From Rhodobacteraceae bacterium IMCC1335 (GTDB lineage: Bacteria > Pseudomonadota > Alphaproteobacteria > Rhodobacterales > Rhodobacteraceae): 64,000 nucleotides of DNA. The position numbers and the translations under genes were made by a program. The notes under the pieces are model-generated. The model worked only from the letters and a program-made list of their open reading frames with translations, was not told the DNA's origin and did not search any database. The DNA lies in contig CP046864.1 of the NCBI GenBank assembly GCA_039640495.1, forward strand, positions 124,001 through 188,000. The letters are read 5' to 3'. Below, in pieces: positions 1 through 64,000 of the stretch. Numbering within the stretch: the first letter of the stretch is position 1; each line of letters opens with the position of its first letter.

Positions 1-1362
1 ATAAAATCCAGATCCCAGAGTGTATTGAGTAAAAAGTTCTGCGCCCACTTCCCCTCGGATAGGAGCGAGTGGATCAAAAAGCGAATATTCAACATATGGC
101 CCTATGGCCCAGCTAAATTTCTTCGAGTCAGATTGATCGAACCCTAAAGCAGTAGTGTCTTGGAATTTAACTGTATCCAGAAAGTTTTCTGAGGGTTCGG
201 CTGAAACCACCGAATCAATCAATTGATTTCGGTTGATTTCTGCCGATAATATAACAAGGTCATCCTCTATAAATTCTATATAGAAACTATCAAAATTATC
301 GCTTAAATATCGCGATGCTGTTCGTGCAGCGCGGCCTAACGCCTGGGCGGTGGATCGATATTTTTGATTAACAAGCTGTAATCGAGGGGGATTTTGTTCC
401 AAATCTAAGCTTGTTAATTTAAAACCGTCGGCCTTGAGCACAGTTTTCAGCACAGTTTCATTGGTCGATTCAAGATAAAATGGCGAACCTTTTAAGACTT
501 TTTGCCGTAAGGGAATAGGCGCCAGTTCCCGACCCGGCCCGTTTGGCGGATCTTTGGGATCCATCACAAGATGCGCAGATAGAGTAATTTTATCTCCATG
601 CAAAAAGCTGGATTGTAGGAAATATCCCTTGCCAGAATTCCAGGTTAACCCGTAATTCCACGGCGTTTGATGTTCAAGATAGGACGTTTCTCGATTATAT
701 CGGTCAGATGAATATTCAAATTTTGCTGTGAACCCTTTGCCCAGATGCCAAGCCAAACCCCCAAAAGCGGCCGTGTCACCTTGAAACCATTCGGTTGCTT
801 CCAGCTCTCCGCCCACTCCAAAATCTCGTCCAGCGCGGGTTTTAAACCTTTCGTCAATTTGCCCCAGCGGCGAGTCGAACCCGCCAAAAGTGGCCAGCCG
901 CCCGAAGCCCAAACCGGTCGTGACTTCAACAGGGCCAATATTTTTTGTGCCCACAACATATTCGCTCGTATACCAACCGGTTCCGATAAAATCATTTAAG
1001 CCAATGGCCAAAGCCGGCATATATTGACCTTCATCAACGGCGCGAAACCGCAGATCAAAACTACGATCATAATTAGAGTAACCACCGGCTTCATTCCCAT
1101 TTCTTCCATGGGCTGAATAGCGAAAGCTGGCTGATATTCTTGGTAGGATTTGCGCGGTTAAACTGGTGCGTCTGTCTCCATCAAAACCGCTTTGGCTAAG
1201 GACAAGCCGCCCGTCAGAATCTGAAGCAGCTGTTGGCATATCGATCAATCCAATTGTGCCGTAGCTGGTATAGGATTGCGTGTCTGCTAAAAGCAAATTG
1301 GGCAATAAGCCAATTGCTAAAATGGTGTTGGAGAGTTTAAAAATGCGTCTTAAATTAACCAT
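1..1362 (-). CDS. YjbH-like outer-membrane protein, cut by left edge
   Basis: The frame is open from an ATG at 1362 to the left edge (454 codons, no stop), so the C-terminal part lies outside the window. AGGTGG just upstream serves as ribosome binding site. The first 24 or so residues form a signal peptide ending LLLA before DTQ. The mature protein begins SYTSYGTIGLIDMPTA, the Gly-Ile...Pro-Thr-Ala opening seen in YjbH (DUF940) proteins. These are outer-membrane proteins linked in enterobacteria to exopolysaccharide export. The rest is rich in aromatic and Gly residues with short polar stretches, as expected of beta-strands. Family members are usually near 700 residues, so roughly a third is missing here. 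The family call rests on this N-terminal pattern and the overall character. The exported substrate cannot be told from this window. Confidence 0.6.
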   Translation of the reverse strand, partial: MVNLRRIFKLSNTILAIGLLPNLLLADTQSYTSYGTIGLIDMPTAASDSDGRLVLSQSGFDGDRRTSLTAQILPRISASFRYSAHGRNGNEAGGYSNYDRSFDLRFRAVDEGQYMPALAIGLNDFIGTGWYTSEYVVGTKNIGPVEVTTGLGFGRLATFGGFDSPLGQIDERFKTRAGRDFGVGGELEATEWFQGDTAAFGGLAWHLGKGFTAKFEYSSDRYNRETSYLEHQTPWNYGLTWNSGKGYFLQSSFLHGDKITLSAHLVMDPKDPPNGPGRELAPIPLRQKVLKGSPFYLESTNETVLKTVLKADGFKLTSLDLEQNPPRLQLVNQKYRSTAQALGRAARTASRYLSDNFDSFYIEFIEDDLVILSAEINRNQLIDSVVSAEPSENFLDTVKFQDTTALGFDQSDSKKFSWAIGPYVEYSLFDPLAPIRGEVGAELFTQYTLGSGFY

Positions 1363-1566
1363 CACCACCTCAACATTATGCGAAGACCGCTACCATTAAT
1401 TTACTTGCTCTACAATAATCCTTTTTGCTTTTTGATCACAAACCGATACTCAATCCAATGGTGTGACGTAAATTGGGCTCAATTTTTTACAATCGTTTTT
1501 TATTAGATCACTTCGTTTGAAAATATTCATATTTTTAAGCTACTGGATCCCATCAAAGCTCTGATA

Positions 1567-2160
1567 TCAAACGTGATTTTCTAAGATTTCATTTATAAAA
1601 ACATGGCTTGCATGGGCCAAATTATCCTTCCAGGCGCTGGGCGAGTTTTCATCTGCCTGGTCCGATACATATTTAAAGCAAGAAAAATGGATACCTGCCA
1701 TCTGTGCCAGCTTTGCTAAGGCGAACGCCTCCATATCCACAAGATCTGTTTGCAGTTCAGGCGGTGCCGTCACAAAACTATCGCCAGTTCCGCAAGACAG
1801 GCCATGCCCCTGCGCAGAAAAGTAGGGCGCCTCTTCGAAAGGGGTTTGCCCCAAGGCAAATCCCATATCGCGGGCATCCATATCGCGTTGGAAGAATTGT
1901 GTTACCTCTAGCAAGCCGCTTAATTCAGGGTTTAACGCTCCTGCCGTGCCAAAGTTAATTAAATTCACTGGTTTATAGCGCGCCACATATTCGCTGCCTT
2001 TCAACGCAGCATTCACTTTACCAACCCCTGTATAGGCCACCTTCCAGCTGGGTATCATCTCTCTTGGCAGCTCTGCTTCCAAAGCAACCAATATCAAGGT
2101 GTTTTTCGGATCAAACCGCACCACGCTTTCCCCTAGTTGTAAATTCCAATTCAAGCGCAT
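1567..2160 (-). CDS. mtnN: 5'-methylthioadenosine/S-adenosylhomocysteine nucleosidase family protein
   Basis: A 197-residue phosphorylase/nucleosidase-fold protein. Visible motifs are the nucleotide/ribose-binding TGVGKVNAA (about residues 45-53), INFGTAGAL (about 68-76), VDMEAFALA (about 142-150), where the Met-Glu contacts the ribose, and SDQADE near the C-terminus carrying the catalytic acid. Known members cleave the glycosidic bond of methylthioadenosine or S-adenosylhomocysteine in the cytoplasm, recycling adenine and methylthioribose. The protein is shorter than the E. coli enzyme (about 230 residues), as are many alphaproteobacterial versions. The ATG at 2160 follows AGGG by eight bases; a GTG thirteen codons in (VRFDPKN) is an alternative start. 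It stands alone and is divergent from the oxidoreductase gene. Confidence 0.75.
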   Translation of the reverse strand: MRLNWNLQLGESVVRFDPKNTLILVALEAELPREMIPSWKVAYTGVGKVNAALKGSEYVARYKPVNLINFGTAGALNPELSGLLEVTQFFQRDMDARDMGFALGQTPFEEAPYFSAQGHGLSCGTGDSFVTAPPELQTDLVDMEAFALAKLAQMAGIHFSCFKYVSDQADENSPSAWKDNLAHASHVFINEILENHV

Positions 2161-2314
2161 CTTATCGACCCTGAAAGCCTTGCGAAAGCCGCTTTAAAAG
2201 ATCCAATATTTTCGCGCTGCAACATGCGTTATTCGTTTGACCATGGGCGTTTGCCTTCATAGGTTCGCGCAGAGAAAACGGGCATCACTTAGTTTAAAGC
2301 GTGGGGTATATATT

Positions 2315-3454
2315 TTGAAACCACTTTCATGGGGCCTTATTGGCGGGGGACAAGGCAGTCAAATCGGGTTTGCGCATCGGTCCGGCGCAGAAATTGATGG
2401 CCGCTTTAAACTGATGGCGGGCGCCATGGATGTGGATCCCAATGTGGCCAAAAGTTATGGCGCGTCGCTTGGGCTTGATCCAAGCCGCGCTTATGGCACG
2501 TGGCAAGAGATGCTGCAGGGTGAGCAATCACGCGATGACCGTATCGATTTGGTGACGGTTGCAACGCCCAATGCCACCCATTTTGAGATTTCAAAAGCCT
2601 TTCTGGAAGCCGGTTTTCACGTCTTATGCGAAAAACCGATGACGATGACGGTGCCCGAAGCGCAAGCGTTGGTGCAGATTGCAAAAAAGGCCAACCGGGT
2701 TTGCGCGGTGAATTATGGCTATTCGGGTTATCCACTGGTGCGCCAGATGAAAGCGATGGTTGAGGCTGGGCAATTGGGTGCGATCCGCTGCGTGGTTGCA
2801 GAATTTGCCGGTGGCTTTATGGCGGATGCCGCAGATGCTGAAAATCCCCGCGTGCGCTGGCGGTTTGATCCAAAGCAAGCGGGCATGGCGGCTGTAACGG
2901 TGGATTGTGGCATCCACGCCTTGCATATGGCCTGCTATGTTACAGGGCAAAATGTGACCAAAGTATCGAGTGATTTTGCCCATGGGATCAAAAGCCGGGA
3001 ATTGGAAGATGATAACCTAACGGCGTTCCGGATGAGCGGTGGCGCCATTGGCCGGCTTTGGACAAGCGGTTTGGCGATTGGGCGCACGCATGGGCTGACA
3101 CTGCAAGTGTTTGGCGAGATCGGTGGTTTAAGCTGGCAACAAGAGCATCCCAACCAATTGCGCTGGACGCCTCTTAATGCACCAACCCAAATTTTAGAGC
3201 GCGGCGCAGTTGGCCTTTCCGAGGCTGCGGCGCGCGCCAATAGAATAACGGTGGGGCATCCAGAGGGCATGGTTCTGGCCTTTGCAAATGTTTATCGCGA
3301 TCTAAGCGAAGTGATCGCCGCGCAAAATTCTGGCACGTCTCCCGATCCTTTGGCGCTGACCTATCCCACCGCAGAAGAGGGGTGCCATTCGATCGAAGTG
3401 GTTGAGGCGATGGTTAAATCGGCCAAAAATGACGGAGAATGGATGGCCGTATAA
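2315..3454 (+). CDS. Gfo/Idh/MocA-family NAD(P)-dependent oxidoreductase
   Basis: A two-domain oxidoreductase of 379 residues. The Rossmann fold opens with WGLIGGGQGSQIG at residues 5-17. The family EKP motif (HVLCEKPMTMT) lies near residue 110, and the substrate-domain segment VDCGIHALHMACYVTG carries the family's catalytic HxxH-type His. I chose the TTG at 2315 because GTGGGG lies about eight bases upstream and the dinucleotide fold starts at once; a longer frame from 2237 would add 26 residues unlike the family. Such enzymes oxidise inositols, sugars or amino sugars with NAD. The next gene, about 100 bases on, is IolD-like, so an inositol or inositol-isomer dehydrogenase is a reasonable inference. 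Substrate specificity cannot be read from the sequence. Confidence 0.8.
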   Translation: MKPLSWGLIGGGQGSQIGFAHRSGAEIDGRFKLMAGAMDVDPNVAKSYGASLGLDPSRAYGTWQEMLQGEQSRDDRIDLVTVATPNATHFEISKAFLEAGFHVLCEKPMTMTVPEAQALVQIAKKANRVCAVNYGYSGYPLVRQMKAMVEAGQLGAIRCVVAEFAGGFMADAADAENPRVRWRFDPKQAGMAAVTVDCGIHALHMACYVTGQNVTKVSSDFAHGIKSRELEDDNLTAFRMSGGAIGRLWTSGLAIGRTHGLTLQVFGEIGGLSWQQEHPNQLRWTPLNAPTQILERGAVGLSEAAARANRITVGHPEGMVLAFANVYRDLSEVIAAQNSGTSPDPLALTYPTAEEGCHSIEVVEAMVKSAKNDGEWMAV

Positions 3455-3553
3455 CCGCCCCAGCCTGGTCATCGAAAATGTGTATGCGAGCAGTGCAGCG
3501 GTTAAGCTTAAGCGCAGGCTTTGTTGCAGAAAAGAAAAAGGAATGCATTTGGT

Positions 3554-5449
3554 ATGAAATTTTATAGCTCAGAGAAAAAGCAGCGCCTCACCCTGTCACA
3601 GGCGATGGTGAAGTTTCTACAAGCGCAATATAGCGAATATGATGGGGTTGAACATAGGTTTTTTCAAGGAATCTGGGGTATTTTTGGGCATGGAAATGTT
3701 TCGGGCCTGAGCCAGGCCTTGGTCGAATATGGCGATGATCTTCCTTATCATCAGCCCACCAATGAGCAATCAATGGTGCATGCGGCAACCGGATTTGCGC
3801 GCACGATGCGGCGCAAGGCGACCATGGCTTGCACCACGTCGATTGGTCCGGGGGCCACCAATATGATTACTGGGGCGGCCACGGCAACCATTTGCCGAAT
3901 CCCAGTGCTGTTGCTGCCCTCAGATTATTATGCCACGCGGTTTCAAGGCAAAGTTTTGCAAGATATTGATCATCTTAGTTCGGATGATATGTCGGTGACG
4001 GATACGTTTCGCGTAGTCAGCCGTTTTTACGACCGCCTGACCCGCCCCGAACAGATTTTAACCGCAATGCCCGAAGCCATGCGGATTCTGACCAGCCCGT
4101 CAGAAACTGGGGCGGTTACGATTGCGTTGCCGCAAGATATTCAGGGCTACGCGTTTGATTATCCAGAAAGCTTTTTTGAAAAACGCGTCTGGCGCATTGA
4201 ACGGCAGGTGCCACATCCGAAACGCATTGCAGAAACCATTGCACTGCTCAAAGCCGCAAAAAAACCCTATATTATTGCGGGTGGCGGCATTCATTATTCC
4301 GAAGCTTGGCAAGAGTTAGAGGCTTTTGCAACGCGGTTTGGCATTCCCGTCGGAGAAACCCATGCAGGGCGCGGCGCGCTGAAAAACGGTTCGCCTCTAT
4401 TGATGGGGGGCACGGGCCATTTGGGCACGCCCGCCGCTGCAAAAATCGCTGAAGAAGCTGATTTGGTGATCTGTATTGGCACGCGTTTGCACGATTTCGT
4501 TACCGGGTCTAATTCGGCGTTTCAAAACCCGGATGTTAAATTTGTTTCGATCAACGTGAATGGCCGGGATGCTTATAAATTGGGGGCCCTGCCTTTGGCA
4601 TCGGATGCCAAGCTGGCACTTGCAGCCCTAACTGAGGCCGCGGCCGCAGCGGGTATCGGCGCGAATGAGGCTTGGGTTGAAACCGCCAATGCGGCGCGTT
4701 TGGCATGGGATAAAACCAAACGGGAACAGGTTTTTATTCAGCATAAAGGTGAAAAAATGAGTCAGGGCCAATTGATCGGGTTGATCTCCGATCAGATGCA
4801 AACGGGCGATACATTATTGGCCGCCGCTGGCACCGTGCCAGCTGATCTAACCAAATTATTCGATGTAAAAGATGGCAAGAACCTACATATTGAATTTGGC
4901 AATTCCTGCATGGGCTATGATATTCCCGCTGCTATTGGTGTGCGTTTAACCGGCACGGATGATGAAATCTTTGTTCTAATGGGCGATGGAAATTACCAAA
5001 TGCACCCTATGGAACTGGTTACGGCGATGCAAGAGCGCGCCAAGATCACTATTATTTTGAACGTGAATGACGGGTATCAATCCATACATGGCCATCAAAA
5101 AGCTTTGGTCGGGCAATCTTTGGGCAATGAATTCAAAATCCGTGATGGGCAATCTGGCCTGCTTGATAAGGGTGAGTTTATTCAGATCGATTACGTTAAA
5201 AATGCAGAAAGCGTCGGGGTAAAAGCGTGGCTTGCAGATGACGAGTCTGCGTTTAAACAAGCGCTTTCAAATGCCCGCGATGAAGCTGGCCCCTGTATGA
5301 TCGTTGTACCAACTGAACGCTATCGTTCCCCCCCTGGATCCGAAGTTTGGTGGGAGGTTGTTGGCGCTGAGGTTACCAATGATCCTGACACCAAAGCATT
5401 GGTCGATGCGCGCGAAATTGGCCGTGCAAAGCAACGGTTTTACTATTAA
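3554..5449 (+). CDS. iolD: 3D-(3,5/4)-trihydroxycyclohexane-1,2-dione hydrolase (IolD-like, ThDP-dependent)
   Basis: A 631-residue thiamine-diphosphate enzyme with the three-domain layout of acetolactate synthase relatives. The activating Glu is in HQPTNEQSMVH, the central domain has PYIIAGGGIHYSEA, and the C-terminal ThDP/Mg site reads MGDGNYQMH followed by NVNDGYQSIHGHQ. The long N-terminus (SEYDGVEHRFFQGIWGIFGH) and C-terminal PPGSEVWWEVVGAEV are typical of IolD, which opens the ring of trihydroxycyclohexanedione in myo-inositol breakdown. The ATG at 3554 has AAGGAA 11-12 bases upstream; a TTG at 3521 is possible but less likely. It follows the Gfo/Idh/MocA gene. No iolB, iolC, iolE or iolA is present in the window, so the rest of the pathway must be elsewhere. 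Confidence 0.88.
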   Translation: MKFYSSEKKQRLTLSQAMVKFLQAQYSEYDGVEHRFFQGIWGIFGHGNVSGLSQALVEYGDDLPYHQPTNEQSMVHAATGFARTMRRKATMACTTSIGPGATNMITGAATATICRIPVLLLPSDYYATRFQGKVLQDIDHLSSDDMSVTDTFRVVSRFYDRLTRPEQILTAMPEAMRILTSPSETGAVTIALPQDIQGYAFDYPESFFEKRVWRIERQVPHPKRIAETIALLKAAKKPYIIAGGGIHYSEAWQELEAFATRFGIPVGETHAGRGALKNGSPLLMGGTGHLGTPAAAKIAEEADLVICIGTRLHDFVTGSNSAFQNPDVKFVSINVNGRDAYKLGALPLASDAKLALAALTEAAAAAGIGANEAWVETANAARLAWDKTKREQVFIQHKGEKMSQGQLIGLISDQMQTGDTLLAAAGTVPADLTKLFDVKDGKNLHIEFGNSCMGYDIPAAIGVRLTGTDDEIFVLMGDGNYQMHPMELVTAMQERAKITIILNVNDGYQSIHGHQKALVGQSLGNEFKIRDGQSGLLDKGEFIQIDYVKNAESVGVKAWLADDESAFKQALSNARDEAGPCMIVVPTERYRSPPGSEVWWEVVGAEVTNDPDTKALVDAREIGRAKQRFYY

Positions 5450-5642
5450 GCGTGATCAGGCTGCCGCCGGGCTGCTCGAGTTGGGTTTCGCGCGCTTAGC
5501 AGGGCATTTTGCGCCGGGCGGCCCGTGCAAGCCACAGCTTGCTTTTGCTTGCAGGCGAACAGATCACCGGCGTTTGCTCTTGGTGTGAAAGCCGCGGTCA
5601 AGCGAGGGGGTTTTTTACCAAAGCGAAGCAGCCCGCTGCGTT

Positions 5643-5662
5643 GAAAAGGCCGGCGCCTTTTC
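5643..5662. terminator. hairpin between convergent genes, candidate bidirectional terminator
   Basis: GAAAAGGC (5643-5650), a CGGC loop and GCCTTTTC (5655-5662) make a perfect 8-bp stem about 190 bases after iolD and about 90 before the stop of the opposing aminotransferase gene. There is no long T run on either side, so intrinsic termination is only likely, not certain. The rest of the 299-base gap shows no convincing gene. Confidence 0.4.
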
Positions 5663-5748
5663 TGGGTTTAATCGATCCGGCGCAGGGTTTTTCCCATTTT
5701 TGAAACGATCAAATCCTAGCCAAGCCGGCCGCAGACCTCTTGCCTGTT

Positions 5749-6927
5749 TTATGTCAAATTGTTTTTCAAAAATTGCATTGCGGCATCTGTGCCACCGGAT
5801 TGATGCGGCACGTCGCAAAGGGCAAGCCCCATTTCCACGCCGCCCAAAGTGCCAATCATCATCAGATCGTTGAAATCCCCCAAATGGCCAATTCGAAACA
5901 CTTTTCCAGCCAGGTGTGACAGGCCGTTGCCCAGCGACATATTAAAGTTTTTCAGCACGGTGCTGCGAAACGCATCTGCATTATGGCCATCAGGCAATAA
6001 AACCGCCGTCAGCGTATTGGAAAAATCCAAAGGCTCTTGGCATAAAACCTCTAGGCCCCAGGCTTGCACCGCGATGCGGGTTGCCTGCGCGTGGCGCTTA
6101 TGGCGGGCAAAAACGTTTTCCAACCCTTCTTCTAGCAGCATATCAATTGCTTCGGATAATCCGTAAAGCAGGTTCGTGGCCGGTGTATAGGGAAAAGCTC
6201 CAGAGGCATTTGCCGCGATTTGATCCTCCCAATCCCAATAGGATCTGGGCAAATCAGCGGTTTTGGCGGCCTGTCTGGCTTTTTCCGACACGGCATTGAA
6301 CGATAAGCCGGGTGGTAGCATCAGTCCTTTTTGAGAGCCGGCAACGGTGACATCAACGCCCCAAGCCTCATGGTAATAGTCAGATGAGCCCAAAGACGAA
6401 ATAGTATCGACCATCAATAACGCATCATGTTGCGCGGCATCGATCGCGGCGCGGATGTCCGAAATTCGTGACATCGCACCGGTTGATGTTTCGTTATGCA
6501 CCACGCAGACGGCTTTGATCTTGCCCTCTTTATCGGCCGCAAGCCGCGCCTCAATCGCTTCGGGATCGGCGCCGCGGCGCCAATCGGTTTTTAGCAATTC
6601 GGTATGTAGCCCCAAACGCGCTGCCAATTTGCACCAAAGGCTGGCAAAATGCCCGGTTTCGATCATTAAAACGGTATCGCCGGCACTTAGCGTGTTGACC
6701 AATGCGGCCTCCCAAGCCCCTGTGCCCGAGGCAGGATAGATGATCACAGGCGCCCGGGTTTTAAAAATATTTTGCAAACCTGAAAGGCATTTTTTGCCAA
6801 GCTCGGCAAATTCTGGGCCACGATGATCGATGGTGGGAAAATCCATTGCCCGTAAAATTCGATCCGGTACGTTTGAAGGCCCGGGTATCTGCAGAAAATG
6901 GCGGCCTGACGGTTTTGAATGGGGCAT
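5749..6927 (-). CDS. Serine-glyoxylate-type aminotransferase (class V PLP enzyme)
   Basis: A 392-residue class V aminotransferase. IPGPSNVPDRILRAM at the N-terminus, the cofactor segment YPASGTGAWEAAL (about 65-77), the Asp of LLMVDTISSLGSSD and the PLP lysine in VAGSQKGLMLPPGL (about residue 195) are all present. The C-terminal GKVFRIGHLGDFN is typical of alanine/serine-glyoxylate aminotransferases. Known relatives convert serine plus glyoxylate to hydroxypyruvate plus glycine; the aspartate-glyoxylate enzyme BhcA belongs to the same family and cannot be excluded. ATG at 6927 with AGGTAT eight bases upstream is preferred over a TTG two codons earlier. It is divergent from the FAD/Fe-S oxidoreductase at 7066, hinting at a shared role in glyoxylate or 2-hydroxyacid metabolism (inference). 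Confidence 0.78.
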   Translation of the reverse strand: MPHSKPSGRHFLQIPGPSNVPDRILRAMDFPTIDHRGPEFAELGKKCLSGLQNIFKTRAPVIIYPASGTGAWEAALVNTLSAGDTVLMIETGHFASLWCKLAARLGLHTELLKTDWRRGADPEAIEARLAADKEGKIKAVCVVHNETSTGAMSRISDIRAAIDAAQHDALLMVDTISSLGSSDYYHEAWGVDVTVAGSQKGLMLPPGLSFNAVSEKARQAAKTADLPRSYWDWEDQIAANASGAFPYTPATNLLYGLSEAIDMLLEEGLENVFARHKRHAQATRIAVQAWGLEVLCQEPLDFSNTLTAVLLPDGHNADAFRSTVLKNFNMSLGNGLSHLAGKVFRIGHLGDFNDLMMIGTLGGVEMGLALCDVPHQSGGTDAAMQFLKNNLT

Positions 6928-7065
6928 ATGCAAGATACCTTTTTATCTCATTTTTACCAATGAATTATAGTCAAGCTCAGTTTAAAATAGCAAGCATTGT
7001 GATCCTTCTGTGACTGGTTATTATGGTGCTCGGTGCCGCAGCATGAGCCATGAAGAAGACCGCAA

Positions 7066-10005
7066 ATGATAAAGGATATAACCCGTTTAAAGCGCGCGCT
7101 TGAGGGCGATGTTTTAGACAGTGCTTTTGATCGGGGGCGCTATGCGACGGATGCTTCGATTTACCAAATGATGCCCTTGGCTGTGATTACGCCCCGCTCT
7201 GTAAGCGATATCAAAACCAGCATCGAATTTGCGCAAGCGCGTAAACTGTCGATCCTACCGCGCGGGGCTGGAACCTCGCAAAATGGGCAAACCGTGAACA
7301 AGGCTCTGGTGTTAGATAACAGCGTTTATTTTAACCGTTTGTTGGATTTAGATGTTGCGAATATGCGCTGCATTGTTGAGCCAGGAATGGTGCTGGATAC
7401 GCTGAACCGGCTGCTCAAGCCGCATGGGCTTTGGTTTCCGGTGGATGTTTCAACCTCAAGCCGGGCCACGATTGGCGGTATGGTTGGCAATAATTCTGCT
7501 GGGGGCAGATCCATCCGCTACGGGATTATGCGCGATAATGTTGGGGCGATTGATGCGATCCTCAGCACAGGCCGCACGGCTCGGTTTGGGCTTTTAAACG
7601 AGGGCAGCGCCGGGCTTGAAAGCCTGTTGCCGGGTTTATTGGCGCTTGGACAAGATAATAGCGAGGAAATAGAGGCGCGTTTTCCCAAAGTGCTGCGGCG
7701 CGTTGGGGGGTATAATTTGGATGCGCTTTTGCCCGATACGCTGGTGAAACGCCCGGGCAGCACAGGGCATGAAAATGATATCAACCTGTCGCATTTATTG
7801 GTTGGCTCAGAAGGCACGCTGGCCTATTCCGCGGCGATCGAGCTGAAATTATCCCCCTTGCCGGCGCCAAAAATTATGGCGCTATGCCATTTTACAAGCT
7901 TTTATGCCGCGATGGATGCAGCCCAGTATTTGGTTGCCTTGGATCCGATTACGGTGGAATTGATCGATCAAACAATGATCTCCTTGGCCCGCTCGATCCC
8001 GCTGTTTAAAAGCACTGTTGATGATTATATCCGAAACGATCCAGAAGCGGTGCTGGTGGTTGAGTTTGCCGAGGAAGATTGGGCCAAAAACCTTGCAAAA
8101 ATAGATCAATTGCAAGCGGTGATGGCCGAGCTTTCTGACGCGCAAGCCGACAAGCCTCGCCAGATAATTCGCGCAGAGGAGGCGGTTGTGGTGATCACCC
8201 CGCCTGATCAGCAAGCGCGGATTTCAGAAATGCGCAAATCTGGCCTGAATATCATGATGTCGATGAAATCTGAGGCCAAGCCGGTTTCTTTTGTGGAAGA
8301 TTGCGCCGTGCCGTTGCAAGACTTGGCCGAATATACGCAAGGGCTGAAGGAGATTTTTGAAAAATATGGCACCAGCGGCACTTGGTATGCGCATGCCTCT
8401 GTGGGCTGTCTGCACGTGAGGCCGGTGTTGAATATGAAATTATCTGCAGACGTGCAAAAGATGAAATCTATCGCCACCGAAGCGTTTGAATTGGTACAGA
8501 AATATGGTGGATCGCATTCGGGTGAACATGGCGATGGCTTGTCACGTTCTGAATTCAATCCGGTGATGTTTGGCCCGCAATTGACGGCGGCGTTTCGCAA
8601 GCTGAAAGCGCTTTTTGACCCGGCGGGCGTTTTCAACCCCGGCAAAATCATAGATGCGCCAGATATGGATACGCGGGCGCTGTTTCGCTTCGCACCAGGC
8701 TATCATGTTGCGGATTTTCCAACCCAGTTGAATTGGTCGGCTTGGCCGGGCGCGGCGGGCGGGTTTCAGGGCGCGGTTGAAATGTGCAACAATAACGGCG
8801 CCTGCCGGAAACGCGACGGCGGGGTGATGTGCCCGTCTTTTCGCGTTACAGGCGCGGAAAAAGACAGCACCCGCGGGCGGGCCAACAGCTTGCGGCTTGC
8901 AATGTCGGGACAATTGGGGGCAAAGGCGCTGGCCTCACCGGATATGGCCGATACGATGAAGCTGTGCGTCTCGTGCAAAGCTTGCAAGCATGAATGTCCG
9001 ACCGGTGTTGACATGGCGGCGATGAAAATTGAAATCTCTGCGTTGCACAGCGCAGAAAATGGATTATCCAGGCGCGACCGGTTGATTGCCTATTTGCCTG
9101 ATTATGCCCCCATTGCAGCGTCGCTGGCGCCGCTGTTTAACCTGCGCGATAAGCTTCCCGGACTGGCATGGCTGAGCCAAATTTTAACGGGGTTTTCTGC
9201 CAAACGGCCCCTGCCTCTTTGGCAACGCAGGTGGTTTCAATCTACCGAACTGGCGGTTACGCCAATCGGAGAGAGGCCCGTCCTCTTATTTGTCGATACG
9301 TTTAGCCGGTATTTTGAGCCTGAAAATCTGCGCAGTTCGCAGCGGGTTTTAAGCGCAGCTGGATTCACCCCTTTCGCGCCCTTGCCAGATCAGCGCAGCA
9401 CAAAACCCTTATGTTGCGGGCGCACGCATCTGTCGGTTGGCAACGTGGCGCGGGCGCGCGATACCGCGCAGCGCCTTGTTGAAACCTACGCTCCTTATGC
9501 GGCGGCCGGCATTCCGATTGTTGGGTTGGAGCCGTCCTGCCTGCTGGCTTTAAAGGATGAAATCCCTGCGCTTTTAAACACGCAAGATGCGCAACAAGTG
9601 GCCAAGATGGTGCTGACTTTTGAAGAATTATTACTCACCGAAAAAACTGCATTACGTTTGAAGCCCTTGCAGGCAAAGGCGCTGCTGCACGGGCATTGCC
9701 ATCAAAAAGCCTTTGGCGTGATGCGCCCCGTGCAAGAGGTGCTTGGCATGATTGAAGGGCTTGAGGTTGAAACGATCGAGACCAGTTGCTGCGGCATGGC
9801 CGGCGCTTTTGGCTATGGTACTGAGACGTTTGACATATCACTGCAAATGGCAGAAGCGAATTTACTGCCTGCCATTCGCGGCGCGGATGCGCAAACATAT
9901 GTGATTGCGGATGGCACATCCTGCCGCAGCCAAATCAAAGATGGTGCTGCGCGCGAAGCAGTGCATGTGGCCAGATTGCTCGATCAGCAATTGATCAAAG
10001 ATTAA
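7066..10005 (+). CDS. FAD-linked oxidase with Fe-S and CCG domains (2-hydroxyacid dehydrogenase type)
   Basis: A 979-residue fused oxidoreductase. The N-terminal half is a D-lactate/glycolate-type flavoprotein: PRGAGTSQNGQTV (about 66-78), GGMVGNNSAGGRSIRYG (about 137-153), LVGSEGTLAY and, at the end of the FAD-oxidase C domain, HSGEHGDGLSRSEF. The second half has a CNNNGACRKRDGGVMC segment, a 4Fe-4S motif CVSCKACKHECPTG near residue 635, and two cysteine-rich CCG segments (LCCGRTH and TSCCGMAGAFG) as in GlpC/GlcF/HdrB. This is the layout of YdiJ-like enzymes oxidising D-2-hydroxyglutarate or D-lactate and passing electrons to the respiratory chain. The substrate is not settled by sequence. 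It overlaps the convergent TauE-type gene by four bases. Confidence 0.85.
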   Translation: MIKDITRLKRALEGDVLDSAFDRGRYATDASIYQMMPLAVITPRSVSDIKTSIEFAQARKLSILPRGAGTSQNGQTVNKALVLDNSVYFNRLLDLDVANMRCIVEPGMVLDTLNRLLKPHGLWFPVDVSTSSRATIGGMVGNNSAGGRSIRYGIMRDNVGAIDAILSTGRTARFGLLNEGSAGLESLLPGLLALGQDNSEEIEARFPKVLRRVGGYNLDALLPDTLVKRPGSTGHENDINLSHLLVGSEGTLAYSAAIELKLSPLPAPKIMALCHFTSFYAAMDAAQYLVALDPITVELIDQTMISLARSIPLFKSTVDDYIRNDPEAVLVVEFAEEDWAKNLAKIDQLQAVMAELSDAQADKPRQIIRAEEAVVVITPPDQQARISEMRKSGLNIMMSMKSEAKPVSFVEDCAVPLQDLAEYTQGLKEIFEKYGTSGTWYAHASVGCLHVRPVLNMKLSADVQKMKSIATEAFELVQKYGGSHSGEHGDGLSRSEFNPVMFGPQLTAAFRKLKALFDPAGVFNPGKIIDAPDMDTRALFRFAPGYHVADFPTQLNWSAWPGAAGGFQGAVEMCNNNGACRKRDGGVMCPSFRVTGAEKDSTRGRANSLRLAMSGQLGAKALASPDMADTMKLCVSCKACKHECPTGVDMAAMKIEISALHSAENGLSRRDRLIAYLPDYAPIAASLAPLFNLRDKLPGLAWLSQILTGFSAKRPLPLWQRRWFQSTELAVTPIGERPVLLFVDTFSRYFEPENLRSSQRVLSAAGFTPFAPLPDQRSTKPLCCGRTHLSVGNVARARDTAQRLVETYAPYAAAGIPIVGLEPSCLLALKDEIPALLNTQDAQQVAKMVLTFEELLLTEKTALRLKPLQAKALLHGHCHQKAFGVMRPVQEVLGMIEGLEVETIETSCCGMAGAFGYGTETFDISLQMAEANLLPAIRGADAQTYVIADGTSCRSQIKDGAAREAVHVARLLDQQLIKD

Positions 10006-10772
10006 AAAATACCCACAGCAATTAGCCGCAGGCCGATTAGAAAAAAGGCGATTAACACGGCTTTTTGAAAATAAACCTGAGAAATTTTACCCCGCAATAT
10101 TTCGCCAATCCGAAAGCCGCCCATCACGAATAAAAGCCCCAAAAGCGATTGCTGGAGGATCGCGTTTGTCAGAACGCCGCCCAAATAAAGCCCCAATGAC
10201 AGCGGTGCGGCCCCCACCAAGAAAACAAAACCGGTGGCGGCGATAAACCGTTCTTTTTCGAGCCCCCGCGCGATCATATAGGTGGCCACCGGCGGCGACC
10301 AGATTGAACTGAGCCCCCCCAATATTCCGGCGACCAATCCAACCCCGATTTGAATGGAATAGCTCGGGCCAAGGCGTAATTTCCATCCTATCAATCCATT
10401 TAGCGCCACAATGACCATTGCCGCACCGATTGTGATTGTTAGTAAGCTGGTGGGATAACGTGATAAGAAAAAAGAGGTGATAAAAATGCTGAGTAAGATC
10501 GTGAGCGCCATCGGCCAATAGGTTTTCATAGAATCAGCCCGATGCTGCGATTTTATAAATTGGGTAAAATTGGTTAACAGAATCGGTATGGCAAGCAGGG
10601 CAACCGCGTGGGTGGGGCTGAGCACCAGCGTTAAAAGCCCCATCGCAGCAGCCGGTAGGCCGATGCCCAAAAACCCTTTGACGATGCCCGCAATGAACAA
10701 TGTTGCAGATATCAAAATCAGAATGCTGGGTGTCTGATTGGCAAATAAAGTGTCAAATAGGTGCTCTTGCAT
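10002..10772 (-). CDS. TauE/SafE-family (TSUP) membrane exporter
   Basis: A 256-residue membrane protein with about eight hydrophobic segments and the TSUP repeat pattern (FIAGIVKGFLGIGLPAAAMG in the first half, LVAGILGGLSSIWSPPVATY in the second). Family members move sulfite, sulfonates or other small organic anions across the inner membrane. The ATG at 10772 is preferred because GGAG lies five bases upstream; a TTG at 10784 would swallow that site. It is the last gene of a minus-strand series after the SauT- and SauS-like genes, 64 bases after the ligase. In that context the likely job is export of sulfite released from a C2 sulfonate (inference). Confidence 0.8.
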   Translation of the reverse strand: MQEHLFDTLFANQTPSILILISATLFIAGIVKGFLGIGLPAAAMGLLTLVLSPTHAVALLAIPILLTNFTQFIKSQHRADSMKTYWPMALTILLSIFITSFFLSRYPTSLLTITIGAAMVIVALNGLIGWKLRLGPSYSIQIGVGLVAGILGGLSSIWSPPVATYMIARGLEKERFIAATGFVFLVGAAPLSLGLYLGGVLTNAILQQSLLGLLFVMGGFRIGEILRGKISQVYFQKAVLIAFFLIGLRLIAVGIF

Positions 10773-10836
10773 AAGCGGCTCCAAAAAATGTGTCAGCGCT
10801 TTCTTGCGAACGTAAAAACAGCGCTGGCTGCCTGCA

Positions 10837-12378
10837 TTATTCGGTTGGGTACACCAATCCGAACAGCTTTAATCGCTGTACCTTACCCGAGGGCCCTTTG
10901 GGCAAATCCTCTAGGATATGGATTGTATCTGGTGATTTGAATTTTCCCAGACGGGTTTGACAATGCGCCAGCAAGTCGGGTGCGCTTGCATGCATCTGTT
11001 CTTTCAGGCGAATGCAGGCTTCGACCCGTTCGCCGTAATTTTCGCAGGGCACCGCAAAGGCCGCAGCCTCCAAAACCGCCTCATGTTCGAGCAGCGCCTC
11101 ATCAATTTCGCGTGGCGCAATATTCTCACCGCCTTTTATGATCAATTCTTTGATGCGGCCCGATACAAACACGTATCCATCTTGGTCCAGATATCCCAGA
11201 TCGCCGGTTCTAAGCCATCCATCGGGTGAAATGGTTTTCGCGGTCTCCTCGGGTTGGTTCAAATAGCCTTGCATCACATTGGCGCCGCGCACCAGAATTT
11301 CACCGATTGTCCCAGTGGGCACGGCGGCTAGGGTGTCATCTGCGATCATAATTTCATTGCCAAACGCGGTACCGGGAGAGCCGATTTTACGGATTGCGGG
11401 GGGCATGGGGTTGGTGGTGATTTGCGATCCGGTTTCGGTCAGCCCCATTGTCTCGATTATGGGGATATTGAAACGCTTTTCAAAGCGGCGATGAATTTCG
11501 GGGGAGAGCGGCGCAGAGGCCGAGCGCGCAAAGCGCAGATATGACAGATCTTCGGTGCTTTCGGGATGGTTTAAAATATAGGCAAATTGCGTAGGAACAG
11601 CGGAAAACCAGCTGCATTTATACGCGGCGATATGAGACCAAAAGGACGAGACTGAAAACTTATGCGGAAGCACCAACATGCTGGCAGAGACAGTTGTGCC
11701 CATCACCGTCACGCATAGGCCGTTAATGTGATAAATCGGCAGCACACATAAGGCCCTATCTTGTTTTGTGATGCCGTGGCCAGTTGAAATAAAATGCCCA
11801 GCAGCCAGCAAATTATGATGGCTGAGCATCACCCCTTTGGGGTTTCCTGTGGTACCTGAAGTATACATGAGCACGCCGATACTGTCTGCTTTGGGGCTTT
11901 CGATCGGCGCATTTGGCTTGGATTTGGCAGGGTTACTTTCAGGCCATTGCGGCCCTCCATTCAGATCCAATGGGCAGGTTTTTGCGGTGCTTTTGGCCTC
12001 TTGCATCGCCTCTTTGATCATATCCCCGCAGTCGTTTTGCACGAAGATCAGCGCGGCGTTTGAATGGGCCAAGATATATCCCAATACCTTTGCACCCGCG
12101 ACCAAGTTCAAGGGCAGCGCCACATAGCCGCCGTAGACGATACCCATAAATGTGAGGCAGGCACTGATACTATTGGGTGAGGCAATGGCAATACTGCTGC
12201 CCTTTGGAAGACCCATATTGGCGATATGCTGCGCGATATCGCGGATTTGTGCAGCGCCGTCTGCAAAGCTGACTTGTCGTCCAGTCTCCGGTGAGGCCAG
12301 CCAGATTCTATCGCCATGCTCGGCTGCGTTCGCGTCAATTTGCTGTATCAGCGTTTTGCTTTTCGGCAAGGGGCTCAT
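10837..12378 (-). CDS. sauT: AMP-forming acid-CoA ligase, probable sulfoacetate-CoA ligase
   Basis: A 513-residue class I adenylate-forming enzyme. The P-loop-like motif is MYTSGTTGNPKGVM (about 175-188), the adenine-binding motif is ETMGLTETGSQ (about 312-322), GWLRTGDLGYLDQDGYVFV precedes the hinge GRIKELIIKGGENIAPREID, and the catalytic Lys is in PKGPSGKVQRLKL at the C-terminus. The ATG at 12378 overlaps the TGA of the upstream acylating aldehyde dehydrogenase in an ATGA junction, so the two are translationally coupled. A ligase beside an acylating aldehyde dehydrogenase of the SauS type is the known sauST pair, which turns sulfoacetate into sulfoacetyl-CoA and then sulfoacetaldehyde. Another short organic acid remains possible; the specific assignment is inferred from context. 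Confidence 0.7.
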   Translation of the reverse strand: MSPLPKSKTLIQQIDANAAEHGDRIWLASPETGRQVSFADGAAQIRDIAQHIANMGLPKGSSIAIASPNSISACLTFMGIVYGGYVALPLNLVAGAKVLGYILAHSNAALIFVQNDCGDMIKEAMQEAKSTAKTCPLDLNGGPQWPESNPAKSKPNAPIESPKADSIGVLMYTSGTTGNPKGVMLSHHNLLAAGHFISTGHGITKQDRALCVLPIYHINGLCVTVMGTTVSASMLVLPHKFSVSSFWSHIAAYKCSWFSAVPTQFAYILNHPESTEDLSYLRFARSASAPLSPEIHRRFEKRFNIPIIETMGLTETGSQITTNPMPPAIRKIGSPGTAFGNEIMIADDTLAAVPTGTIGEILVRGANVMQGYLNQPEETAKTISPDGWLRTGDLGYLDQDGYVFVSGRIKELIIKGGENIAPREIDEALLEHEAVLEAAAFAVPCENYGERVEACIRLKEQMHASAPDLLAHCQTRLGKFKSPDTIHILEDLPKGPSGKVQRLKLFGLVYPTE

Positions 12379-13787
12379 TTGGCGCTGGCGCTCCAAAACT
12401 CAGATAAGACATCTTCCAAATCGGGTTTATTTTCTTCGATCACACGCACAATCCGTACCCGGTTGACAAAATGCTCCCAGTTGAGGTTGCCATCGATCGA
12501 ATTGCCCCCCCAAGAGCCGCAACCCATCGATAAAGAGAAAGGCAATCCATTGTTGAAAAAGCCCCCGGTTGCAAAACAATGCGCTTGATTCACAATCACT
12601 CGGCAGGTGCGGGCTGCCATCGCCAATTCATGCGCGCGGGCATCATTTGTGGAATGCAGCCCCAAAGAATGCCCGGCGCCCTGATAATCTTGAATGGTCA
12701 GGGCAAGCGTCACCGCCTCTTGAAAATCTTTGGCTTTATACAAAGCGAAAAACTGCGCCATTTTTTCGCCGCTTATGGGGGCATCTGCACCCGCCTTCGC
12801 GGAGGGAACCACCAAGAAACGCGTGTTTTCACTGGCCCGATGCGTCAGCTCTAAACGTTCTAAAACCACATCAATATCTTTGGCCAGCAACGCGCTTGTT
12901 AATTTGCCATTATGCCAATGTATGCTCATCAAGCGTTGCGTTTCTTCTTCGCTCAGCACCAGCCCGCCCTCCGCTTCGAGCGCGGCAACGGCCTCATCAT
13001 ACACCTCTTCTAGGGCAATGATGGCGTTTTCCGAAGAACAGGACGTGGCGTTGTCAAAGGTTTTTGAAGCAGCAATTTTTTCCGCAGCATCTGCAATATT
13101 GGCGCTTTCGTCAATGATTGTGACCACGTTGCCCTGCCCAACACCCAAGGCTGGCGTGCCCGAAGAATATCCGGCGCGCACGTTGTTTTGCGAACCTGTG
13201 ACGACCAAAAGATCGGCCAGCTCCATCAAGCGTTGGGTTTTGGCTTTTGAGGGGGGCATTGGCACCATTTGCACCAGATCTGGATTAAGGCCGATGCTGC
13301 GCAGATTTTGATGAATAAAGGTTAGAAGAGTTGCAAAAGGCTCTGCGCCTTTTGGCGAGGGGGCGATAATAATTGCATTGCCGCTTTTTAATGCGTTGAT
13401 GATGTTATTCACCGGCGTTGCCAAAGGGTTTGTTGAGGGAACAATGGCGGCAATCACGCCTTTTGGACGCAAATAGGTTGAGAGGCCGGTTTCAGCATTA
13501 TCTTCAACATGACCAAAGGCGGTAACCGATTTTAAATCGCGCAATAAGCCAAGCGTTTTATTATGGTTCTTTCTCATTTTATCCGCTGCATTGCCCAAAC
13601 CGGTTTTTTGAACCGCCAGCTTTGACAGGCTGCTATTATGCTCTGGTTTCATCAACGCCCAGGCCACCGCCTGGCAGGCCAGATCAAAGGTTTTTTGGGA
13701 GCCTTGGGCTTCATAAACCGCCTGCGCCTGCCGAGCTTTTTCAACCAGCGCGTCGATTTCTAAGATATCGCCCTCAATATCCATCAT
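12375..13787 (-). CDS. sauS: Acylating aldehyde dehydrogenase, probable sulfoacetaldehyde dehydrogenase
   Basis: A 470-residue CoA-acylating aldehyde dehydrogenase. It has the NAD-binding run IVPSTNPLATPVNNIINALK (about 110-129), GSQNNVRAGYSSGTPALGVG (about 197-216), and the catalytic Cys in SKTFDNATSCSSEN (about 245). NQAHCFATGGFFNNGLPFSL lies near the C-terminus. The family includes PduP, EutE and SauS. The ligase partner and a TTT transporter favour SauS, which reduces sulfoacetyl-CoA to sulfoacetaldehyde with NADPH. The pair ATG-ATG at 13787/13784 follows GAAAGGC; a TTG at 13799 directly after the TctA stop is the alternative start. No sulfoacetaldehyde acetyltransferase (Xsc) is in the window, so the aldehyde must be handled by a gene elsewhere. 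Confidence 0.75.
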   Translation of the reverse strand: MMDIEGDILEIDALVEKARQAQAVYEAQGSQKTFDLACQAVAWALMKPEHNSSLSKLAVQKTGLGNAADKMRKNHNKTLGLLRDLKSVTAFGHVEDNAETGLSTYLRPKGVIAAIVPSTNPLATPVNNIINALKSGNAIIIAPSPKGAEPFATLLTFIHQNLRSIGLNPDLVQMVPMPPSKAKTQRLMELADLLVVTGSQNNVRAGYSSGTPALGVGQGNVVTIIDESANIADAAEKIAASKTFDNATSCSSENAIIALEEVYDEAVAALEAEGGLVLSEEETQRLMSIHWHNGKLTSALLAKDIDVVLERLELTHRASENTRFLVVPSAKAGADAPISGEKMAQFFALYKAKDFQEAVTLALTIQDYQGAGHSLGLHSTNDARAHELAMAARTCRVIVNQAHCFATGGFFNNGLPFSLSMGCGSWGGNSIDGNLNWEHFVNRVRIVRVIEENKPDLEDVLSEFWSASAK

Positions 13788-13795
13788 GATGCCTT

Positions 13796-15292
13796 TCAAA
13801 CATTTGCCTTTTCCTCATGTGAGGAGAAGGCTGAGTGAAGGCTTTTCAATAAAGTTAAAGCCCCCGCTATGATAAGGATCGTGCAAATCGGGCGCGAAAA
13901 ATACGTGACCAAATCATAATGAACCATTTGCATGCCCTGCGCAAAGTTTTGCTCGCCAATTTTACCAAGGATCAGGCCCAGCACGATGCCCGGAATAGAA
14001 TATCCCGACCGGCGTAGCATAAAGCCGATAATCCCCGCGCCAAACATCACCATCACATCCAGCACCAGCCCACGCCCGATATAAGCGCCGATACTGGCCA
14101 GCATTAAAATCATCGGAGCTAAAAACTGAAACGGAATTTTCAACAAATAAAGGATGGTTTTGGTTTCGAGCAATCCGATGAAAAGGATCGATAGGTTAGC
14201 ATAGAACATCGCGGCAAAAACGATCCAGATCAAGTCTGGCGAGTTGTAAAACACCAATGGCCCTGGCTCGAGATCGTGCATTTGGAACACGGCGACCATC
14301 ATCGCGGTTAACGCGCCGCCTGGAAGACCCAGCGCCAAAAGTGGGATCATTGCGGCGCCAGTGGCCGCGTTATTGGCGGTTTCGGATGAAATCACGCCTT
14401 CCAATTTGCCTTTGCCAAATTCTTTTTTATCTTTTGACCAGCGCACTGCCTCGCCATAGCCCATAAAGGCGGCCAAGGTTGCGCCGATGCCCGGTAAAAT
14501 ACCGCAAAAGAAGCCAACAAAGATTGACCGCACTACGGCAATTTTATGCGCCCAAAGCTCGACAAGGCTTGGAAAATCAACGCTGAATTTCGGTGCAACG
14601 TATTTGCCGCTGATGTTGCGCTCGGCTTGTACGAACACTTCGGATACTGCGAAAAAGCCCAGAATGGCCGGCACAAAAGCGATGCCGGCGGCCAAATCCG
14701 TAAAGCCGAAATTGAAGCGGTTGATGCCGCCCACGGGGTCTTGCCCGATCGTTGCCACCAAAAGCCCCAAAAGCACCGACAGCCAGCCTTTCCAGATTGT
14801 GCGCCCGCCAACCGAGGAGGCAACCGCAAGGCCAAAAAATACCAACGCAAAAATTTCTGGTGGTCCAATATTCATAATCGCCCATTTGGCAAGCGGCTCT
14901 GTTGCGCTCATCATCACCAAGGCGGAGGCGATGCCGCCGATTGCTGAACATAAAACGGCGGCGCCAACGGCTTTCCCGGCCATGCCTTTTTGTGTCATAG
15001 GATAGCCGTCAAAGGCCGTTGGGGCGTTTTCAGGCGCGCCTGGTATGTTGAATAAGATTGCCGTGATCGCCCCGCCATAGGTGCCCGTGCAATAAATCAC
15101 CGCGAACAGCATCACCCCCTGTGCAGGGTTGAGATCGGCAGTAAAGGGCAGCAAAATCGCTGCCAATGTCAGCATGCTAACACCGGGGATGGCCCCAAAT
15201 AGCATACCGCCAACAACGCCGAAGATAAAAATTCCAATCGTGACAGGATCGCCAAATAGCGTAGCCGTTCCGGCTAGAAAATTCTCAAGCAT
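13796..15292 (-). CDS. Tripartite tricarboxylate transporter large membrane subunit (TctA family)
   Basis: A 498-residue polytopic inner-membrane protein with about eleven or twelve hydrophobic segments. It has the TctA hallmarks GAIPGVSMLTLAAILLPFT near residue 33 and GILPGIGATLAAFMGYGEA near residue 260, plus NNAATGAAMIPLLALGLPGG. It forms the channel part of a sodium- or proton-driven TTT system with the small subunit (TctB) and the periplasmic binding protein (TctC) encoded just upstream. The gene follows tctB by nine bases and is followed within about eight bases by the SauS-like gene, so substrate uptake is co-transcribed with its catabolism. The imported acid is inferred to be sulfoacetate or a relative. 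Confidence 0.9.
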   Translation of the reverse strand: MLENFLAGTATLFGDPVTIGIFIFGVVGGMLFGAIPGVSMLTLAAILLPFTADLNPAQGVMLFAVIYCTGTYGGAITAILFNIPGAPENAPTAFDGYPMTQKGMAGKAVGAAVLCSAIGGIASALVMMSATEPLAKWAIMNIGPPEIFALVFFGLAVASSVGGRTIWKGWLSVLLGLLVATIGQDPVGGINRFNFGFTDLAAGIAFVPAILGFFAVSEVFVQAERNISGKYVAPKFSVDFPSLVELWAHKIAVVRSIFVGFFCGILPGIGATLAAFMGYGEAVRWSKDKKEFGKGKLEGVISSETANNAATGAAMIPLLALGLPGGALTAMMVAVFQMHDLEPGPLVFYNSPDLIWIVFAAMFYANLSILFIGLLETKTILYLLKIPFQFLAPMILMLASIGAYIGRGLVLDVMVMFGAGIIGFMLRRSGYSIPGIVLGLILGKIGEQNFAQGMQMVHYDLVTYFSRPICTILIIAGALTLLKSLHSAFSSHEEKANV

Positions 15293-15301
15293 GGGCCACC
15301 C

Positions 15302-15859
15302 TTAAAACAGTTGATCGAGTTGGGTTTTAGTTTTCAGCATAAACGCGCTGATATCGTAAAACGGGGAAACGTTGCCTTGCGGCAGGGGTGCGTTTAACAC
15401 CACCATGAATAGCAGGATCAATAAGGCATAGATCACCACTGTACTGCCTAGAATAAAGCCGAGTCTGCGTTCGCCCCAGGCCAGCATAATCAGCGCAATG
15501 AAAACTGGCGTTCCGGCGTAAAACCCCACGGGCTTCAGCGAGACCGCATAGGCAAAAGGTAGCAATAGGATAAAGCCGGTTTTCAAATAATCGCGCAATC
15601 CGTGATACTCGATCTGATCTGGCTCTTCGCTGGCCCCAACGCGGCTTTTCAGGGCTTTTCCACCATGGCGCAGGGTATAAAATACATTCCCCAAAGCCAC
15701 CAAAACCATCAATAAAAGGATGGTGCGCGGCCAGCCCGTCGCCCCGAATTTGTAAATTTCAATTGGTTGATTGAAGTCATAGGTGACGGCGAAAAAAATG
15801 CCCGCAAGCGCCAGCCAAAAAACGGCTTCGATCAAGTCTGATTTTTTAAGATTGCCCAT
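15302..15859 (-). CDS. Tripartite tricarboxylate transporter small membrane subunit (TctB family)
   Basis: A 185-residue protein with four predicted membrane segments (for example AVFWLALAGIFFAVTYDF at residues 13-30 and TGWPRTILLLMVLVALGNVF at 41-60). It matches the usual length and position of TctB, the small subunit of TTT uptake systems. There is no further catalytic motif; the assignment rests on hydropathy, on the GATGWPR segment common in the family, and on its place between tctC and tctA. A strong hairpin separates it from tctC upstream. Confidence 0.85.
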   Translation of the reverse strand: MGNLKKSDLIEAVFWLALAGIFFAVTYDFNQPIEIYKFGATGWPRTILLLMVLVALGNVFYTLRHGGKALKSRVGASEEPDQIEYHGLRDYLKTGFILLLPFAYAVSLKPVGFYAGTPVFIALIMLAWGERRLGFILGSTVVIYALLILLFMVVLNAPLPQGNVSPFYDISAFMLKTKTQLDQLF

Positions 15860-15882
15860 ATTTTTTGTCTTTTTTGGCCAGA

Positions 15883-15912
15883 GCCTGCTTGGAGCTGCGG
15901 CTCCAAGCAGGC
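15883..15912 (-). other. strong intercistronic hairpin between tctC and tctB
   Basis: GCCTGCTTGGAGC (15883-15895) and GCTCCAAGCAGGC (15900-15912) form a perfect 13-bp stem with a four-base loop, 20 bases after the tctC stop on the minus strand. No T run follows, so it is better explained as an mRNA-stabilising or partial-termination element that lets the binding protein be made in excess over the membrane subunits. This is a common arrangement for binding-protein genes. Confidence 0.6.
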
Positions 15913-15931
15913 GCCTAGCTTACGTTGTTGA

Positions 15932-16960
15932 TTATTTTACGTCTAAGCCCATTGATTTATAGACGTCACGATATTGCCCGATCGCTGCATTGATCATTTC
16001 AATCGCCCCATCTGTATCGCGATAGCTGTCAATCACAGTCATGAACTTGCTCTCGTTATAGGCTTGATAGCTGTCTTCACAATAGGCGCGCTGAAAGGCC
16101 CATTTCAACCAGTCAACGCGATCGGCAGGTGCATCTTTATGCACGTAAAAGCCGCGAAAACGCAAAAGAGGTTCAAAATCCATACCCATTTCGACATGCG
16201 TTGGCACATCAGCAAATGCGGCGGGGCGTTCGTTGAACACGGTTAGGATTGGCTTGAAATTGCCCGCATCCAGAAAGTTGCGCACATCGCCTGGTTGTTC
16301 GAACAAAGCATCCACTTGGCCACCCAAAAGCGCGCCATAGCGCGGGGCTCCTTTGTCAAATGAGATCTGCTGGATCTGCATGTCTGAGGCATCGGTGATA
16401 AATTTCATGATCACCCGTTCCATCGAGCCTTCTTTTGACACGTTGGCGATGGTTGCTTTGCCATCCTGAGCCTGAACCCATGCCACAAAGCTGGGCCAAT
16501 CGGTGAAGCGTGTTTCATTGCTTCGAATATATACTTGCGAGAAGGTAACTTGTGAAATCACCAATGGAATCAGATCAACTGCTGGATTTGGTTTGCTCGA
16601 ATCCAGCGCATGGGCTGAGGATGCATCATCAATATGTTCAAGAACCGTGTAACCATCAGCAGGCGCTGACATATAGGCGGTCATACCAACCGTGCCGGAT
16701 CCGCCTGGTTTGTGATCGCGGTTGATATTGACTGATGTCAAACCGGTGACCGCTTCGGCCATTGCAGCTGCAACTTGGCCCGATCCACCACCAGGACCAT
16801 AGGGAACCACCATGGTTAAAGCCCGCTCGGGAAAGCCACCGGGCTTGGCCATGCTGGCCTCGCTGACCCGGCATTCACCGGCAAAGCCCAAACTTGCCAT
16901 ACCGGTTAAGGCAGACGCGGTGAGGGCAATAGACAGCGTTTTTTTGAGTGTTATCTTCAT
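15932..16960 (-). CDS. Tripartite tricarboxylate transporter periplasmic binding protein (TctC family)
   Basis: A 342-residue secreted solute-binding protein with a clear Sec signal peptide (MKITLKKTLSIALTASALTG, cleaved near GFAGE). The TctC/Bug core starts at ALTMVVPYGPGGGSGQVAAA, the loop that binds a carboxylate between two water-bridged beta turns. GGSGTVGMTAYMSAPADGYT follows, and later the family segment GALLGGQVDALFEQPGDVRN. The ribosome binding site AGGAGGAGGAAAT is the strongest in the window, as expected for an abundant binding protein. It is the first gene of the minus-strand operon tctC-tctB-tctA-sauS-sauT-tauE. Extra cysteines near residues 30 and 255 are present, without obvious meaning. 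Confidence 0.9.
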   Translation of the reverse strand: MKITLKKTLSIALTASALTGMASLGFAGECRVSEASMAKPGGFPERALTMVVPYGPGGGSGQVAAAMAEAVTGLTSVNINRDHKPGGSGTVGMTAYMSAPADGYTVLEHIDDASSAHALDSSKPNPAVDLIPLVISQVTFSQVYIRSNETRFTDWPSFVAWVQAQDGKATIANVSKEGSMERVIMKFITDASDMQIQQISFDKGAPRYGALLGGQVDALFEQPGDVRNFLDAGNFKPILTVFNERPAAFADVPTHVEMGMDFEPLLRFRGFYVHKDAPADRVDWLKWAFQRAYCEDSYQAYNESKFMTVIDSYRDTDGAIEMINAAIGQYRDVYKSMGLDVK

Positions 16961-17474
16961 TATTTCCTCCTCCTATTGATTTGATCGTATTTTTTTATTG
17001 TCGATCATGAAAACAATGGTGCCTCTGGGGCCCTATATGTCAACAAAAAAGCCTCTTTATACGTTATGCAAAATGAAAGAAGTTTTTTAAATAAATGCAT
17101 TTCTATACTGTTGTGATACTTTATCGTCATATCATTTTATGGTTTAAATCCTTCAAGGCGGTCATCTGCGCAGCTGCCTTTGGACCTTTTCAAGCTTGCG
17201 TACTGTCCGTGCAGGGCCGCCATTTTGCCAAGATAGACTGACGCATATTCATGTTTTGAGGCTTTTTTCATTCAACCTTAGATATGTTTGCGCTTCTAGC
17301 AAATGCTTTGAAACCGATTTTGGGCGCGTCAAATGATCATACAGAAATCAATATTTTTGAGCCATGCTAGCGCAATGGCGGAGCTTGAAAAAATACTGCT
17401 TGCAGCGCGGGACCGATTTGGCGTTAAGATAGTGGGTCTGGTAAAGTCTCAAGCCGCGTCATAGGAGAGTCCAT
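16961..17474. promoter_or_regulatory. upstream region of the tctC operon
   Basis: No gene is evident in these 514 bases. Reading towards tctC (minus strand) there is a TTGACA at 17043-17038 as a possible -35 element, without a clear -10. An inverted repeat TGATCG (16982-16987)/CGATCA (17002-17007) lies just upstream of the ribosome binding site and could be an operator. The part at 17161-17460 looks featureless apart from a 29-codon frame that I do not support. Confidence 0.35.
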
Positions 17475-17759
17475 ATGCGTGCAGAATTCAGCCTTGAAAA
17501 TGACCGATATTTTCTTGGGCGGTGCAGGTTAAAGCGCCGGCTGCAGATGAAAACTATCTGCAACGTTCGGCGGCCACAGAGACAAAATTGTTTACAATGG
17601 ATAAAAGCTGCAAGGGGCTTTTGCCGCGCTATTCTGGGCAAAAAGATGGGCCCGATGCCACGAAACTTTAATGGTGTTTTGCTGCGCTGGTTGGATCTTC
17701 CTCAAATCTTTGTATGGGCGAAGGATCGCTCGTTTAATGCTCCGGCTGCGCCAGCCTGA
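17475..17759 (+). CDS. small hypothetical ORF directly upstream of the MttB-like gene
   Basis: A 94-codon frame that starts with ATG seven bases after a good AGGAG site and ends in a TGATG junction, sharing one base with the start of the MttB-like gene. That architecture suggests a coupled leader or accessory peptide. The product is basic, has no signal peptide or membrane span, and resembles nothing I recognise. Its composition (many Arg, Gln, Cys) is less protein-like than its neighbours. It may be a translated leader that couples translation, or a chance open frame. Confidence 0.3.
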   Translation: MRAEFSLENDRYFLGRCRLKRRLQMKTICNVRRPQRQNCLQWIKAARGFCRAILGKKMGPMPRNFNGVLLRWLDLPQIFVWAKDRSFNAPAAPA

Positions 17760-19258
17760 TGGTCCGCCGCTCTCGCTCATCAGCGGCCTTTAACCAGGCA
17801 GCTGCTGCACCGAATACGGTTGCACAGGGGGGAACCTGGGCGCCTTTCTCAGATCAGAGCCTTAGTAAAATTCAACAAACTGTTTTTAAAATTTTAACCG
17901 ATATAGGCGTGTCTGAAGCGCCCGATACGCTCTGCGATGTTATCATCGAGGCAGGGGGACGGTGTGAAAACGACCGGCTCTTTTATCCGCGCGATTTGTT
18001 GGAGGCCGCTGTGCAAGAGGGCCCAAAACAGGTCTTGCTGGCCGGACAAAACCCCCTGCACGATCTTAGGCTGGGCGCAAGCGCGTCTTATACAGGAACC
18101 GGGGGGGCAGCCCCGACGGTTTTGGATGATCAGAGCAAAACCTACCACCCGTCTACATTGGCAGATTTATTTTCTGCCGCCCGATTGTCCGATACGCTCA
18201 ATCATATCCATTTCTTTTCACGCTCAGTGGTGGCGCGCGATATTGAAGATCCGCTGGAATTTGATCTAGGAACCGCGGTTGCTTCGGTTTTTGGCACCTC
18301 GAAGCATGTGATGGTTGCAGCCAGTGAGGCCGCGCATGTGCCCAAAATTGCCGAGCTGTGTTATGAGATTGCCGGAGGGGAAGCCGCGTTCCGGGAGAGG
18401 CCGTTTTTGTCCTTGAATATAAATCATGCGGTACCCCCATTGCGCATGCATGCGCAAAGCATCGCCGTTATGCATGCGGCAGTGAAGGCGGGCATTCCGG
18501 TGCATTGTAATGTTTTTGGTCAATTGGGCGCGTCTAGCGCGGTCACATTGGCGGGATCGGTTGCGCAGACCTTGGCAGAAGTGTTGGCGGGTTTGGCCTT
18601 TGTGCATGCGTTAGACCCACAAGCGCCTAGAATCGCGGGGCCGCGCCCGATGATTATCGATTTGCGCAGCGGCGGCATGGCTGGCGGGGCGGGGGAACAA
18701 TCAATGGCAACCGCGATGGCCGCGCAAGCCTTGCGCGCGTGGCAGATCCCATGCTCGGTGATTGCGGGGGCAACCGATAGCAAGCTGGCTGATTTTCAAT
18801 CCGGATATGAAAAAGCCATGACGATTCAATCTGCGATGCAAAGCGGGGCCAATTTGATCACGCAGGCAGCGGGGGCGCAAGCCGCCTTGATGGGCGTGAG
18901 CTTTGCTGCCATGGTTGCGGATAATGATATGCTTGGCGCTATTTTGCGCGCCAATATTCTGCCCGAAATTTCAGAGGAGACCCTTGCCTTAGCCGCGATC
19001 GCGGATGTTGTCGCCGGCGAAGGGCATTTCTTGGGCCGGCCCGAAACCTATGCGCGCATGCGCAGTGATTTCTTATATCCTGACGTTGCGGATCGTGGAT
19101 TGATTGAAGAGTGGCACGCCAGCGATAAGCTGGATATGGGCAGCCGCGCGGCCCGGCAGGCGCGCATTCTGTTGCAAAACCATTGGCCAAAACATACCTC
19201 TCAAGCCTTGCGAGAGCGCTATCTTAAGCGCTTTGGATTGCCGCTCGGCCCGGGTTGA
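17759..19258 (+). CDS. Trimethylamine methyltransferase (MttB)-family protein, non-pyrrolysine
   Basis: A 499-residue member of the MttB superfamily. It has the usual TIM-barrel length and segments such as TGTGGAAPTVLDDQSKTYHP (about 117-136), SLNINHAVPPLRM (about 221-233) and GGMAGGAGEQSMATAMAAQAL (about 302-322). The start is a Lys/Arg/Ser-rich tail (RRSRSS), common in roseobacter homologues. No in-frame amber codon is used, so it is not the pyrrolysine enzyme of methanogens. Non-pyrrolysine relatives demethylate glycine betaine and other quaternary amines, handing the methyl group to a corrinoid protein. No corrinoid protein or MtgA-type partner lies nearby, so the substrate is open. The gene faces the cox cluster and may depend on the small frame at 17475 for translation. 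Confidence 0.75.
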   Translation: MVRRSRSSAAFNQAAAAPNTVAQGGTWAPFSDQSLSKIQQTVFKILTDIGVSEAPDTLCDVIIEAGGRCENDRLFYPRDLLEAAVQEGPKQVLLAGQNPLHDLRLGASASYTGTGGAAPTVLDDQSKTYHPSTLADLFSAARLSDTLNHIHFFSRSVVARDIEDPLEFDLGTAVASVFGTSKHVMVAASEAAHVPKIAELCYEIAGGEAAFRERPFLSLNINHAVPPLRMHAQSIAVMHAAVKAGIPVHCNVFGQLGASSAVTLAGSVAQTLAEVLAGLAFVHALDPQAPRIAGPRPMIIDLRSGGMAGGAGEQSMATAMAAQALRAWQIPCSVIAGATDSKLADFQSGYEKAMTIQSAMQSGANLITQAAGAQAALMGVSFAAMVADNDMLGAILRANILPEISEETLALAAIADVVAGEGHFLGRPETYARMRSDFLYPDVADRGLIEEWHASDKLDMGSRAARQARILLQNHWPKHTSQALRERYLKRFGLPLGPG

Positions 19259-19474
19259 GATGGCGGTTTCAAAAGGAAATAAAGGCCTTTAAACAAGCCA
19301 TTGCCTCAACCGTTTTGCTGCGCGGCCAAAAGCGTATCGCTCTGCCCTTCTCGGTCTGCTGACGCTTGAGAAATAGCGTAATTTCCATAAGGGCAACGAT
19401 TTTGGCTTACGCGTTCCAAAAGGGCTCGGCCCGCCAGTTTCGCAATTCAGGGTCTCACCGGGTGATACGTGGGA

Positions 19475-19927
19475 TTACGTTTGCTCTGGCGCATCTAAAA
19501 TTTCGGAAAACCTGGTGAAAAATTTACCCGCCAGTTTTTTCGCTGTGCTTTGCACCAACCGGTTGCCCAATTGCGCCAGTTTGCCGCCGATATCGGCTTT
19601 GGCCGCGTAAGCAAGGATGGTTTTATCCCCCTCGGCGCGCAAAGTCACATCGGCGCTGCCTTTGGCATGCCCGGCTGCACCGCCATTGCCTTTGCCGCTT
19701 AACGAAAACTTGTCCGGTGCCCCGGTTTGGTCAAGAACAACCTCACCGCTGAAGCGCGCCTTTACCGGGCCAACTTTCAAAACCACTTTGGCCTCTAAAT
19801 TGGTGTCGGAATGTTTGATCAGCTCTTCGCAGCCCGGAATACATTGCTGCAAAATTTCAGGATCATTCAGCGCCGCATAAACAGTGCTTATCGGGGCATT
19901 GATTTCGATTTCGTCGTTCAGTTCCAT
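19475..19927 (-). CDS. coxG: CoxG, SRPBCC-family CO dehydrogenase accessory protein
   Basis: A 150-residue START/SRPBCC-fold protein beginning MELNDEIEINAPISTVYAAL, with GCEEL and the conserved GPVKARFSGEV segment typical of CoxG. It closes the cox series, 202 bases after coxF. CoxG is needed for functional CO dehydrogenase and has been linked to membrane attachment and quinone transfer in other bacteria. As I recall, the CoxG of Oligotropha carboxidovorans is nearer 200 residues with a C-terminal hydrophobic tail. This protein ends soon after the SRPBCC domain (FTRFSEILDAPEQT), with no membrane anchor visible. AAGGAA lies a few bases before the ATG. Confidence 0.8.
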   Translation of the reverse strand: MELNDEIEINAPISTVYAALNDPEILQQCIPGCEELIKHSDTNLEAKVVLKVGPVKARFSGEVVLDQTGAPDKFSLSGKGNGGAAGHAKGSADVTLRAEGDKTILAYAAKADIGGKLAQLGNRLVQSTAKKLAGKFFTRFSEILDAPEQT

Positions 19928-20129
19928 GGGGGTTCCTTCGTTAGCAGCAGGGGAATTTGAGGCGCGCCAATGCGTCAGCTTGCTTCGCTGTCAGCGATAG
20001 GCGCTGTATGCGCCGCCGCATAAACTTTAAAATGATTTTCATATGAACCGCACTTTCCAGATATGATGCGCAGATGTCTGGCAGAGATCTTGCGCATAAA
20101 CAAGACATCTCAAACGCAACGTTTTGCCA

Positions 20130-20930
20130 CTAGGCATTTTGGGCCTCTCCTCGGAAGGTTTTGCGCCGCAATTTCGTCAATCCGGCCAAGATGGACAACG
20201 CAATTTCTTCGGGGGTAACCGCGCCAATATCCAAGCCCGCCGGTGCTTGCACGGCGCGCACCCGCTCTTCTGGCAATCCGCTTTCGATCAGTTTTATCGC
20301 GAGCGTCTGGTATTTTTTGCGGCTGCCAACAAAGGCTACGAACCCTTTGCTTGCGCGTAATGAGGCGCGCAGCGCTTGCAAATCGCCTTGACCTTGCGTG
20401 GCGATCACAATCGCATGGCGTTTTGTCGATGGCGATATGGCGAACCCATCAGATCGCGCGTTGCCTGAAACCGACCAATCAAATTGAGGGGCCAGCGCGG
20501 TAAGGGCCATCGCCACCGGCGAGGCGCCAAAAACAATAAGCTCTGGGCGCGGCAAGCAGGGCTCGATAAAAATATCAATCGTGCCTTTTGAAGGGCAGCC
20601 ATTGCGCGCAAAGCGAATGCCCTCGCTTTCGTCTCCATTGCTCAATCCCTTTTCTGACAGCAGGTCTTCGGGGGTGATCGAAACCAGCTGCGGAGTGTTT
20701 TCGTGAATGGCGCGCAAGACGCCTTTTGTAACCGCGCTGCGGGCGCAGCCCCCCCCGATCCAACCAAAAACAATCTGACCCTGCGCATCCAGTATAGCTT
20801 TGGCACCCGGCTTGGCCGCTGTGGCTCCGGCGGTGCGGATAATCGTGGCCAGCGCAAAGGCTTCTTGGCGCGTACGCAACCCGTCAATCGCCTCGGACAT
20901 ATCATCATCGAGCAATTCTTTGGGCATCAT
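20130..20930 (-). CDS. coxF: XdhC/CoxF-family molybdenum cofactor maturation protein
   Basis: A 266-residue protein of the XdhC/CoxI/CoxF family. The N-terminal XdhC domain has FALATIIRTAGATAAKPGAK (about 25-44), GWIGGGCARSAV with its conserved cysteine (about 56-67), and NGCPSKGTIDIFIEP. The C-terminal Rossmann-like domain includes ELIVFGASPVAMAL and AFVGSRKKYQTL, and the end reads APAGLDIGAVTPEEIALSI. Relatives bind and sulfurate or guard the molybdenum cofactor before insertion into CO or xanthine dehydrogenase. Its ATG overlaps the coxE stop by four bases. Position after coxE matches coxF of Oligotropha. Confidence 0.82.
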   Translation of the reverse strand: MMPKELLDDDMSEAIDGLRTRQEAFALATIIRTAGATAAKPGAKAILDAQGQIVFGWIGGGCARSAVTKGVLRAIHENTPQLVSITPEDLLSEKGLSNGDESEGIRFARNGCPSKGTIDIFIEPCLPRPELIVFGASPVAMALTALAPQFDWSVSGNARSDGFAISPSTKRHAIVIATQGQGDLQALRASLRASKGFVAFVGSRKKYQTLAIKLIESGLPEERVRAVQAPAGLDIGAVTPEEIALSILAGLTKLRRKTFRGEAQNA

Positions 20931-22108
20931 AGGCGGGCCAGCTCCGGTTCTAAAGTGGCAAGCTCAGCCAGTGATCCGGCAGATTTGAATCCATCAAGAT
21001 AAGGCATTGCGGCCGCCATGCCCTTGGCAATTGGCTGATAATCTTGCCAGCTTTTCAGCGGATTCAACCAAATGATTTTACAGCCACGCTTTTTGAGCTG
21101 CGCCAGCGCACCCGCCAATTGATGCGCTGGGCCCGTATCGTACCCATCGGATAAAATAAGCACCACGGTGCGCCCGTTGACGAATTTTTTTGCATAATTA
21201 CGGGCATAATAATCCAAACTTTCGCCGATTTTTGAGCCGCCTCCAAACCCGTCTGCCATCAGCGACATCCGCGTTAAGGCGCGAAACGCGTCTTTGTCGC
21301 GCATGGCTTCGCTGATCCGGATCAAGCGGGTGTGAAATAAATAGGCATCGGTGGTGGGGTCGTTGCGCATCAAACCTAGTAAAAACGCAAGAAACACTTT
21401 TGCATATACCGTCATCGAGCCAGAGACATCGCAGAGTGCAGATATTTTTAAGCTGCGTTCGGGGCGGTTTTTTCGGGCAAGCCGGATTGGCTCGCCGCCC
21501 GTTGCAAGGCTTTGACGGATAATTTTGCGAAAATGCAATTGAGCCCCTTTTTGCGCCGCGCGGCGGCGGCGCGCGCGGCGGTCTTTCAAGGCGGTGCCCA
21601 GTTTCTCGGCCAGTTCTTGGGCCTTTGCAAGATCGCTTGGTTGGATCAAAGCGCGTAAATCGGCGCGTTTTAGATTATTGGTTTTGCTGGCGATTAAACG
21701 CCCCACCCCATCGCTTTCTGCCTCGTTTTCGCCGGTCTCTGGGGTGTCGGGGGCGCCAGATGCCCCTTGATCGGTGCCCGCGGCGCGGCGCGAAGATGAC
21801 ATTTGATCAGCGTGCGAAGGTTTCTGAGCGGAGATAACTTTTGGTTTAACCCGCCCAGTATTCAACCAATAGGCGGCGAAAAGATCGTCAAACCGCGCTG
21901 CATCTTCTTTGCATCCGGTGCAGATCGCCTTTAGGGCAGCGCGGGTTTCTTGGATATGCGCCGCCGAGACATGGCTGAGACCGACCAGTGCCAAATCGGT
22001 TTCCGCCACGCCAAGGCGCAGGCCATTTTCCCGCAGATGGGCCAAAAATCCGCTCATTCTGGCGGCAGGGCCCGGATCGCGCCCAGCAAATCGGGTTACG
22101 CGGCTCAT
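20927..22108 (-). CDS. coxE: CoxE, von Willebrand factor A domain protein
   Basis: A 393-residue VWA (CoxE/YeaD-type) protein. The metal-ion-dependent adhesion site is split as usual: CDVSGSM (about residue 227), then a later Thr/Ser region, and LILSDGYDTGPAHQL (about 314). The N-terminal half is charged and carries an acidic, Ser/Gly-rich insert near residues 105-135. CoxE works with the AAA+ ATPase CoxD to assemble the CuSMoO2 active site of form I CO dehydrogenase. Both ends overlap neighbours by four bases (coxD before, coxF after), indicating tight coupling and probably fixed stoichiometry. Confidence 0.85.
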   Translation of the reverse strand: MSRVTRFAGRDPGPAARMSGFLAHLRENGLRLGVAETDLALVGLSHVSAAHIQETRAALKAICTGCKEDAARFDDLFAAYWLNTGRVKPKVISAQKPSHADQMSSSRRAAGTDQGASGAPDTPETGENEAESDGVGRLIASKTNNLKRADLRALIQPSDLAKAQELAEKLGTALKDRRARRRRAAQKGAQLHFRKIIRQSLATGGEPIRLARKNRPERSLKISALCDVSGSMTVYAKVFLAFLLGLMRNDPTTDAYLFHTRLIRISEAMRDKDAFRALTRMSLMADGFGGGSKIGESLDYYARNYAKKFVNGRTVVLILSDGYDTGPAHQLAGALAQLKKRGCKIIWLNPLKSWQDYQPIAKGMAAAMPYLDGFKSAGSLAELATLEPELARL

Positions 22109-22989
22109 GCTGCGCGCCCGGCAAGCCGCTGTGCCACTTCACGCGTGATATGGGCTTGATCGCTTTGGGTTTTTAAAAGCGTGGTCAAGCTGGCCTGCAA
22201 GGCCGCGGGGTTCGCGGTGAGATCGGCGATGCCCAGCCCCATCAGCGCTGCTGCAAAATCCAGCGTTTCGGCAATTCCAGGGATTTTTTCCAAGTCCTCT
22301 GCCCGCAGTTTTTGCACAAATCCGATGATTTGCTCCGCGAGCTTGGCTTGTATATCGGGGCATCGGCTGTTTAAAATGGCCAATTCGGTTTCCCGATCTG
22401 GATAGTCAACATAGGTGTAAAGGCAACGCCTGCGCAGCGCATCTGATAAATCGCGCGTGCCATTTGCAGTCAGAACCACAATGGGTTTACTCACCGCTTT
22501 TAATGTGCCGAGCTCTGGCACGGTGATTTGAAAATCCGCCAAAATTTCTAAAAGATAGGCTTCAAATTCTTCATCTGCGCGGTCGATCTCATCGATCAGC
22601 AATACCGGCGCTTGGGGTTGGCGAATGGCGGCCAAAAGCGGGCGTTCGAGTAAGAACTCTTCTGAAAAAATGCGCTTTTCAACCGTGGATCCGGTTTCGC
22701 CTGCTTCGGCGCTGCTGCGGATCGCCAAAAGTTGGCGTTGGTAATTCCATTCGTAAATAGCCTGCGCAGCATCCAGACCTTCATAGCATTGTAAGCGGAT
22801 GAGTTTAGTATTTTGCACCGTTGCCAACACCCGCGCCACTTCGGTTTTGCCAACGCCAGCGGCCCCTTCTAACAGGATCGGCCGTTGCAGCGAGATCGCC
22901 AAATGCAAGGCGACAGCCAAATCATCCGATGCCATATAGCCTACCTCGGCCATCGCGGTTTGCACTGCGCTAAAGCTCATTTCTGCCAT
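22105..22989 (-). CDS. coxD: CoxD, MoxR-type AAA+ ATPase
   Basis: A 294-residue AAA+ ATPase with Walker A EGAAGVGKTEVAR (about 42-54), Walker B APVLLIDEIDRADEEFE (about 116-132), sensor 1 VVLTANGTRDLSDALRRRCL and an arginine-rich sensor region. CoxD is described as the ATPase that installs sulfur and copper in the Mo-Cu active site of CO dehydrogenase. It lies 38 bases after coxL and overlaps coxE by four bases. Length matches the Oligotropha protein (about 295). Confidence 0.88.
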   Translation of the reverse strand: MAEMSFSAVQTAMAEVGYMASDDLAVALHLAISLQRPILLEGAAGVGKTEVARVLATVQNTKLIRLQCYEGLDAAQAIYEWNYQRQLLAIRSSAEAGETGSTVEKRIFSEEFLLERPLLAAIRQPQAPVLLIDEIDRADEEFEAYLLEILADFQITVPELGTLKAVSKPIVVLTANGTRDLSDALRRRCLYTYVDYPDRETELAILNSRCPDIQAKLAEQIIGFVQKLRAEDLEKIPGIAETLDFAAALMGLGIADLTANPAALQASLTTLLKTQSDQAHITREVAQRLAGRAA

Positions 22990-23027
22990 CCTCGAAAGCG
23001 GGCGGAAAAGATCCGCCCGTGCTTTGC

Positions 23028-25445
23028 TTAGTCATGCAAGCCTAAATCGTTTGCGATCTTCCAAACCCGCCAATGATCGTGGGGCATATGCGCCTGCCGC
23101 AATCCAAAGGCGCGGAAGGCATCATGCACAGCGTTTGAAAAGGCCGGAACGCCCCCCACATTCGGGCTTTCACCGACACCTTTGGCTCCGATCGGATGAT
23201 GTGGCGAGGGCGTGGTTGTATGATCGGTGGTGTAATGGGGCGTTTCCCAAGCCGTTGGCAGGAAGAAATCCATCAAGGTTCCAGTTTTCACATTGCCCAT
23301 CTCATCATAGGCGATTTCTTGGCCCATCGCGATCGCCAGCGCTTCGGTTAAACCGCCATGCACTTGGCCCTCAATAATCATCGGGTTGATCCGCGTGCCG
23401 CAATCATCCAGCGCATAAAATTGCCGGATTTCATGCTCGCCTGTATCCACATCTAATTCCATCACGCAGATATAGGCGCCAAACGGGTAGGTCATATTGG
23501 GCGGATCATAGTAGCTGACCGCCTCTAGGCCCGGTTCAAGCCCCGGTATCGCCTGATTATAGCTGGCAAACGCAATGTCTTTCATGGTTTTGAAACGCTC
23601 AGGCGCGCCCTTAACCACAAAGCGATCCACGTCAAATTCAACGTCATCATCATGCACTTCCAGCAGATAGGCTGCAATCATCTGCGCTTTGGCGCGAATC
23701 TTACGCCCCGCCATTGCGGTGGCGGCGCCGGCCACCGGCGTTGAGCGCGAGCCATAGGTGCCAAGCCCGTAGGGGGCCGTATCGGTATCGCCCTCTTCGA
23801 TGGTGATCGAGTCTGCCGGTAGGCCGATTTCTGTGGCCAGAATTTGGGCAAATGTTGTAGCATGGCCCTGCCCCTGACTGATGGTGCCAAGCCGCGCGAT
23901 GGCGGATCCCGTGGGATGAATGCGAATTTCGCAGCTGTCAAACATGCCCAGCCCCAAAATATCGCAGTTTTTGACGGGTCCGGCCCCGACAATCTCGGTG
24001 AAATGGGTCAAGCCAATTCCCAATAATTTGCGGGTTTCACCGCGCTGGAACGCGGCCACGCGCTCGCTTTGCTCTTTGCGCAGATCGTCATAGTTCACGG
24101 CTTTCAACGCTTTGTCCCAAGCCGTGTGATAATCGCCGGAATCATATTCCCAGCCCAGCGCTGAATTATACGGAAATTGATCCTTTTTGATAAAGTTGAT
24201 CCGGCGCAATTCGGCTGCATCCATGTTCAGCTCAATTGCCAAAACCTCGACCATGCGTTCGATGAAATAAGCCGCTTCCGTGACGCGGAAGGAACAGCGA
24301 TAGGCCACGCCGCCAGGGGCTTTGTTCGTGTAGACACCATCGACTACCAGATAGGCGGTGGGGATATCGTAAGACCCTGTGCAAATATTCATGAAGCCGG
24401 CTGGAAATTTGGTGGGATCTGCGCAGGCGTCAAACCCTCCGTGATCGGCTGTTGTATGACACCAGAGCCCGGTGATCTTGCCGTCTTTGGTGGCCGAAAT
24501 CTTCCCTTGCATCCAATAATCACGGGCAAAAGCCGTGGTCATCAGATTGTCCATCCGATCTTCGATCCATTTCACTGGCTGGCCAGTGACGATGGAGGCC
24601 ACAACTGAGCAGACATAGCCAGCATAAGCACCAACTTTATTGCCAAACCCGCCTCCGATATCGGGCGAGATCACGCGAATATTATGCTCTTCAATGCCCG
24701 AAATCAGCGAGACTACGGTGCGGATCGCATGCGGCGCTTGAAACGTGCCCCAAAGCGTCAGCTTGCCATTGACCTTATCCATTGAGGCCACGCAGCCGCA
24801 GGTTTCCAAGGGGCAAGGATGGGTACGATGATAATAGATCATTTCCTCAGCCACCACATCGGCTTCGGCCAGCACCTGTTCGGTTGCGTCTTTTTCACCA
24901 GCTTCCCATGTGAAGATATGGTTGTGATGCTTGCGCGGTCCATGCGCGCCATCGGCTTTTGGATCAAGATCTTCGCGCAAAACAACGTCTGACTTCAGCG
25001 CTTCAAACGGATCTGTCAGAACCGGCAGTTCTTCATATTCAACCTCGACCGCTTCGATTCCATCCGCGGCTGCAAAACGGTCTTTGGCGATGACAAACGC
25101 CACTTCCTGGCCTTGAAACAACACTTTACCATCGGCCAGGACCATTTGCTTATCGCCGGCCAAAGTGGGCATCCAATGCAGGCCCAAAGGTTCAAGATCT
25201 TTGGCTGTCAGCACCGCCAACACGCCGGGCACTTTCAAAGCGGCTTCGGTGTTTATATCCACCACGCGGGCATGCGCATAGGGTGAGCGTACAAAATCTC
25301 CCGACAGCATCCCGTCAAGTTTGATGTCATCGACATAATTGCCTTTGCCTTGGGTGAAGCGCGCATCTTCAACGCGTTTACGCGAGGATCCCATGCCTTT
25401 GAGGCTTGATTTGCGCTCTTCGCGGTCTGGAGTCATATCATTCAT
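23028..25445 (-). CDS. coxL: Form I carbon monoxide dehydrogenase large subunit (CoxL)
   Basis: An 805-residue molybdopterin subunit of the xanthine oxidase family. The decisive motif is AYRCSFR at residues 381-387, with Cys384 the copper-binding residue. This is the form I signature AYxCSFR and not the AYRGAGR of form II proteins, so this is a genuine Mo-Cu CO dehydrogenase. [14 protein letters not shown] (about 263-276) and [14 protein letters not shown] bind the cofactor, and [13 protein letters not shown] near the C-terminus carries the catalytic Glu. It oxidises CO to CO2, passing electrons through CoxS and CoxM to the respiratory chain. The ATG overlaps the coxS stop by four bases. Confidence 0.96.
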
Positions 25446-25936
25446 TCTGCAGCCTCCTTCGTGGCGTTCATCTCAGCCGCAGCGGCGAGAATGGATTTGA
25501 CGATATTTTGATAACCGGTGCAGCGGCACAGGTTTCCCGACATTCCAAAGCGTATCTCTTCTTCGGTTGGGGATGGGTTTTCCTCAAGCAGTTTTGCCGC
25601 ACGGGTGATCATTCCCGGCGTGCAATAGCCACATTGCAAACCATGATGCTCTTTGAACGCGCTTTGCAGCGGGTGAAGCGCATCGGGGCCGCCCATACCT
25701 TCGATCGTGGTCACGTCTGCGCCATTGGCTTGGCCGATAAAAACCGTACAGGCTTTGACCGATTTGCCATCCATGGTAATGGTGCACGCGCCGCAATGCG
25801 ATGTTTCACAACCGATATGTGGGCCCGTGATGTTCAACCGTTCGCGCAATGTATAAATCAGCAATTCGCGCGGCTCGGCGAGAAACTCTTCTTCCTGGCC
25901 GTTCACGGTTAGTTTGATATGTAGTTTATCTGTCAT
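25442..25936 (-). CDS. coxS: CO dehydrogenase small subunit, [2Fe-2S] protein (CoxS)
   Basis: A 164-residue two-cluster ferredoxin-like subunit. The N-terminal plant-type cluster uses Cys43, Cys48, Cys51 and Cys63 ([12 protein letters not shown]...KAC). The second cluster uses Cys102, Cys105, Cys137 and Cys139 (QCGYCTPGM and CRCTGY). All eight ligands are present. It relays electrons from the Mo-Cu centre in CoxL to the FAD of CoxM. It starts 12 bases after the coxM stop. Confidence 0.96.
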
Positions 25937-25948
25937 GTTTTATTCCTT

Positions 25949-26803
25949 TCAAGCCCGGGACCAAGCGCGCTGGATCGCGCGGGTCAGGATAACGCCAGCC
26001 ACGTGCATTTTAAACGCAACGGGGCCACGGTTATCTTCGGTTGGATCGATATCACCCAGCGCCGCGGTAACAGCTTGCTTAATCGCCGCGTCATCGAGTT
26101 GGGTTCCGATTAAGGCAGCACCGGCCGCCTCTGAGAAGATCGGCGTATCGCTGAGATTGGTCATTGCGATCGAAGCGCTGCTGCAGTTGCCCCCGTCTTT
26201 GGAAAGCAATACCGCCGAGGCGGCCGTGGCGTAATCACCGATTTTGCGCTTTTGCTTTTCATAGGCATATCCTGCCGCATGCGCGTCAAATGAGATTTCT
26301 ATCAAAACTTCATCATCTTCGCGGGCCGTCATATAGGCCGCTTCGTAAAACGTGCGGGCCGTCACCGAGCGCGTGCCATTGGGCCCAGCCAAAGTGAATG
26401 AGGCATCAAGGCATTGCATAAGACCGGGCATATCATTTGCCGGATCGCCATTGGCCACATTACCCCCGACCGTGCCCATGTAGCGCACTTGTGGATCTGC
26501 GATTTGAAGCGCGGCTTCTTTCAGCAGAGGCGCTGCACTTGCCAAGCCTTGATCCGCAATCACTTGCGCTTGGGTGACCATCGCCCCCATTCTGACCCGC
26601 GGTCCCTCAACGGAGATGTCAGACAAATTAGGGATGTCTTGTAAATCGATCAGGTGCGGAATATCCGCCATGCGCAGTTTCATCATCGGAATTAGGCTGT
26701 GGCCGCCGGCCATAACCCGCGCATCGTCGCCGTGCTCTGATAGAATGGCGATGGCATCTGTCAAAGCGCTGGGCCGATGATAGCTGAATGGTGCTGGTAT
26801 CAC
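25949..26803 (-). CDS. coxM: CO dehydrogenase medium subunit, FAD-binding (CoxM)
   Basis: A 284-residue FAD subunit starting MIPAPFSYHRPS. I chose the GTG at 26803 because AGGGGAG lies eight bases upstream and the mature family N-terminus follows at once; a longer frame to 26866 adds 21 unrelated residues. FAD contacts are AGGHSLIPMMKLRM (about 32-45) and TVGGNVANGDPANDMP (about 112-127), where the second motif reads TVGGN instead of the frequent TIGGD/N. It completes the coxMSL enzyme. About 130 bases separate it from coxC, enough for its own promoter. Confidence 0.95.
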   Translation of the reverse strand: MIPAPFSYHRPSALTDAIAILSEHGDDARVMAGGHSLIPMMKLRMADIPHLIDLQDIPNLSDISVEGPRVRMGAMVTQAQVIADQGLASAAPLLKEAALQIADPQVRYMGTVGGNVANGDPANDMPGLMQCLDASFTLAGPNGTRSVTARTFYEAAYMTAREDDEVLIEISFDAHAAGYAYEKQKRKIGDYATAASAVLLSKDGGNCSSASIAMTNLSDTPIFSEAAGAALIGTQLDDAAIKQAVTAALGDIDPTEDNRGPVAFKMHVAGVILTRAIQRAWSRA

Positions 26804-26831
26804 TGCTTTTTCTCCCCTAAAAGCATTCATT

Positions 26832-26862
26832 GCGAAAAGCGTCAGTGAAAGTGGTTTTTCGC
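26832..26862. promoter_or_regulatory. inverted repeat upstream of coxM
   Basis: GCGAAAA (26832-26838) and TTTTCGC (26856-26862) form a 7-bp inverted repeat, 28 bases upstream of the coxM GTG and between it and coxC. It could be an operator for CoxC or another regulator, or a hairpin in the leader. No protein is known to bind it; the call rests on position and symmetry. Confidence 0.3.
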
Positions 26863-26935
26863 ACATGCTCTAATACATTAACGCCGCGGAATTTTTCACC
26901 AGTTGCGAATGATCTGCACGAATTGCGCTTTTTTG

Positions 26936-28105
26936 CTAAAGCCCGAGGGTTTCTTTAACCCGTTTGAGATTCGATCGGCTGACGGGGACGGGCGGCAGTT
27001 TAGGGTTTTCAAACCGGCACAGGCCTGTGTCTTTGAGGCGTTCAAAATGCTGCACTTTGGCGCTGTTGATCAGATAGCTGCGATGGGTTGTGAGAAAACT
27101 GTATTGGGCTAAGCGTTTGGTGGCTTCGGTGATAGGCCAAACGCAAAAATGCCGCTCTCCATTGTTTTTATACACATGCGTATAATGCCCTTCAGCCCGG
27201 ATAAAGGCCACGTCAGCGGGCGCGATAAACAAGGTGGTGCCGTTGCTCTCGCAGGGGATTCGTTGTGCCCGCGACGCGGCGGATGCGGCAGGGCCCAAAG
27301 CCGGCTTGGGGCTGGGCGCTGGCGTTGGATCCGGCGCCCCCGACGAGACGGGCGCCGCGCTTGCTGCGCTTGGGTTTGGCATTTGGGTAGGTTGTGGCAA
27401 CAGAAACGTCACACCTGTCCATAGAAACGCTCCTAAAATGAGGAAACTTGAGCAGATTACGATCAACGCCAGCACCTCGTTTGTAATGCTTGGGCCTAGC
27501 TCATTAAAAGCCGGAGCTTCGACAAAGCGCGTGCCCCAGATGGCCACGAAATGAACCGCAAAAACCGCCAAACCGAAACAAACCGTCCCCAGCAATATAT
27601 TTCGGTTCGAGCGCTGTTCATAGGCGATCCAGATCGCCGTAACGCAAAGGCTTATGGCGGATAAAAATGCAAGTGAGATACCTTGAACCGTATAAACGGG
27701 GCGGCATAATTGCAGACCGGCCATGCCCAGATAATGCATGGTTAAAATGCCAAATCCAACAAGGCTGCCAGAAAGAATAAGAATTTTTGGGCGGCGTTCG
27801 AAAAAATGCAAAAGCCCCAAAGCAACGCCCACTATCAAAATTGCCAAAAGCGCAGATGCCAGCGTGATTGCGGCATCATAGTAAAATAAAATGGGCATTT
27901 GCAGGCCCAACATGGCCACAAAATGCATCGACCAAATTCCGCCTCCCAAAGCCACGGAGGCGAGCGATACCGCAATTTTACGCTGCGAAAAAGACTTTTG
28001 AGACAGGTCTTTGGTAAGCGTTAGGCCGGTGAAACCCGCAACCAAAGCAATCAGAAAAGACACGACGACAAGGCCGCTATTATGGCTAAACTCTAACGTT
28101 GTCAT
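26936..28105 (-). CDS. coxC: CoxC, MHYT sensor with LytTR DNA-binding domain
   Basis: A 389-residue membrane regulator. Seven hydrophobic segments fill residues 1-235 and carry three MHYT-type repeats: SMHFVAMLGLQM (about 59-70), TMHYLGMAGLQL (about 121-132) and AVHFVAIWGTRF. These are thought to bind metal and sense a diatomic gas. A Pro/Ala-rich linker (about 240-280) leads to a LytTR DNA-binding domain (IAPADVAFIRAEGHYTHVY to the C-terminus). The same architecture is found in CoxC and CoxH of Oligotropha, and the gene order coxC-M-S-L matches. Inferred role: CO- or redox-responsive control of the cox genes. Confidence 0.85.
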   Translation of the reverse strand: MTTLEFSHNSGLVVVSFLIALVAGFTGLTLTKDLSQKSFSQRKIAVSLASVALGGGIWSMHFVAMLGLQMPILFYYDAAITLASALLAILIVGVALGLLHFFERRPKILILSGSLVGFGILTMHYLGMAGLQLCRPVYTVQGISLAFLSAISLCVTAIWIAYEQRSNRNILLGTVCFGLAVFAVHFVAIWGTRFVEAPAFNELGPSITNEVLALIVICSSFLILGAFLWTGVTFLLPQPTQMPNPSAASAAPVSSGAPDPTPAPSPKPALGPAASAASRAQRIPCESNGTTLFIAPADVAFIRAEGHYTHVYKNNGERHFCVWPITEATKRLAQYSFLTTHRSYLINSAKVQHFERLKDTGLCRFENPKLPPVPVSRSNLKRVKETLGL

Positions 28106-28361
28106 GCTTCACACATGCATTTACCAACGCAAAAAGCAATCTTGAAGGCGTTTATAACAGCCAACTTCTGCGAGTCTGCCGATAAATTCCTAACCTATTT
28201 GGGCAAATCTACAGCGTAAATTCATGGCGCAGGCGTGAAAGGCAAGGCCGCTTTTGTAGGTTCAAACCACGTATCGTTTTCGGCGCTGCCGGTTCAGGGC
28301 TTGTCAGATTTTGCGCAAGCTCCTAGGGTTTCGCGCAAAATCCTTTGCAGAGAGATTGTTG

Positions 28362-29144
28362 ATGCCCACCCTGTCTGATGTTGTTGACCTGAGCGCCTAT
28401 CCTTTGCGCGATCATGCTTTGCTTGAACGCTGTCGGGCTGCTTTTGATCGCGAGGGGGTGCTAACCTTGAAAGGCTTTTTGCGCCCCGAAGCGGTGATAG
28501 ATTTGGTGAAAGAAGCGCAGCAGGAGCGCAAGCATGCATTTTTCACCGCATCAACGCATAATGTTTACTTAACGCCCAAAGATCCTAGCCTGCCCACAGA
28601 TCATATTTTTAACCGTCAAGTTAGCTCGTCAAAAGGCTGCATCACCACGGATCAAGTGCCTGCAGGGTCGGGCCTGCATTGCCTTTACAATTCGGACATG
28701 TTTCGCAGCTTTATCGCCCAATTGGTGGGAGAGCAGGCGCTGTTTGAATATGCCGATCCGTTATCTTCGATCAATGTGCATTACGCGGGCGAAGGCCAAG
28801 AATTGAATTGGCATTTTGACAATTCTGAATTTGCCATCACCCTGCTGTTGCAGGCCCCTTTGGCAGGCGGTGAATTTGAATATCTGCGCGATCTGCGCGA
28901 TGCAGAAAAAGGCGATATGAATTTTTCTGGCGTGCAAGCGGTTGTTGAGGGTAAGCGCCAACCTGAGGCGCTTTCAGTTGAGCCTGGCACGTTGGTGCTG
29001 TTTCGTGGACGCAACGCGATGCACCGGGTTACCCCAACGCAAGGCGCGCGGGATCGCATTTTGGTGGTTTTGGCGTATAATTCCAAGCCGGGAATTGCGC
29101 TGTCTGAAGCCGCGCGGATGACGTTTTTCGGCCGTTTAGGGTAG
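28362..29144 (+). CDS. 2-oxoglutarate/Fe(II)-dependent oxygenase family protein
   Basis: A 260-residue protein with the facial triad HxD...H: His and Asp in LNWHFDNSEFAIT, the distal His in FRGRNAMHRVTP, and an Arg a few residues on (GARDRILVVL) suited to bind 2-oxoglutarate. The Asp is kept, so it is a hydroxylase-type, not a halogenase-type, site. I chose the ATG at 28362 (MPTLSDVVDL) after AGAGAG; a longer frame begins at 28311. The substrate is unknown. It lies upstream of an ABC exporter on the same strand but is separated from it by 185 bases. Confidence 0.72.
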   Translation: MPTLSDVVDLSAYPLRDHALLERCRAAFDREGVLTLKGFLRPEAVIDLVKEAQQERKHAFFTASTHNVYLTPKDPSLPTDHIFNRQVSSSKGCITTDQVPAGSGLHCLYNSDMFRSFIAQLVGEQALFEYADPLSSINVHYAGEGQELNWHFDNSEFAITLLLQAPLAGGEFEYLRDLRDAEKGDMNFSGVQAVVEGKRQPEALSVEPGTLVLFRGRNAMHRVTPTQGARDRILVVLAYNSKPGIALSEAARMTFFGRLG

Positions 29145-29147
29145 ATT

Positions 29148-29172
29148 ATGGTGCAGTTCTAAGCTGCGCCAT
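29148..29172 (+). other. hairpin after the oxygenase gene
   Basis: ATGGTGCAG and CTGCGCCAT pair over nine positions (one wobble) around a seven-base loop, four bases after the oxygenase stop. There is no T run, so it may reduce read-through or stabilise the 3' end instead of acting as a full terminator. Confidence 0.3.
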
Positions 29173-29329
29173 GTTGCAAGCGGCCCGCGCTATATGGAAA
29201 GGCGATTGTTTTTTATCATGTTTCACATATAAGCGGCGCATCGTTTGATGCGCGGCATCTATGTTGCAAAAAAGGGCCATGCTCTCCATATCTTCTGGGA
29301 CACTGGCGCAGGGAATGGGCAGAAACCTT

Positions 29330-31093
29330 ATGGCTTCGAAATTTTTTTCGGAAAAAGACAAATCAAATATTGCTTGGTTTTGGCGCCGATATCTTAAAAG
29401 AAAAACCCCATGGCTGGGCTTGATATTGGCGTTGGTGCTTTTGGAAGGCTTCGTGCTGCAAAAGTTTTTGGCCATCACCGAAACCGGATTACGGGTGATT
29501 TTTGAGCAGGGCGACATCATAGATCTGCTGTGGATTTGCTTGATGGTGTTTTTGATTTTTACGGTTCGCGCCTTGGTTTCTTTTGTGGTGCCCACTTTAT
29601 CCGTGCGTCTGGCCAGTGGCGCTGTTTTAGAGCTGCGTTCAGATCTGATCCGCCATGTTCTTTATATGGATCAAAGGTTTTTTGATCGCACCAATTCTTC
29701 GGATCTTATTCTTCGCTTTGTCAATCAAGTGGAAGCGTTGAGCCAATTCGTTGGCCGCACCACGGTGGAAGCGGTACGCGATGTGGCCACGATTGTGATC
29801 ATTTCAGGGTATTTGATTTATAAATCGGCGTTGCTTTTTGGCGTTGCGCTGCTTCTTTTGCCGATCATTTTTTTGCTGATGCGGATGGTGTCTGAAACCA
29901 TCAAACGCATTCAGGCGCAATCTGAGCAGGCGCTGGGCAGTTACATGAATACAATTGAAGAAATGTCTGGGGGTATGCGCACGATTAAAATGACTGGGCA
30001 AGAAGCGGCTGAGGTTGATCGGATGATTTCTGAATCGGGCAATATCAAAAAATTAGCGGTCAACCTTCATATGGCGCAGGCGCTTGTTCTGCCTTCGATC
30101 GATTTATCCTCAGCAATTGTATATATGGTGGTGATTGGCGGTGGCGGCTATCTGGCGCTTTCAGAGGCCTCGGCCTTAGACGGGGCGTCGATTATCGCCT
30201 TCCTGTTGGGTTTGGTGATCGTTTTTGATCCCGCACGGCGCCTGTCGCAATTTTTCACAAAATTGCAAACCAGTTTGATCTTGCTTGCCTCGGTGCGCGG
30301 GGTGTTGCAAACGCAGCCCGATGTTTCAGACGAAGGCACTGTATCAGATTTTACCGATATGCGGATCGATATCACTTTGGATGATATCGGGTTTTCTTAT
30401 GAGGCTGATCATAAATTATTTGATGGTATTAGCCTGCAGTTTAAAGCGGGGCAAAAAACCGCCATTGTCGGCTCGACCGGTTCGGGAAAAACCACGTTGC
30501 TCAGTTTGATGGCGCGGCTCTATGATTTGAATAGCGGTGCGGTTCTGTTTAATGGACAGGACATTAAACAATTCACGTTAAAATCGGTGCGCGAGAAATT
30601 TTCAATCGTGGCGCAGGATGTGGTTATTTTTAACAAAAGCATCGCAGAAAACATTCACTACGCAGATCCTACAGCCAGCCCAGAGGCGGTGCGTGCGGCG
30701 GCAAAGCTGGCGCGCATTGATGATTTGATGGTTGAACGCGGCGATCAGCCCGTGGGCCCGAAAGGCAGCCTGCTTTCGGGGGGTCAAAAGCAGCGGATCG
30801 CGATCGCGCGGGCCTTTTTAAAACCGGCGCCGATCCTGCTTTTGGATGAGGCAACATCGGCGCTTGACGCGCTGACAGAACAAAAAGTTAATGCCAGTTT
30901 CAAGGATCTTCAGGCCGGTAAAACCACCATTGTTGTGGCGCATAAATTTTCGAGCGTGGTTGATGCAGACCATATTTACGTGCTTGAGGCCGGCAAATTG
31001 GTTGAACAAGGCACTCATGCCGATTTGATGGCCAAAGCGGGGCTATATGCCAGTATGTTTTCTGCGCAGGATGATATTTTAATATCTGGATGA
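29330..31093 (+). CDS. ABC exporter, fused permease and ATPase
   Basis: A fused half-transporter of about 587 residues. It has six hydrophobic segments in the first 300 residues, an EF-like cytoplasmic region (EEMSGGMRTIKMTGQE), then an ATPase with Walker A VGSTGSGKTTLLS (about 377-389), a Q-loop AQDVVIFN, signature LLSGGQKQRIAIARAF (about 480-495), Walker B ILLLDEATSALDA and switch His in VVAHKFSSV. It probably works as a homodimer exporting a lipid, peptide or drug-like molecule, as MsbA relatives do. The ATG at 29330 has GGGCAG upstream; ATGs at 29315 and 29279 in the same frame are alternatives. Substrate unknown. Confidence 0.85.
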   Translation: MASKFFSEKDKSNIAWFWRRYLKRKTPWLGLILALVLLEGFVLQKFLAITETGLRVIFEQGDIIDLLWICLMVFLIFTVRALVSFVVPTLSVRLASGAVLELRSDLIRHVLYMDQRFFDRTNSSDLILRFVNQVEALSQFVGRTTVEAVRDVATIVIISGYLIYKSALLFGVALLLLPIIFLLMRMVSETIKRIQAQSEQALGSYMNTIEEMSGGMRTIKMTGQEAAEVDRMISESGNIKKLAVNLHMAQALVLPSIDLSSAIVYMVVIGGGGYLALSEASALDGASIIAFLLGLVIVFDPARRLSQFFTKLQTSLILLASVRGVLQTQPDVSDEGTVSDFTDMRIDITLDDIGFSYEADHKLFDGISLQFKAGQKTAIVGSTGSGKTTLLSLMARLYDLNSGAVLFNGQDIKQFTLKSVREKFSIVAQDVVIFNKSIAENIHYADPTASPEAVRAAAKLARIDDLMVERGDQPVGPKGSLLSGGQKQRIAIARAFLKPAPILLLDEATSALDALTEQKVNASFKDLQAGKTTIVVAHKFSSVVDADHIYVLEAGKLVEQGTHADLMAKAGLYASMFSAQDDILISG

Positions 31094-31258
31094 TGGTTTT
31101 TGCGTGCCTAAAAAACTCTGGTTGAGGCGGTCGATATTTTGCGCAGATCTTTGCAAAAGGCGTTGAAACCTTTCGCGAAATGCCATGAAACGGGCCGAGA
31201 GGCTTGATTAATCCCGCACAACGCGCCAACACTGTCTGGTGACGTATTGGGGGCCAGC

Positions 31259-31603
31259 ATGCTCAAACCTATCTTGATTATGTTCAATCTGTTTCTTTGG
31301 GCGTCTTCGGCGCAGGCGTTTCATCTTTGCACGGATATCCGCGCTGTGGTGGTGCGTGGGGCTGAAATGCTGATAGAGGGTCAAGAAGAAACCGCAATTG
31401 ACGAGATGATTGTGGCCCAAATGCAGGCACATGGGCATATGCATACGCCCGCTTTGCGCGGGGCTATGCTGCGTCAATCACTCAAAATGAGTCGAAAAAT
31501 TGCCAATAGCGATTTAAGGCAAATGACAGCTGTGAATTATTTTGGTGATCAGTTTCACACAGAATGTACCCGCAATAAAATCTGGTCGGGCATCGGGCAT
31601 TAG
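31259..31603 (+). CDS. small secreted hypothetical protein
   Basis: A 114-residue protein with a good Sec signal peptide (MLKPILIMFNLFLWASSAQA, cleavage before FHLC). The mature part of about 95 residues is helical in character, rich in Met and Gln, with a His-rich stretch (AQMQAHGHMHTPALRG). It has only two cysteines (HLC and TEC), one near each end, which could form a disulfide in the periplasm. I do not recognise the family. The ATG follows GGGGG; the gene stands 165 bases after the ABC exporter on the same strand. Confidence 0.6.
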   Translation: MLKPILIMFNLFLWASSAQAFHLCTDIRAVVVRGAEMLIEGQEETAIDEMIVAQMQAHGHMHTPALRGAMLRQSLKMSRKIANSDLRQMTAVNYFGDQFHTECTRNKIWSGIGH

Positions 31604-31780
31604 CGTTTGGAGCGATTGTTTCCTGTAGTTTTCCTGCTGCAGGTTTTAAGGTTGGGAAAGCCGGTATACGCAACGCATCACGACTGGGGAAAATAAGTTT
31701 AAGGCTTGTAAACTCAGAAAAAATCGCTCAACTGCTGTGACGTCGCGCCCAAATTGGGTTTTTCATAAACAGGATGTCTT

Positions 31781-32938
31781 ATGGGAATAAAATTCCGCCT
31801 GCCTTTGGTATGGAATGTCTATTTTTCGTTTTTTATCTATGCGTTTAGTTTAGGGGCTATTTTCCCGCGGCTTGGGGATTTGCAATTACAAATGGGCATT
31901 GGCCCGGCGGCGCTTGGGCTTTCGGTTACCGGCGCCGCGCTAGGGGTGCAAGTCTCATTATTGATGGCCAGTTCAGTGTTGTCGCGGCTGGGATTTCGAA
32001 AAGTAATGTTCTTTGGCATGCTGTTGATGGGCATTGGCGAAGCTCTGGCCGGTTTGGCCACCAACCCTTATGTTTTCTTCGGATGGTTTTTTATGGCGGG
32101 TTTGGCGATTGGCGTTGTGGAGGTTGCGGTGAATGTCGAAGCCGACCGAGTCGAGGCGCTGGCGGGTCGGCGGATCATGAACCGGTCGCATGCTTTTTGG
32201 AGTTTAGGGTTTTTTGCCACGGGTTTGCTGGGCGCGTTCGTAGCGCAGCTGGGCGTGCCTGCGGCCCTGCATTTAAGCTTGACGGGGCTTGTTTCGGTTG
32301 CGTTAACGCTGTTGTTTTTGGCAGGGTATCAGCCAGCGCCGATCCGCGGCGCCGATCATGATGGCCCGCCAAAATTGGCCCGTCCAACCCGTGGGATCAT
32401 GATTTTGGTTGCTTTTACATTATCCGCCATGCTGCTCGAAGGGGCTTTGATTGATTGGTCGGTCATTTATATGCGCGATGTTTTTGAGGAAAGCGCGTTT
32501 GTAAACGGCCTAGCGCTGACATTGGGAGCTTTGGGGCAATTTATCATCCGTTTTTTTGCTGATCCCGTTGTGGATCGCCATGGCGCCGAGCGGGTGGCGC
32601 GGGTGTCTTTGATTGCGCTGGCTTTGGGCGCCGGCGTGGTGTCGTTTACGCCCAATTCCACTTTGGCCCTGATCGGGTTTGTATTTTTGGGTGCGGGAAC
32701 CGCAGTCATTTTCCCTCTGGCGATCTCGGCGGCGGCGCAAAGAGGCGATCGCCCATCCTCAGAAAATGTAGCGGCTTTGGCGCAATTCTCGTTTGTAACG
32801 TTTCTTTTGGCGCCGCCTTTATTGGGCTTTGTGGCGGAAAATTTCGGCATTCGCTATTCCTTTGGTTTGGCGCTGCCTTTGATCTTGGCCAGTTGGCTAA
32901 CCGTGGGGGCGCTGAACCATGCGGGCCGGAAGCCGTAA
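31781..32938 (+). CDS. MFS transporter
   Basis: A 385-residue membrane protein with twelve predicted segments and the MFS pattern of two related halves (GRRIMNRSHAFWSLGFFATG before TM5, DPVVDRHGAERVARVSLIAL in the second half). It resembles YbjJ-type carriers of unknown substrate. AGGATG precedes the ATG at a workable distance. It is followed 108 bases later by a DMT-family gene but is probably transcribed separately. Nothing in the context identifies a substrate. Confidence 0.75.
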   Translation: MGIKFRLPLVWNVYFSFFIYAFSLGAIFPRLGDLQLQMGIGPAALGLSVTGAALGVQVSLLMASSVLSRLGFRKVMFFGMLLMGIGEALAGLATNPYVFFGWFFMAGLAIGVVEVAVNVEADRVEALAGRRIMNRSHAFWSLGFFATGLLGAFVAQLGVPAALHLSLTGLVSVALTLLFLAGYQPAPIRGADHDGPPKLARPTRGIMILVAFTLSAMLLEGALIDWSVIYMRDVFEESAFVNGLALTLGALGQFIIRFFADPVVDRHGAERVARVSLIALALGAGVVSFTPNSTLALIGFVFLGAGTAVIFPLAISAAAQRGDRPSSENVAALAQFSFVTFLLAPPLLGFVAENFGIRYSFGLALPLILASWLTVGALNHAGRKP

Positions 32939-33046
32939 AACCTGCGTTGATCCGCTTGGCCCGTCATCTCTTGTCGCAAATGAAGCTGCAGCGGGGGGCC
33001 TTGCTCGGATAGTGCAAGGCTAGGGATATGAAGAGGAAGGCCCGTT

Positions 33047-34015
33047 ATGTCGCAAGCACTGGTGTCAGATCAGGCAAAGTTAAGCATTCTATGCGTGATG
33101 GGTGCGTCTTTGGCGTTTTCCTTAAACGATATTACGGTAAAATATTTTACCGATAGCTTACCGCTTCATGAAGTTATTTTATTCCGTTCGCTTTTTGGAA
33201 TGGCATTCATTCTGTTCCTTTTCGGGCGAGGAGTGCCCTTAAAAACCATGTTTTCAACCCGCCGCCTGTTGCGCCATATCTTGCGCGGGCTAAGCGTGGT
33301 GGTGGCAAATTTTGCATTTTTTGCAGGCTTGGCTGCCTTGCCATTGGCGGAGGCCTCTGCGATTTTCTTTATCGCACCGCTGTTAATTACCGGATTTTCG
33401 GCATTTTTTTTGGGAGAATATGTAGGTGTCTGGCGCTGGACGGCACTTTTGGTCGGCTTGCTCGGTGTTTTGATCATCGTAAAGCCCGGCAGTGCAGCGT
33501 TTCAATGGGCAGTGATTTTGCCGCTTTTATCCGCTGTTGCCTATGCCACCTTGCACACGATCACCCGATCGATGGGGCTGGCAGAATCGCCCATAACCAT
33601 GTCGCTTTATATCCAATTGGTCTTTATTGTCGTGTGCCTTGGGATGGGGGTGATGTTTGGAGATGGAAGATTTGAGGGGTTGGGCCATCCTTCGGCTGAG
33701 TTTATTTTGCGCGCATGGGCATGGCCTAGCGGCAGAGATGTTGTATTATTCGTAGCTGCGGGGTTTTTCAGCGCGTCTGGTGGCTATCTTATCAGCCAAG
33801 CCTATCGCAGCAGCAGCGCTGGTTTGGTGGCCCCTTTTGAATATTCTACGATTATTTTGGCCGTTTTATGGGGTTATATATTTTGGCAGGAAGTGCCGGG
33901 CTTAAGTTCGGCTTTCGGGATCTTTTTAATCATTGCCTCGGGGGTTTTTGTGGCGATACGTGAATTTAAACGACAAGTGCCGCCTGCCTCGCAAAAGCTA
34001 TCGGCGCGCCGCTGA
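33047..34015 (+). CDS. EamA/DMT-superfamily transporter
   Basis: A 322-residue protein with ten hydrophobic segments in two EamA repeats. The first includes FSLNDITVKYFTDSLPLHEV and LPLAEASAIFFIAPLLITGF; the second includes SAGLVAPFEYSTIILAVLWG and a conserved C-terminal GIFLIIASGVFVAIRE. Relatives export amino acids, nucleobases or other metabolites. Marine alphaproteobacteria carry many such genes with unassigned substrates. AGGAAGG lies about ten bases before the ATG. Confidence 0.82.
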   Translation: MSQALVSDQAKLSILCVMGASLAFSLNDITVKYFTDSLPLHEVILFRSLFGMAFILFLFGRGVPLKTMFSTRRLLRHILRGLSVVVANFAFFAGLAALPLAEASAIFFIAPLLITGFSAFFLGEYVGVWRWTALLVGLLGVLIIVKPGSAAFQWAVILPLLSAVAYATLHTITRSMGLAESPITMSLYIQLVFIVVCLGMGVMFGDGRFEGLGHPSAEFILRAWAWPSGRDVVLFVAAGFFSASGGYLISQAYRSSSAGLVAPFEYSTIILAVLWGYIFWQEVPGLSSAFGIFLIIASGVFVAIREFKRQVPPASQKLSARR

Positions 34016-34049
34016 GCCAGGCAATGGCTGCGCCGAAATGATGGTGCAT

Positions 34050-34946
34050 TTAGCGCGTTTTTAGCCCGTTTTCCCGCGCTACAAAATCTACCAAATGGGG
34101 CACGTAATCCTCTGGGCCATCGCCACCCGCGGCCATGGCGCGCGCAAAACTGCTTTTCGCGGCATTTCCAATTGGATTTGCAATGCCCGCCTGATTGGCC
34201 ATGCTTTCGAGATAGCGCAGATCTTTGAGCGCGTTGGTCATGGTGAATTTATGGGCCTCGCGATTGCCATCCAGCGCGTAGCCCATAAAGGTTTGATAAA
34301 ACCCACAATCCATCCGGCTGCCGCGGATCACGCTGTCAAAGCGCTTGGCATCAATTCCCACTTTAGCCCCTAAGGCCAGAGCTTCAGAATACATGGCGGC
34401 ATAGCCCAGCGATAGAAAATTATTCAGCAATTTCATACGGTGGCCATCGCCAACCACGCCGATATGTACGAGCGTTGCGGCCCAGCTTTCGATGACTGGT
34501 TTGATCCGCGCAAAAACCGACTTATCCGCGCCCACCATCGCAGACAGCGCGCCCTCTTCTGCTTGCACTGGCGTGCCCCCTAACGGGGCATCCACCATAT
34601 GAATGCGCTTTGATTTCAAATTTTCCGCCAGTTTTTGGGTGGAGGTGGGGTCGGATGTTGAGCAATCGATGATAACGGCGTTTTGTGAAAGATAAGGGGT
34701 GAGTTCGGCGATAATTTGTTCGACCTGAGGCGAGCCTGGGGCACAGATGAACACCAGTGTTGAGCTTTTGGCCAGCTCTTTTAAGCTGCCGGCTTCATGC
34801 GCGCCCAGCGACATTAGATTTTCAACCGGCGCGCGGTTTTTATGCGCTATTACGGTTAAAGGATATCCCGCGCGTAAAATATTTTTGGCCATGCCATGGC
34901 CCATCAGGCCCACGCCGATAAATCCAACTTTTTCGTTTTGCTGCAT
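34050..34946 (-). CDS. 3-hydroxyisobutyrate dehydrogenase-family NAD(P) oxidoreductase
   Basis: A 298-residue beta-hydroxyacid dehydrogenase. The Rossmann motif is VGFIGVGLMGHGMAKNILRA (residues 7-26), the substrate-binding segment DAPLGGTPVQAEEGALSAMVG (about 120-140) and the catalytic Lys in GDGHRMKLLNNFLSLG (about residue 172). Relatives act on 3-hydroxyisobutyrate, tartronate semialdehyde, sulfolactaldehyde or gamma-hydroxybutyrate. The sulfonate genes at 10-17 kb make a sulfolactaldehyde-type role conceivable, but they are far away and this is only a guess. AGAGG precedes the ATG. The CcsR-like sRNA lies upstream on the same strand. Confidence 0.8.
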   Translation of the reverse strand: MQQNEKVGFIGVGLMGHGMAKNILRAGYPLTVIAHKNRAPVENLMSLGAHEAGSLKELAKSSTLVFICAPGSPQVEQIIAELTPYLSQNAVIIDCSTSDPTSTQKLAENLKSKRIHMVDAPLGGTPVQAEEGALSAMVGADKSVFARIKPVIESWAATLVHIGVVGDGHRMKLLNNFLSLGYAAMYSEALALGAKVGIDAKRFDSVIRGSRMDCGFYQTFMGYALDGNREAHKFTMTNALKDLRYLESMANQAGIANPIGNAAKSSFARAMAAGGDGPEDYVPHLVDFVARENGLKTR

Positions 34947-35091
34947 GTCAACCTCTTACCTGAAATTTTCTCTGAGCATTAATCGTTAAATCAGGTGGCA
35001 TCGCAAGGGTTTCTTGCGCCTAGAGGCGATTGCCTGTGCCCTCGTATATGGGGTTAACGCACAGCATATCCTTGATATATAGCGCCTCGCC

Positions 35092-35121
35092 AAAAAAAAG
35101 AGACGCTATTTCTAGCGTCTC
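35092..35121 (-). terminator. Rho-independent terminator of the sRNA
   Basis: GAGACGCTA and TAGCGTCTC form a 9-bp stem with a GAAA loop, followed directly by eight T on the minus strand. It lies about 330 bases beyond the stop of the methyltransferase gene at 35454, too far to be that gene's simple terminator. It therefore supports a separate short transcript. Confidence 0.85.
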
Positions 35122-35190
35122 GATATACCGAATAATCTGGGAGGATATATTTTCGGTTTTTACGATCTGGGAGGAGGTAGACCGTGACTA
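35092..35190 (-). ncRNA. CcsR/cuckoo-type small RNA with two anti-Shine-Dalgarno loops
   Basis: Read on the minus strand there are three hairpins in a row. Hairpin 1 (35185-35162) has a 7-bp stem ACGGUCU/AGAUCGU around the loop ACCUCCUCCC. Hairpin 2 (35157-35127) has a 6-bp stem ACCGAA/UUCGGU around a loop containing UCCUCCC. Hairpin 3 (35121-35100) is a perfect 9-bp stem with a GAAA loop followed by eight T (35099-35092), a textbook Rho-independent terminator. Two stem-loops exposing CCUCCUCCC followed by a terminator is the description of the CcsR RNAs of Rhodobacter sphaeroides and the wider alphaproteobacterial cuckoo RNA family. In Rhodobacter these are stress-induced and affect C1 metabolism. 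The 5' end is not fixed by the sequence (about 35190-35200). Upstream DNA shows TATGTT as a weak -10. No DUF1127 gene, often found beside these RNAs, is seen. Confidence 0.75.
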
Positions 35191-35199
35191 TTTTCTAAC

Positions 35200-35453
35200 A
35201 TATTTTTCTGCACTGCAGAAATGTTTATTTTGAATTGCTGCTATGCAGAAAAATCATGGCTCATGCATGATCATCTGCGGTTTTGTGCAGATATGGGAAG
35301 AAATGCCTTAATTTTATGCAGCGCAAGCTTTTATCTGGGTATGGGCGGTTTTGGCGCGCAAGCTTTCGGCTGGATCTGCTGCGCGGGTCGTCGCTGGGGT
35401 GCAGAATTGTGCTTTAGTAGCCTATGCGGAGTACTGGCTCAGCCCCTTGTTTT
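35200..35453. other. intergenic region with nested inverted repeats upstream of the sRNA
   Basis: Between the methyltransferase stop and the sRNA, I see TTCTGCA-C-TGCAGAA near 35207-35221 and ATCTGC/GCAGAT around 35274-35292. Two near-copies of AAGCTTGCGC on the minus strand lie about 40 bases apart. These may be regulatory or may fold in a longer sRNA precursor. A 78-codon frame on the plus strand here does not look like a real protein. Confidence 0.35.
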
Positions 35454-36506
35454 TTAAGTGATGAGGTATAAAGAATTGAGTGGATGCTTGATATCAATTT
35501 TCCGCACTTCAGAAAATCCGGCCTCGGCGCAGAGATTGCGCAACACAGAATCGGATAGACCTACCGTTCCCATACCCTCGCCGCCCTGCCACATCGAAGT
35601 GGTCATACAAAAATGCAGACTGATGCCCAATTTAAACACGCCATACGGGCCTGAATTATCAACCGGATCTTCTGTGGCTTCGATATCCATCAGCAAAAAC
35701 ATTCCATCCTTGGCCATAGACTGTTTGAGGGTTTTCAAGCCAAGCGCAGGGTTGGGCAGATCGTGAATTAAATCAAATGTGGCCACAATATCATATTGGC
35801 CCGGGCTGCCTTCTTCCATGTTCCAATGTTGAAACGTGATATTACTGTCAACGCCAGCCTCTTTTGCGTTGAGGCTGGCCTGTTCTATATTTGGCAAGAA
35901 TGCATCATAGCCAATAAACTCTGACTCGGGAAATAGCTTCGCCAACTCAATCGTGGACCTGCCCGTACCGCAGCCAAAATCGGCAAATCTGGCGCCTTTT
36001 TTTAAGCGCTGCGTCAACGCTGGGATATGGGGCAACCAATCTTTTACCAAGAAATTACGATAGCGCGCGCAGCCCGTGTGATCCAGCGCCTGCCAAAGCG
36101 CTGGCGGATAATCTTCAAACCCGACGCCGCCACCAGATTTGAAGGCCTCGCGCAGCTTCTCATAGGGCAATAACGCGCTGTTCAGCAATTTAAAGGCGCC
36201 ATATTGGGCAAAGCGGCCGCCTTCTTCCACCAATAGCTGTGCTTGATCTGGGCTTAGCCAAGCTTCGCGCGTGGTTTTATCGAACATCACATAGCCGCTG
36301 AGCACGATCCCGTGCAGCCATTCGCGAACATAACGTTCGTTTAACTGCAGGCGCGTTGCCAGTTGCGCTGAGGTAGAGCGCCCGTGTTCGTGCAAATCTT
36401 TAAAAAGCCCCAGTTCAATGCCAAGACTGCACAGCCGCACTGAGACGGCCCCCGCCATATCCCTTCCGGCTTGTTCCAACAGGGCTTTGGGTTTTGTATC
36501 GCTCAT
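35454..36506 (-). CDS. SAM-dependent methyltransferase with N-terminal winged helix
   Basis: A 350-residue class I methyltransferase. Residues 1-95 look like the winged-helix dimerisation domain seen in O-methyltransferases (TSAQLATRLQLNERYVREWL). The SAM site is FADFGCGTGRSTIELAKLF (about 171-189) with an acidic residue at the end of the next strand (EFIGYDAF), followed by motif FDLIHDL. The second half has a His-rich substrate region (LGISLHFCMTTSMWQGGEGM). Bacterial homologues are conserved but mostly unassigned; a small-molecule O- or N-methyltransferase is likely. It stands alone on the minus strand, upstream of the sRNA region. Confidence 0.72.
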   Translation of the reverse strand: MSDTKPKALLEQAGRDMAGAVSVRLCSLGIELGLFKDLHEHGRSTSAQLATRLQLNERYVREWLHGIVLSGYVMFDKTTREAWLSPDQAQLLVEEGGRFAQYGAFKLLNSALLPYEKLREAFKSGGGVGFEDYPPALWQALDHTGCARYRNFLVKDWLPHIPALTQRLKKGARFADFGCGTGRSTIELAKLFPESEFIGYDAFLPNIEQASLNAKEAGVDSNITFQHWNMEEGSPGQYDIVATFDLIHDLPNPALGLKTLKQSMAKDGMFLLMDIEATEDPVDNSGPYGVFKLGISLHFCMTTSMWQGGEGMGTVGLSDSVLRNLCAEAGFSEVRKIDIKHPLNSLYLIT

Positions 36507-36664
36507 CAGCTTGTTTCCTCGGGTTTTGCGGGTCTGCTCTGGCTAAAGGCATGGGGAGGGGTTGAGCCGCCGACGCGCCGTTACATCTGCCATGCCATAT
36601 TATCAATTTTGGGTATTGTGTTAAGAATATATTTGCAAAATTCCGCAGCGTTTTTTGCGCAGCT

Positions 36665-37600
36665 TTAGAGGTGAAGCTCTTCTAGATAGGGTGGGTTACA
36701 TCCCGCGCGTTCGCAGTTCAGCGCCGCCGCTGTTGCGGCGATTTCTAACAGGCTTTGCACATTCTCAGAGCTTAAGGACGAAAGCGCCTTATGCGTGTCC
36801 CAGCCATTTTTGGTGATCTGCGCGATTAAAGTGCCCATAAAAGTGTCGCCCGCCCCCACCGTATCGGCCAGTGGGGATGCTAGGCGCGCAGGCACCGTAA
36901 TTTTGTGCTGCGCGGTGGCGCCGATCGCGCCCTCTTGGCCCATTGTCAGCACCAGCAATGCGGCATTGCTCAGCGCGCGGATTTTTTCAAATGCCTCAAG
37001 CAAAGGCAGCTCTGGAAGCAGATAGGCCAGATCTTCATCGCTCAGCTTGACCAGTGTTGCCGAGCCCAATAGCCGCAACACGCGCTCTACATATTCCGCT
37101 TTATTGGCAATCAATCCCGGCCTCGCATTGGGATCTAGGCAGGTCATCATGCCTTTTTCAGCGCAGCTTTCAAAAAACGCCTCCCAGGCTTGGGCGTCCG
37201 CACCGGTGATCAAGGCCAAAGAGCCAATATGAAACGCCGTTGCCTTGGCGGGGCAAGTCTCGATCAATTGCTGATAAGATATCTGGCGTTCCGCTGTGCC
37301 CTCGCGGTAGAATTGATAGCTTGGAATGCCATCTGCAAGCGATACCACCGCCAGCGATGTTGGTTGCGACACGCGCTGTGCGGCCAAGGCAATATTATCC
37401 TGTGCCAGGCGCGCTGCCAGCATTGCCCCTAAAGCATCTTCTGAAACGGGCGTCATATAGGTTACATCTTGGCCTTGGCGGGCTGTCGCTATCGCGCAGT
37501 TGTAACAGGAACCGCCTGGAATGGCCTGGTACAAAGCCGCCCCATCCGGCGCGTCGGTTTGTACAAAGTCAATCAGGTTCTCTCCACCCACAAGAATCAT
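36665..37600 (-). CDS. PfkB-family carbohydrate kinase (fructokinase-like)
   Basis: A 311-residue ribokinase-fold sugar kinase. It opens MILVGGENLIDFVQ, has the substrate-binding GGSCYNCAIATARQG (about 29-43) and ends with the anion hole and catalytic base in DTVGAGDTFMGTLI (about 246-259). Known relatives phosphorylate fructose, ribose, 2-keto-3-deoxygluconate or similar sugars with ATP. The N-terminal GG and the two-cysteine SCYNCA segment suit fructokinases, but the substrate is uncertain. No sugar transporter is adjacent. Confidence 0.75.
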   Translation of the reverse strand: MILVGGENLIDFVQTDAPDGAALYQAIPGGSCYNCAIATARQGQDVTYMTPVSEDALGAMLAARLAQDNIALAAQRVSQPTSLAVVSLADGIPSYQFYREGTAERQISYQQLIETCPAKATAFHIGSLALITGADAQAWEAFFESCAEKGMMTCLDPNARPGLIANKAEYVERVLRLLGSATLVKLSDEDLAYLLPELPLLEAFEKIRALSNAALLVLTMGQEGAIGATAQHKITVPARLASPLADTVGAGDTFMGTLIAQITKNGWDTHKALSSLSSENVQSLLEIAATAAALNCERAGCNPPYLEELHL

Positions 37601-37779
37601 ATGAACTTTCCTTCTTTCTAGTCGTCAGCCCGTATCATTGGAAACGCTTGCGGCCTTAGGGGCATTATAATCGTACTGGCTTAATAAGCCTTCCAAATGA
37701 GCAACGCCAGAGCGGATTTATGATCTGCAGCATTGAGCTTGGATCTTTGCCACCCGAGCCAGCTGGCTGTCAAACCCCG

Positions 37780-39171
37780 TTACAAAGCCGCTAAAAACTT
37801 GGACACTTCTTGTTGAAACACTGGCCACCCCGCATCTTGTTCCAAAATAAGATGGTTTTTTGAATCAAGCGGCACAAAGCGGGCATTGGGCATTTTATCT
37901 GCCATTATCTGGGATTGATCCATCGGCACGCGTTGATCGCCGCGGCTATGCATGATCAATGTTGGCAGGGTGATCTGGCCTAAGCGGTTGGTCACATCAA
38001 TTTCTGCATTCACGCGCGAGATTGCGGCCGCTTTTTCTGCGCTGGTGCTCAGTTGCATCAATTGATCAAACGAATCTTTTTCTGCCTGGTTCGAATCGGG
38101 AATCATAGTATTTGCAAAAAACTGCCGGAAGGCTGGGATATCAGAGTCCCACCCGGTTTGAATCATTTGAATTTCCAAGTCAGTTTGCGACGGATTGGCG
38201 GATGATCGCTTATTGGCGCCTTGCGCGAACCCGCCTAAGAAAATTAAACCCTTGACGCGCTCGGGATGGCGATAGGCAAATTCAATCGCCGAGGCGCAGC
38301 CTTGCGAAACGCCAAAGAGCACGCATTTTTCATCTTGAATGGTGTTTGAGACGGCCATGATATCATCCACAAACGCGTCAAATGATATTGTTTCCGGGTG
38401 GCGCTCTGACAGCCCATTACCGCGTTGATCAAAGCGCAGCAATTGATGCTCAGAAGAGAGGTTTTCGAAAATATGGCGCCATAACGGGCTGCGCCAATCT
38501 GCATCCAGATGCGTTACAAAATTTGGCGATTTTAAAAGCACCGGGCCCTGCCCCAAACTGGCCATGGCAATTGCGCAGCCATCGGCACTTGTACAATAGC
38601 TGATTTGCTGATGGAGCTGTTTTCCCAAAATTGCGATGCTCGGATGGCTGGGATTAAAATCTGGCGCGCTCATGAAGCATGCGATCGGACGGTCTATATT
38701 TTTAAGCCGTTGAAGACCTTGGGCATCAAAGGCCTGTTGCGCCTGCGCTGACATTTTGCTCAGGCAATGCTCAGAGGTGCAGATAGATCCCGGTTTTGAA
38801 ATACTTTCTAACCGCGAGGCGATATTGACGGTCGATCCGAAAACATCCCCTTCCAATTCTATAACTGGCCCATGATGCAGGCCAATCCGATACACGAAAA
38901 TATCGCTATTGGGATCTTCATCGCAAAAGGCTTTCACGCCGCTTAACAACGCGGTTGCAAAATCAAACCCATCCTGAGCAGCCTCAAAAAGGCATAAAAA
39001 CCCATCCCCGGTGGTTTTAATCAAGCGTCCGTTATGGCGGGTTAAAAGCGGATGAAGCAGCTTGGTATGTAGGGTTTGTTGGCGCGTGATGACGCGGTGT
39101 TCATCCCTCTCAACCAGCCGCGAGAAGCCAACAATATCCGAAAATAAAACGGTTTTTTCCTGCGTGTCCAT
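37780..39171 (-). CDS. Class III nucleotide cyclase fused to an alpha/beta hydrolase
   Basis: A 463-residue two-domain protein. Residues 1-170 form a cyclase homology domain starting almost at the N-terminus: metal Asp in LFSDIVGFSR (about 9-18), second Asp in IKTTGDGFLCLF (about 51-62), and the catalytic Asn and Arg in GSTVNIASRLES (about 112-123). From about residue 190 an alpha/beta hydrolase follows, with nucleophile in FGVSQGCASA, Asp in HSRGDQRVP and His in DSKNHLIL. Such fusions are known in rhizobia and mycobacteria; the hydrolase may sense or cleave a ligand that controls cyclic-nucleotide synthesis. All core cyclase residues are present. It is encoded 92 bases after a second cyclase gene on the same strand. 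Confidence 0.8.
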   Translation of the reverse strand: MDTQEKTVLFSDIVGFSRLVERDEHRVITRQQTLHTKLLHPLLTRHNGRLIKTTGDGFLCLFEAAQDGFDFATALLSGVKAFCDEDPNSDIFVYRIGLHHGPVIELEGDVFGSTVNIASRLESISKPGSICTSEHCLSKMSAQAQQAFDAQGLQRLKNIDRPIACFMSAPDFNPSHPSIAILGKQLHQQISYCTSADGCAIAMASLGQGPVLLKSPNFVTHLDADWRSPLWRHIFENLSSEHQLLRFDQRGNGLSERHPETISFDAFVDDIMAVSNTIQDEKCVLFGVSQGCASAIEFAYRHPERVKGLIFLGGFAQGANKRSSANPSQTDLEIQMIQTGWDSDIPAFRQFFANTMIPDSNQAEKDSFDQLMQLSTSAEKAAAISRVNAEIDVTNRLGQITLPTLIMHSRGDQRVPMDQSQIMADKMPNARFVPLDSKNHLILEQDAGWPVFQQEVSKFLAAL

Positions 39172-39263
39172 ATCACCCTACAGAGTTATGTTATGGGGCA
39201 AGCGCCGGTGCATTTGGCTGTTTGTCACCAGCCTTTGCGACATATGCCCGCTATCGTGAAAAT

Positions 39264-40241
39264 TTAGGCAATATTTTCTTCCGGTTGCGGTTCTGAAAGT
39301 TCATCAATGATCTTTTTAAGGGCTTCCAATTCTTCCAGATCCAGCGGATGTTTTGTAAGCTTTAACTGAAAATTCTCACCTTCAAAATTCTTTGTTTCAG
39401 CACGGGACATATCACTAATATCAACCTCATAGGCGATCACACCGCGCTCTAACCCTTTCAATTCAAGCTGTTGGGGGGCGTCAAAGCTAAAATAGTCTTT
39501 CACTTGAAAATAGGTTTCCTCAGAGACCAATATTCCTGATGGCGTTGCAGCGCTTTCCAAACGCGAGGCCAAATTAACTGCAGCGCCCACCACGGTATAA
39601 TCAAGCCGGTCTTCACTGCCGAAATTGCCCACGGTGCAATATCCGGTATTGATCCCAACGCGGATTTCTAAATCTTTTTTTAAGCCGAAATGTTTGCTCC
39701 AATAACCCCATAATTCGGCCATTCGTTGTTGCATTTCAACCGCCATCGCTACACATCTTCGGGCATCTTCCTCAATTCCGAAGCTTTCCGGATCGCCAAA
39801 GAAAATCATGATCGCATCACCGATATATTTATCAATTGTTGCGCCATGTTTTAGCGCGATCTGCGACATTTCGTTTAAATAGAAATTTAATAACGCGGTA
39901 AGCTCTTCGGATTCCAATTTGTCAGAAATGGCCGTAAAATTTACAATATCAGAGAAAAATACAGTGATTTTTTTACGGTAGCTTTTTACCTCAACATTCT
40001 GTTTGCCGCTAAAGATCGATTCATAAATTTGGGGCGACAGGTATTTTGCCAATTGCCCCGATACGTCTTCCATTTGCTGGGTTTTTAACTGCGCCTCAGC
40101 CTTTGCGTCTTCGGCAACCTTTTTTTGTTTTTCCAACTGGGTTGCCAGTGACTTACGCAAATTGGCTTCTAAGCGTAGCCGTGAAAGTTCCTTCTTCAGG
40201 TCTTTCAATTCTGTTTCTTGGTCTTTAGGCGTTTCAGTCAC
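39264..40241 (-). CDS. Class III adenylate/guanylate cyclase with N-terminal coiled coil
   Basis: A 325-residue protein. Residues 1-75 are highly charged with heptad-like spacing (ELKDLKKELSRLRLEANLRK), probably a coiled coil that dimerises the enzyme. The cyclase domain carries metal Asp in VFFSDIVNFTAIS, the second Asp in KYIGDAIMIFFGDP, and the catalytic Asn/Arg in GAAVNLASRLES after LDYTVVG. All residues for catalysis are present. No membrane span or receiver domain is visible, so input may come from a partner protein. It is divergent from the hybrid kinase operon starting at 40.7 kb. Confidence 0.85.
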   Translation of the reverse strand: MTETPKDQETELKDLKKELSRLRLEANLRKSLATQLEKQKKVAEDAKAEAQLKTQQMEDVSGQLAKYLSPQIYESIFSGKQNVEVKSYRKKITVFFSDIVNFTAISDKLESEELTALLNFYLNEMSQIALKHGATIDKYIGDAIMIFFGDPESFGIEEDARRCVAMAVEMQQRMAELWGYWSKHFGLKKDLEIRVGINTGYCTVGNFGSEDRLDYTVVGAAVNLASRLESAATPSGILVSEETYFQVKDYFSFDAPQQLELKGLERGVIAYEVDISDMSRAETKNFEGENFQLKLTKHPLDLEELEALKKIIDELSEPQPEENIA

Positions 40242-40708
40242 AGATTTTTCCTCGCACCATGGTTTTAAATTGGGCCAAAGCTGGAATGGTTATATAAATT
40301 GGTTTTGCCGCTTTACGACTTTGGTTTCACAACAGTATTCAGCAAGTCGCAGGTTGTGACAACATTCTAATTGTTCGATTTGATAAACAGACAAGAATAT
40401 TGAAACAAAGACCAAGTTAAATCAGCTGTTTCGAATAATAATTCAGCAATTTTGCTGATATCTTGCACAAGATCAGGGGGAATTATTCAACCCTAGAGAA
40501 ACCACCTATCCTTACTCTTTTCTCATAGGAAGAATTTTTTACAATTAAACCAATTTTGAAAAATCTTTTGCTGAGTTTTGGTTTTCTTTGATTGGATATG
40601 ACCCAAGGGAATTTGGTTTCCCCATAGACAGGTTAAAATAATCTTCGTTAATCTAGATCTTAAAACGTGGGTGACGTTTGTAATGTGAAAACGGGCGGGA
40701 TGGATAAG
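40242..40708. promoter_or_regulatory. divergent promoter region of the cyclase island
   Basis: About 465 AT-rich bases between the coiled-coil cyclase gene (minus) and the hybrid kinase gene (plus). No gene, strong hairpin or clear palindrome stands out. Presumably both promoters lie here. Confidence 0.4.
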
Positions 40709-43459
40709 ATGGACTCTCTAGAAAAATCAGATTTGAACGCAGTTTTAATTGAAAGTTTGGACACTCTTCCAAGCGGCGTATGCGTTTGGACAGAAGATGA
40801 TCGCCTGGTTTTCGTAAATCGATTTTTCAACGAACTTCAAAAAGAGGTTGGGGTGTCTCTCGAACCGGGCATCTCACGCGTAGAAGTTGTGCGACAAAAT
40901 ATTGATTGTGGATTTTTAAAGTTACCTCCCGATTTGGATATTGAGGCCTATCTGCGGCAGAGTAAGGCCGATATGTATGCCCAAGATGGGGGCTCGCGGA
41001 TCGAGCTGCCTCTGCGCGATGGCGGGGTGCTGCTATTGACCAATAAGCCTTTGAGCTCGGGCAATTACCTGCAGCTCTATACCGATATCACCACGCTTAA
41101 AAAGCATGAGGCCGAGCTGGAAGATAAAGAGCGGCGTTATGTCGGGGTAACGCATGCGCTGAATGCATTTGTCTTCGAATGGAATATTGAAACTGGCCAG
41201 ACCAGCTTTTCAATCCCCGAAGGCGTTGGGCCGGCGGCTGAAAAAAATATGAGCAGGCTGCAAATGGATCGTTTGGATGCTGTGTTTGAAGAAGATCGTG
41301 CGGCGTATAAATCCGCGATGATCGCGCATTTTAAAAAGCAAACCCCGCTATTTTCATGCGATCACCGAACTCGCTCGGATACAGGCCAATTGAATTGGTA
41401 CCGCACGCGCGGCAAAGCCCTTTGGAATGAACAGGGGCGCGCGGTCAAATTCTATGGGTTGGTTGAAAATATCGATGATCAAAAGAAAATACAGCTGCGC
41501 ATGGCAGATATTGAAAAACGCTCGCAGGATGTTTTGAACAGTATTTCAGCCGGGATCATGGTCTGGGATGCCAAGGATCATTTGGTCTGGGTGAATAAGT
41601 TTTTTGATCGCTTCGGCGTGCCGCTCGAACCTGGGCAACCCTATGTTCACGAAACTGGAAAGCTTGTTGATGGGGGCATTTTTTCTTTGGATGAAGGGGT
41701 TGATAAGCAAGAATTTTTAAAAGACCGAGTGGCGCAACGCCAGGCGTTGACCGGAACGGCTATAAATTTGCTGCCACGCATGGCAGATGGGTCGCATCTT
41801 CAAATCACCAGTAAACGCCTGGAAGATGGCGGCATGGTGCAAGTGTTCGTAGATGTGAGTGAATTGACCAACCGTGAGGAAGAGCTGAATAATTTGGTGG
41901 AAGAGCTCAACACAGCCAAACAAGCAGCGGATGCGGCCAACCAAACGAAAAGTCAGTTTTTGGCCAATATGAGCCATGAATTGCGCACCCCATTAAACGC
42001 CATTATTGGCCTTACTGAAATGTTGAAGGAAGATTGTGTTGATGATGGGTTGGAGGATTTTATCGAGCCGCTTGACCGTGTCTTTAGCGCCGGCAAGCAT
42101 TTGCTGACGCTGATCAATGATGTTCTAGACCTATCAAAAATTGAGGCGGGCAAAGTCGAGTTATATAATGAGACATTCGAATTAGAGCCTTTGCTGCAAG
42201 GCGTAATTCAAACCACCCAAACGCTGGTCGAACAAAATAATAATGAAATTGCTTTAACTTTCTTGGAGCCGATCGATGAGGTGACAAATGATCAAACGCG
42301 GATAAAGCAGATTTTTCTGAATTTGATTTCCAACGCCACCAAATTTACCGAAAATGGCCAAATATCTTTGACCGTCAGCCGGCAATCCACGCCGCAAGGC
42401 GATTTGGTCAAAGTGGATGTTGCCGATACCGGCATTGGCATGGATGAAGAACAGGTGGGCCGTTTGTTCAATGCTTTTGTACAAGCCGACAGTTCGACCA
42501 CCCGCAAATATGGCGGAACCGGCTTGGGGCTCACCATTTCAAAGCAGCTTGCGCAGCTGATGGGTGGGGATGTCATCGTGCAGAGCGAAAAGGGCAAAGG
42601 CACGGTATTTACCGCAAGTTTCGCGTTGAACAATGCTGGGCATATGCGTACCGAAAACGCCAGCGCTGAACCTTTGATAACGCGGGTGATCTCCGGCGGT
42701 GAACCAACGGGTCAGAAAGTGCTTATCATCGATGATGATCCAACGATCAGTGCGTTGATGCAGCGGCAACTGGTCAAAAACGGCTATGCGGTGCTTATCG
42801 CCAGATCGGGCAAGGAAGGCCTGTCTTTGGCCAAAACCCACCAGCCCGATGTGATCACCTTGGATATTTTGATGCCAGAGATTGACGGATGGTCAACGCT
42901 TCGAGCGTTGAAGGCCGATCCCGAAAGTCGCCATATCCCAGTGATTATGGCGTCGATTTTGGATGAAAAAAACAAAGGCTTTGCCTTGGGTGCGGCAGAT
43001 TTTCTATCCAAGCCGATCGAGCGGGATTATCTTATTTCTTCGGTGCAACGGCTTATCGGCCAGAAAAAAGCCGCGACCATCTGCGTGATCGAAGATGATC
43101 AAGAACTGCGCTTTACCGTGAAAGAAATCCTAGAAAAAACCGGCGCGACAGTGCTTGAGGCGGGCCATGGGAAAGAGGCGTTTTCTGTCTTGGAAAACCA
43201 CAATGCACTGCCCGATTTGATTTTGCTTGATCTGTTGATGCCCGTGATGAACGGGTTTGAGTTTCTGCAAAAGCTGCAGGCAACCAAGTTTAAATCAATC
43301 CCGGTTTTGGTGTTGACAGGTGCGGATCTAAGCTCGGAAGAGCGCAATATTTTATCGCAGGAAACCTTGCGCGTGATTGAAAAAAATACTGAAAGCGTGG
43401 CGCTTATTGCCGATGATATTGCGCAAGCGATTGGAACGATCAGCGGGGCGATGCGCTGA
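40709..43459 (+). CDS. PAS-containing hybrid histidine kinase with two receiver domains
   Basis: A soluble sensor kinase of about 916 residues. Three PAS-type regions cover roughly residues 15-125, 140-255 and 275-385; the first and third are similar, each with a DTLPSGVCVW or NSISAGIMVW opening. Then come a coiled coil, the HisKA box MSHELRTPLNAI with His423, an ATPase domain (NLISNATKFTENGQ, DTGIGMDEEQVGRLF, GGTGLGLTISKQL) and two receivers with phospho-Asp in ITLDILMPEIDGW and LILLDLLMPVMNGF. No membrane segment or HPt domain is seen. ATG at 40709 has GGGCGGGA eight bases upstream; ATG 40700 and GTG 40667 are alternatives. Its stop overlaps the next receiver gene. Confidence 0.88.
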   Translation: MDSLEKSDLNAVLIESLDTLPSGVCVWTEDDRLVFVNRFFNELQKEVGVSLEPGISRVEVVRQNIDCGFLKLPPDLDIEAYLRQSKADMYAQDGGSRIELPLRDGGVLLLTNKPLSSGNYLQLYTDITTLKKHEAELEDKERRYVGVTHALNAFVFEWNIETGQTSFSIPEGVGPAAEKNMSRLQMDRLDAVFEEDRAAYKSAMIAHFKKQTPLFSCDHRTRSDTGQLNWYRTRGKALWNEQGRAVKFYGLVENIDDQKKIQLRMADIEKRSQDVLNSISAGIMVWDAKDHLVWVNKFFDRFGVPLEPGQPYVHETGKLVDGGIFSLDEGVDKQEFLKDRVAQRQALTGTAINLLPRMADGSHLQITSKRLEDGGMVQVFVDVSELTNREEELNNLVEELNTAKQAADAANQTKSQFLANMSHELRTPLNAIIGLTEMLKEDCVDDGLEDFIEPLDRVFSAGKHLLTLINDVLDLSKIEAGKVELYNETFELEPLLQGVIQTTQTLVEQNNNEIALTFLEPIDEVTNDQTRIKQIFLNLISNATKFTENGQISLTVSRQSTPQGDLVKVDVADTGIGMDEEQVGRLFNAFVQADSSTTRKYGGTGLGLTISKQLAQLMGGDVIVQSEKGKGTVFTASFALNNAGHMRTENASAEPLITRVISGGEPTGQKVLIIDDDPTISALMQRQLVKNGYAVLIARSGKEGLSLAKTHQPDVITLDILMPEIDGWSTLRALKADPESRHIPVIMASILDEKNKGFALGAADFLSKPIERDYLISSVQRLIGQKKAATICVIEDDQELRFTVKEILEKTGATVLEAGHGKEAFSVLENHNALPDLILLDLLMPVMNGFEFLQKLQATKFKSIPVLVLTGADLSSEERNILSQETLRVIEKNTESVALIADDIAQAIGTISGAMR

Positions 43460-43824
43460 TGGTAAAAATATTATATGTCGAGGATAATGAAGATAACGTT
43501 TACATGCTGAAGCGGCGCTTAACGCGCAAAGGCTTTGGCGTGGTGATCGCGGGTGATGGGCTTGCCGGAGTGGCTATGGCGCATAGTGAAACCCCCGATT
43601 TAATTCTTATGGATTTGAGTTTGCCCAAAATGGATGGGTGGGCTGCAACGCGGGCGATCAAGGCAGATCCCGCCACGCAAGGGATTCCGGTGATTGCTTT
43701 ATCCGCGCATGCGATGGAAGAGCATAAGCAAAGCGCCCTGCAGGCAGGTTGTGATGATTATGATACAAAGCCGGTGGACCTGCCCCGATTGCTGGCCAAA
43801 ATTAACGCAGCATTGGGGCGGTGA
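43459..43824 (+). CDS. Single-domain response regulator (DivK-like receiver)
   Basis: A 121-residue stand-alone receiver: acidic pair in ILYVEDNEDN, phospho-Asp in LILMDLSLPKMDGW (about residue 53), Thr/Ser in VIALSAHA and Lys in YDTKPVD. It resembles DivK and other shuttle receivers that carry phosphate or bind partner kinases. The ATG lies in the TGATG that ends the kinase gene, and its own TGA is followed one base later by the next start. Production is therefore coupled to both neighbours. Confidence 0.85.
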   Translation: MVKILYVEDNEDNVYMLKRRLTRKGFGVVIAGDGLAGVAMAHSETPDLILMDLSLPKMDGWAATRAIKADPATQGIPVIALSAHAMEEHKQSALQAGCDDYDTKPVDLPRLLAKINAALGR

Positions 43825-43825
43825 A

Positions 43826-44869
43826 ATGATTAATAAAGAACAGGCAAAGATACTTGTTGTCGATGATATTGAAGCAAATCGCTTCACGTTAGAGCGCCGG
43901 TTGAAGCGCGATGGATATGCCAATGTTGTTTTAGCAGATTGCGGTAAAGCCGCGCTAAGCTCTGTTGAAAGCACCGAATTTGATTTGGTGCTTTTGGACC
44001 TTATGATGCCTGATATGAGCGGTCTCGAGGTGCTTAAAATCTTAAAATCTGATCCACATTATCGCAAAATTCCAGTTGTTATGGTCACGGCTTCTGATGA
44101 GGTTGAGACGGCGGCTGAGTGTATTTTAAGCGGCGCTGATGATTTCATTACCAAGCCGTTTAACGCCACATTGCTAAAGGCGCGGGTTGGCGCCTGCCTT
44201 GAAAAGAAGCGTTTGCAAGATAGCGAAGATCTGTATCTTAGCCGAGTGGAAAGCGACAAGCAGCGCTCTCAAGATGTATTGAAAACAGTGCTGCCGAACG
44301 ATGTCGCCGTAGAGCTTCAATCCACTGGGCGCGTGCATTCTCGGCGCTATGATGACGTTGCTATTTTGATCTGTGATCTGGTGGGATTTACCGCGTTTTG
44401 TGAGCAGAATGATCCTGAAATTGTGGTTGAAACTTTGCAAACGCTGGTGGAAGCGTTTGAACAGGTGTTCGCCAAATTTGCTTTAGACAAGGTGAAAACG
44501 GTGGGCGATGCGATCGTTGCCGTAGGAGGCTTAGCGCGGCCAACACCCGAAGCGGTTAAATCCTGCGTCTCTGCCAGCTTGATGCTGCGCGATATTGCCA
44601 ATGCCTTTGAGCCTTCTTTTGGGTTGCATGTGGGCATCCATAGCGGCTCATTGGTTGCTGGCACCGTGGGCAAATCAACCATCCAATTTGATATTTTGGG
44701 CAAAGATGTGAATATCGCTTTCAATATTTGTGATTTGTCCGAGAGCGATCAGATTTTATTGTCAAGCGATGCATGGATGCATGTGCGCAATGAGGTGGTG
44801 GCAAAATCTGCGGGTTTGGCGCGGTTGAAAAGTGGCCAAGATATCGAACTTTTTGAGTGCGGCACGTAA
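43826..44869 (+). CDS. Receiver domain fused to a class III cyclase domain lacking the catalytic Arg
   Basis: A 347-residue output protein. Residues 1-125 form a receiver (ILVVDDIEANR, phospho-Asp in LVLLDLMMPDMSG, Lys in DDFITKPFN). A helical linker rich in Arg/Ser/Asp leads to a cyclase domain from about residue 170, with metal Asp in LICDLVGFTAF, Lys and second Asp in VKTVGDAIVAV, and the adenine-side Asp in QFDILG. The transition-state segment reads GKDVNIAFNICD, with Asn where active enzymes have Arg (VNxASR). Activity may be reduced, altered or lost. The ATG at 43826 follows the previous stop by one base; a longer frame inside the receiver gene from 43694 is a shadow extension. Confidence 0.85.
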   Translation: MINKEQAKILVVDDIEANRFTLERRLKRDGYANVVLADCGKAALSSVESTEFDLVLLDLMMPDMSGLEVLKILKSDPHYRKIPVVMVTASDEVETAAECILSGADDFITKPFNATLLKARVGACLEKKRLQDSEDLYLSRVESDKQRSQDVLKTVLPNDVAVELQSTGRVHSRRYDDVAILICDLVGFTAFCEQNDPEIVVETLQTLVEAFEQVFAKFALDKVKTVGDAIVAVGGLARPTPEAVKSCVSASLMLRDIANAFEPSFGLHVGIHSGSLVAGTVGKSTIQFDILGKDVNIAFNICDLSESDQILLSSDAWMHVRNEVVAKSAGLARLKSGQDIELFECGT

Positions 44870-44873
44870 AGGT

Positions 44874-45446
44874 TTACCGCCAGGTCACGCTCTGCTCAAG
44901 ATTGGGCCGCGGGCGCTCTGGAGGCGTTGTAGTTTCGGAGCCTAAATAAATCAAACCAGCCACGCGCTCATGGGCGCTTAATCCAAGGCCGTTTTCGACG
45001 AAGTTGCGATTATGGCTGGCCCATCCCGATAGCCAATTTGCTCCCCAACCGGCGGCAAGGGCGGCATTCAGCAAAGCCAGGCAGACTGCGCCAGCCGAAT
45101 AGGTTTGTTCAATTGTAGGAATTTTCTCTGATGGCTTTTGGACCTCGATCACGGCCACTGCCACATGACCTTGGTCAAAAGGTTGGCGGGCTTTTTCAAC
45201 CGCACAGGCGTCTAATTGCGCCTCGAGCGCGCAGGTTTCGGCAAAGCCTGCCAATTCATCCAAACTCTCTGACGTTAAAACGATCAGGCGCCAAGGTTCT
45301 AATTTACCATGGTCGGGCGTGCGCAGCGCCGCCGTTAAAATATCACGCAATTGTTCGTGATCTGGCGCGGGCAGGCTTAAGGTTTTTGCCGGCCTTGAGC
45401 GTCGCGTTAATAAGAAATCTAAAGCGGCTTGGTTGCGCTTGGGCAT
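44874..45446 (-). CDS. Nitroreductase-family protein
   Basis: A 190-residue single-domain FMN protein. The start LDFLLTRRSRPAKTL matches the RRSxR phosphate-binding motif of nitroreductases, followed by AALRTPDHGKLEPWRLIVLT and the C-terminal WGANWLSGWASHN and LGLSAHERVAGLIYLG. The compact length is that of the YdjA-like subfamily. The physiological substrate is not known for this subgroup. It ends four bases from the convergent receiver-cyclase gene. Confidence 0.8.
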   Translation of the reverse strand: MPKRNQAALDFLLTRRSRPAKTLSLPAPDHEQLRDILTAALRTPDHGKLEPWRLIVLTSESLDELAGFAETCALEAQLDACAVEKARQPFDQGHVAVAVIEVQKPSEKIPTIEQTYSAGAVCLALLNAALAAGWGANWLSGWASHNRNFVENGLGLSAHERVAGLIYLGSETTTPPERPRPNLEQSVTWR

Positions 45447-45521
45447 TTACTCGTGGTCCATTTTAAAGGCGCCATGGGCCCCTCTTTATTTGAAAATAGG
45501 GCGTTAGCGCGATGTATAGGT

Positions 45522-46499
45522 TTAATAATCAGACAGTGCGATCCGATCCATGATTTTAACAAGCTCGACGCTGATGCCGGGTTCAGACATCGCATGGCCT
45601 GCGTTTTTGATCATTTTTAAATTGCATTTGGGCCAAGCTTTGGACAGCTCGATCGCAGTTTTGGGCGGGCAAATCATATCATATCTGCCTTGCACGATCC
45701 ACCCGGGGATATGGGCGATCCGCTCCATGGCGTTTAAGATTTGTCCATCATGATCCAAGAACCCGTTATTAATGAAATAATGGTTCTCTAATCTTGCAAA
45801 GGTGCGCGCATAATCGCTCGGCGCTTCGCCTCCGCGGCCATCCGAATAAACCGAGGCCAATGCGGTTTCCCAAGCTGACCATATCCGGCCAAACTGTATT
45901 TCTACGCGCAGATCCCCGCTGAACAAACGGCGGTGAAAGGCTGCAATCAAATCATCTCGTTCGTCTTCTGGGATTTTTTCGATAAATTTTTCCCAGGCAT
46001 CGGGCCAAAACTGGCTGGCCCCGCCGCCATAAAACCAGGCCAATTCCTTCTGTGTCATTGTGAATACGCCGCGCAGAATGAGATGGCTCACCCGTTCTGG
46101 ATGGGCTTGAGCATAGATCAACGCCAATGTGGCGCCCCAACTGCCTCCGAATAACGCCCATGTGTCAAGGCCCAGTCGCTGTCGTATCGCTTCCATATCT
46201 TGTAGCAGATGCCAGGTAGTATTGTTGGTCACGCTGGCCTGTGGCTTACTGCGCCCGCAACCGCGCTGATCAAAAAGGATAATATGGTATTGTTCTGGAT
46301 TGAAATAGCGCCGCATGATCGGGCTACAGCCTCCGCCGGGCCCGCCATGAAGAACCACAACCGGGCGCCCCTGTGGATTTCCACATTGCTCGATATAAAT
46401 ATGGTGGCCATCTCCCGTATCGATAATCTCTGCAGAAAATGGATCGACGGTAGGATATAAATGCTGATATGCGCGTTTTTGATCTGAGAATTTATCCAT
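45522..46499 (-). CDS. pip: Prolyl aminopeptidase (proline iminopeptidase)
   Basis: A 325-residue alpha/beta hydrolase. The oxyanion segment [16 protein letters not shown] (about residues 51-66) and nucleophile [13 protein letters not shown] (about 118-130) are the prolyl-aminopeptidase signature. The Asp of the triad is near [12 protein letters not shown] and the His in NAGHAMSE. It removes N-terminal proline from peptides in the cytoplasm. Length matches the single-chain family. Its start is only 49 bases from the divergent ubiG start, so the two promoters overlap. Confidence 0.88.
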
Positions 46500-46548
46500 G
46501 AACGCACTATATGTGATTTACAGAGCAAAAGACCAGACGGAGAACCCT

Positions 46549-47292
46549 ATGAGCGGCGCAGAATTTACCGTAGATGCGAAAGAGATTGCCAAATTTGAGG
46601 CGATGGCCGCAGAGTGGTGGGATCCCAATGGTAAGTTTAAACCGCTTCACATGCTTAACCCTTGCCGATTGGATTATATCATCGCGCAGATAGCGGCAGA
46701 ATTTGACCGCGATCTTGAGCAAGACAACCCCTTTGAGGGATTGCGCATTCTGGATATTGGATGTGGGGGCGGTTTGCTCTGCGAGCCGATGGTCAGATTG
46801 GGCGCAACGGTTACTGGGGTGGATGCAGCAGCGCGCAATATTCCTGTGGCGCAAGCCCATGCCGATCAATCAAACCTGCAGATAGAGTACATCGCTGGCA
46901 CGGCCGAAAGCCTTGTCGCACAGGGCCGCGTGTTCGATGCGGTATTAAATATGGAGGTGGTCGAGCATGTCGCTGATCCGCAGGGATATTTAAAGGCCTG
47001 CCAAGAGCTTCTGAGACCGGGGGGGCTGATGGTGTGCTCTACGATCAACCGCAACGCCAAAAGCTTTGCCATGGCGATTGTGGGCGCGGAATATGTGATG
47101 CGATGGTTGCCCAAAGGCACGCATGAATGGTCAAAATTCATTACCCCGGATGAATTGTCTGTGTTTATCGAAACTGCGGGCCTTTCGGTTGTGGATCGCA
47201 AAGGCTTTGTTTTCAATCCGCTGAGCTGGCAATGGCGATTGTCTGGCAGGGATCTGAGCGTAAATTACGTAACCGCCAGCGTAAAACCCTAA
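46549..47292 (+). CDS. ubiG: Ubiquinone biosynthesis O-methyltransferase UbiG
   Basis: A 247-residue methyltransferase with the UbiG N-terminus ([19 protein letters not shown]), the SAM motif [19 protein letters not shown] (about 63-81), [11 protein letters not shown] and the C-terminal RTINR-like [10 protein letters not shown] and KGTHEWSKF. It performs both O-methylations of ubiquinone synthesis at the membrane. GGAGA lies seven bases before the ATG at 46549, which is preferred over an upstream alternative at 46498 inside the pip start. Its end overlaps the convergent petR gene by four bases. Confidence 0.93.
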
Positions 47293-47984
47293 TCCGGGTT
47301 CAGCATATAACCTTCGCCGCGAACTGTTTGCAGATAGCGTGGTTGTTTTGAATCCGGCTCAATTTTTCGGCGCAACCGGGTGATCTGAACATCGATTGCG
47401 CGGTCTTGGCCCTGGCTGTGATCGCGTCCAAGTTTGCTCATCAGATCCTCGCGGCGGATGGGCCTGCCCGCGCTTTGCGCCAAAATGCCCATTAACGCGC
47501 TTTCAGTGGCAGTCAGGCGGATTTGCTCATCGGCTTTCCAAAGCTCATTGCGCTGCATGTCATATCTGATCTGCCCAAGCGTGATTAATTTAGGTCCCGT
47601 GGCTTGATCCAGATCGGTTGGAACGCGGCGTAAAATTGCATGTAGACGCAATAGCAATTCTTTGGGCTCGAAAGGTTTTGAAAGATAATCATCAGCGCCT
47701 GCCTCAAGGCCGCCAATGCGATCCTCGATCTCGCCCTTCGCGGTTAAAAGCAAAATCGGTGTATCAATTTTGCGGCGAAGATCCTTGGTCAGTGAAATGC
47801 CATCCTGTCCGGGCATCATCACGTCACAGATGATCAAATCAAAGGCCAGCCCCTCTAGCAAGTTGCGGGCATGGTGGCTATCATCGGCGGTGGTCACGTT
47901 GAAATCATTACGCTGCAAATATTTCTTGAGTAGATCGCGAATGCGCTCATCATCATCAATGATCAAAACATGCGGGATCAACAT
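47289..47984 (-). CDS. petR: OmpR-type response regulator PetR
   Basis: A 231-residue response regulator. The receiver domain has the acidic pair LIIDDDERI, phospho-Asp in [13 protein letters not shown] (about 55) and Lys in [10 protein letters not shown]. The winged-helix domain ([20 protein letters not shown], then [14 protein letters not shown] and VRGEGYML) binds DNA. The ATG follows directly on the stop of the MarR-type gene. The same petP-petR pair lies upstream of petABC in Rhodobacter capsulatus; here one gene (ilvE) lies between. No cognate kinase is adjacent. Confidence 0.85.
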
Positions 47985-48509
47985 TTAAGCCCCATCCTCT
48001 CGCAGTTGGGAATAGGCTGTCATCATATCTGGATCCATCATCGCTTCTAACACTTTGCGAAACCCGGCAACCGCTTCCGGGCCGACTTGCCGGAACGCGC
48101 TACGCATACGGCTGCGCTGCGCATCGGACAGCTTTTGTTCGAGGGCATGGCCGGCTTCTGTCAATGCCAAGTGCCGTTCTCGCTTATCGCGCTGCCCGAC
48201 TTGGCTGGTGACCAATCCATCTGCGATCAATTTGCGCAAGACGCGGTTGAGTGATTGTTTGGTCACGCCCAAAATTTGTAGCAGGTTATTCACATTCGTG
48301 CCTGGAGCGCCGTTGATAAAATGCAAGGCTCTGTGATGGGCCCGCCCATAGCCGTGTAATTCAAGTATCCTGTCTGGATCGGCGGTAAAACCACGATAGG
48401 CGAAAAACATTGCCTCAATGCCCTGCCTTAATTGATCATCCGTCAGGTAAAGTAGCGTTTCACCCATAGCGCGATGCCCGAGGGGGTGCGATAAGGAAGG
48501 GCTATCCAT
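47985..48509 (-). CDS. petP: MarR-family regulator PetP
   Basis: A 174-residue MarR-type regulator. The winged helix spans about residues 60-125: VNNLLQILGVTKQSLNRVLR, the recognition helix, followed by the wing DGLVTSQVGQRDKRERHLAL. It forms a two-gene unit with petR, as in Rhodobacter capsulatus, where the pair was found next to the cytochrome bc1 genes. A clear palindrome lies 24 bases before its start, suggesting autoregulation. Confidence 0.82.
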   Translation of the reverse strand: MDSPSLSHPLGHRAMGETLLYLTDDQLRQGIEAMFFAYRGFTADPDRILELHGYGRAHHRALHFINGAPGTNVNNLLQILGVTKQSLNRVLRKLIADGLVTSQVGQRDKRERHLALTEAGHALEQKLSDAQRSRMRSAFRQVGPEAVAGFRKVLEAMMDPDMMTAYSQLREDGA

Positions 48510-48532
48510 GCCAAATCTCCGACTGATTTCGT

Positions 48533-48574
48533 CTGACAGTTTATGTCAGTCTTGTTGACATTCCAAGCGTCAAC
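48533..48574. promoter_or_regulatory. tandem TGACA palindromes, candidate PetP operator
   Basis: CTGACA (48533-48538) with TGTCAG (48544-48549), spacer five, is followed by GTTGAC (48554-48559) with GTCAAC (48569-48574), spacer nine. Four TGAC half-sites thus occur within 42 bases, between the divergent petP and ilvE genes and 24 bases before the petP start. Such a layout fits a dimeric MarR-type repressor. Binding by PetP is inferred, not shown. Confidence 0.5.
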
Positions 48575-48675
48575 TGCTAGCCAAATCTGGTTTATTGGCA
48601 ATTTTATACCACAATTGACGCAATTTTTGAAATAATATGAATAAATTGCTGTGAGAATCTGAGAAAGGGCGCGCT

Positions 48676-49545
48676 GTGGAATTAGGATACGATGATCGCG
48701 ATGGAAAGATTTGGCTTGACGGCCAATTGGTTGATTGGCGGAGCGCGCAAGTTCATGTGCTGAGCCATGCGATGCATTATGCCAGCTCGGTGTTTGAAGG
48801 CGAGCGCGCCTATGCTGGCAAGATTTTCAAAAGCCGGGCCCATTCAGAGCGCTTATTGGCTTCGGGAAAATTGATCGATTTCGAAATTCCTTATTCTGTG
48901 GATGACATCGAAGCCGCCAAAGAGGCGGCTTTGCAGGCGAATGGCTTGAGCGATGCCTATGTGCGCGCGTTTGCATGGCGCGGCGCGGGGCTGGATATGG
49001 GGGTTGCCTCCTCGCGCAATCCGGTACGCATGGCGGTGGCTGTGTGGTCTTGGGGCAATTATTATGGCGATGCCAAGATGAAAGGCGCCAAGTTGGATAT
49101 CGCAAAATGGCGCCGGCCCGATCCGGCCACGGCGCCTTCGCAAGCCAAAGCTGCGGGGCTTTATATGATCGCAACAATGTCAAAACATGCTGCCGAAGCC
49201 AAAGGCTGCAGCGATGCAATGATGTTTGATTATCGCGGCTATGTGGCCGAGGCCACGGGCGCCAATATATTCTTTGTCAAAGATGGCGAAGTGCATACGC
49301 CGACAGCGGATGCATTTTTGAACGGGATCACCCGTCAAACGGTTATCGAAATGCTGAAAGAAAAAGGTATTCGTGTGATTGAGCGGCATATCATGCCAGA
49401 AGAGCTGGAAGGGTTTGAGCAATGCTGGCTGACGGGCACAGCGGCCGAGGTCACGCCGGTTGGCCAGATTGGCGACTTTCATTTTGACGTGGGCGCTTTG
49501 ACGCGTGATATTGCTGAAAGTTATGAAATATTGGTTCGGCAATGA
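48676..49545 (+). CDS. ilvE: Branched-chain amino acid aminotransferase
   Basis: A 289-residue fold IV aminotransferase: MHYASSVFEGERAY near residue 31, YVRAFAWRGAG (about 95), the PLP lysine in AGLYMIATMSKHAAEAKG (about 172), DYRGYVAEATGANIFFV and the phosphate-binding GITRQTVIEML, ending with CWLTGTAAEVTPVGQI. It transfers the amino group of glutamate to the keto acids of Leu, Ile and Val. The start is GTG at 48676 with GAAAGG about ten bases upstream. The gene commonly sits between petPR and petABC in Rhodobacteraceae. Confidence 0.9.
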   Translation: MELGYDDRDGKIWLDGQLVDWRSAQVHVLSHAMHYASSVFEGERAYAGKIFKSRAHSERLLASGKLIDFEIPYSVDDIEAAKEAALQANGLSDAYVRAFAWRGAGLDMGVASSRNPVRMAVAVWSWGNYYGDAKMKGAKLDIAKWRRPDPATAPSQAKAAGLYMIATMSKHAAEAKGCSDAMMFDYRGYVAEATGANIFFVKDGEVHTPTADAFLNGITRQTVIEMLKEKGIRVIERHIMPEELEGFEQCWLTGTAAEVTPVGQIGDFHFDVGALTRDIAESYEILVRQ

Positions 49546-49975
49546 TTTAAGAGCCAGCGCGTGGATGGGCCTTGATGCCTATACCTTCAATCTGTGACTA
49601 TTTTTGGATCAGGCGGGGCTATCAAACGCGGATCGAAGCGGTCATGCTCACGCGTTTTAAAGGATCCGCAAAAGGGCTGCTTTTGACGTCAAAGTTTAAA
49701 GATAAAAGATTCGTTTTTGCCGTTCAAACAACATTGGGCGCTCTGATGCGCCCGTGAAACCTGCGAGAGAGAGAATATTTTCAGGGTCTTTTGAAAAAAA
49801 AGCCAAAAAAATTGGTAAAAACTGGGTCTAGAGCCGCGCCAAAACGGCGCGGTTTCAAGAGTGTGCTGGACGAAGTCCATAAGCGGGGCTAAATAGCCCC
49901 ATGAAAAGAAGAGAGACCTCGTATTGGTCTCGCGTTGTTAGAACGATCATTTAGACGAAGAATGGAGTTTACCTC
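49546..49975 (+). other. petA leader region with four consecutive hairpins
   Basis: No gene fits in these 430 bases. On the plus strand, four stem-loops follow each other within 100 bases. CCGCGCC/GGCGCGG spans 49834-49852, extended to nine pairs at 49832-49854. TGGAC/GTCCA with a three-base loop spans 49867-49879. GGGGCT/AGCCCC spans 49885-49900. GAGACC/GGTCTC spans 49913-49931. The last ends 44 bases before petA. They look like a structured 5' leader of the bc1 mRNA or a small RNA between ilvE and petA. GGAG before the GTG serves petA. Confidence 0.5.
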
Positions 49976-50536
49976 GTGTCACATGCAGAAGATCACGAAG
50001 GCACCCGGAGAGATTTTCTCTACTATGCCACAGCAGGCGCCGGCGCCATAACAGCAGGCGCAGCGGTTTGGCCTTTGGTCAACCAGATGAACCCCTCGGC
50101 CGATGTGAAGGCCCTGTCTTCGATTCGTGTGGATATTTCAGAGATCGAACCGGGCACGCAGCTGACTGTAAAATGGCTAGGTAAGCCGGTCTTTATCCGC
50201 CGTCGGACGGAAGATGAAATTTCAGAAGCGCGCGGCGTTGCCATGGATGATTTAATCGATTTGTCAGCGCGCAACAACAACGCGCCTGAGTTAGATGCAG
50301 CCGATGAAAACCGTGCGCTTGACGAGACTGGCGAATGGTTGGTGATGATGGGCGTGTGCACGCATCTGGGCTGTGTGCCTTTGGGCGATGGCGCTGGCGA
50401 TTTCCACGGCTGGTTCTGCCCCTGTCATGGATCGCATTACGATACATCTGGTCGCATTCGCAAAGGCCCAGCTCCGGAGAATTTACCGGTGCCCGTGGCC
50501 GCTTTTGTCGACGATACTACAATCAAATTGGGTTAA
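49976..50536 (+). CDS. petA: Ubiquinol-cytochrome c reductase Rieske iron-sulfur subunit
   Basis: A 186-residue Rieske protein. The N-terminus holds a Tat-type signal-anchor ([20 protein letters not shown]) that stays as a membrane helix. The cluster-binding boxes are CTHLGC (about 129-134) and CPCHGSHYD (about 149-157), with two Cys and two His ligands plus the disulfide Cys. It accepts an electron from quinol in the bc1 complex and passes it to cytochrome c1. The start is GTG at 49976 with GGAG eight bases upstream. It is the first gene of petABC. Confidence 0.96.
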
Positions 50537-50548
50537 GGAGTTATTGTA

Positions 50549-51874
50549 ATGGCTGGAATCCCTCACGACCATTTTGAACCGAAAACATCTGGCCAGAAAT
50601 GGCTTCACAGCCGCTTGCCAGTTGTTGGCTTGCTCTATGATACATTGATGCTTCCAACGCCGAAAAACCTCAACTGGATGTGGATCTGGGGCATTGTGCT
50701 GACCTTTTGTTTGGCGCTGCAAATTATCACCGGTATCGTTTTGGTAATGCATTACACCCCGCATGTAGATATGGCTTTTGCTTCTATCGAACATATTATG
50801 CGCAATGTGAATGGTGGGCATATGATCCGGTATCTGCACATGAACGGTGCATCTCTGTTCTTTATTGCGGTTTACGCGCATATTTTCCGTGGCCTTTATT
50901 ATGGCTCTTACAAAGCGCCGCGCGAAGTCACGTGGATCATCGGCATGTTGATCTATCTGTTAATGATGGGCACAGCGTTCATGGGCTATGTTTTGCCTTG
51001 GGGCCAAATGTCGTTCTGGGGCGCAACCGTTATTACAGGTCTGTTCGGCGCTATCCCATTTATCGGAGAGCCCATCCAAACATTGCTGCTTGGTGGCCCA
51101 GCGGTCGATAACGCGACACTGAACCGGTTTTTCAGCCTGCATTATCTATTTCCCTTCTTGATTGCAGGTTTGGTGATCGTGCATATTTGGGCATTCCACA
51201 CGACCGGGAATAACAACCCAACGGGGGTGGAAGTGCGCCGCGGCTCAAAAGCCGAAGCCGAGAAAGACACCGTGCCCTTCTGGCCCTATTTTGTGATCAA
51301 AGATTTGTTCGCCTTAGCGGTTTTACTGGCCGTGTTCTTTGCAATCGTAGGGTTCATGCCAAATTATCTGGGCCATCCGGATAATTATATTGAAGCAAAC
51401 GCATTGGCGACTCCGGCACATATTGTACCAGAATGGTATTTCTTGCCCTTCTACGCTATTTTGCGCGCCTTCACATCGGAAGTCTGGGTTGTTCAATTGA
51501 CCAGCTTCGTAACGGGCGGGATCATCGACGCGAAATTCTTCGGCGTCTTGGCGATGTTTGGGGCGATTGCTGTTATGGCCTTGGCGCCTTGGCTTGATAC
51601 ATCATCGGTACGCTCTGCGCGCTACCGCCCCATTTTGAAATGGTGGTTTGCAATTTTAGTGGTGGATTTCTTCGTGCTAATGTGGCTGGGGGCAATGCCT
51701 GCAGAAGAGCCCTATGCAACCTTCTCACTGATTGCGTCTGCCTATTGGTTTGCCTATTTCTTGGTCATTCTGCCGCTGCTTGGTGTGTTAGAAAAACCAT
51801 TGCCTGTGCCCGAAACCATTGAAGATGATTTTGACGCGCATTACGGCTCGAAAAACGCCACTCCGGCTGAATAA
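50549..51874 (+). CDS. petB: Cytochrome b of the bc1 complex
   Basis: A 441-residue cytochrome b with eight or nine hydrophobic helices. Haem-ligand histidines sit in [19 protein letters not shown] (helix B) and [20 protein letters not shown] (helix D). The Qo-site PEWY motif is in [18 protein letters not shown]. The single long chain is the bc1 form, not split as in b6f. GGAG lies a few bases before the ATG. It is 12 bases after petA and 18 before petC. Confidence 0.97.
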
Positions 51875-51892
51875 GTAAAGGGACAGAAAACA

Positions 51893-52681
51893 ATGTTAAG
51901 AAACCTGACGATCACGGCCGTCACTGCCCTTGCCTTTACCGCATCCGCTGCGTTTGCAGCCGGCGGTAGTGAACAGCATATCGAAGATTATGCGTTTTCT
52001 TTTGAAGGACCGTTCGGCAAGTTTGACCAAAACCAGCTGCAACGCGGTTTAAAGGTCTACACAGAAGTCTGTGCGGCCTGTCATGGCCTGCGCTATGTGC
52101 CTATTCGCACCTTGGCGGATGAGGGTGGGCCGCATTTCACGTCGGATCAAGTGCGCGCCTATGCGACTAATTTCGAAGTTTATGATGCGGATCTTGAAGA
52201 TTACCGCGAGGCCAAGCCAACCGATCATTTTCCTGCAAATGATGGCGCAGGTGCACCCGATCTTTCTTTGATGGCGAAAGCGCGGGCGGGATTTCATGGC
52301 CCATATGGAACAGGTATCAGCCAGCTGATCAACGGTATGGGTGGCCCGGAATATATCGCGTCATTGCTCACCGGATATACAGGTGAAGAAAAGGAAGAAG
52401 CGGGCGTAACGCTGTATGAAAATACCGCATTTCCAGGTGGCTGGATCAGTATGGCCCCGCCTTTATATGGCGAAGATGTTGAATATGATGACGGGCATGC
52501 CAATGATATTGAGCACGAAGCGATGGATGTTGCAGCCTTCCTGATGTGGACAGCCGAGCCAAAGATGATGGCGCGTCAGCATGCTGGCTTCGTGGGTGTC
52601 TTGATGCTCAGCCTTTTGGCGGCGCTTCTCTATCTAACCAATAAGCGCATTTGGGCGCCTATTAAAAAGAAAAGCGCATAG
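51893..52681 (+). CDS. petC: Cytochrome c1 of the bc1 complex
   Basis: A 262-residue c-type cytochrome. A Sec signal peptide ([20 protein letters not shown]) ends near AFAAGG; the haem site [10 protein letters not shown] follows (about residues 61-70). A C-terminal membrane anchor ([19 protein letters not shown]) and a short basic tail ([12 protein letters not shown]) complete the fold. It passes electrons from the Rieske protein to soluble or membrane cytochrome c. Alphaproteobacterial c1 inserts are present between haem site and anchor (for example [11 protein letters not shown]). Confidence 0.96.
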
Positions 52682-52721
52682 GCGTAACCGTTAAATTAAA
52701 CCTTACGCTGCAAAGTAATAG

Positions 52722-52747
52722 GCCCGCCACTTTTGGCGGGCTTTTTA
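52722..52747 (+). terminator. Rho-independent terminator of petABC
   Basis: GCCCGCCA and TGGCGGGC pair over eight bases around a CTTT loop, followed by TTTTTAT, 40 bases after the petC stop. This is the clearest plus-strand terminator in the window. Confidence 0.88.
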
Positions 52748-52808
52748 TATTCTGCTGCGCCCGGTTGCTTTGGGTTTCTGATCAGGGCCCGTTGGGGCTT
52801 TGGATCCC

Positions 52809-54026
52809 CTAGCCGATTGGCAGGATGGGGGCGGGTCGTGACGGTTTAGACCACCATAAGAAAAACCCTGCGATTGCCATATTCAGCAGGTTCCAAACGA
52901 TTCCATTTATAAAGGCCAGCTCATATGAGCCGGTTTCAACATAGATCCAGCCTGACATCCAACCGCCCAGAGCCATCCCCAAGATTGTTGTCATCAACAC
53001 AAACCCAACCCGGCTACCAGCTTCACGGCCGGGTAAATATTCGCGCACAATCAAGGCGTAACTGGGCACAATACCGCCCTGCGCCAGACCAAACATCAAA
53101 GACACGGCATAAAGCGACATCATCGAATTTGATGGCAGATAGAAGATCAGTCCCAAACATTGTAAAACCGAGCCGATTAAAAGCGTTTTAACTCCGCCCA
53201 AACGATCCGCCAGAACCCCCGAGATCACCCGCGACACCACGCCGCCCAAAAGCATTAAGGATAACATTTCAGCGCCGACCACGGCGCCAAATCCCAGATC
53301 CACGCAATAGGCCACGATATGGACCTGCGGCATCGACATCGCCACACAACACGCAATACCCGCAATCCCCAATAACGCAGTGACGCGGTTCGAGGACATT
53401 GTGGTCATCGCCAATCTTTCGCGCGAAATATGATCCGCATGGGCGCTGCTTTCCGCGTTGAGCTTGGCTTTCAACCACAGCGCCAAAGGCATCATGATCG
53501 CCAAAGAAAGGCCTGCCAAAACCACGTAAGTGCTTCGCCAGCCCTGCAGTTCGATGACATCTTTGAGCACCCATGGCCAAAGCGCCCCCGAAAAATAATT
53601 GCCACTTGCGGCCAGCGCCACTGCGATGCCTCGCCGCTTTAAAAACCAGTGTGACACATCGGCAATCAATGGTCCGAATGTCGCAGCATTGCCGAGCCCA
53701 ATCAAAAATTGACAGCCGCTTATCACGGCGATAGAGGGCGCTGAGGCCGCCCCCGCAAGCCCGATCGCATTGAGCACAGCGGCCGCTATAAGAACCCGAA
53801 CGATCCCATAACGATCCACAAATCCACCGATAATGAAATTGCCAAAGGCAAACCCGATCATGGTAAGCGTATAGGGAAGCGCGGCATCCGCACGATCAAT
53901 GTGAAATTCGCTTTGTATCGCGGGCATCACCACAATAATAAGCCACATTCCTACATTTCCAATCGTTGCGATCGCCAATGTGACGCTCAGACGGAACCAA
54001 GAATATTTGCTATCATGCTGTATCAT
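52809..54026 (-). CDS. MFS transporter (third gene of an unknown operon)
   Basis: A 405-residue twelve-segment MFS carrier. It has the cytoplasmic loop motif GGFVDRYGIVRVL between TM2 and TM3 and its repeat GVLADRLGGVKTLL in the second half, as in monocarboxylate/oxalate-formate-type carriers. I prefer the ATG at 54026 (MIQHDSKYSW): the frame could start at a TTG at 54056, but that would place the N-terminus inside a perfect hairpin. No strong ribosome binding site is seen. It follows the DUF3726-like gene by 45 bases and probably serves the same pathway. The substrate is unknown. Confidence 0.75.
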   Translation of the reverse strand: MIQHDSKYSWFRLSVTLAIATIGNVGMWLIIVVMPAIQSEFHIDRADAALPYTLTMIGFAFGNFIIGGFVDRYGIVRVLIAAAVLNAIGLAGAASAPSIAVISGCQFLIGLGNAATFGPLIADVSHWFLKRRGIAVALAASGNYFSGALWPWVLKDVIELQGWRSTYVVLAGLSLAIMMPLALWLKAKLNAESSAHADHISRERLAMTTMSSNRVTALLGIAGIACCVAMSMPQVHIVAYCVDLGFGAVVGAEMLSLMLLGGVVSRVISGVLADRLGGVKTLLIGSVLQCLGLIFYLPSNSMMSLYAVSLMFGLAQGGIVPSYALIVREYLPGREAGSRVGFVLMTTILGMALGGWMSGWIYVETGSYELAFINGIVWNLLNMAIAGFFLWWSKPSRPAPILPIG

Positions 54027-54031
54027 GTAAA

Positions 54032-54060
54032 GGCTTTGGCCGGTGCATTTGGCCAAAGCC
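54032..54060 (-). other. 10-bp inverted repeat just before the MFS start
   Basis: GGCTTTGGCC (54032-54041) and GGCCAAAGCC (54051-54060) pair perfectly across nine bases. In the mRNA this hairpin ends five bases before the MFS start codon and begins 11 bases after the DUF3726-like stop. It could limit translation of the carrier or act as a processing site. Confidence 0.45.
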
Positions 54061-54071
54061 GGTCAGTTGGC

Positions 54072-54650
54072 CTAATCATTGTCATTCAGCCCGGCACCTG
54101 CGCCGGCCAATCTGCTGGCTTCGGTTGCTGGTGCATAGGTTTTTTCTGCCAGTCGCTCTAGGGCGCGATAACATTCTTTTGAAATCTGCGCGCGTGAGGA
54201 TTTTTGGAAAGTCTTTCCCAAGCCGGCTTCACCCGTTTCTATCCTTACCTCTATTGGGCCCGCGGCGTGAATTTGGTCTATTTTCGTATAGATCAAATCT
54301 GATTTTGAAAGATATAAACTGACGCCATCCCAAGCGATATGCAGCCAAATATCGGTATCGGCCAGCGATAAAGCCGCGAAGGGAATTAAAAGCGCTGGGG
54401 CGTGCATCGGCTGCAAAGACTGCCAATTTTTCTGCGCCCACGCCCCATCGCTTAAAGCGGGCCCGATATAAAGCGGGTTGGTTTTGGGCGGCTGGCCCAA
54501 AGCTTGGCATAGCGATTCTGCTCCGTTTAACCCGTGCTCGCATAAATACCGGGCGGCCATACCAGCTTCTTCTGCGATCCCCCAGGGCACTCCGCTGCCG
54601 CGGGCCGCTTTGCGTGCTAAGGCTTGAAACTCATTTAACGAATAGCTCAT
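54072..54650 (-). CDS. DUF3726-like conserved protein
   Basis: A 192-residue protein starting MSYSLNEFQALARKAARGSG. The opening, with GVPWGIAEEAG and then CEHGLNG, is the kind I associate with DUF3726 proteins; the function of that family is unknown. The centre is hydrophobic but not membrane-like (APALLIPFAALSLADTDIWL). The C-terminal part has FQKSSRAQISKECYRALERL, which could be a helix packing on a partner. It has no known catalytic motif, signal peptide or membrane span. The ATG overlaps the TGA of the large upstream gene (ATGA), so the two are made together. Confidence 0.65.
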   Translation of the reverse strand: MSYSLNEFQALARKAARGSGVPWGIAEEAGMAARYLCEHGLNGAESLCQALGQPPKTNPLYIGPALSDGAWAQKNWQSLQPMHAPALLIPFAALSLADTDIWLHIAWDGVSLYLSKSDLIYTKIDQIHAAGPIEVRIETGEAGLGKTFQKSSRAQISKECYRALERLAEKTYAPATEASRLAGAGAGLNDND

Positions 54651-56347
54651 TCGGCGGCGCTGAGCGGCGGGTAGGTCCAATTATCCGGGTCTGATTGTGC
54701 CAGCTCGTGTGGAAACGGGGCCATCCGGAACATATTGATCCGCACCCACCGATCGGAACGCGGGTCAAAATGCGTTGCGCCGAAAAATGACAGCTTTGCC
54801 CGCAACAGGTCAATGGGCAGCATTTCGGCATCGATCGTATTGTCGCGGATTTCCGCATAGTCACAGCGCGCCGCCAGCTGGCACCGCCTCACGCTATGGC
54901 GATGCTCGGGATGCGCCATTAAGAACTCTGCCACCTGTGCGGTGTCTGGCATGCTATCCAGATCTTTATAAAGCCGCGCGGCATCTCGGCCCGGTTGCAG
55001 CGGTTGCTCAAATTCGGCGATATCTTCATCGAAACGTTCGCCCAGACGCGGCTCGAGTTTTTCACAAGAGACATACCAGGCGCGTGAATTGGGCTGTTTT
55101 TGCGCCCAGTCAATTTCCAGCGCCCAGTCATAAATCATTTCGCAAAGTGTTTTTAGACGCCCAATTGACATGGTGCCATCAATCCGAAACCCTGTGAGCT
55201 CATCTGCAGTCATGCAGCTGCTAAGCCCATCGATCAGATCTCCATAAGGCTCCATCATCAGGCTGATCAGCAATTCTTGGCCATCTTGGCCCAAATTCTT
55301 TTGACCCCATAAGAAAAGCTGGTTCCAAGGCGCTGGCGTATTGAACTTGAAATCAGGAATATACGCGATCAATTGTTCTATATCAGGTTCAAGCTGAGCC
55401 AATTTTTGAACTTGTAACGGGTGTTCTGAGTGCCAATCTTTGATATTTTGCAACGCGCGTGGCAGCAGCTCTTGAAACCTATCTATGGCGTCTTGGCTGG
55501 CCCATTCTACGCGCCGCACCCGCGCCAAAGCTTCTTCTTTGGCCGCAATCCAATTGTTTAAAAGCATCGGGTGGTTGATTAAGAACGGGGCCATGCCAAG
55601 CCCTGTGGAATTTCCAATTCCAAATTTTCTACGCAAGCTTGGATCAAGCATAACGGCGCGTTGGCCACCTTGTGCGCGGGCCATATGTTCGACAAGATCC
55701 AATGCGAATGCGCGTATCAGAAAGACCGTCAGCATCTCTATTTGAAACGCACCCTGACATTCGTCGCGCTCTTTCAGCGTTTCCCGATCCGCCGCACCAA
55801 ATTTTCCCGATCCATACACCGCAGTGGTGCGCATTAAATATCCCACTTGATCGACCAAAGTCGGATCGGGTTGTCGGCCGGTCGCCAAGCGCTGAACCAC
55901 ATGATCCCAAAGCCGGACGGATCGGTTGGCGCGTGAGATGGTCAATTCGCTTTCTTGCGCGCGGCCTGCCTCTTGCAGTGGAATATTTTGGCGCAAGCGC
56001 GCTATGTCTTGCGTGGAGGGCACACCGTCAAACAGCGTAAACGTGGCGTCCCATTCTGTTGCAATCACCCGGTCTGAACGTTTTTCAGGCGCCAAATCAT
56101 TTGCAAAGGCCACCAATGAATAGGTGTTTTTTGGCCCATGGGCGCTATAAACCGCAACGCCAACGCCCCGTTTATCAATATCGAATAAAGCTGTCTCAAA
56201 GCGCCAATTCTGTGACTTCAAGCGCCTCAACAACACCCGCATAAATGATAGGCGATGTTGATGAAAACAGCCCATGCGGGTAAGGCGCATTACCTCTGAG
56301 GCAGGGCGCGGAGCTATCGTTTCAAGCGATATATCTTGGTTTTGCAT
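54647..56347 (-). CDS. conserved hypothetical protein of 566 residues
   Basis: A large soluble protein I do not recognise. No signal peptide or membrane span is seen. The N-terminal 110 residues look like an alpha/beta domain (LKSQNWRFETALFDIDKRGV, AHGPKNTYSLVAFANDL). The middle is helical with the Gly-rich NSTGLGMAPFLINHP near residue 255, and MEPYGDLIDGLSSCMTADEL near 377. Many conserved-looking Trp and Arg residues suggest an enzyme, but no nucleotide- or metal-binding motif can be named. It heads a three-gene operon with a DUF3726-like protein (four-base overlap) and an MFS carrier. I infer a catabolic or biosynthetic step tied to transport; the reaction is unknown. Confidence 0.7.
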   Translation of the reverse strand: MQNQDISLETIAPRPASEVMRLTRMGCFHQHRLSFMRVLLRRLKSQNWRFETALFDIDKRGVGVAVYSAHGPKNTYSLVAFANDLAPEKRSDRVIATEWDATFTLFDGVPSTQDIARLRQNIPLQEAGRAQESELTISRANRSVRLWDHVVQRLATGRQPDPTLVDQVGYLMRTTAVYGSGKFGAADRETLKERDECQGAFQIEMLTVFLIRAFALDLVEHMARAQGGQRAVMLDPSLRRKFGIGNSTGLGMAPFLINHPMLLNNWIAAKEEALARVRRVEWASQDAIDRFQELLPRALQNIKDWHSEHPLQVQKLAQLEPDIEQLIAYIPDFKFNTPAPWNQLFLWGQKNLGQDGQELLISLMMEPYGDLIDGLSSCMTADELTGFRIDGTMSIGRLKTLCEMIYDWALEIDWAQKQPNSRAWYVSCEKLEPRLGERFDEDIAEFEQPLQPGRDAARLYKDLDSMPDTAQVAEFLMAHPEHRHSVRRCQLAARCDYAEIRDNTIDAEMLPIDLLRAKLSFFGATHFDPRSDRWVRINMFRMAPFPHELAQSDPDNWTYPPLSAAE

Positions 56348-56446
56348 GGCGATTGACTTGCTCTATACAGAAAAATATGAACTGAAGCAGCTTACGCAAA
56401 AACAAAACGATAATAAAGAATAATTCTCGTTGCGGCCTGCGTGATT

Positions 56447-59047
56447 TCAACGCGCCTTTTGGGCGATCGAAGCGGCCAATTCTGATTGGGTTTTGTTCCA
56501 AATTACCCCGATGTTTTTGATGAGATGTGACACTTGATCGGCCCTATCAGATCGTGCAGCCAGCTCGATCATATTAAGCTTTTGATGCAGCGCAACAGCC
56601 CCTAGCACGGCCGCTGATCCGGCCGCTCGATGGACCAATTCAATCGTTTCCTTGGTCAGCTTGCCTTTTGAACCTGCATCGGTTGGTTCGAGCAATTTCA
56701 ACATTTCATCGGTTTCATGGACAAATTGCTGCATCAAATTTTGTAATTTATTAGAGCCCAGTTGAGTCAGGATATCTTGGATATGAGGCTGGTCTAAAAT
56801 TTCAATTTTCCCGCTTGCGTCGCGCTCTGGCAGGGGATCCTGTTTCGGTGCAGATTGTGGGCAATAGAGCCGAATTTTTTCGAGTAATGTGCGTCTGTCG
56901 ATCGGTTTGATGATTTTATCATTGATTCCGGCCGCCAAGAATTCATCGATTTCGTCGGGCATAGCATGCGCTGTCACGGCAATAATTGGCGTATCTGCAG
57001 AGGCGCACCCGCTCGAACGGATACGCCGTGAGGCTTCTATCCCATCCATGACCGGCATGCTGATATCGATAAGAATGAGGTCAAATTTTTGTTTCGCTGC
57101 CGCTTCTACGCCGCGTTTGCCGTTTTTTGCTTCGGTGACATGATGCCCTTCAAGCTTAAGCATTTCCTGCAGGATAAAGCGATTAATCTCATTATCTTCC
57201 ACCATCAAGATGTTGATTGGGCTGAGATGATTGGCGAACCTTGCCAGATTCAACGGCGTTTCCAAAGCTGGCAGATGCGGTTTGAAAGCGATACGGAACA
57301 AAAATGTTGAGCCCTCTCCAAAGGCGCTTTCCGCGCTCAGTTGGCCCCCCATTAAATCAACAAGTCGGCGCACGATGCCAAGCCCAAGGCCGGTACTGGC
57401 AGAAAAATCCGCATTGGCTTGGTTCGAGGTTTCAAAATCATCATAAATACGACCAAGCCGATCAGGGGTGATACCGATGCCGGTATCACGCACGCGAAAC
57501 TCGACGATGATCGCATCCGGGCTTTGCGTCATAATCTCGGTTTCGATTAAGATTTTTCCATCGCGGGTGAATTGCGTGGCATTGCTAAGCAGATTGAGTA
57601 GAATCTGCTGTAATTTCACTTTATCCCCAAGGATATCCGGTGCTGGAGAATGCACCCATTGGTGCCGGATTTCATTGCCTTTTTCATCGCTTAAAGCGGC
57701 ATGGCTGGTGATCACTTCGGCAATCAGTTGGTCCAATTGAATAGGATCTGCCCTAAGCTCGGCTCGTGCTTCATTTACTTTTGAAACGTCGAGTGCATTT
57801 TCAATTTGTGCCAAAAGCATTCGCCCCGACGCGTCCATCGTCTCGACATAGCGTTTTTGTACAGGGTAAAGATCCGTGTCGTTTAACAGTTTCAATGCCC
57901 CCAAAAGCCCTTGCAGCGGGTTGCGCATTTCATGACTGTTAGTGGCGATGAAGGCGGTTTTTTGCTGCTCGCTTTGCCGCGCAATATTCAACGCATTGAT
58001 GATATTTTTTTGTTTTGTTTTTTCTTTGGTAAGATCGCGAATAACCAAAGAGATGCGCGAACGCTCCTTTGGGGCGATTGGCTGAAAGGAGATTTCTGCT
58101 GGAAAGGTTTCGCCCGATTTGCGCTGCAGCCACGCTTTGATCCGTTGGGCATGCTCTGGCGATGCGATAGCGCTTAGGGTAAAGTTTTTCAGTTCTTTGC
58201 GATACCGGTTTAACAATTTTGGCGGTATAAAGAGATCTTCGATATTACGCCCAAATGCTTCCTCTTTGGTATATCCGAACAGGGCTTCGGCATTGTTTTT
58301 ATATTCGATGATAATACCGTCTTTTGAGAGGTTCAGTACGGCGTCATGGGCGTTGGCCGCAAGGCTTTCTGGGCGCAGAATTTGAGCGTCTTTTTCAACG
58401 CTTGGCGTTGCGCGCGCGGCCCTTTGCCGTGCTATTAAAATAGCGGCAAGACTTATCGAAAACCCTGCCAAGGTGGTTAAAAGGGCCAATCGCATATAGA
58501 CCCATAGCGTTAGGCCATTCTCTGCCTGTGGTGATGCGATCAAGCTGTTTGTAGCCGCTTCAGAGATAATTTTAATGGGGGTTTGAAGGTTTCGTAAGTC
58601 TTTTACCAAATTTGGAAGCGTCGTTTCAAGCTTTGCATTTGGCTGCTCGATAAGAGGCGCATTTTCGGATAGGAACTTTTGAACTTTATTTATATTCAGT
58701 TTCAGCCGGTGTGTTCGTGGAAGGTCTTGATAATATTGCGATGCGCTAAGCAATTCCGATTTGGAGTGAAATGCTTTAAATTCATTTCGCAATTTTTCAA
58801 ACTCATCGACAGGGTCGCTTGATGCTTGATGCGCGCTTAAGACAAGAAATGCATATTGTACGCTGAGCTGCCGGAAGGCCCCTAAATGTTCTTCTGCGGC
58901 GGGCTGTCCAAAAAGCTGCGCCTTATGATTTATTTCAAACGTTAAATATCCGATAACAGCTAGCGCCAAAGCCAGTAAAGCCACGATACCAACCCGCTGT
59001 TTTTTGAGGGATGGATTCCGATCCAAAGATGCTGTCTGACCACCCAT
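56447..59047 (-). CDS. Membrane hybrid histidine kinase with receiver and HPt domains
   Basis: An 866-residue phosphorelay kinase. Two membrane spans (about 20-37 and 184-206) flank a periplasmic helical sensor. A PAS domain covers about 225-345 (SKDGIIIEYKNNAEALFGYT), followed by a HisKA box with His in TNSHEMRNPLQGLL (about 370), an ATPase domain (NLLSNATQFTRDG, DTGIGITPDRLG, GLGLGIVRRLVDLMGG), a receiver with phospho-Asp in LILIDISMPVMDG, and a C-terminal HPt with His in ELVHRAAGSAAVLGA. It thus carries a full His-Asp-His relay. The divergent LuxR-type regulator at 59759 is the likely final target. Confidence 0.9.
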   Translation of the reverse strand: MGGQTASLDRNPSLKKQRVGIVALLALALAVIGYLTFEINHKAQLFGQPAAEEHLGAFRQLSVQYAFLVLSAHQASSDPVDEFEKLRNEFKAFHSKSELLSASQYYQDLPRTHRLKLNINKVQKFLSENAPLIEQPNAKLETTLPNLVKDLRNLQTPIKIISEAATNSLIASPQAENGLTLWVYMRLALLTTLAGFSISLAAILIARQRAARATPSVEKDAQILRPESLAANAHDAVLNLSKDGIIIEYKNNAEALFGYTKEEAFGRNIEDLFIPPKLLNRYRKELKNFTLSAIASPEHAQRIKAWLQRKSGETFPAEISFQPIAPKERSRISLVIRDLTKEKTKQKNIINALNIARQSEQQKTAFIATNSHEMRNPLQGLLGALKLLNDTDLYPVQKRYVETMDASGRMLLAQIENALDVSKVNEARAELRADPIQLDQLIAEVITSHAALSDEKGNEIRHQWVHSPAPDILGDKVKLQQILLNLLSNATQFTRDGKILIETEIMTQSPDAIIVEFRVRDTGIGITPDRLGRIYDDFETSNQANADFSASTGLGLGIVRRLVDLMGGQLSAESAFGEGSTFLFRIAFKPHLPALETPLNLARFANHLSPINILMVEDNEINRFILQEMLKLEGHHVTEAKNGKRGVEAAAKQKFDLILIDISMPVMDGIEASRRIRSSGCASADTPIIAVTAHAMPDEIDEFLAAGINDKIIKPIDRRTLLEKIRLYCPQSAPKQDPLPERDASGKIEILDQPHIQDILTQLGSNKLQNLMQQFVHETDEMLKLLEPTDAGSKGKLTKETIELVHRAAGSAAVLGAVALHQKLNMIELAARSDRADQVSHLIKNIGVIWNKTQSELAASIAQKAR

Positions 59048-59758
59048 TACGCATCAACCGGCATAAGGCTTGATCTGGCGCAGCGGTGCCACAAAACTGG
59101 GTGGCATTTAAATAAACCTTGCCCCTGCTTTGTTTTATGATGCCCGGCCATTATCATTGGGTTGGTCGTGTGAAATATGCATTCGCCGCACAAGATTCAG
59201 ACTTTTTTCCCCAAGCGATATAAAAAAGCCAATTATCATTGGCCCATTTTTTGGCTTCGTTTTGTTCAAAAAAATGAACCATTCTACGGTTTAGGTCCTT
59301 ATTTGTGTGATCCACCGTTCTCTTTTTACTTTGAGCACGATTTGTGACTTAAAAAAGCTTCCGTGTTAAAACTATCAATAATTATCAAAACATAGCAACT
59401 AAAGCATATAAACGTAAAGAAAAACTACACTTTTTATACTTTGTGGTATATATAAATAATAAAATATATACAGACTGGGAATTTTGACAGTATATTGTCT
59501 TTCATATTACATATTTGAGTCAGATTTATCTGATCTTGTCCGAGGTCTCGGGGGATAAGGGTCGCACTTTTTAAATAGTTTCCCCTATATGCGCTTTAAA
59601 AGACCAATTGTGAATTGTGATATACTTTGTAATATATATAAAAAGCCTTATGGGTGGTCCAATAGAAAATCCAAGTAAATCTGTCTCTGGGTTGGAAATG
59701 CGTTCTTAGTATTAAGTGCTGATAGAGAAAAAGAACTGTAAATTGCGAGAGAAACTAA
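59048..59758. promoter_or_regulatory. AT-rich divergent regulatory region with direct repeats
   Basis: The 711 bases between kinase and regulator genes hold no protein gene. Two near-identical copies of TACTTTGTRRTATATATAAA lie at 59437-59456 and 59623-59642, about 186 bases apart. A TTGACA at 59484-59489 followed by a palindromic GACAGTATATTGTC may mark a promoter or operator facing the regulator gene. The remainder is very AT-rich and without clear features. Confidence 0.5.
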
Positions 59759-60376
59759 ATGCGAATTCTAATAGCGGATGATCACGATCTCCTGCGGGAA
59801 ACCTTATCGATGTTCTTAGCCTCAGAGGGGAGTATTGATACTGCGCTTGCTTCAACGCTTGATGCGGCGTTGGATTTTATACATAGCGAAGAGAAATTCG
59901 ATTTGATCATGTTGGATTACAACATGCCGGGTATGGCCGGTTTGAATGGTTTGAAACGCGCGATGGAAGCCAGCGGTGGAAGTCCGGTTGCATTGATGTC
60001 GGGCATAGCATCGCGCTCTGTGGCTGAAGAAGCGCTGGCTTTTGGAGCCGCGGGTTTTGTGCCCAAAACGCTGGCGGCGAAAACGTTGGTCAACGCGGTA
60101 CGATTTATGGCGATGGGGGAAAAATACGCTCCGATTGATTTTATGACCGCGGATGATCCAACCGTGGCGCCCAACCCTTTGGCCCAAAAACTTTCAAGAC
60201 GCGAATTACAAGTTCTTGAGGGCTTATCGAAAGGCAAATCAAATAAAGAGATCGCGCGCGATTTGGATTTGCAAGAACCAACGATTAAATTGCATGTGAA
60301 AACATTATACCGCAAAATTGGTGCGGCCAATCGTACGCAGGCCGCTTTGATTGCCAAAGAAGAAGGCCTATTCTGA
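59759..60376 (+). CDS. NarL/LuxR-type response regulator
   Basis: A 205-residue response regulator with a receiver (RILIADDHDLLRE, phospho-Asp in DLIMLDYNMPGMAG at about residue 53, Lys in GFVPKTL). A C-terminal LuxR-type helix-turn-helix follows (LSRRELQVLEGLSKGKSNKE, DLQEPTIKLHVKTLYRKIG). It probably receives phosphate from the HPt domain of the divergent hybrid kinase. The repeats in the shared upstream region are candidate binding sites. Targets are unknown. Confidence 0.9.
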   Translation: MRILIADDHDLLRETLSMFLASEGSIDTALASTLDAALDFIHSEEKFDLIMLDYNMPGMAGLNGLKRAMEASGGSPVALMSGIASRSVAEEALAFGAAGFVPKTLAAKTLVNAVRFMAMGEKYAPIDFMTADDPTVAPNPLAQKLSRRELQVLEGLSKGKSNKEIARDLDLQEPTIKLHVKTLYRKIGAANRTQAALIAKEEGLF

Positions 60377-60414
60377 TCTGGCGTCAGATATGACCATCTG
60401 CGGGGGATGATAAT

Positions 60415-61677
60415 TTGCTGAACGCGCATGCCTCGAAGAATTCTTTGCCGGAAGCGCGGTTCCGATGGCATATAAACGCGCAGCTTATTTTGCCAGATGG
60501 AACATGCCTTGATGAGCCGCAGCATCACCTCCCAACCGCGGCTATGATGCATCCTATCTGTAGGTTTTTTGATCTTTTAAACCGCCAGTCCACGCCGCTG
60601 ATTGGCGCCGCTGAGCGGGTTGAGGCGGTGCTTGTTGCAAACGCCAATTCTGGGTTTTGCGCGATGAGCGGCGGAACAACGGGGCCCCCAAAAGTGATCC
60701 AGCGCAGCTGCGCCAGCTGGATTGAAACCTTTCATCTGCATGCTCGTCGATTCGCGAAACAAGGGCCGCTGCGCTATGCCACGCTGGGTGATTTGCAGCA
60801 TTCCTTAACCTTATATGGGGCCATTGAGGCATTGCATATTGGTGCAATTTACCACCCTTTGGGGGGTATAAGCCCGCGCCGGCAATTATCAAAGTTACAA
60901 AGCGCGCGTGTTAACGTGCTCTATGCAACCCCCACGCAAATACGCCTGCTCTTAAATGTGAAGCGCCAAAAAAGCGGTTTGGAGGCATTGCGGCATGTGA
61001 TGCTGGGTGGCGGCGCGCTGGATCAGGAAACGCGCGCGCAGTTAAAACGCTGGGCGCCTGCGGCTGAGATCACTGAATTTTTTGGCACCAGTGAAGCCAG
61101 CTTTATTTGCGCATCGGATCGCGATACGCCGTTGGGCTCTGTGGGCAGGCCCTATCCTGGAGTGGAGCTTGCAATACGCGATGCCCAAGGTGCACCCTGC
61201 CAGAGCGCAAGCGCGGGAAATATTTGGCTGCGCTCTCCTTATGTGTTTTCCAAATATAGGTCTGGCGCGGATCCTGATATCATCTGGCGCGATGATTGGT
61301 TGTCGATAGGCGAAATCGGATATCTAGACCCGCAGGGGTATCTGTATTTAAAGGGGCGGCGCGCGCGGGCGTTTCAAGTGGCGGATCAAACCGTCTATCC
61401 AGAGGCTATTGAGGCCAAATTGTCTCAACATTCTGGCATTGAGGCTGCTGTGGTGTTTGATTGCCCCGACGCCAAACGCGGCGCGGTGATCGTTGCGGTG
61501 GTTGCCGCTCGATCGGGCGCCCTGCCAAAGGATCTTCAAGCCTGGGCCTCACATCATTTGCCGCTGCGGGCGCGCCCGGCAAAATATGTTTTGAAACCTT
61601 TGGCGCAATGGCCGATCTTAAATTCAGGAAAACCGGATCTTCAAGCGTTGAAACGCTTATGTAGAGAGGCCGAGTAA
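60415..61677 (+). CDS. Acyl-CoA ligase (AMP-forming), short form
   Basis: A 420-residue class I adenylate-forming enzyme, shorter than the usual 500 because the N-terminal subdomain is reduced. The phosphate loop reads MSGGTTGPPKVIQR (about 84-97), the adenine motif EFFGTSEASF (about 221), the hinge segment WLSIGEIGYLDPQGYLYLKG (about 299-318) and the catalytic Lys in LNSGKPDLQAL near the C-terminus. The start at TTG 60415 is uncertain; ATGs at 60541 and 60544 are alternatives. Its stop shares one base with the thiolase start (TAATG). In B. subtilis a like pair (yhfT, yhfS) sits with bioY in a biotin-regulated operon, so a role near biotin or its acyl precursor is inferred. Confidence 0.75.
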   Translation: MLNAHASKNSLPEARFRWHINAQLILPDGTCLDEPQHHLPTAAMMHPICRFFDLLNRQSTPLIGAAERVEAVLVANANSGFCAMSGGTTGPPKVIQRSCASWIETFHLHARRFAKQGPLRYATLGDLQHSLTLYGAIEALHIGAIYHPLGGISPRRQLSKLQSARVNVLYATPTQIRLLLNVKRQKSGLEALRHVMLGGGALDQETRAQLKRWAPAAEITEFFGTSEASFICASDRDTPLGSVGRPYPGVELAIRDAQGAPCQSASAGNIWLRSPYVFSKYRSGADPDIIWRDDWLSIGEIGYLDPQGYLYLKGRRARAFQVADQTVYPEAIEAKLSQHSGIEAAVVFDCPDAKRGAVIVAVVAARSGALPKDLQAWASHHLPLRARPAKYVLKPLAQWPILNSGKPDLQALKRLCREAE

Positions 61678-62801
61678 TGCAGCGTTTGGCGCATATTGTG
61701 GCCGCGCGCCGCAGTCCGGTTGCACCGCGGGGCGGTGATTTGGCAACGCTTGAGCTGCATGCGCTTGCGGCGCCGGTGATCCGTGCTGTTCTAGGGGATG
61801 CTGGCATTGGCGCGGCGCAGGTGGATGAGATTATCGTATCAAATGCGCTGGGCGCTGGCGGCAATCCTGCCAGATTGGTGGCGCTAGCGGCTGATTTGCC
61901 ACAACGCATTGGCGGTTATAGCATCGATCGTCAATGTTGTGGTGGGTTGGATGCGTTGGCGCTGGCCCGCGCGATGATTGTATCGGGGCAAGCTGAGATC
62001 GTTTTGGCGGGCGGCGTTGAAACCTATTCGCAGCGCCCGATTCGGCTGCGCAGCCGGCATGGCGCCGCTTTGGCATTGCCCTATGATCGCCCCGCTTTTG
62101 CGCCGGTTGCGGATCAAGATCCGGATATGGATATTGCGGCGGATCAGGTTGCGCAGCAGATGGGGATCGATCGCGCGGCGCAGGATGCTTGGGCTAGGCT
62201 AAGCCATCAAAAGGCCCAAGCAGCGCAAAAGGCTTTGGCTGCTGAGATCGTAGCGCTGGGCCCTAAAAACCTAGATCACGACAGTTATACCCGCAGGTTA
62301 AGCCCGGAATTATGCGCCAGAGCGCCGATTTTATCGGGTAGCATTACGCATGCCAATAGCGCTGTTGCGGCCGATGCCGCGGCGTTTTGTTTGGTGGTCT
62401 CTGATCAGATTGCAGCGCAGATCGCTGCGCCATCGGTTGCAATTTTACAAAGCGCGGCTTTGGCCAGCAATCCGGCTTTTCCCGCGCTGGCACCGGTTCC
62501 CGCCATTCGCGAGGTCCTTCAAAAGGGCGGGGTGGACGCGCGCGATCTTGCTCAGGTTGAAATGATGGAGGCCTATGCCGCCCAAGCGCTGGCTTGCATT
62601 CAAGATACTGGATTAGATCCGGCGCGGTGCAATATCAAAGGCGGCGCGCTTGCGCGGGGCCATCCGATTGGCGCATCGGGGGCGATTCTGGCCGTGCGCT
62701 TGTTTCATGATTTGTGCCAAAGCGCTGGGCAAATCGGGCTGGCTGCCATTGCCGCTGCGGGCGGCTTGGGCAGCGCCTTGCTTTTGCAAAGCGGCGATTA
62801 A
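61677..62801 (+). CDS. Thiolase-superfamily protein with altered active site
   Basis: A 374-residue thiolase-fold protein. The nucleophile Cys is kept in [14 protein letters not shown] (about residue 84) and the base His in [14 protein letters not shown]. However, the position of the usual NEAF motif reads MMEAYAAQ (Asn replaced by Met), and the C-terminal CxGGG reads IAAAGGLGS (Cys replaced by Ala). Ordinary biosynthetic or degradative thiolases need both residues. The protein may transfer acyl groups or do a different condensation. It is co-translated with the acyl-CoA ligase and converges with bioY, overlapping it by four bases. Confidence 0.78.
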
Positions 62802-63430
62802 TGCGCTTCGTCCTTTTGGGGCGGATTATCTGCCGCTTGTGCAGCCGCATCCGGATCCGGCGTCGGCTGGGGTGATTTTGCCAAGACCATCTGCGGGCGT
62901 GCGCTATAGATCGCGCGCGTAATCACGGCGCAGAGGATCACTTTGATCACATCGCCGGGTAAAAACGGCGCCACCAAAGCCAATGAAGCCAAAAGCGGCT
63001 TATCGATCATTACGGATAGGCCAACAACGCCCGGGATATACAGCGCGATAATACCGCCAAGCAGGGCGGCCAGGGCGCTGGCTGGGCCAATGGAGAGCCG
63101 CGCCAAGCGTTGCATGCTCCATCCGGTGACAAAGGCGGCGATCGGAAATCCGATTAGGAACCCAACGCTGGGCGAGGCAAACACGGCCAAACCGCCGCGC
63201 CCGCCGGCCAAAAGAGGTAAGCCCAGCGCTGTTAAGCCAAGGAACAACAAGGCCGCTTGCGCGCCCGCGCGCGCGCCCAAAATGGTACCGCAGAGCATGA
63301 TCCCCAAGCTTTGCGCCGTGATGGGCACGCCGCTAATAAGGGTGATTTTGGGAATTAAGCCCAAAGCCGCAATCACCGCCGCAAACAGCGCCACCAAAAC
63401 AACAGTCTTATCCATATTTTTTTCAATCAT
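62798..63430 (-). CDS. bioY: Biotin ECF transporter substrate-binding membrane protein BioY
   Basis: A 210-residue membrane protein with six hydrophobic segments and the BioY signatures ITLISGVPITAQSLGIMLCG (about 29-48), GARAGAQAALLFLGLTALGL and FASPSVGFLIGFPIAAFVTG (about 84-103). BioY binds biotin in the membrane and can work alone or with EcfA/EcfT. The C-terminal 30 residues are polar and unusual (PQPTPDPDAAAQAADNPPQK). The ATG overlaps the stop of the BioN-type gene by four bases; an internal ATG five codons on is possible. Confidence 0.9.
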   Translation of the reverse strand: MIEKNMDKTVVLVALFAAVIAALGLIPKITLISGVPITAQSLGIMLCGTILGARAGAQAALLFLGLTALGLPLLAGGRGGLAVFASPSVGFLIGFPIAAFVTGWSMQRLARLSIGPASALAALLGGIIALYIPGVVGLSVMIDKPLLASLALVAPFLPGDVIKVILCAVITRAIYSARPQMVLAKSPQPTPDPDAAAQAADNPPQKDEAH

Positions 63431-64000
63431 CTGGGTGCCGCGCCGCCGCGGGCGTTCAAAGCCTCTGAAACATGCTCTGCATCATCAAGCGCGCTAAGGG
63501 CAAGCGGAAAAATAATCCGCCAAGTGCCGTGTTTGCTGCTGCGCGCGCGATGGGCAAGGCGCAGCAGGTTGGCCCGCTCGATGAAAACGGGAATGAAGCG
63601 CAATGTCAGAGCAATCATCAAACCAAGCTTTTTACCCTGCGCTCCGTTTTTGTCAAAAGGTGCCATGGCTTTCTCGATCAACGCGCTGAAATCAGCAAGA
63701 GAGGTGGTGGTGGTAACAAGATTGGCGAAGGTGAAGGCCGCTGCCAGTTTAAAAATAATAAAGAGGCCAGATTGCAAATCAGCCGTGTAGAAATGCCAGA
63801 TGAGAATAATCGCAACGAACGGCCAAAGCGGGCGAAGCAGTTTTAAACTGAACCAAAGATATCTCCTACCTTGACTGGCAATAAGACAAAAGGGGAGACC
63901 CACGGCGCATAGCAAAAGCATTTGAGACTGGATCAACATCAATCCGGTGGTAAAGGTCAGCAGCATGACCACTTTCAGGCTGGCGGGCCAGCGGTGAAAA
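63427..64000 (-). CDS. bioN: ECF transporter transmembrane T component BioN, cut by right edge
   Basis: The frame continues to the right edge, giving about 190 residues ending RGGAAPR. An internal GTG at 63972 is unlikely to be the true start because upstream codons read HRWPASLK, matching the typical N-terminus of T components. Four or five hydrophobic segments precede the coupling motifs with ARSSKHG (A-R-x basic helix near residue 152) and SEALNARGGAA (the C-terminal ARG motif) that contact the ATPase. With BioY and an ATPase (BioM, expected just outside the window) it forms an energised biotin importer. Confidence 0.85.
   Translation of the reverse strand, partial: FHRWPASLKVVMLLTFTTGLMLIQSQMLLLCAVGLPFCLIASQGRRYLWFSLKLLRPLWPFVAIILIWHFYTADLQSGLFIIFKLAAAFTFANLVTTTTSLADFSALIEKAMAPFDKNGAQGKKLGLMIALTLRFIPVFIERANLLRLAHRARSSKHGTWRIIFPLALSALDDAEHVSEALNARGGAAPR

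Follow-up and report, generated by a model that had tools for sequence, protein, structure and literature searches.

The minus strand of the window (the whole 64-kb stretch of DNA analyzed here, part of the 3,735,584-base single-contig genome G000) encodes two anti-Shine-Dalgarno (anti-SD) hairpins and an intrinsic terminator at positions 35190-35092, and the locus is best explained as a free-standing gene for a trans-acting small RNA (sRNA), with a predicted promoter and terminator of its own. Judging from its sequence, we consider it probable, at roughly 60%, that this sRNA is repressed by PhaR and acts as a brake on nutrient uptake as polyhydroxybutyrate (PHB) accumulates. At the sequence level, the structure, its conservation, a pair of phasin-like operators and a surplus of complementary start sites are established. 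The elements of the locus are the following:

35092..35190, minus strand: predicted sRNA of about 99 nt (fold z -5.75), with a putative 5' end
35162..35185, minus strand: hairpin 1, with a 7-bp stem and the loop ACCUCCUCCC (35178-35169), from sequence and fold
35127..35157, minus strand: hairpin 2, with a 6-bp stem plus an inner 3 bp and UCCUCCC exposed (35145-35139), from sequence and fold
35092..35121, minus strand: intrinsic terminator, with a 9-bp stem, a GAAA loop and T8 (-15.3 kcal/mol, z -5.14)
35197..35202, minus strand: candidate -10 element TATGTT, read from the sequence
35208..35218, minus strand: second putative PhaR-type operator CTGCAGTGCAG, between the putative -35 and -10 elements, a placement shared with phasin promoters and read by eye
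35222..35227, minus strand: candidate -35 element TAAACA, weak (TTAACA in locus L200, TAAGTA in strains SB2 and US3C007), read from the sequence
35238..35248, minus strand: upstream putative PhaR-type operator CTGCATAGCAG, a motif match

When folded against shuffled sequences, the minus strand of 35093-35187 reached -27.5 kcal/mol, a value equaled by none of the 200 shuffles. The terminator stem-loop spans 35121-35100 and its T8 tract 35099-35092. Fold and coordinates confirmed the two minus-strand stem-loops with anti-SD loops, the 9-bp GAAA hairpin and the eight T that the initial annotation had described. The motif CCTCCTCCC is by itself unremarkable: of 100 shuffled versions of the window, 22 contained it at least once. 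The combination of elements does stand out, as two occurrences of TCCTCCCA with T5 at a fitting spacing were detected in 4 of 149 genomes, namely the window's own (two loci) and three others (one place each), and the reversed control pattern in 0. On its own strand, the sRNA is flanked by a methyltransferase gene (35454-36506) and by a dehydrogenase-like gene (34050-34946), and the neighbors are the same at the US3C007 locus.

The genus of the window includes the Roseobacter CHAB-I-5 lineage strains SB2 (G001) and US3C007 (G002), the latter described as a cultured strain (PMC12075776). The sRNA was present in all four genus genomes searched. Across these, only 4 of 94 columns were variable in the core (35092-35185), compared to 39/153 and 27/145 in the intergenic flanks (35301-35453 and 34947-35091, respectively); the value was 37/547 in each of the coding stretches measured, and 9/11 in the bases just before the core (35186-35196). 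As the initial annotation had expected of related genomes, the loops were kept in 4/4; loop 1 was invariant, as was the terminator stem-loop, and the single stem change in hairpin 1 (G-U to A-U, locus L114) kept the pair.

Covariation was analyzed in an alignment of ten sequences (nine distinct rows) that includes paralogues, the underlying model R1 having been built from four sequences. Fifteen of the 25 pairs had changed on both sides and 99.1% of cells were paired, neither of which was reached in any of 500 shuffles, in an alignment that was fitted to the structure and whose related rows inflate the cell counts. Structures slid along the same alignment paired in only 34–40% of cells, and further pair types showed no excess (21 vs. 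a shuffle mean of 24.1). Both sides had changed in 8 of 9 terminator-stem pairs among the paralogues. The paralogue stems differ at many positions and the loop cores agree, that is, conserved loops on compensatorily varying stems (15/25 pairs), as in cuckoo/ar14-like RNAs. Given a core less variable than its flanks, its presence in all four genomes and these paired changes, the locus behaves as an RNA gene.

The description of this gene as single-copy held within the window, but not in the genome. With model R1, copy B was detected at G000:C1:1490401-1490496 (37.8 bits) and in all four genus genomes, and copy C in SB2 and US3C007 only; a weaker copy D at 863513-863607 (35.6 bits; loci L211-L213) was detected with the wider model R2. 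Within one genome, sibling RNAs carry the same loops behind different upstream sequences. A UCCUCCC-exposing stem-loop with a long stem (L021, 1290-1335; G000:C1:1490182-1490227; -23.5 kcal/mol) was also observed about 170 nt upstream of copy B, following a gene that resembles that of DMSP demethylase (366.7 bits, under the cut-off of 410). In a scan of 295 genomes, in which only 14 candidates were scored per genome and the known second copy was missed, so that its negatives carry little weight, the two other matches (L197 and L198) covered the terminator only. A scan of 41 genomes with model R2, also run with stricter filters, recovered the sRNA in three genus genomes, together with one weak match in G044 that lacked CCTCC loops. 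Loci L208 and L209 were discarded as copies, as they matched at the terminator only (25.8 bits).

The most informative feature of the locus, missed by the initial annotation, is the pair of operators just upstream of the sRNA. CTGCNNNGCAG is described as the PhaR site of R. sphaeroides, and PhaR is reported to repress phasin and to be sequestered by PHB (PMC12542648). The two sites CTGCATAGCAG and CTGCAGTGCAG are the only occurrences of CTGCNNNGCAG in the 64-kb window, single sites numbering 10 in a 400-kb sample of the genome. The stretch that holds both of them was variable in 6 of 52 columns, compared to the 39/153 found further upstream. Across the 3.7 Mb genome, the twin CTGC-N3-GCAG pattern was found at two places and its reversed control at 0; the second place is the gap between phaC and the phasin gene, i.e., the phasin promoter, followed by phaR (TIGR01848, 146.9 bits vs. 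a cut-off of 109.45). Thus, predicted operators of the CTGC-N3-GCAG type at the promoter coexist with phaR in the genome, as would be expected of a PhaR regulon member. In a family-wide scan, the twin site was detected in 39 of 61 genomes (43 places), compared to four genomes with one place each for the reversed control, and at 26 of the 30 twin-site places fetched as loci a phasin gene started at most 300 nt downstream.

The sRNA promoter is laid out similarly. In phasin promoters, the second operator lies between TTGAAA-like and TATATT-like elements, and in the sRNA promoter, as read by eye, between the weak TAAACA/TTAACA/TAAGTA and TATGTT-like elements; the candidate -35 is even weaker in SB2 and US3C007, and a scan for sigma-70 consensus promoters recognized none at the sRNA locus. 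Upstream of paralogue C, CCGCATAGCAG and CTGCAATGCAG with TTGACC between them form a similar twin layout in which one site has one mismatch, and a comparison over 46 query bases showed 79% identity between this promoter and the one of the window copy. No exact PhaR site was found at paralogue B, where the sequence has diverged, or at copy D, indicating that control by PhaR would not be common to the whole set.

With regard to known RNA families, no match in the window reached the Rfam gathering level. The covariance-model family search suggested in the initial annotation brought the sRNA closest to ar14 (RF02344), with 27.8 bits far below the gathering cut-off of 58.8, and a family named alpha-r8 (MmgR) was absent among its six Rfam matches. 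Regarding the CCUCCUCCC loops of cuckoo/ar14-like RNAs, the 9-mer is complete in loop 1, reduced to UCCUCCC in loop 2 and absent from the terminator hairpin, so that the claim of a full CcsR/cuckoo layout was overstated. The cuckoo-like anti-SD nature of the RNA is nevertheless well supported by its conserved loops and compensatory changes, while its assignment to CcsR was not well supported, given the missing DUF1127 partner and the twin PhaR-type sites.

The CcsR1-4 RNAs of Rhodobacter sphaeroides are presumably identical to RS0680a-d. As described for RS0680a, they carry two stem-loops that both present an anti-SD motif (PMC3927594), a layout that the window sRNA resembles. This likeness, and ar14 as best Rfam match, would suit a stress sRNA of the ordinary CcsR/cuckoo kind, driven by heat-shock-type sigma factors and with no link to carbon storage, which we consider unlikely. 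CcsR1-4 are described as co-transcribed with the DUF1127 gene ccaF1 from an RpoHI/RpoHII promoter (PMC10253847), in contrast to the window sRNA, for which CcsR orthology was rejected as it has no DUF1127 partner gene. In line with the initial annotation, which had noted no DUF1127 neighbor, the four PF06568 matches in the genome (three over the cut-off) are all outside the window and more than 1 Mb away. Further, the CcsR-like slot looks filled elsewhere, at L033, where a UCCUCCC-bearing stem-loop follows a DUF1127 gene, and the sRNA promoter carries the twin PhaR-type sites. The L033 locus (1427-1730, around G000:C1:2542235), in which the DUF1127 gene is followed by one stem-loop exposing UCCUCCCA, is likely the CcsR/CIN1-type locus of this genome.

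Less probable still is that the RNA is real and the CTGC-N3-GCAG pair is fortuitous or serves another regulator. The assignment to PhaR is a motif match, paralogue B has diverged at this point and the -10/-35 elements are poor. However, with single sites at about 1 per 40 kb, a close pair would arise by chance at about 0.1 per genome by our estimate, the other pair in the genome is a phasin promoter, and both sites are kept in 4/4 genus genomes. Least likely of the three alternatives is an RNA cut from the 3' UTR of the upstream methyltransferase mRNA, whose terminator it would share, since, even though that gene lies on the same strand with the sRNA terminator as the next one downstream, and 3' UTR-derived bacterial sRNAs have been described (PMC8625941), the stretch that separates the two holds both operators and is better conserved, and paralogues B and C adjoin other genes.

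A PhaR-controlled sRNA acting on uptake is also consistent with its candidate targets. TGGGAGGA is the complement of UCCUCCCA; ahead of start codons, as TGGGAGGA-N3-12-ATG, the genome has it 25 times, at 24 distinct places, compared to 3 times for the reversed control; for AAGGAGGA before start codons, the counts were 5 and 4 for the control. We assume that AAGGAGGA fits the ribosomal tail (16S end) better than TGGGAGGA does, and that the sRNA loops are a better match for the extended Shine-Dalgarno UGGGAGGA than the tail of the ribosome is. Nineteen of the 24 distinct places were scanned with Pfam, leaving out L218, L222, L228, L231 and L237 (frames of 11 to 58 aa), the first of which is the antisense of copy D. 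Periplasmic substrate-binding proteins were found behind 10 of the 24 (three DctP, two TctC and five of ABC-type families), and nine places were of other kinds:

L215, L217, L220, L221, L223, L226, L230, L232, L235 and L238: substrate-binding proteins (Pfam)
L214, L216 and L236: oxidation enzymes (Pfam), L214 being an iron-sulfur subunit and L236 an S-(hydroxymethyl)glutathione dehydrogenase (605.4 bits vs. a cut-off of 543.95)
L227: response regulator (Pfam)
L234: restriction subunit (Pfam)
L224, L225, L229 and L233: no Pfam match

As background, profiles of the same families, which were made from the TGGGAGGA matches themselves and may undercount, identified a substrate-binding protein in 1 of 388 ORFs (sample plus window), and phmmer gave the same answer (1/388). 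In an independent Pfam scan covering 148 of 337 sampled ORFs, no substrate-binding family was among the 25 commonest. None of the sampled ORFs had a TGGGAGGA start, and the sole substrate-binding-like ORF there has GGAGG without the extra G; we therefore do not claim the extended form for such genes in general. The extended Shine-Dalgarno could also be a sign of strong translation instead of regulation.

Phasin mRNA was not supported as the main target, its predicted rank being only 88 of 384. The start of phaR itself (UUUGGGAGGU-N4-GUG) ranked 20 of 384, a moderate position, so that the sRNA might additionally turn down synthesis of its repressor and thereby sharpen the switch. A CCUCCC hairpin was likewise rejected as a general feature of Rhodobacterales phasin leaders, since the 24 leaders concerned (at least that number having one, from 80 of 114 stretches) came from a genome scan that selected for TCCTCCC. 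Among 26 phasin leaders drawn without selection, TCCTCCC was found in 0 and CCTCC before the start codon in two (L178 and L193), the match in L179 being in the coding part. Downstream of the twin PhaR-type sites and ahead of the phasin start, individual leaders in Paracoccus, Aliiroseovarius, Marivivens and others (L069, L088, L107, L102, among others) do show CCUCCC, which may lie in a hairpin.

In the mechanism that we propose, PhaR, encoded beside phaC and the phasin gene, would repress the sRNA; when PHB granules form, PhaR would be drawn onto them, and the phasin and the sRNA would be derepressed together. The targets of the sRNA loops would be mRNAs that encode periplasmic substrate-binding proteins and, in some cases, oxidation enzymes; pairing with their extended Shine-Dalgarno UGGGAGGA would block ribosome binding, so that uptake is braked at full carbon stores. 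Transcription of the sRNA, its repression by PhaR, its release by PHB and the translational block of uptake proteins are what we infer here. Somewhat short of even odds, and more tentatively, a storage-full signal may be wired to uptake in such a way that PHB-titrated PhaR frees the anti-SD sRNA along with the phasin and translation of substrate-binding proteins is shut, their UGGGAGGA fitting the loops. Pelagic roseobacters depend on dissolved carbon that arrives in pulses. If the reading is correct, one small RNA would link carbon storage to transporter choice.

Both anti-SD sRNAs (ar14, CcsR, alpha-r8) and one controlled by PhaR (MmgR) are already known. MmgR (alpha-r8) of Sinorhizobium meliloti is described as a PhaR-repressed sRNA with a PhaR site in its promoter (PMC12542648), and by description the likeness extends to an anti-SD sRNA, a PhaR-type promoter site, PhaR/AniA repression and PHB storage (PMC12542648, PMC8401924, PMC7143759). 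However, MmgR is reported to be 77 nt long with the anti-SD in its first loop, whereas the window sRNA has two anti-SD loops, two operators and, as predicted main targets, uptake proteins instead of phasins. If our reading holds, the window sRNA would follow MmgR as the second anti-SD sRNA under PhaR control in the literature searched, from another family and with another RNA layout.

Hairpins with variable stems and CCUCCUCCC loops are also described for NfeR1, an ar14 (RF02344) RNA (PMC10746234, PMC7143759). Most of its reported candidate targets are mRNAs for ABC transport, and tests covered two periplasmic components (PMC10746234); this agrees with the substrate-binding picture of the window sRNA. 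On the other hand, the motif is described in all three NfeR1 hairpins, while the third hairpin here is a plain terminator, and the regulators linked to NfeR1 transcription are LsrB and NtrBC (PMC10746234) rather than PhaR. SisA-D (alpha-R8) of Caulobacter crescentus are presented as sibling anti-SD sRNAs under different promoters, SisA repressing TonB-dependent receptor mRNAs and the sponge CrfA acting against it under carbon starvation (PMC12559287); their target class and RNA family are other than those of the window sRNA, and 'PhaR' has 0 occurrences in the text of that paper. In the open-licence literature, with subscription papers mostly outside its range, we found no report from marine Rhodobacteraceae of a two-loop cuckoo-like RNA that is preceded by a phasin-like promoter with twin operators and has siblings behind other promoters.

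Three further genes were observed. Near copy C lies the gene of a regulator with weak similarity to AcuR (24.3 of 247 bits; L205, 2117-2743, minus strand). In the window itself, a LytTR DNA-binding domain is fused to an MHYT membrane sensor (26936-28105, minus strand), and a nucleotide cyclase domain to an alpha/beta hydrolase domain (37780-39171, minus strand).
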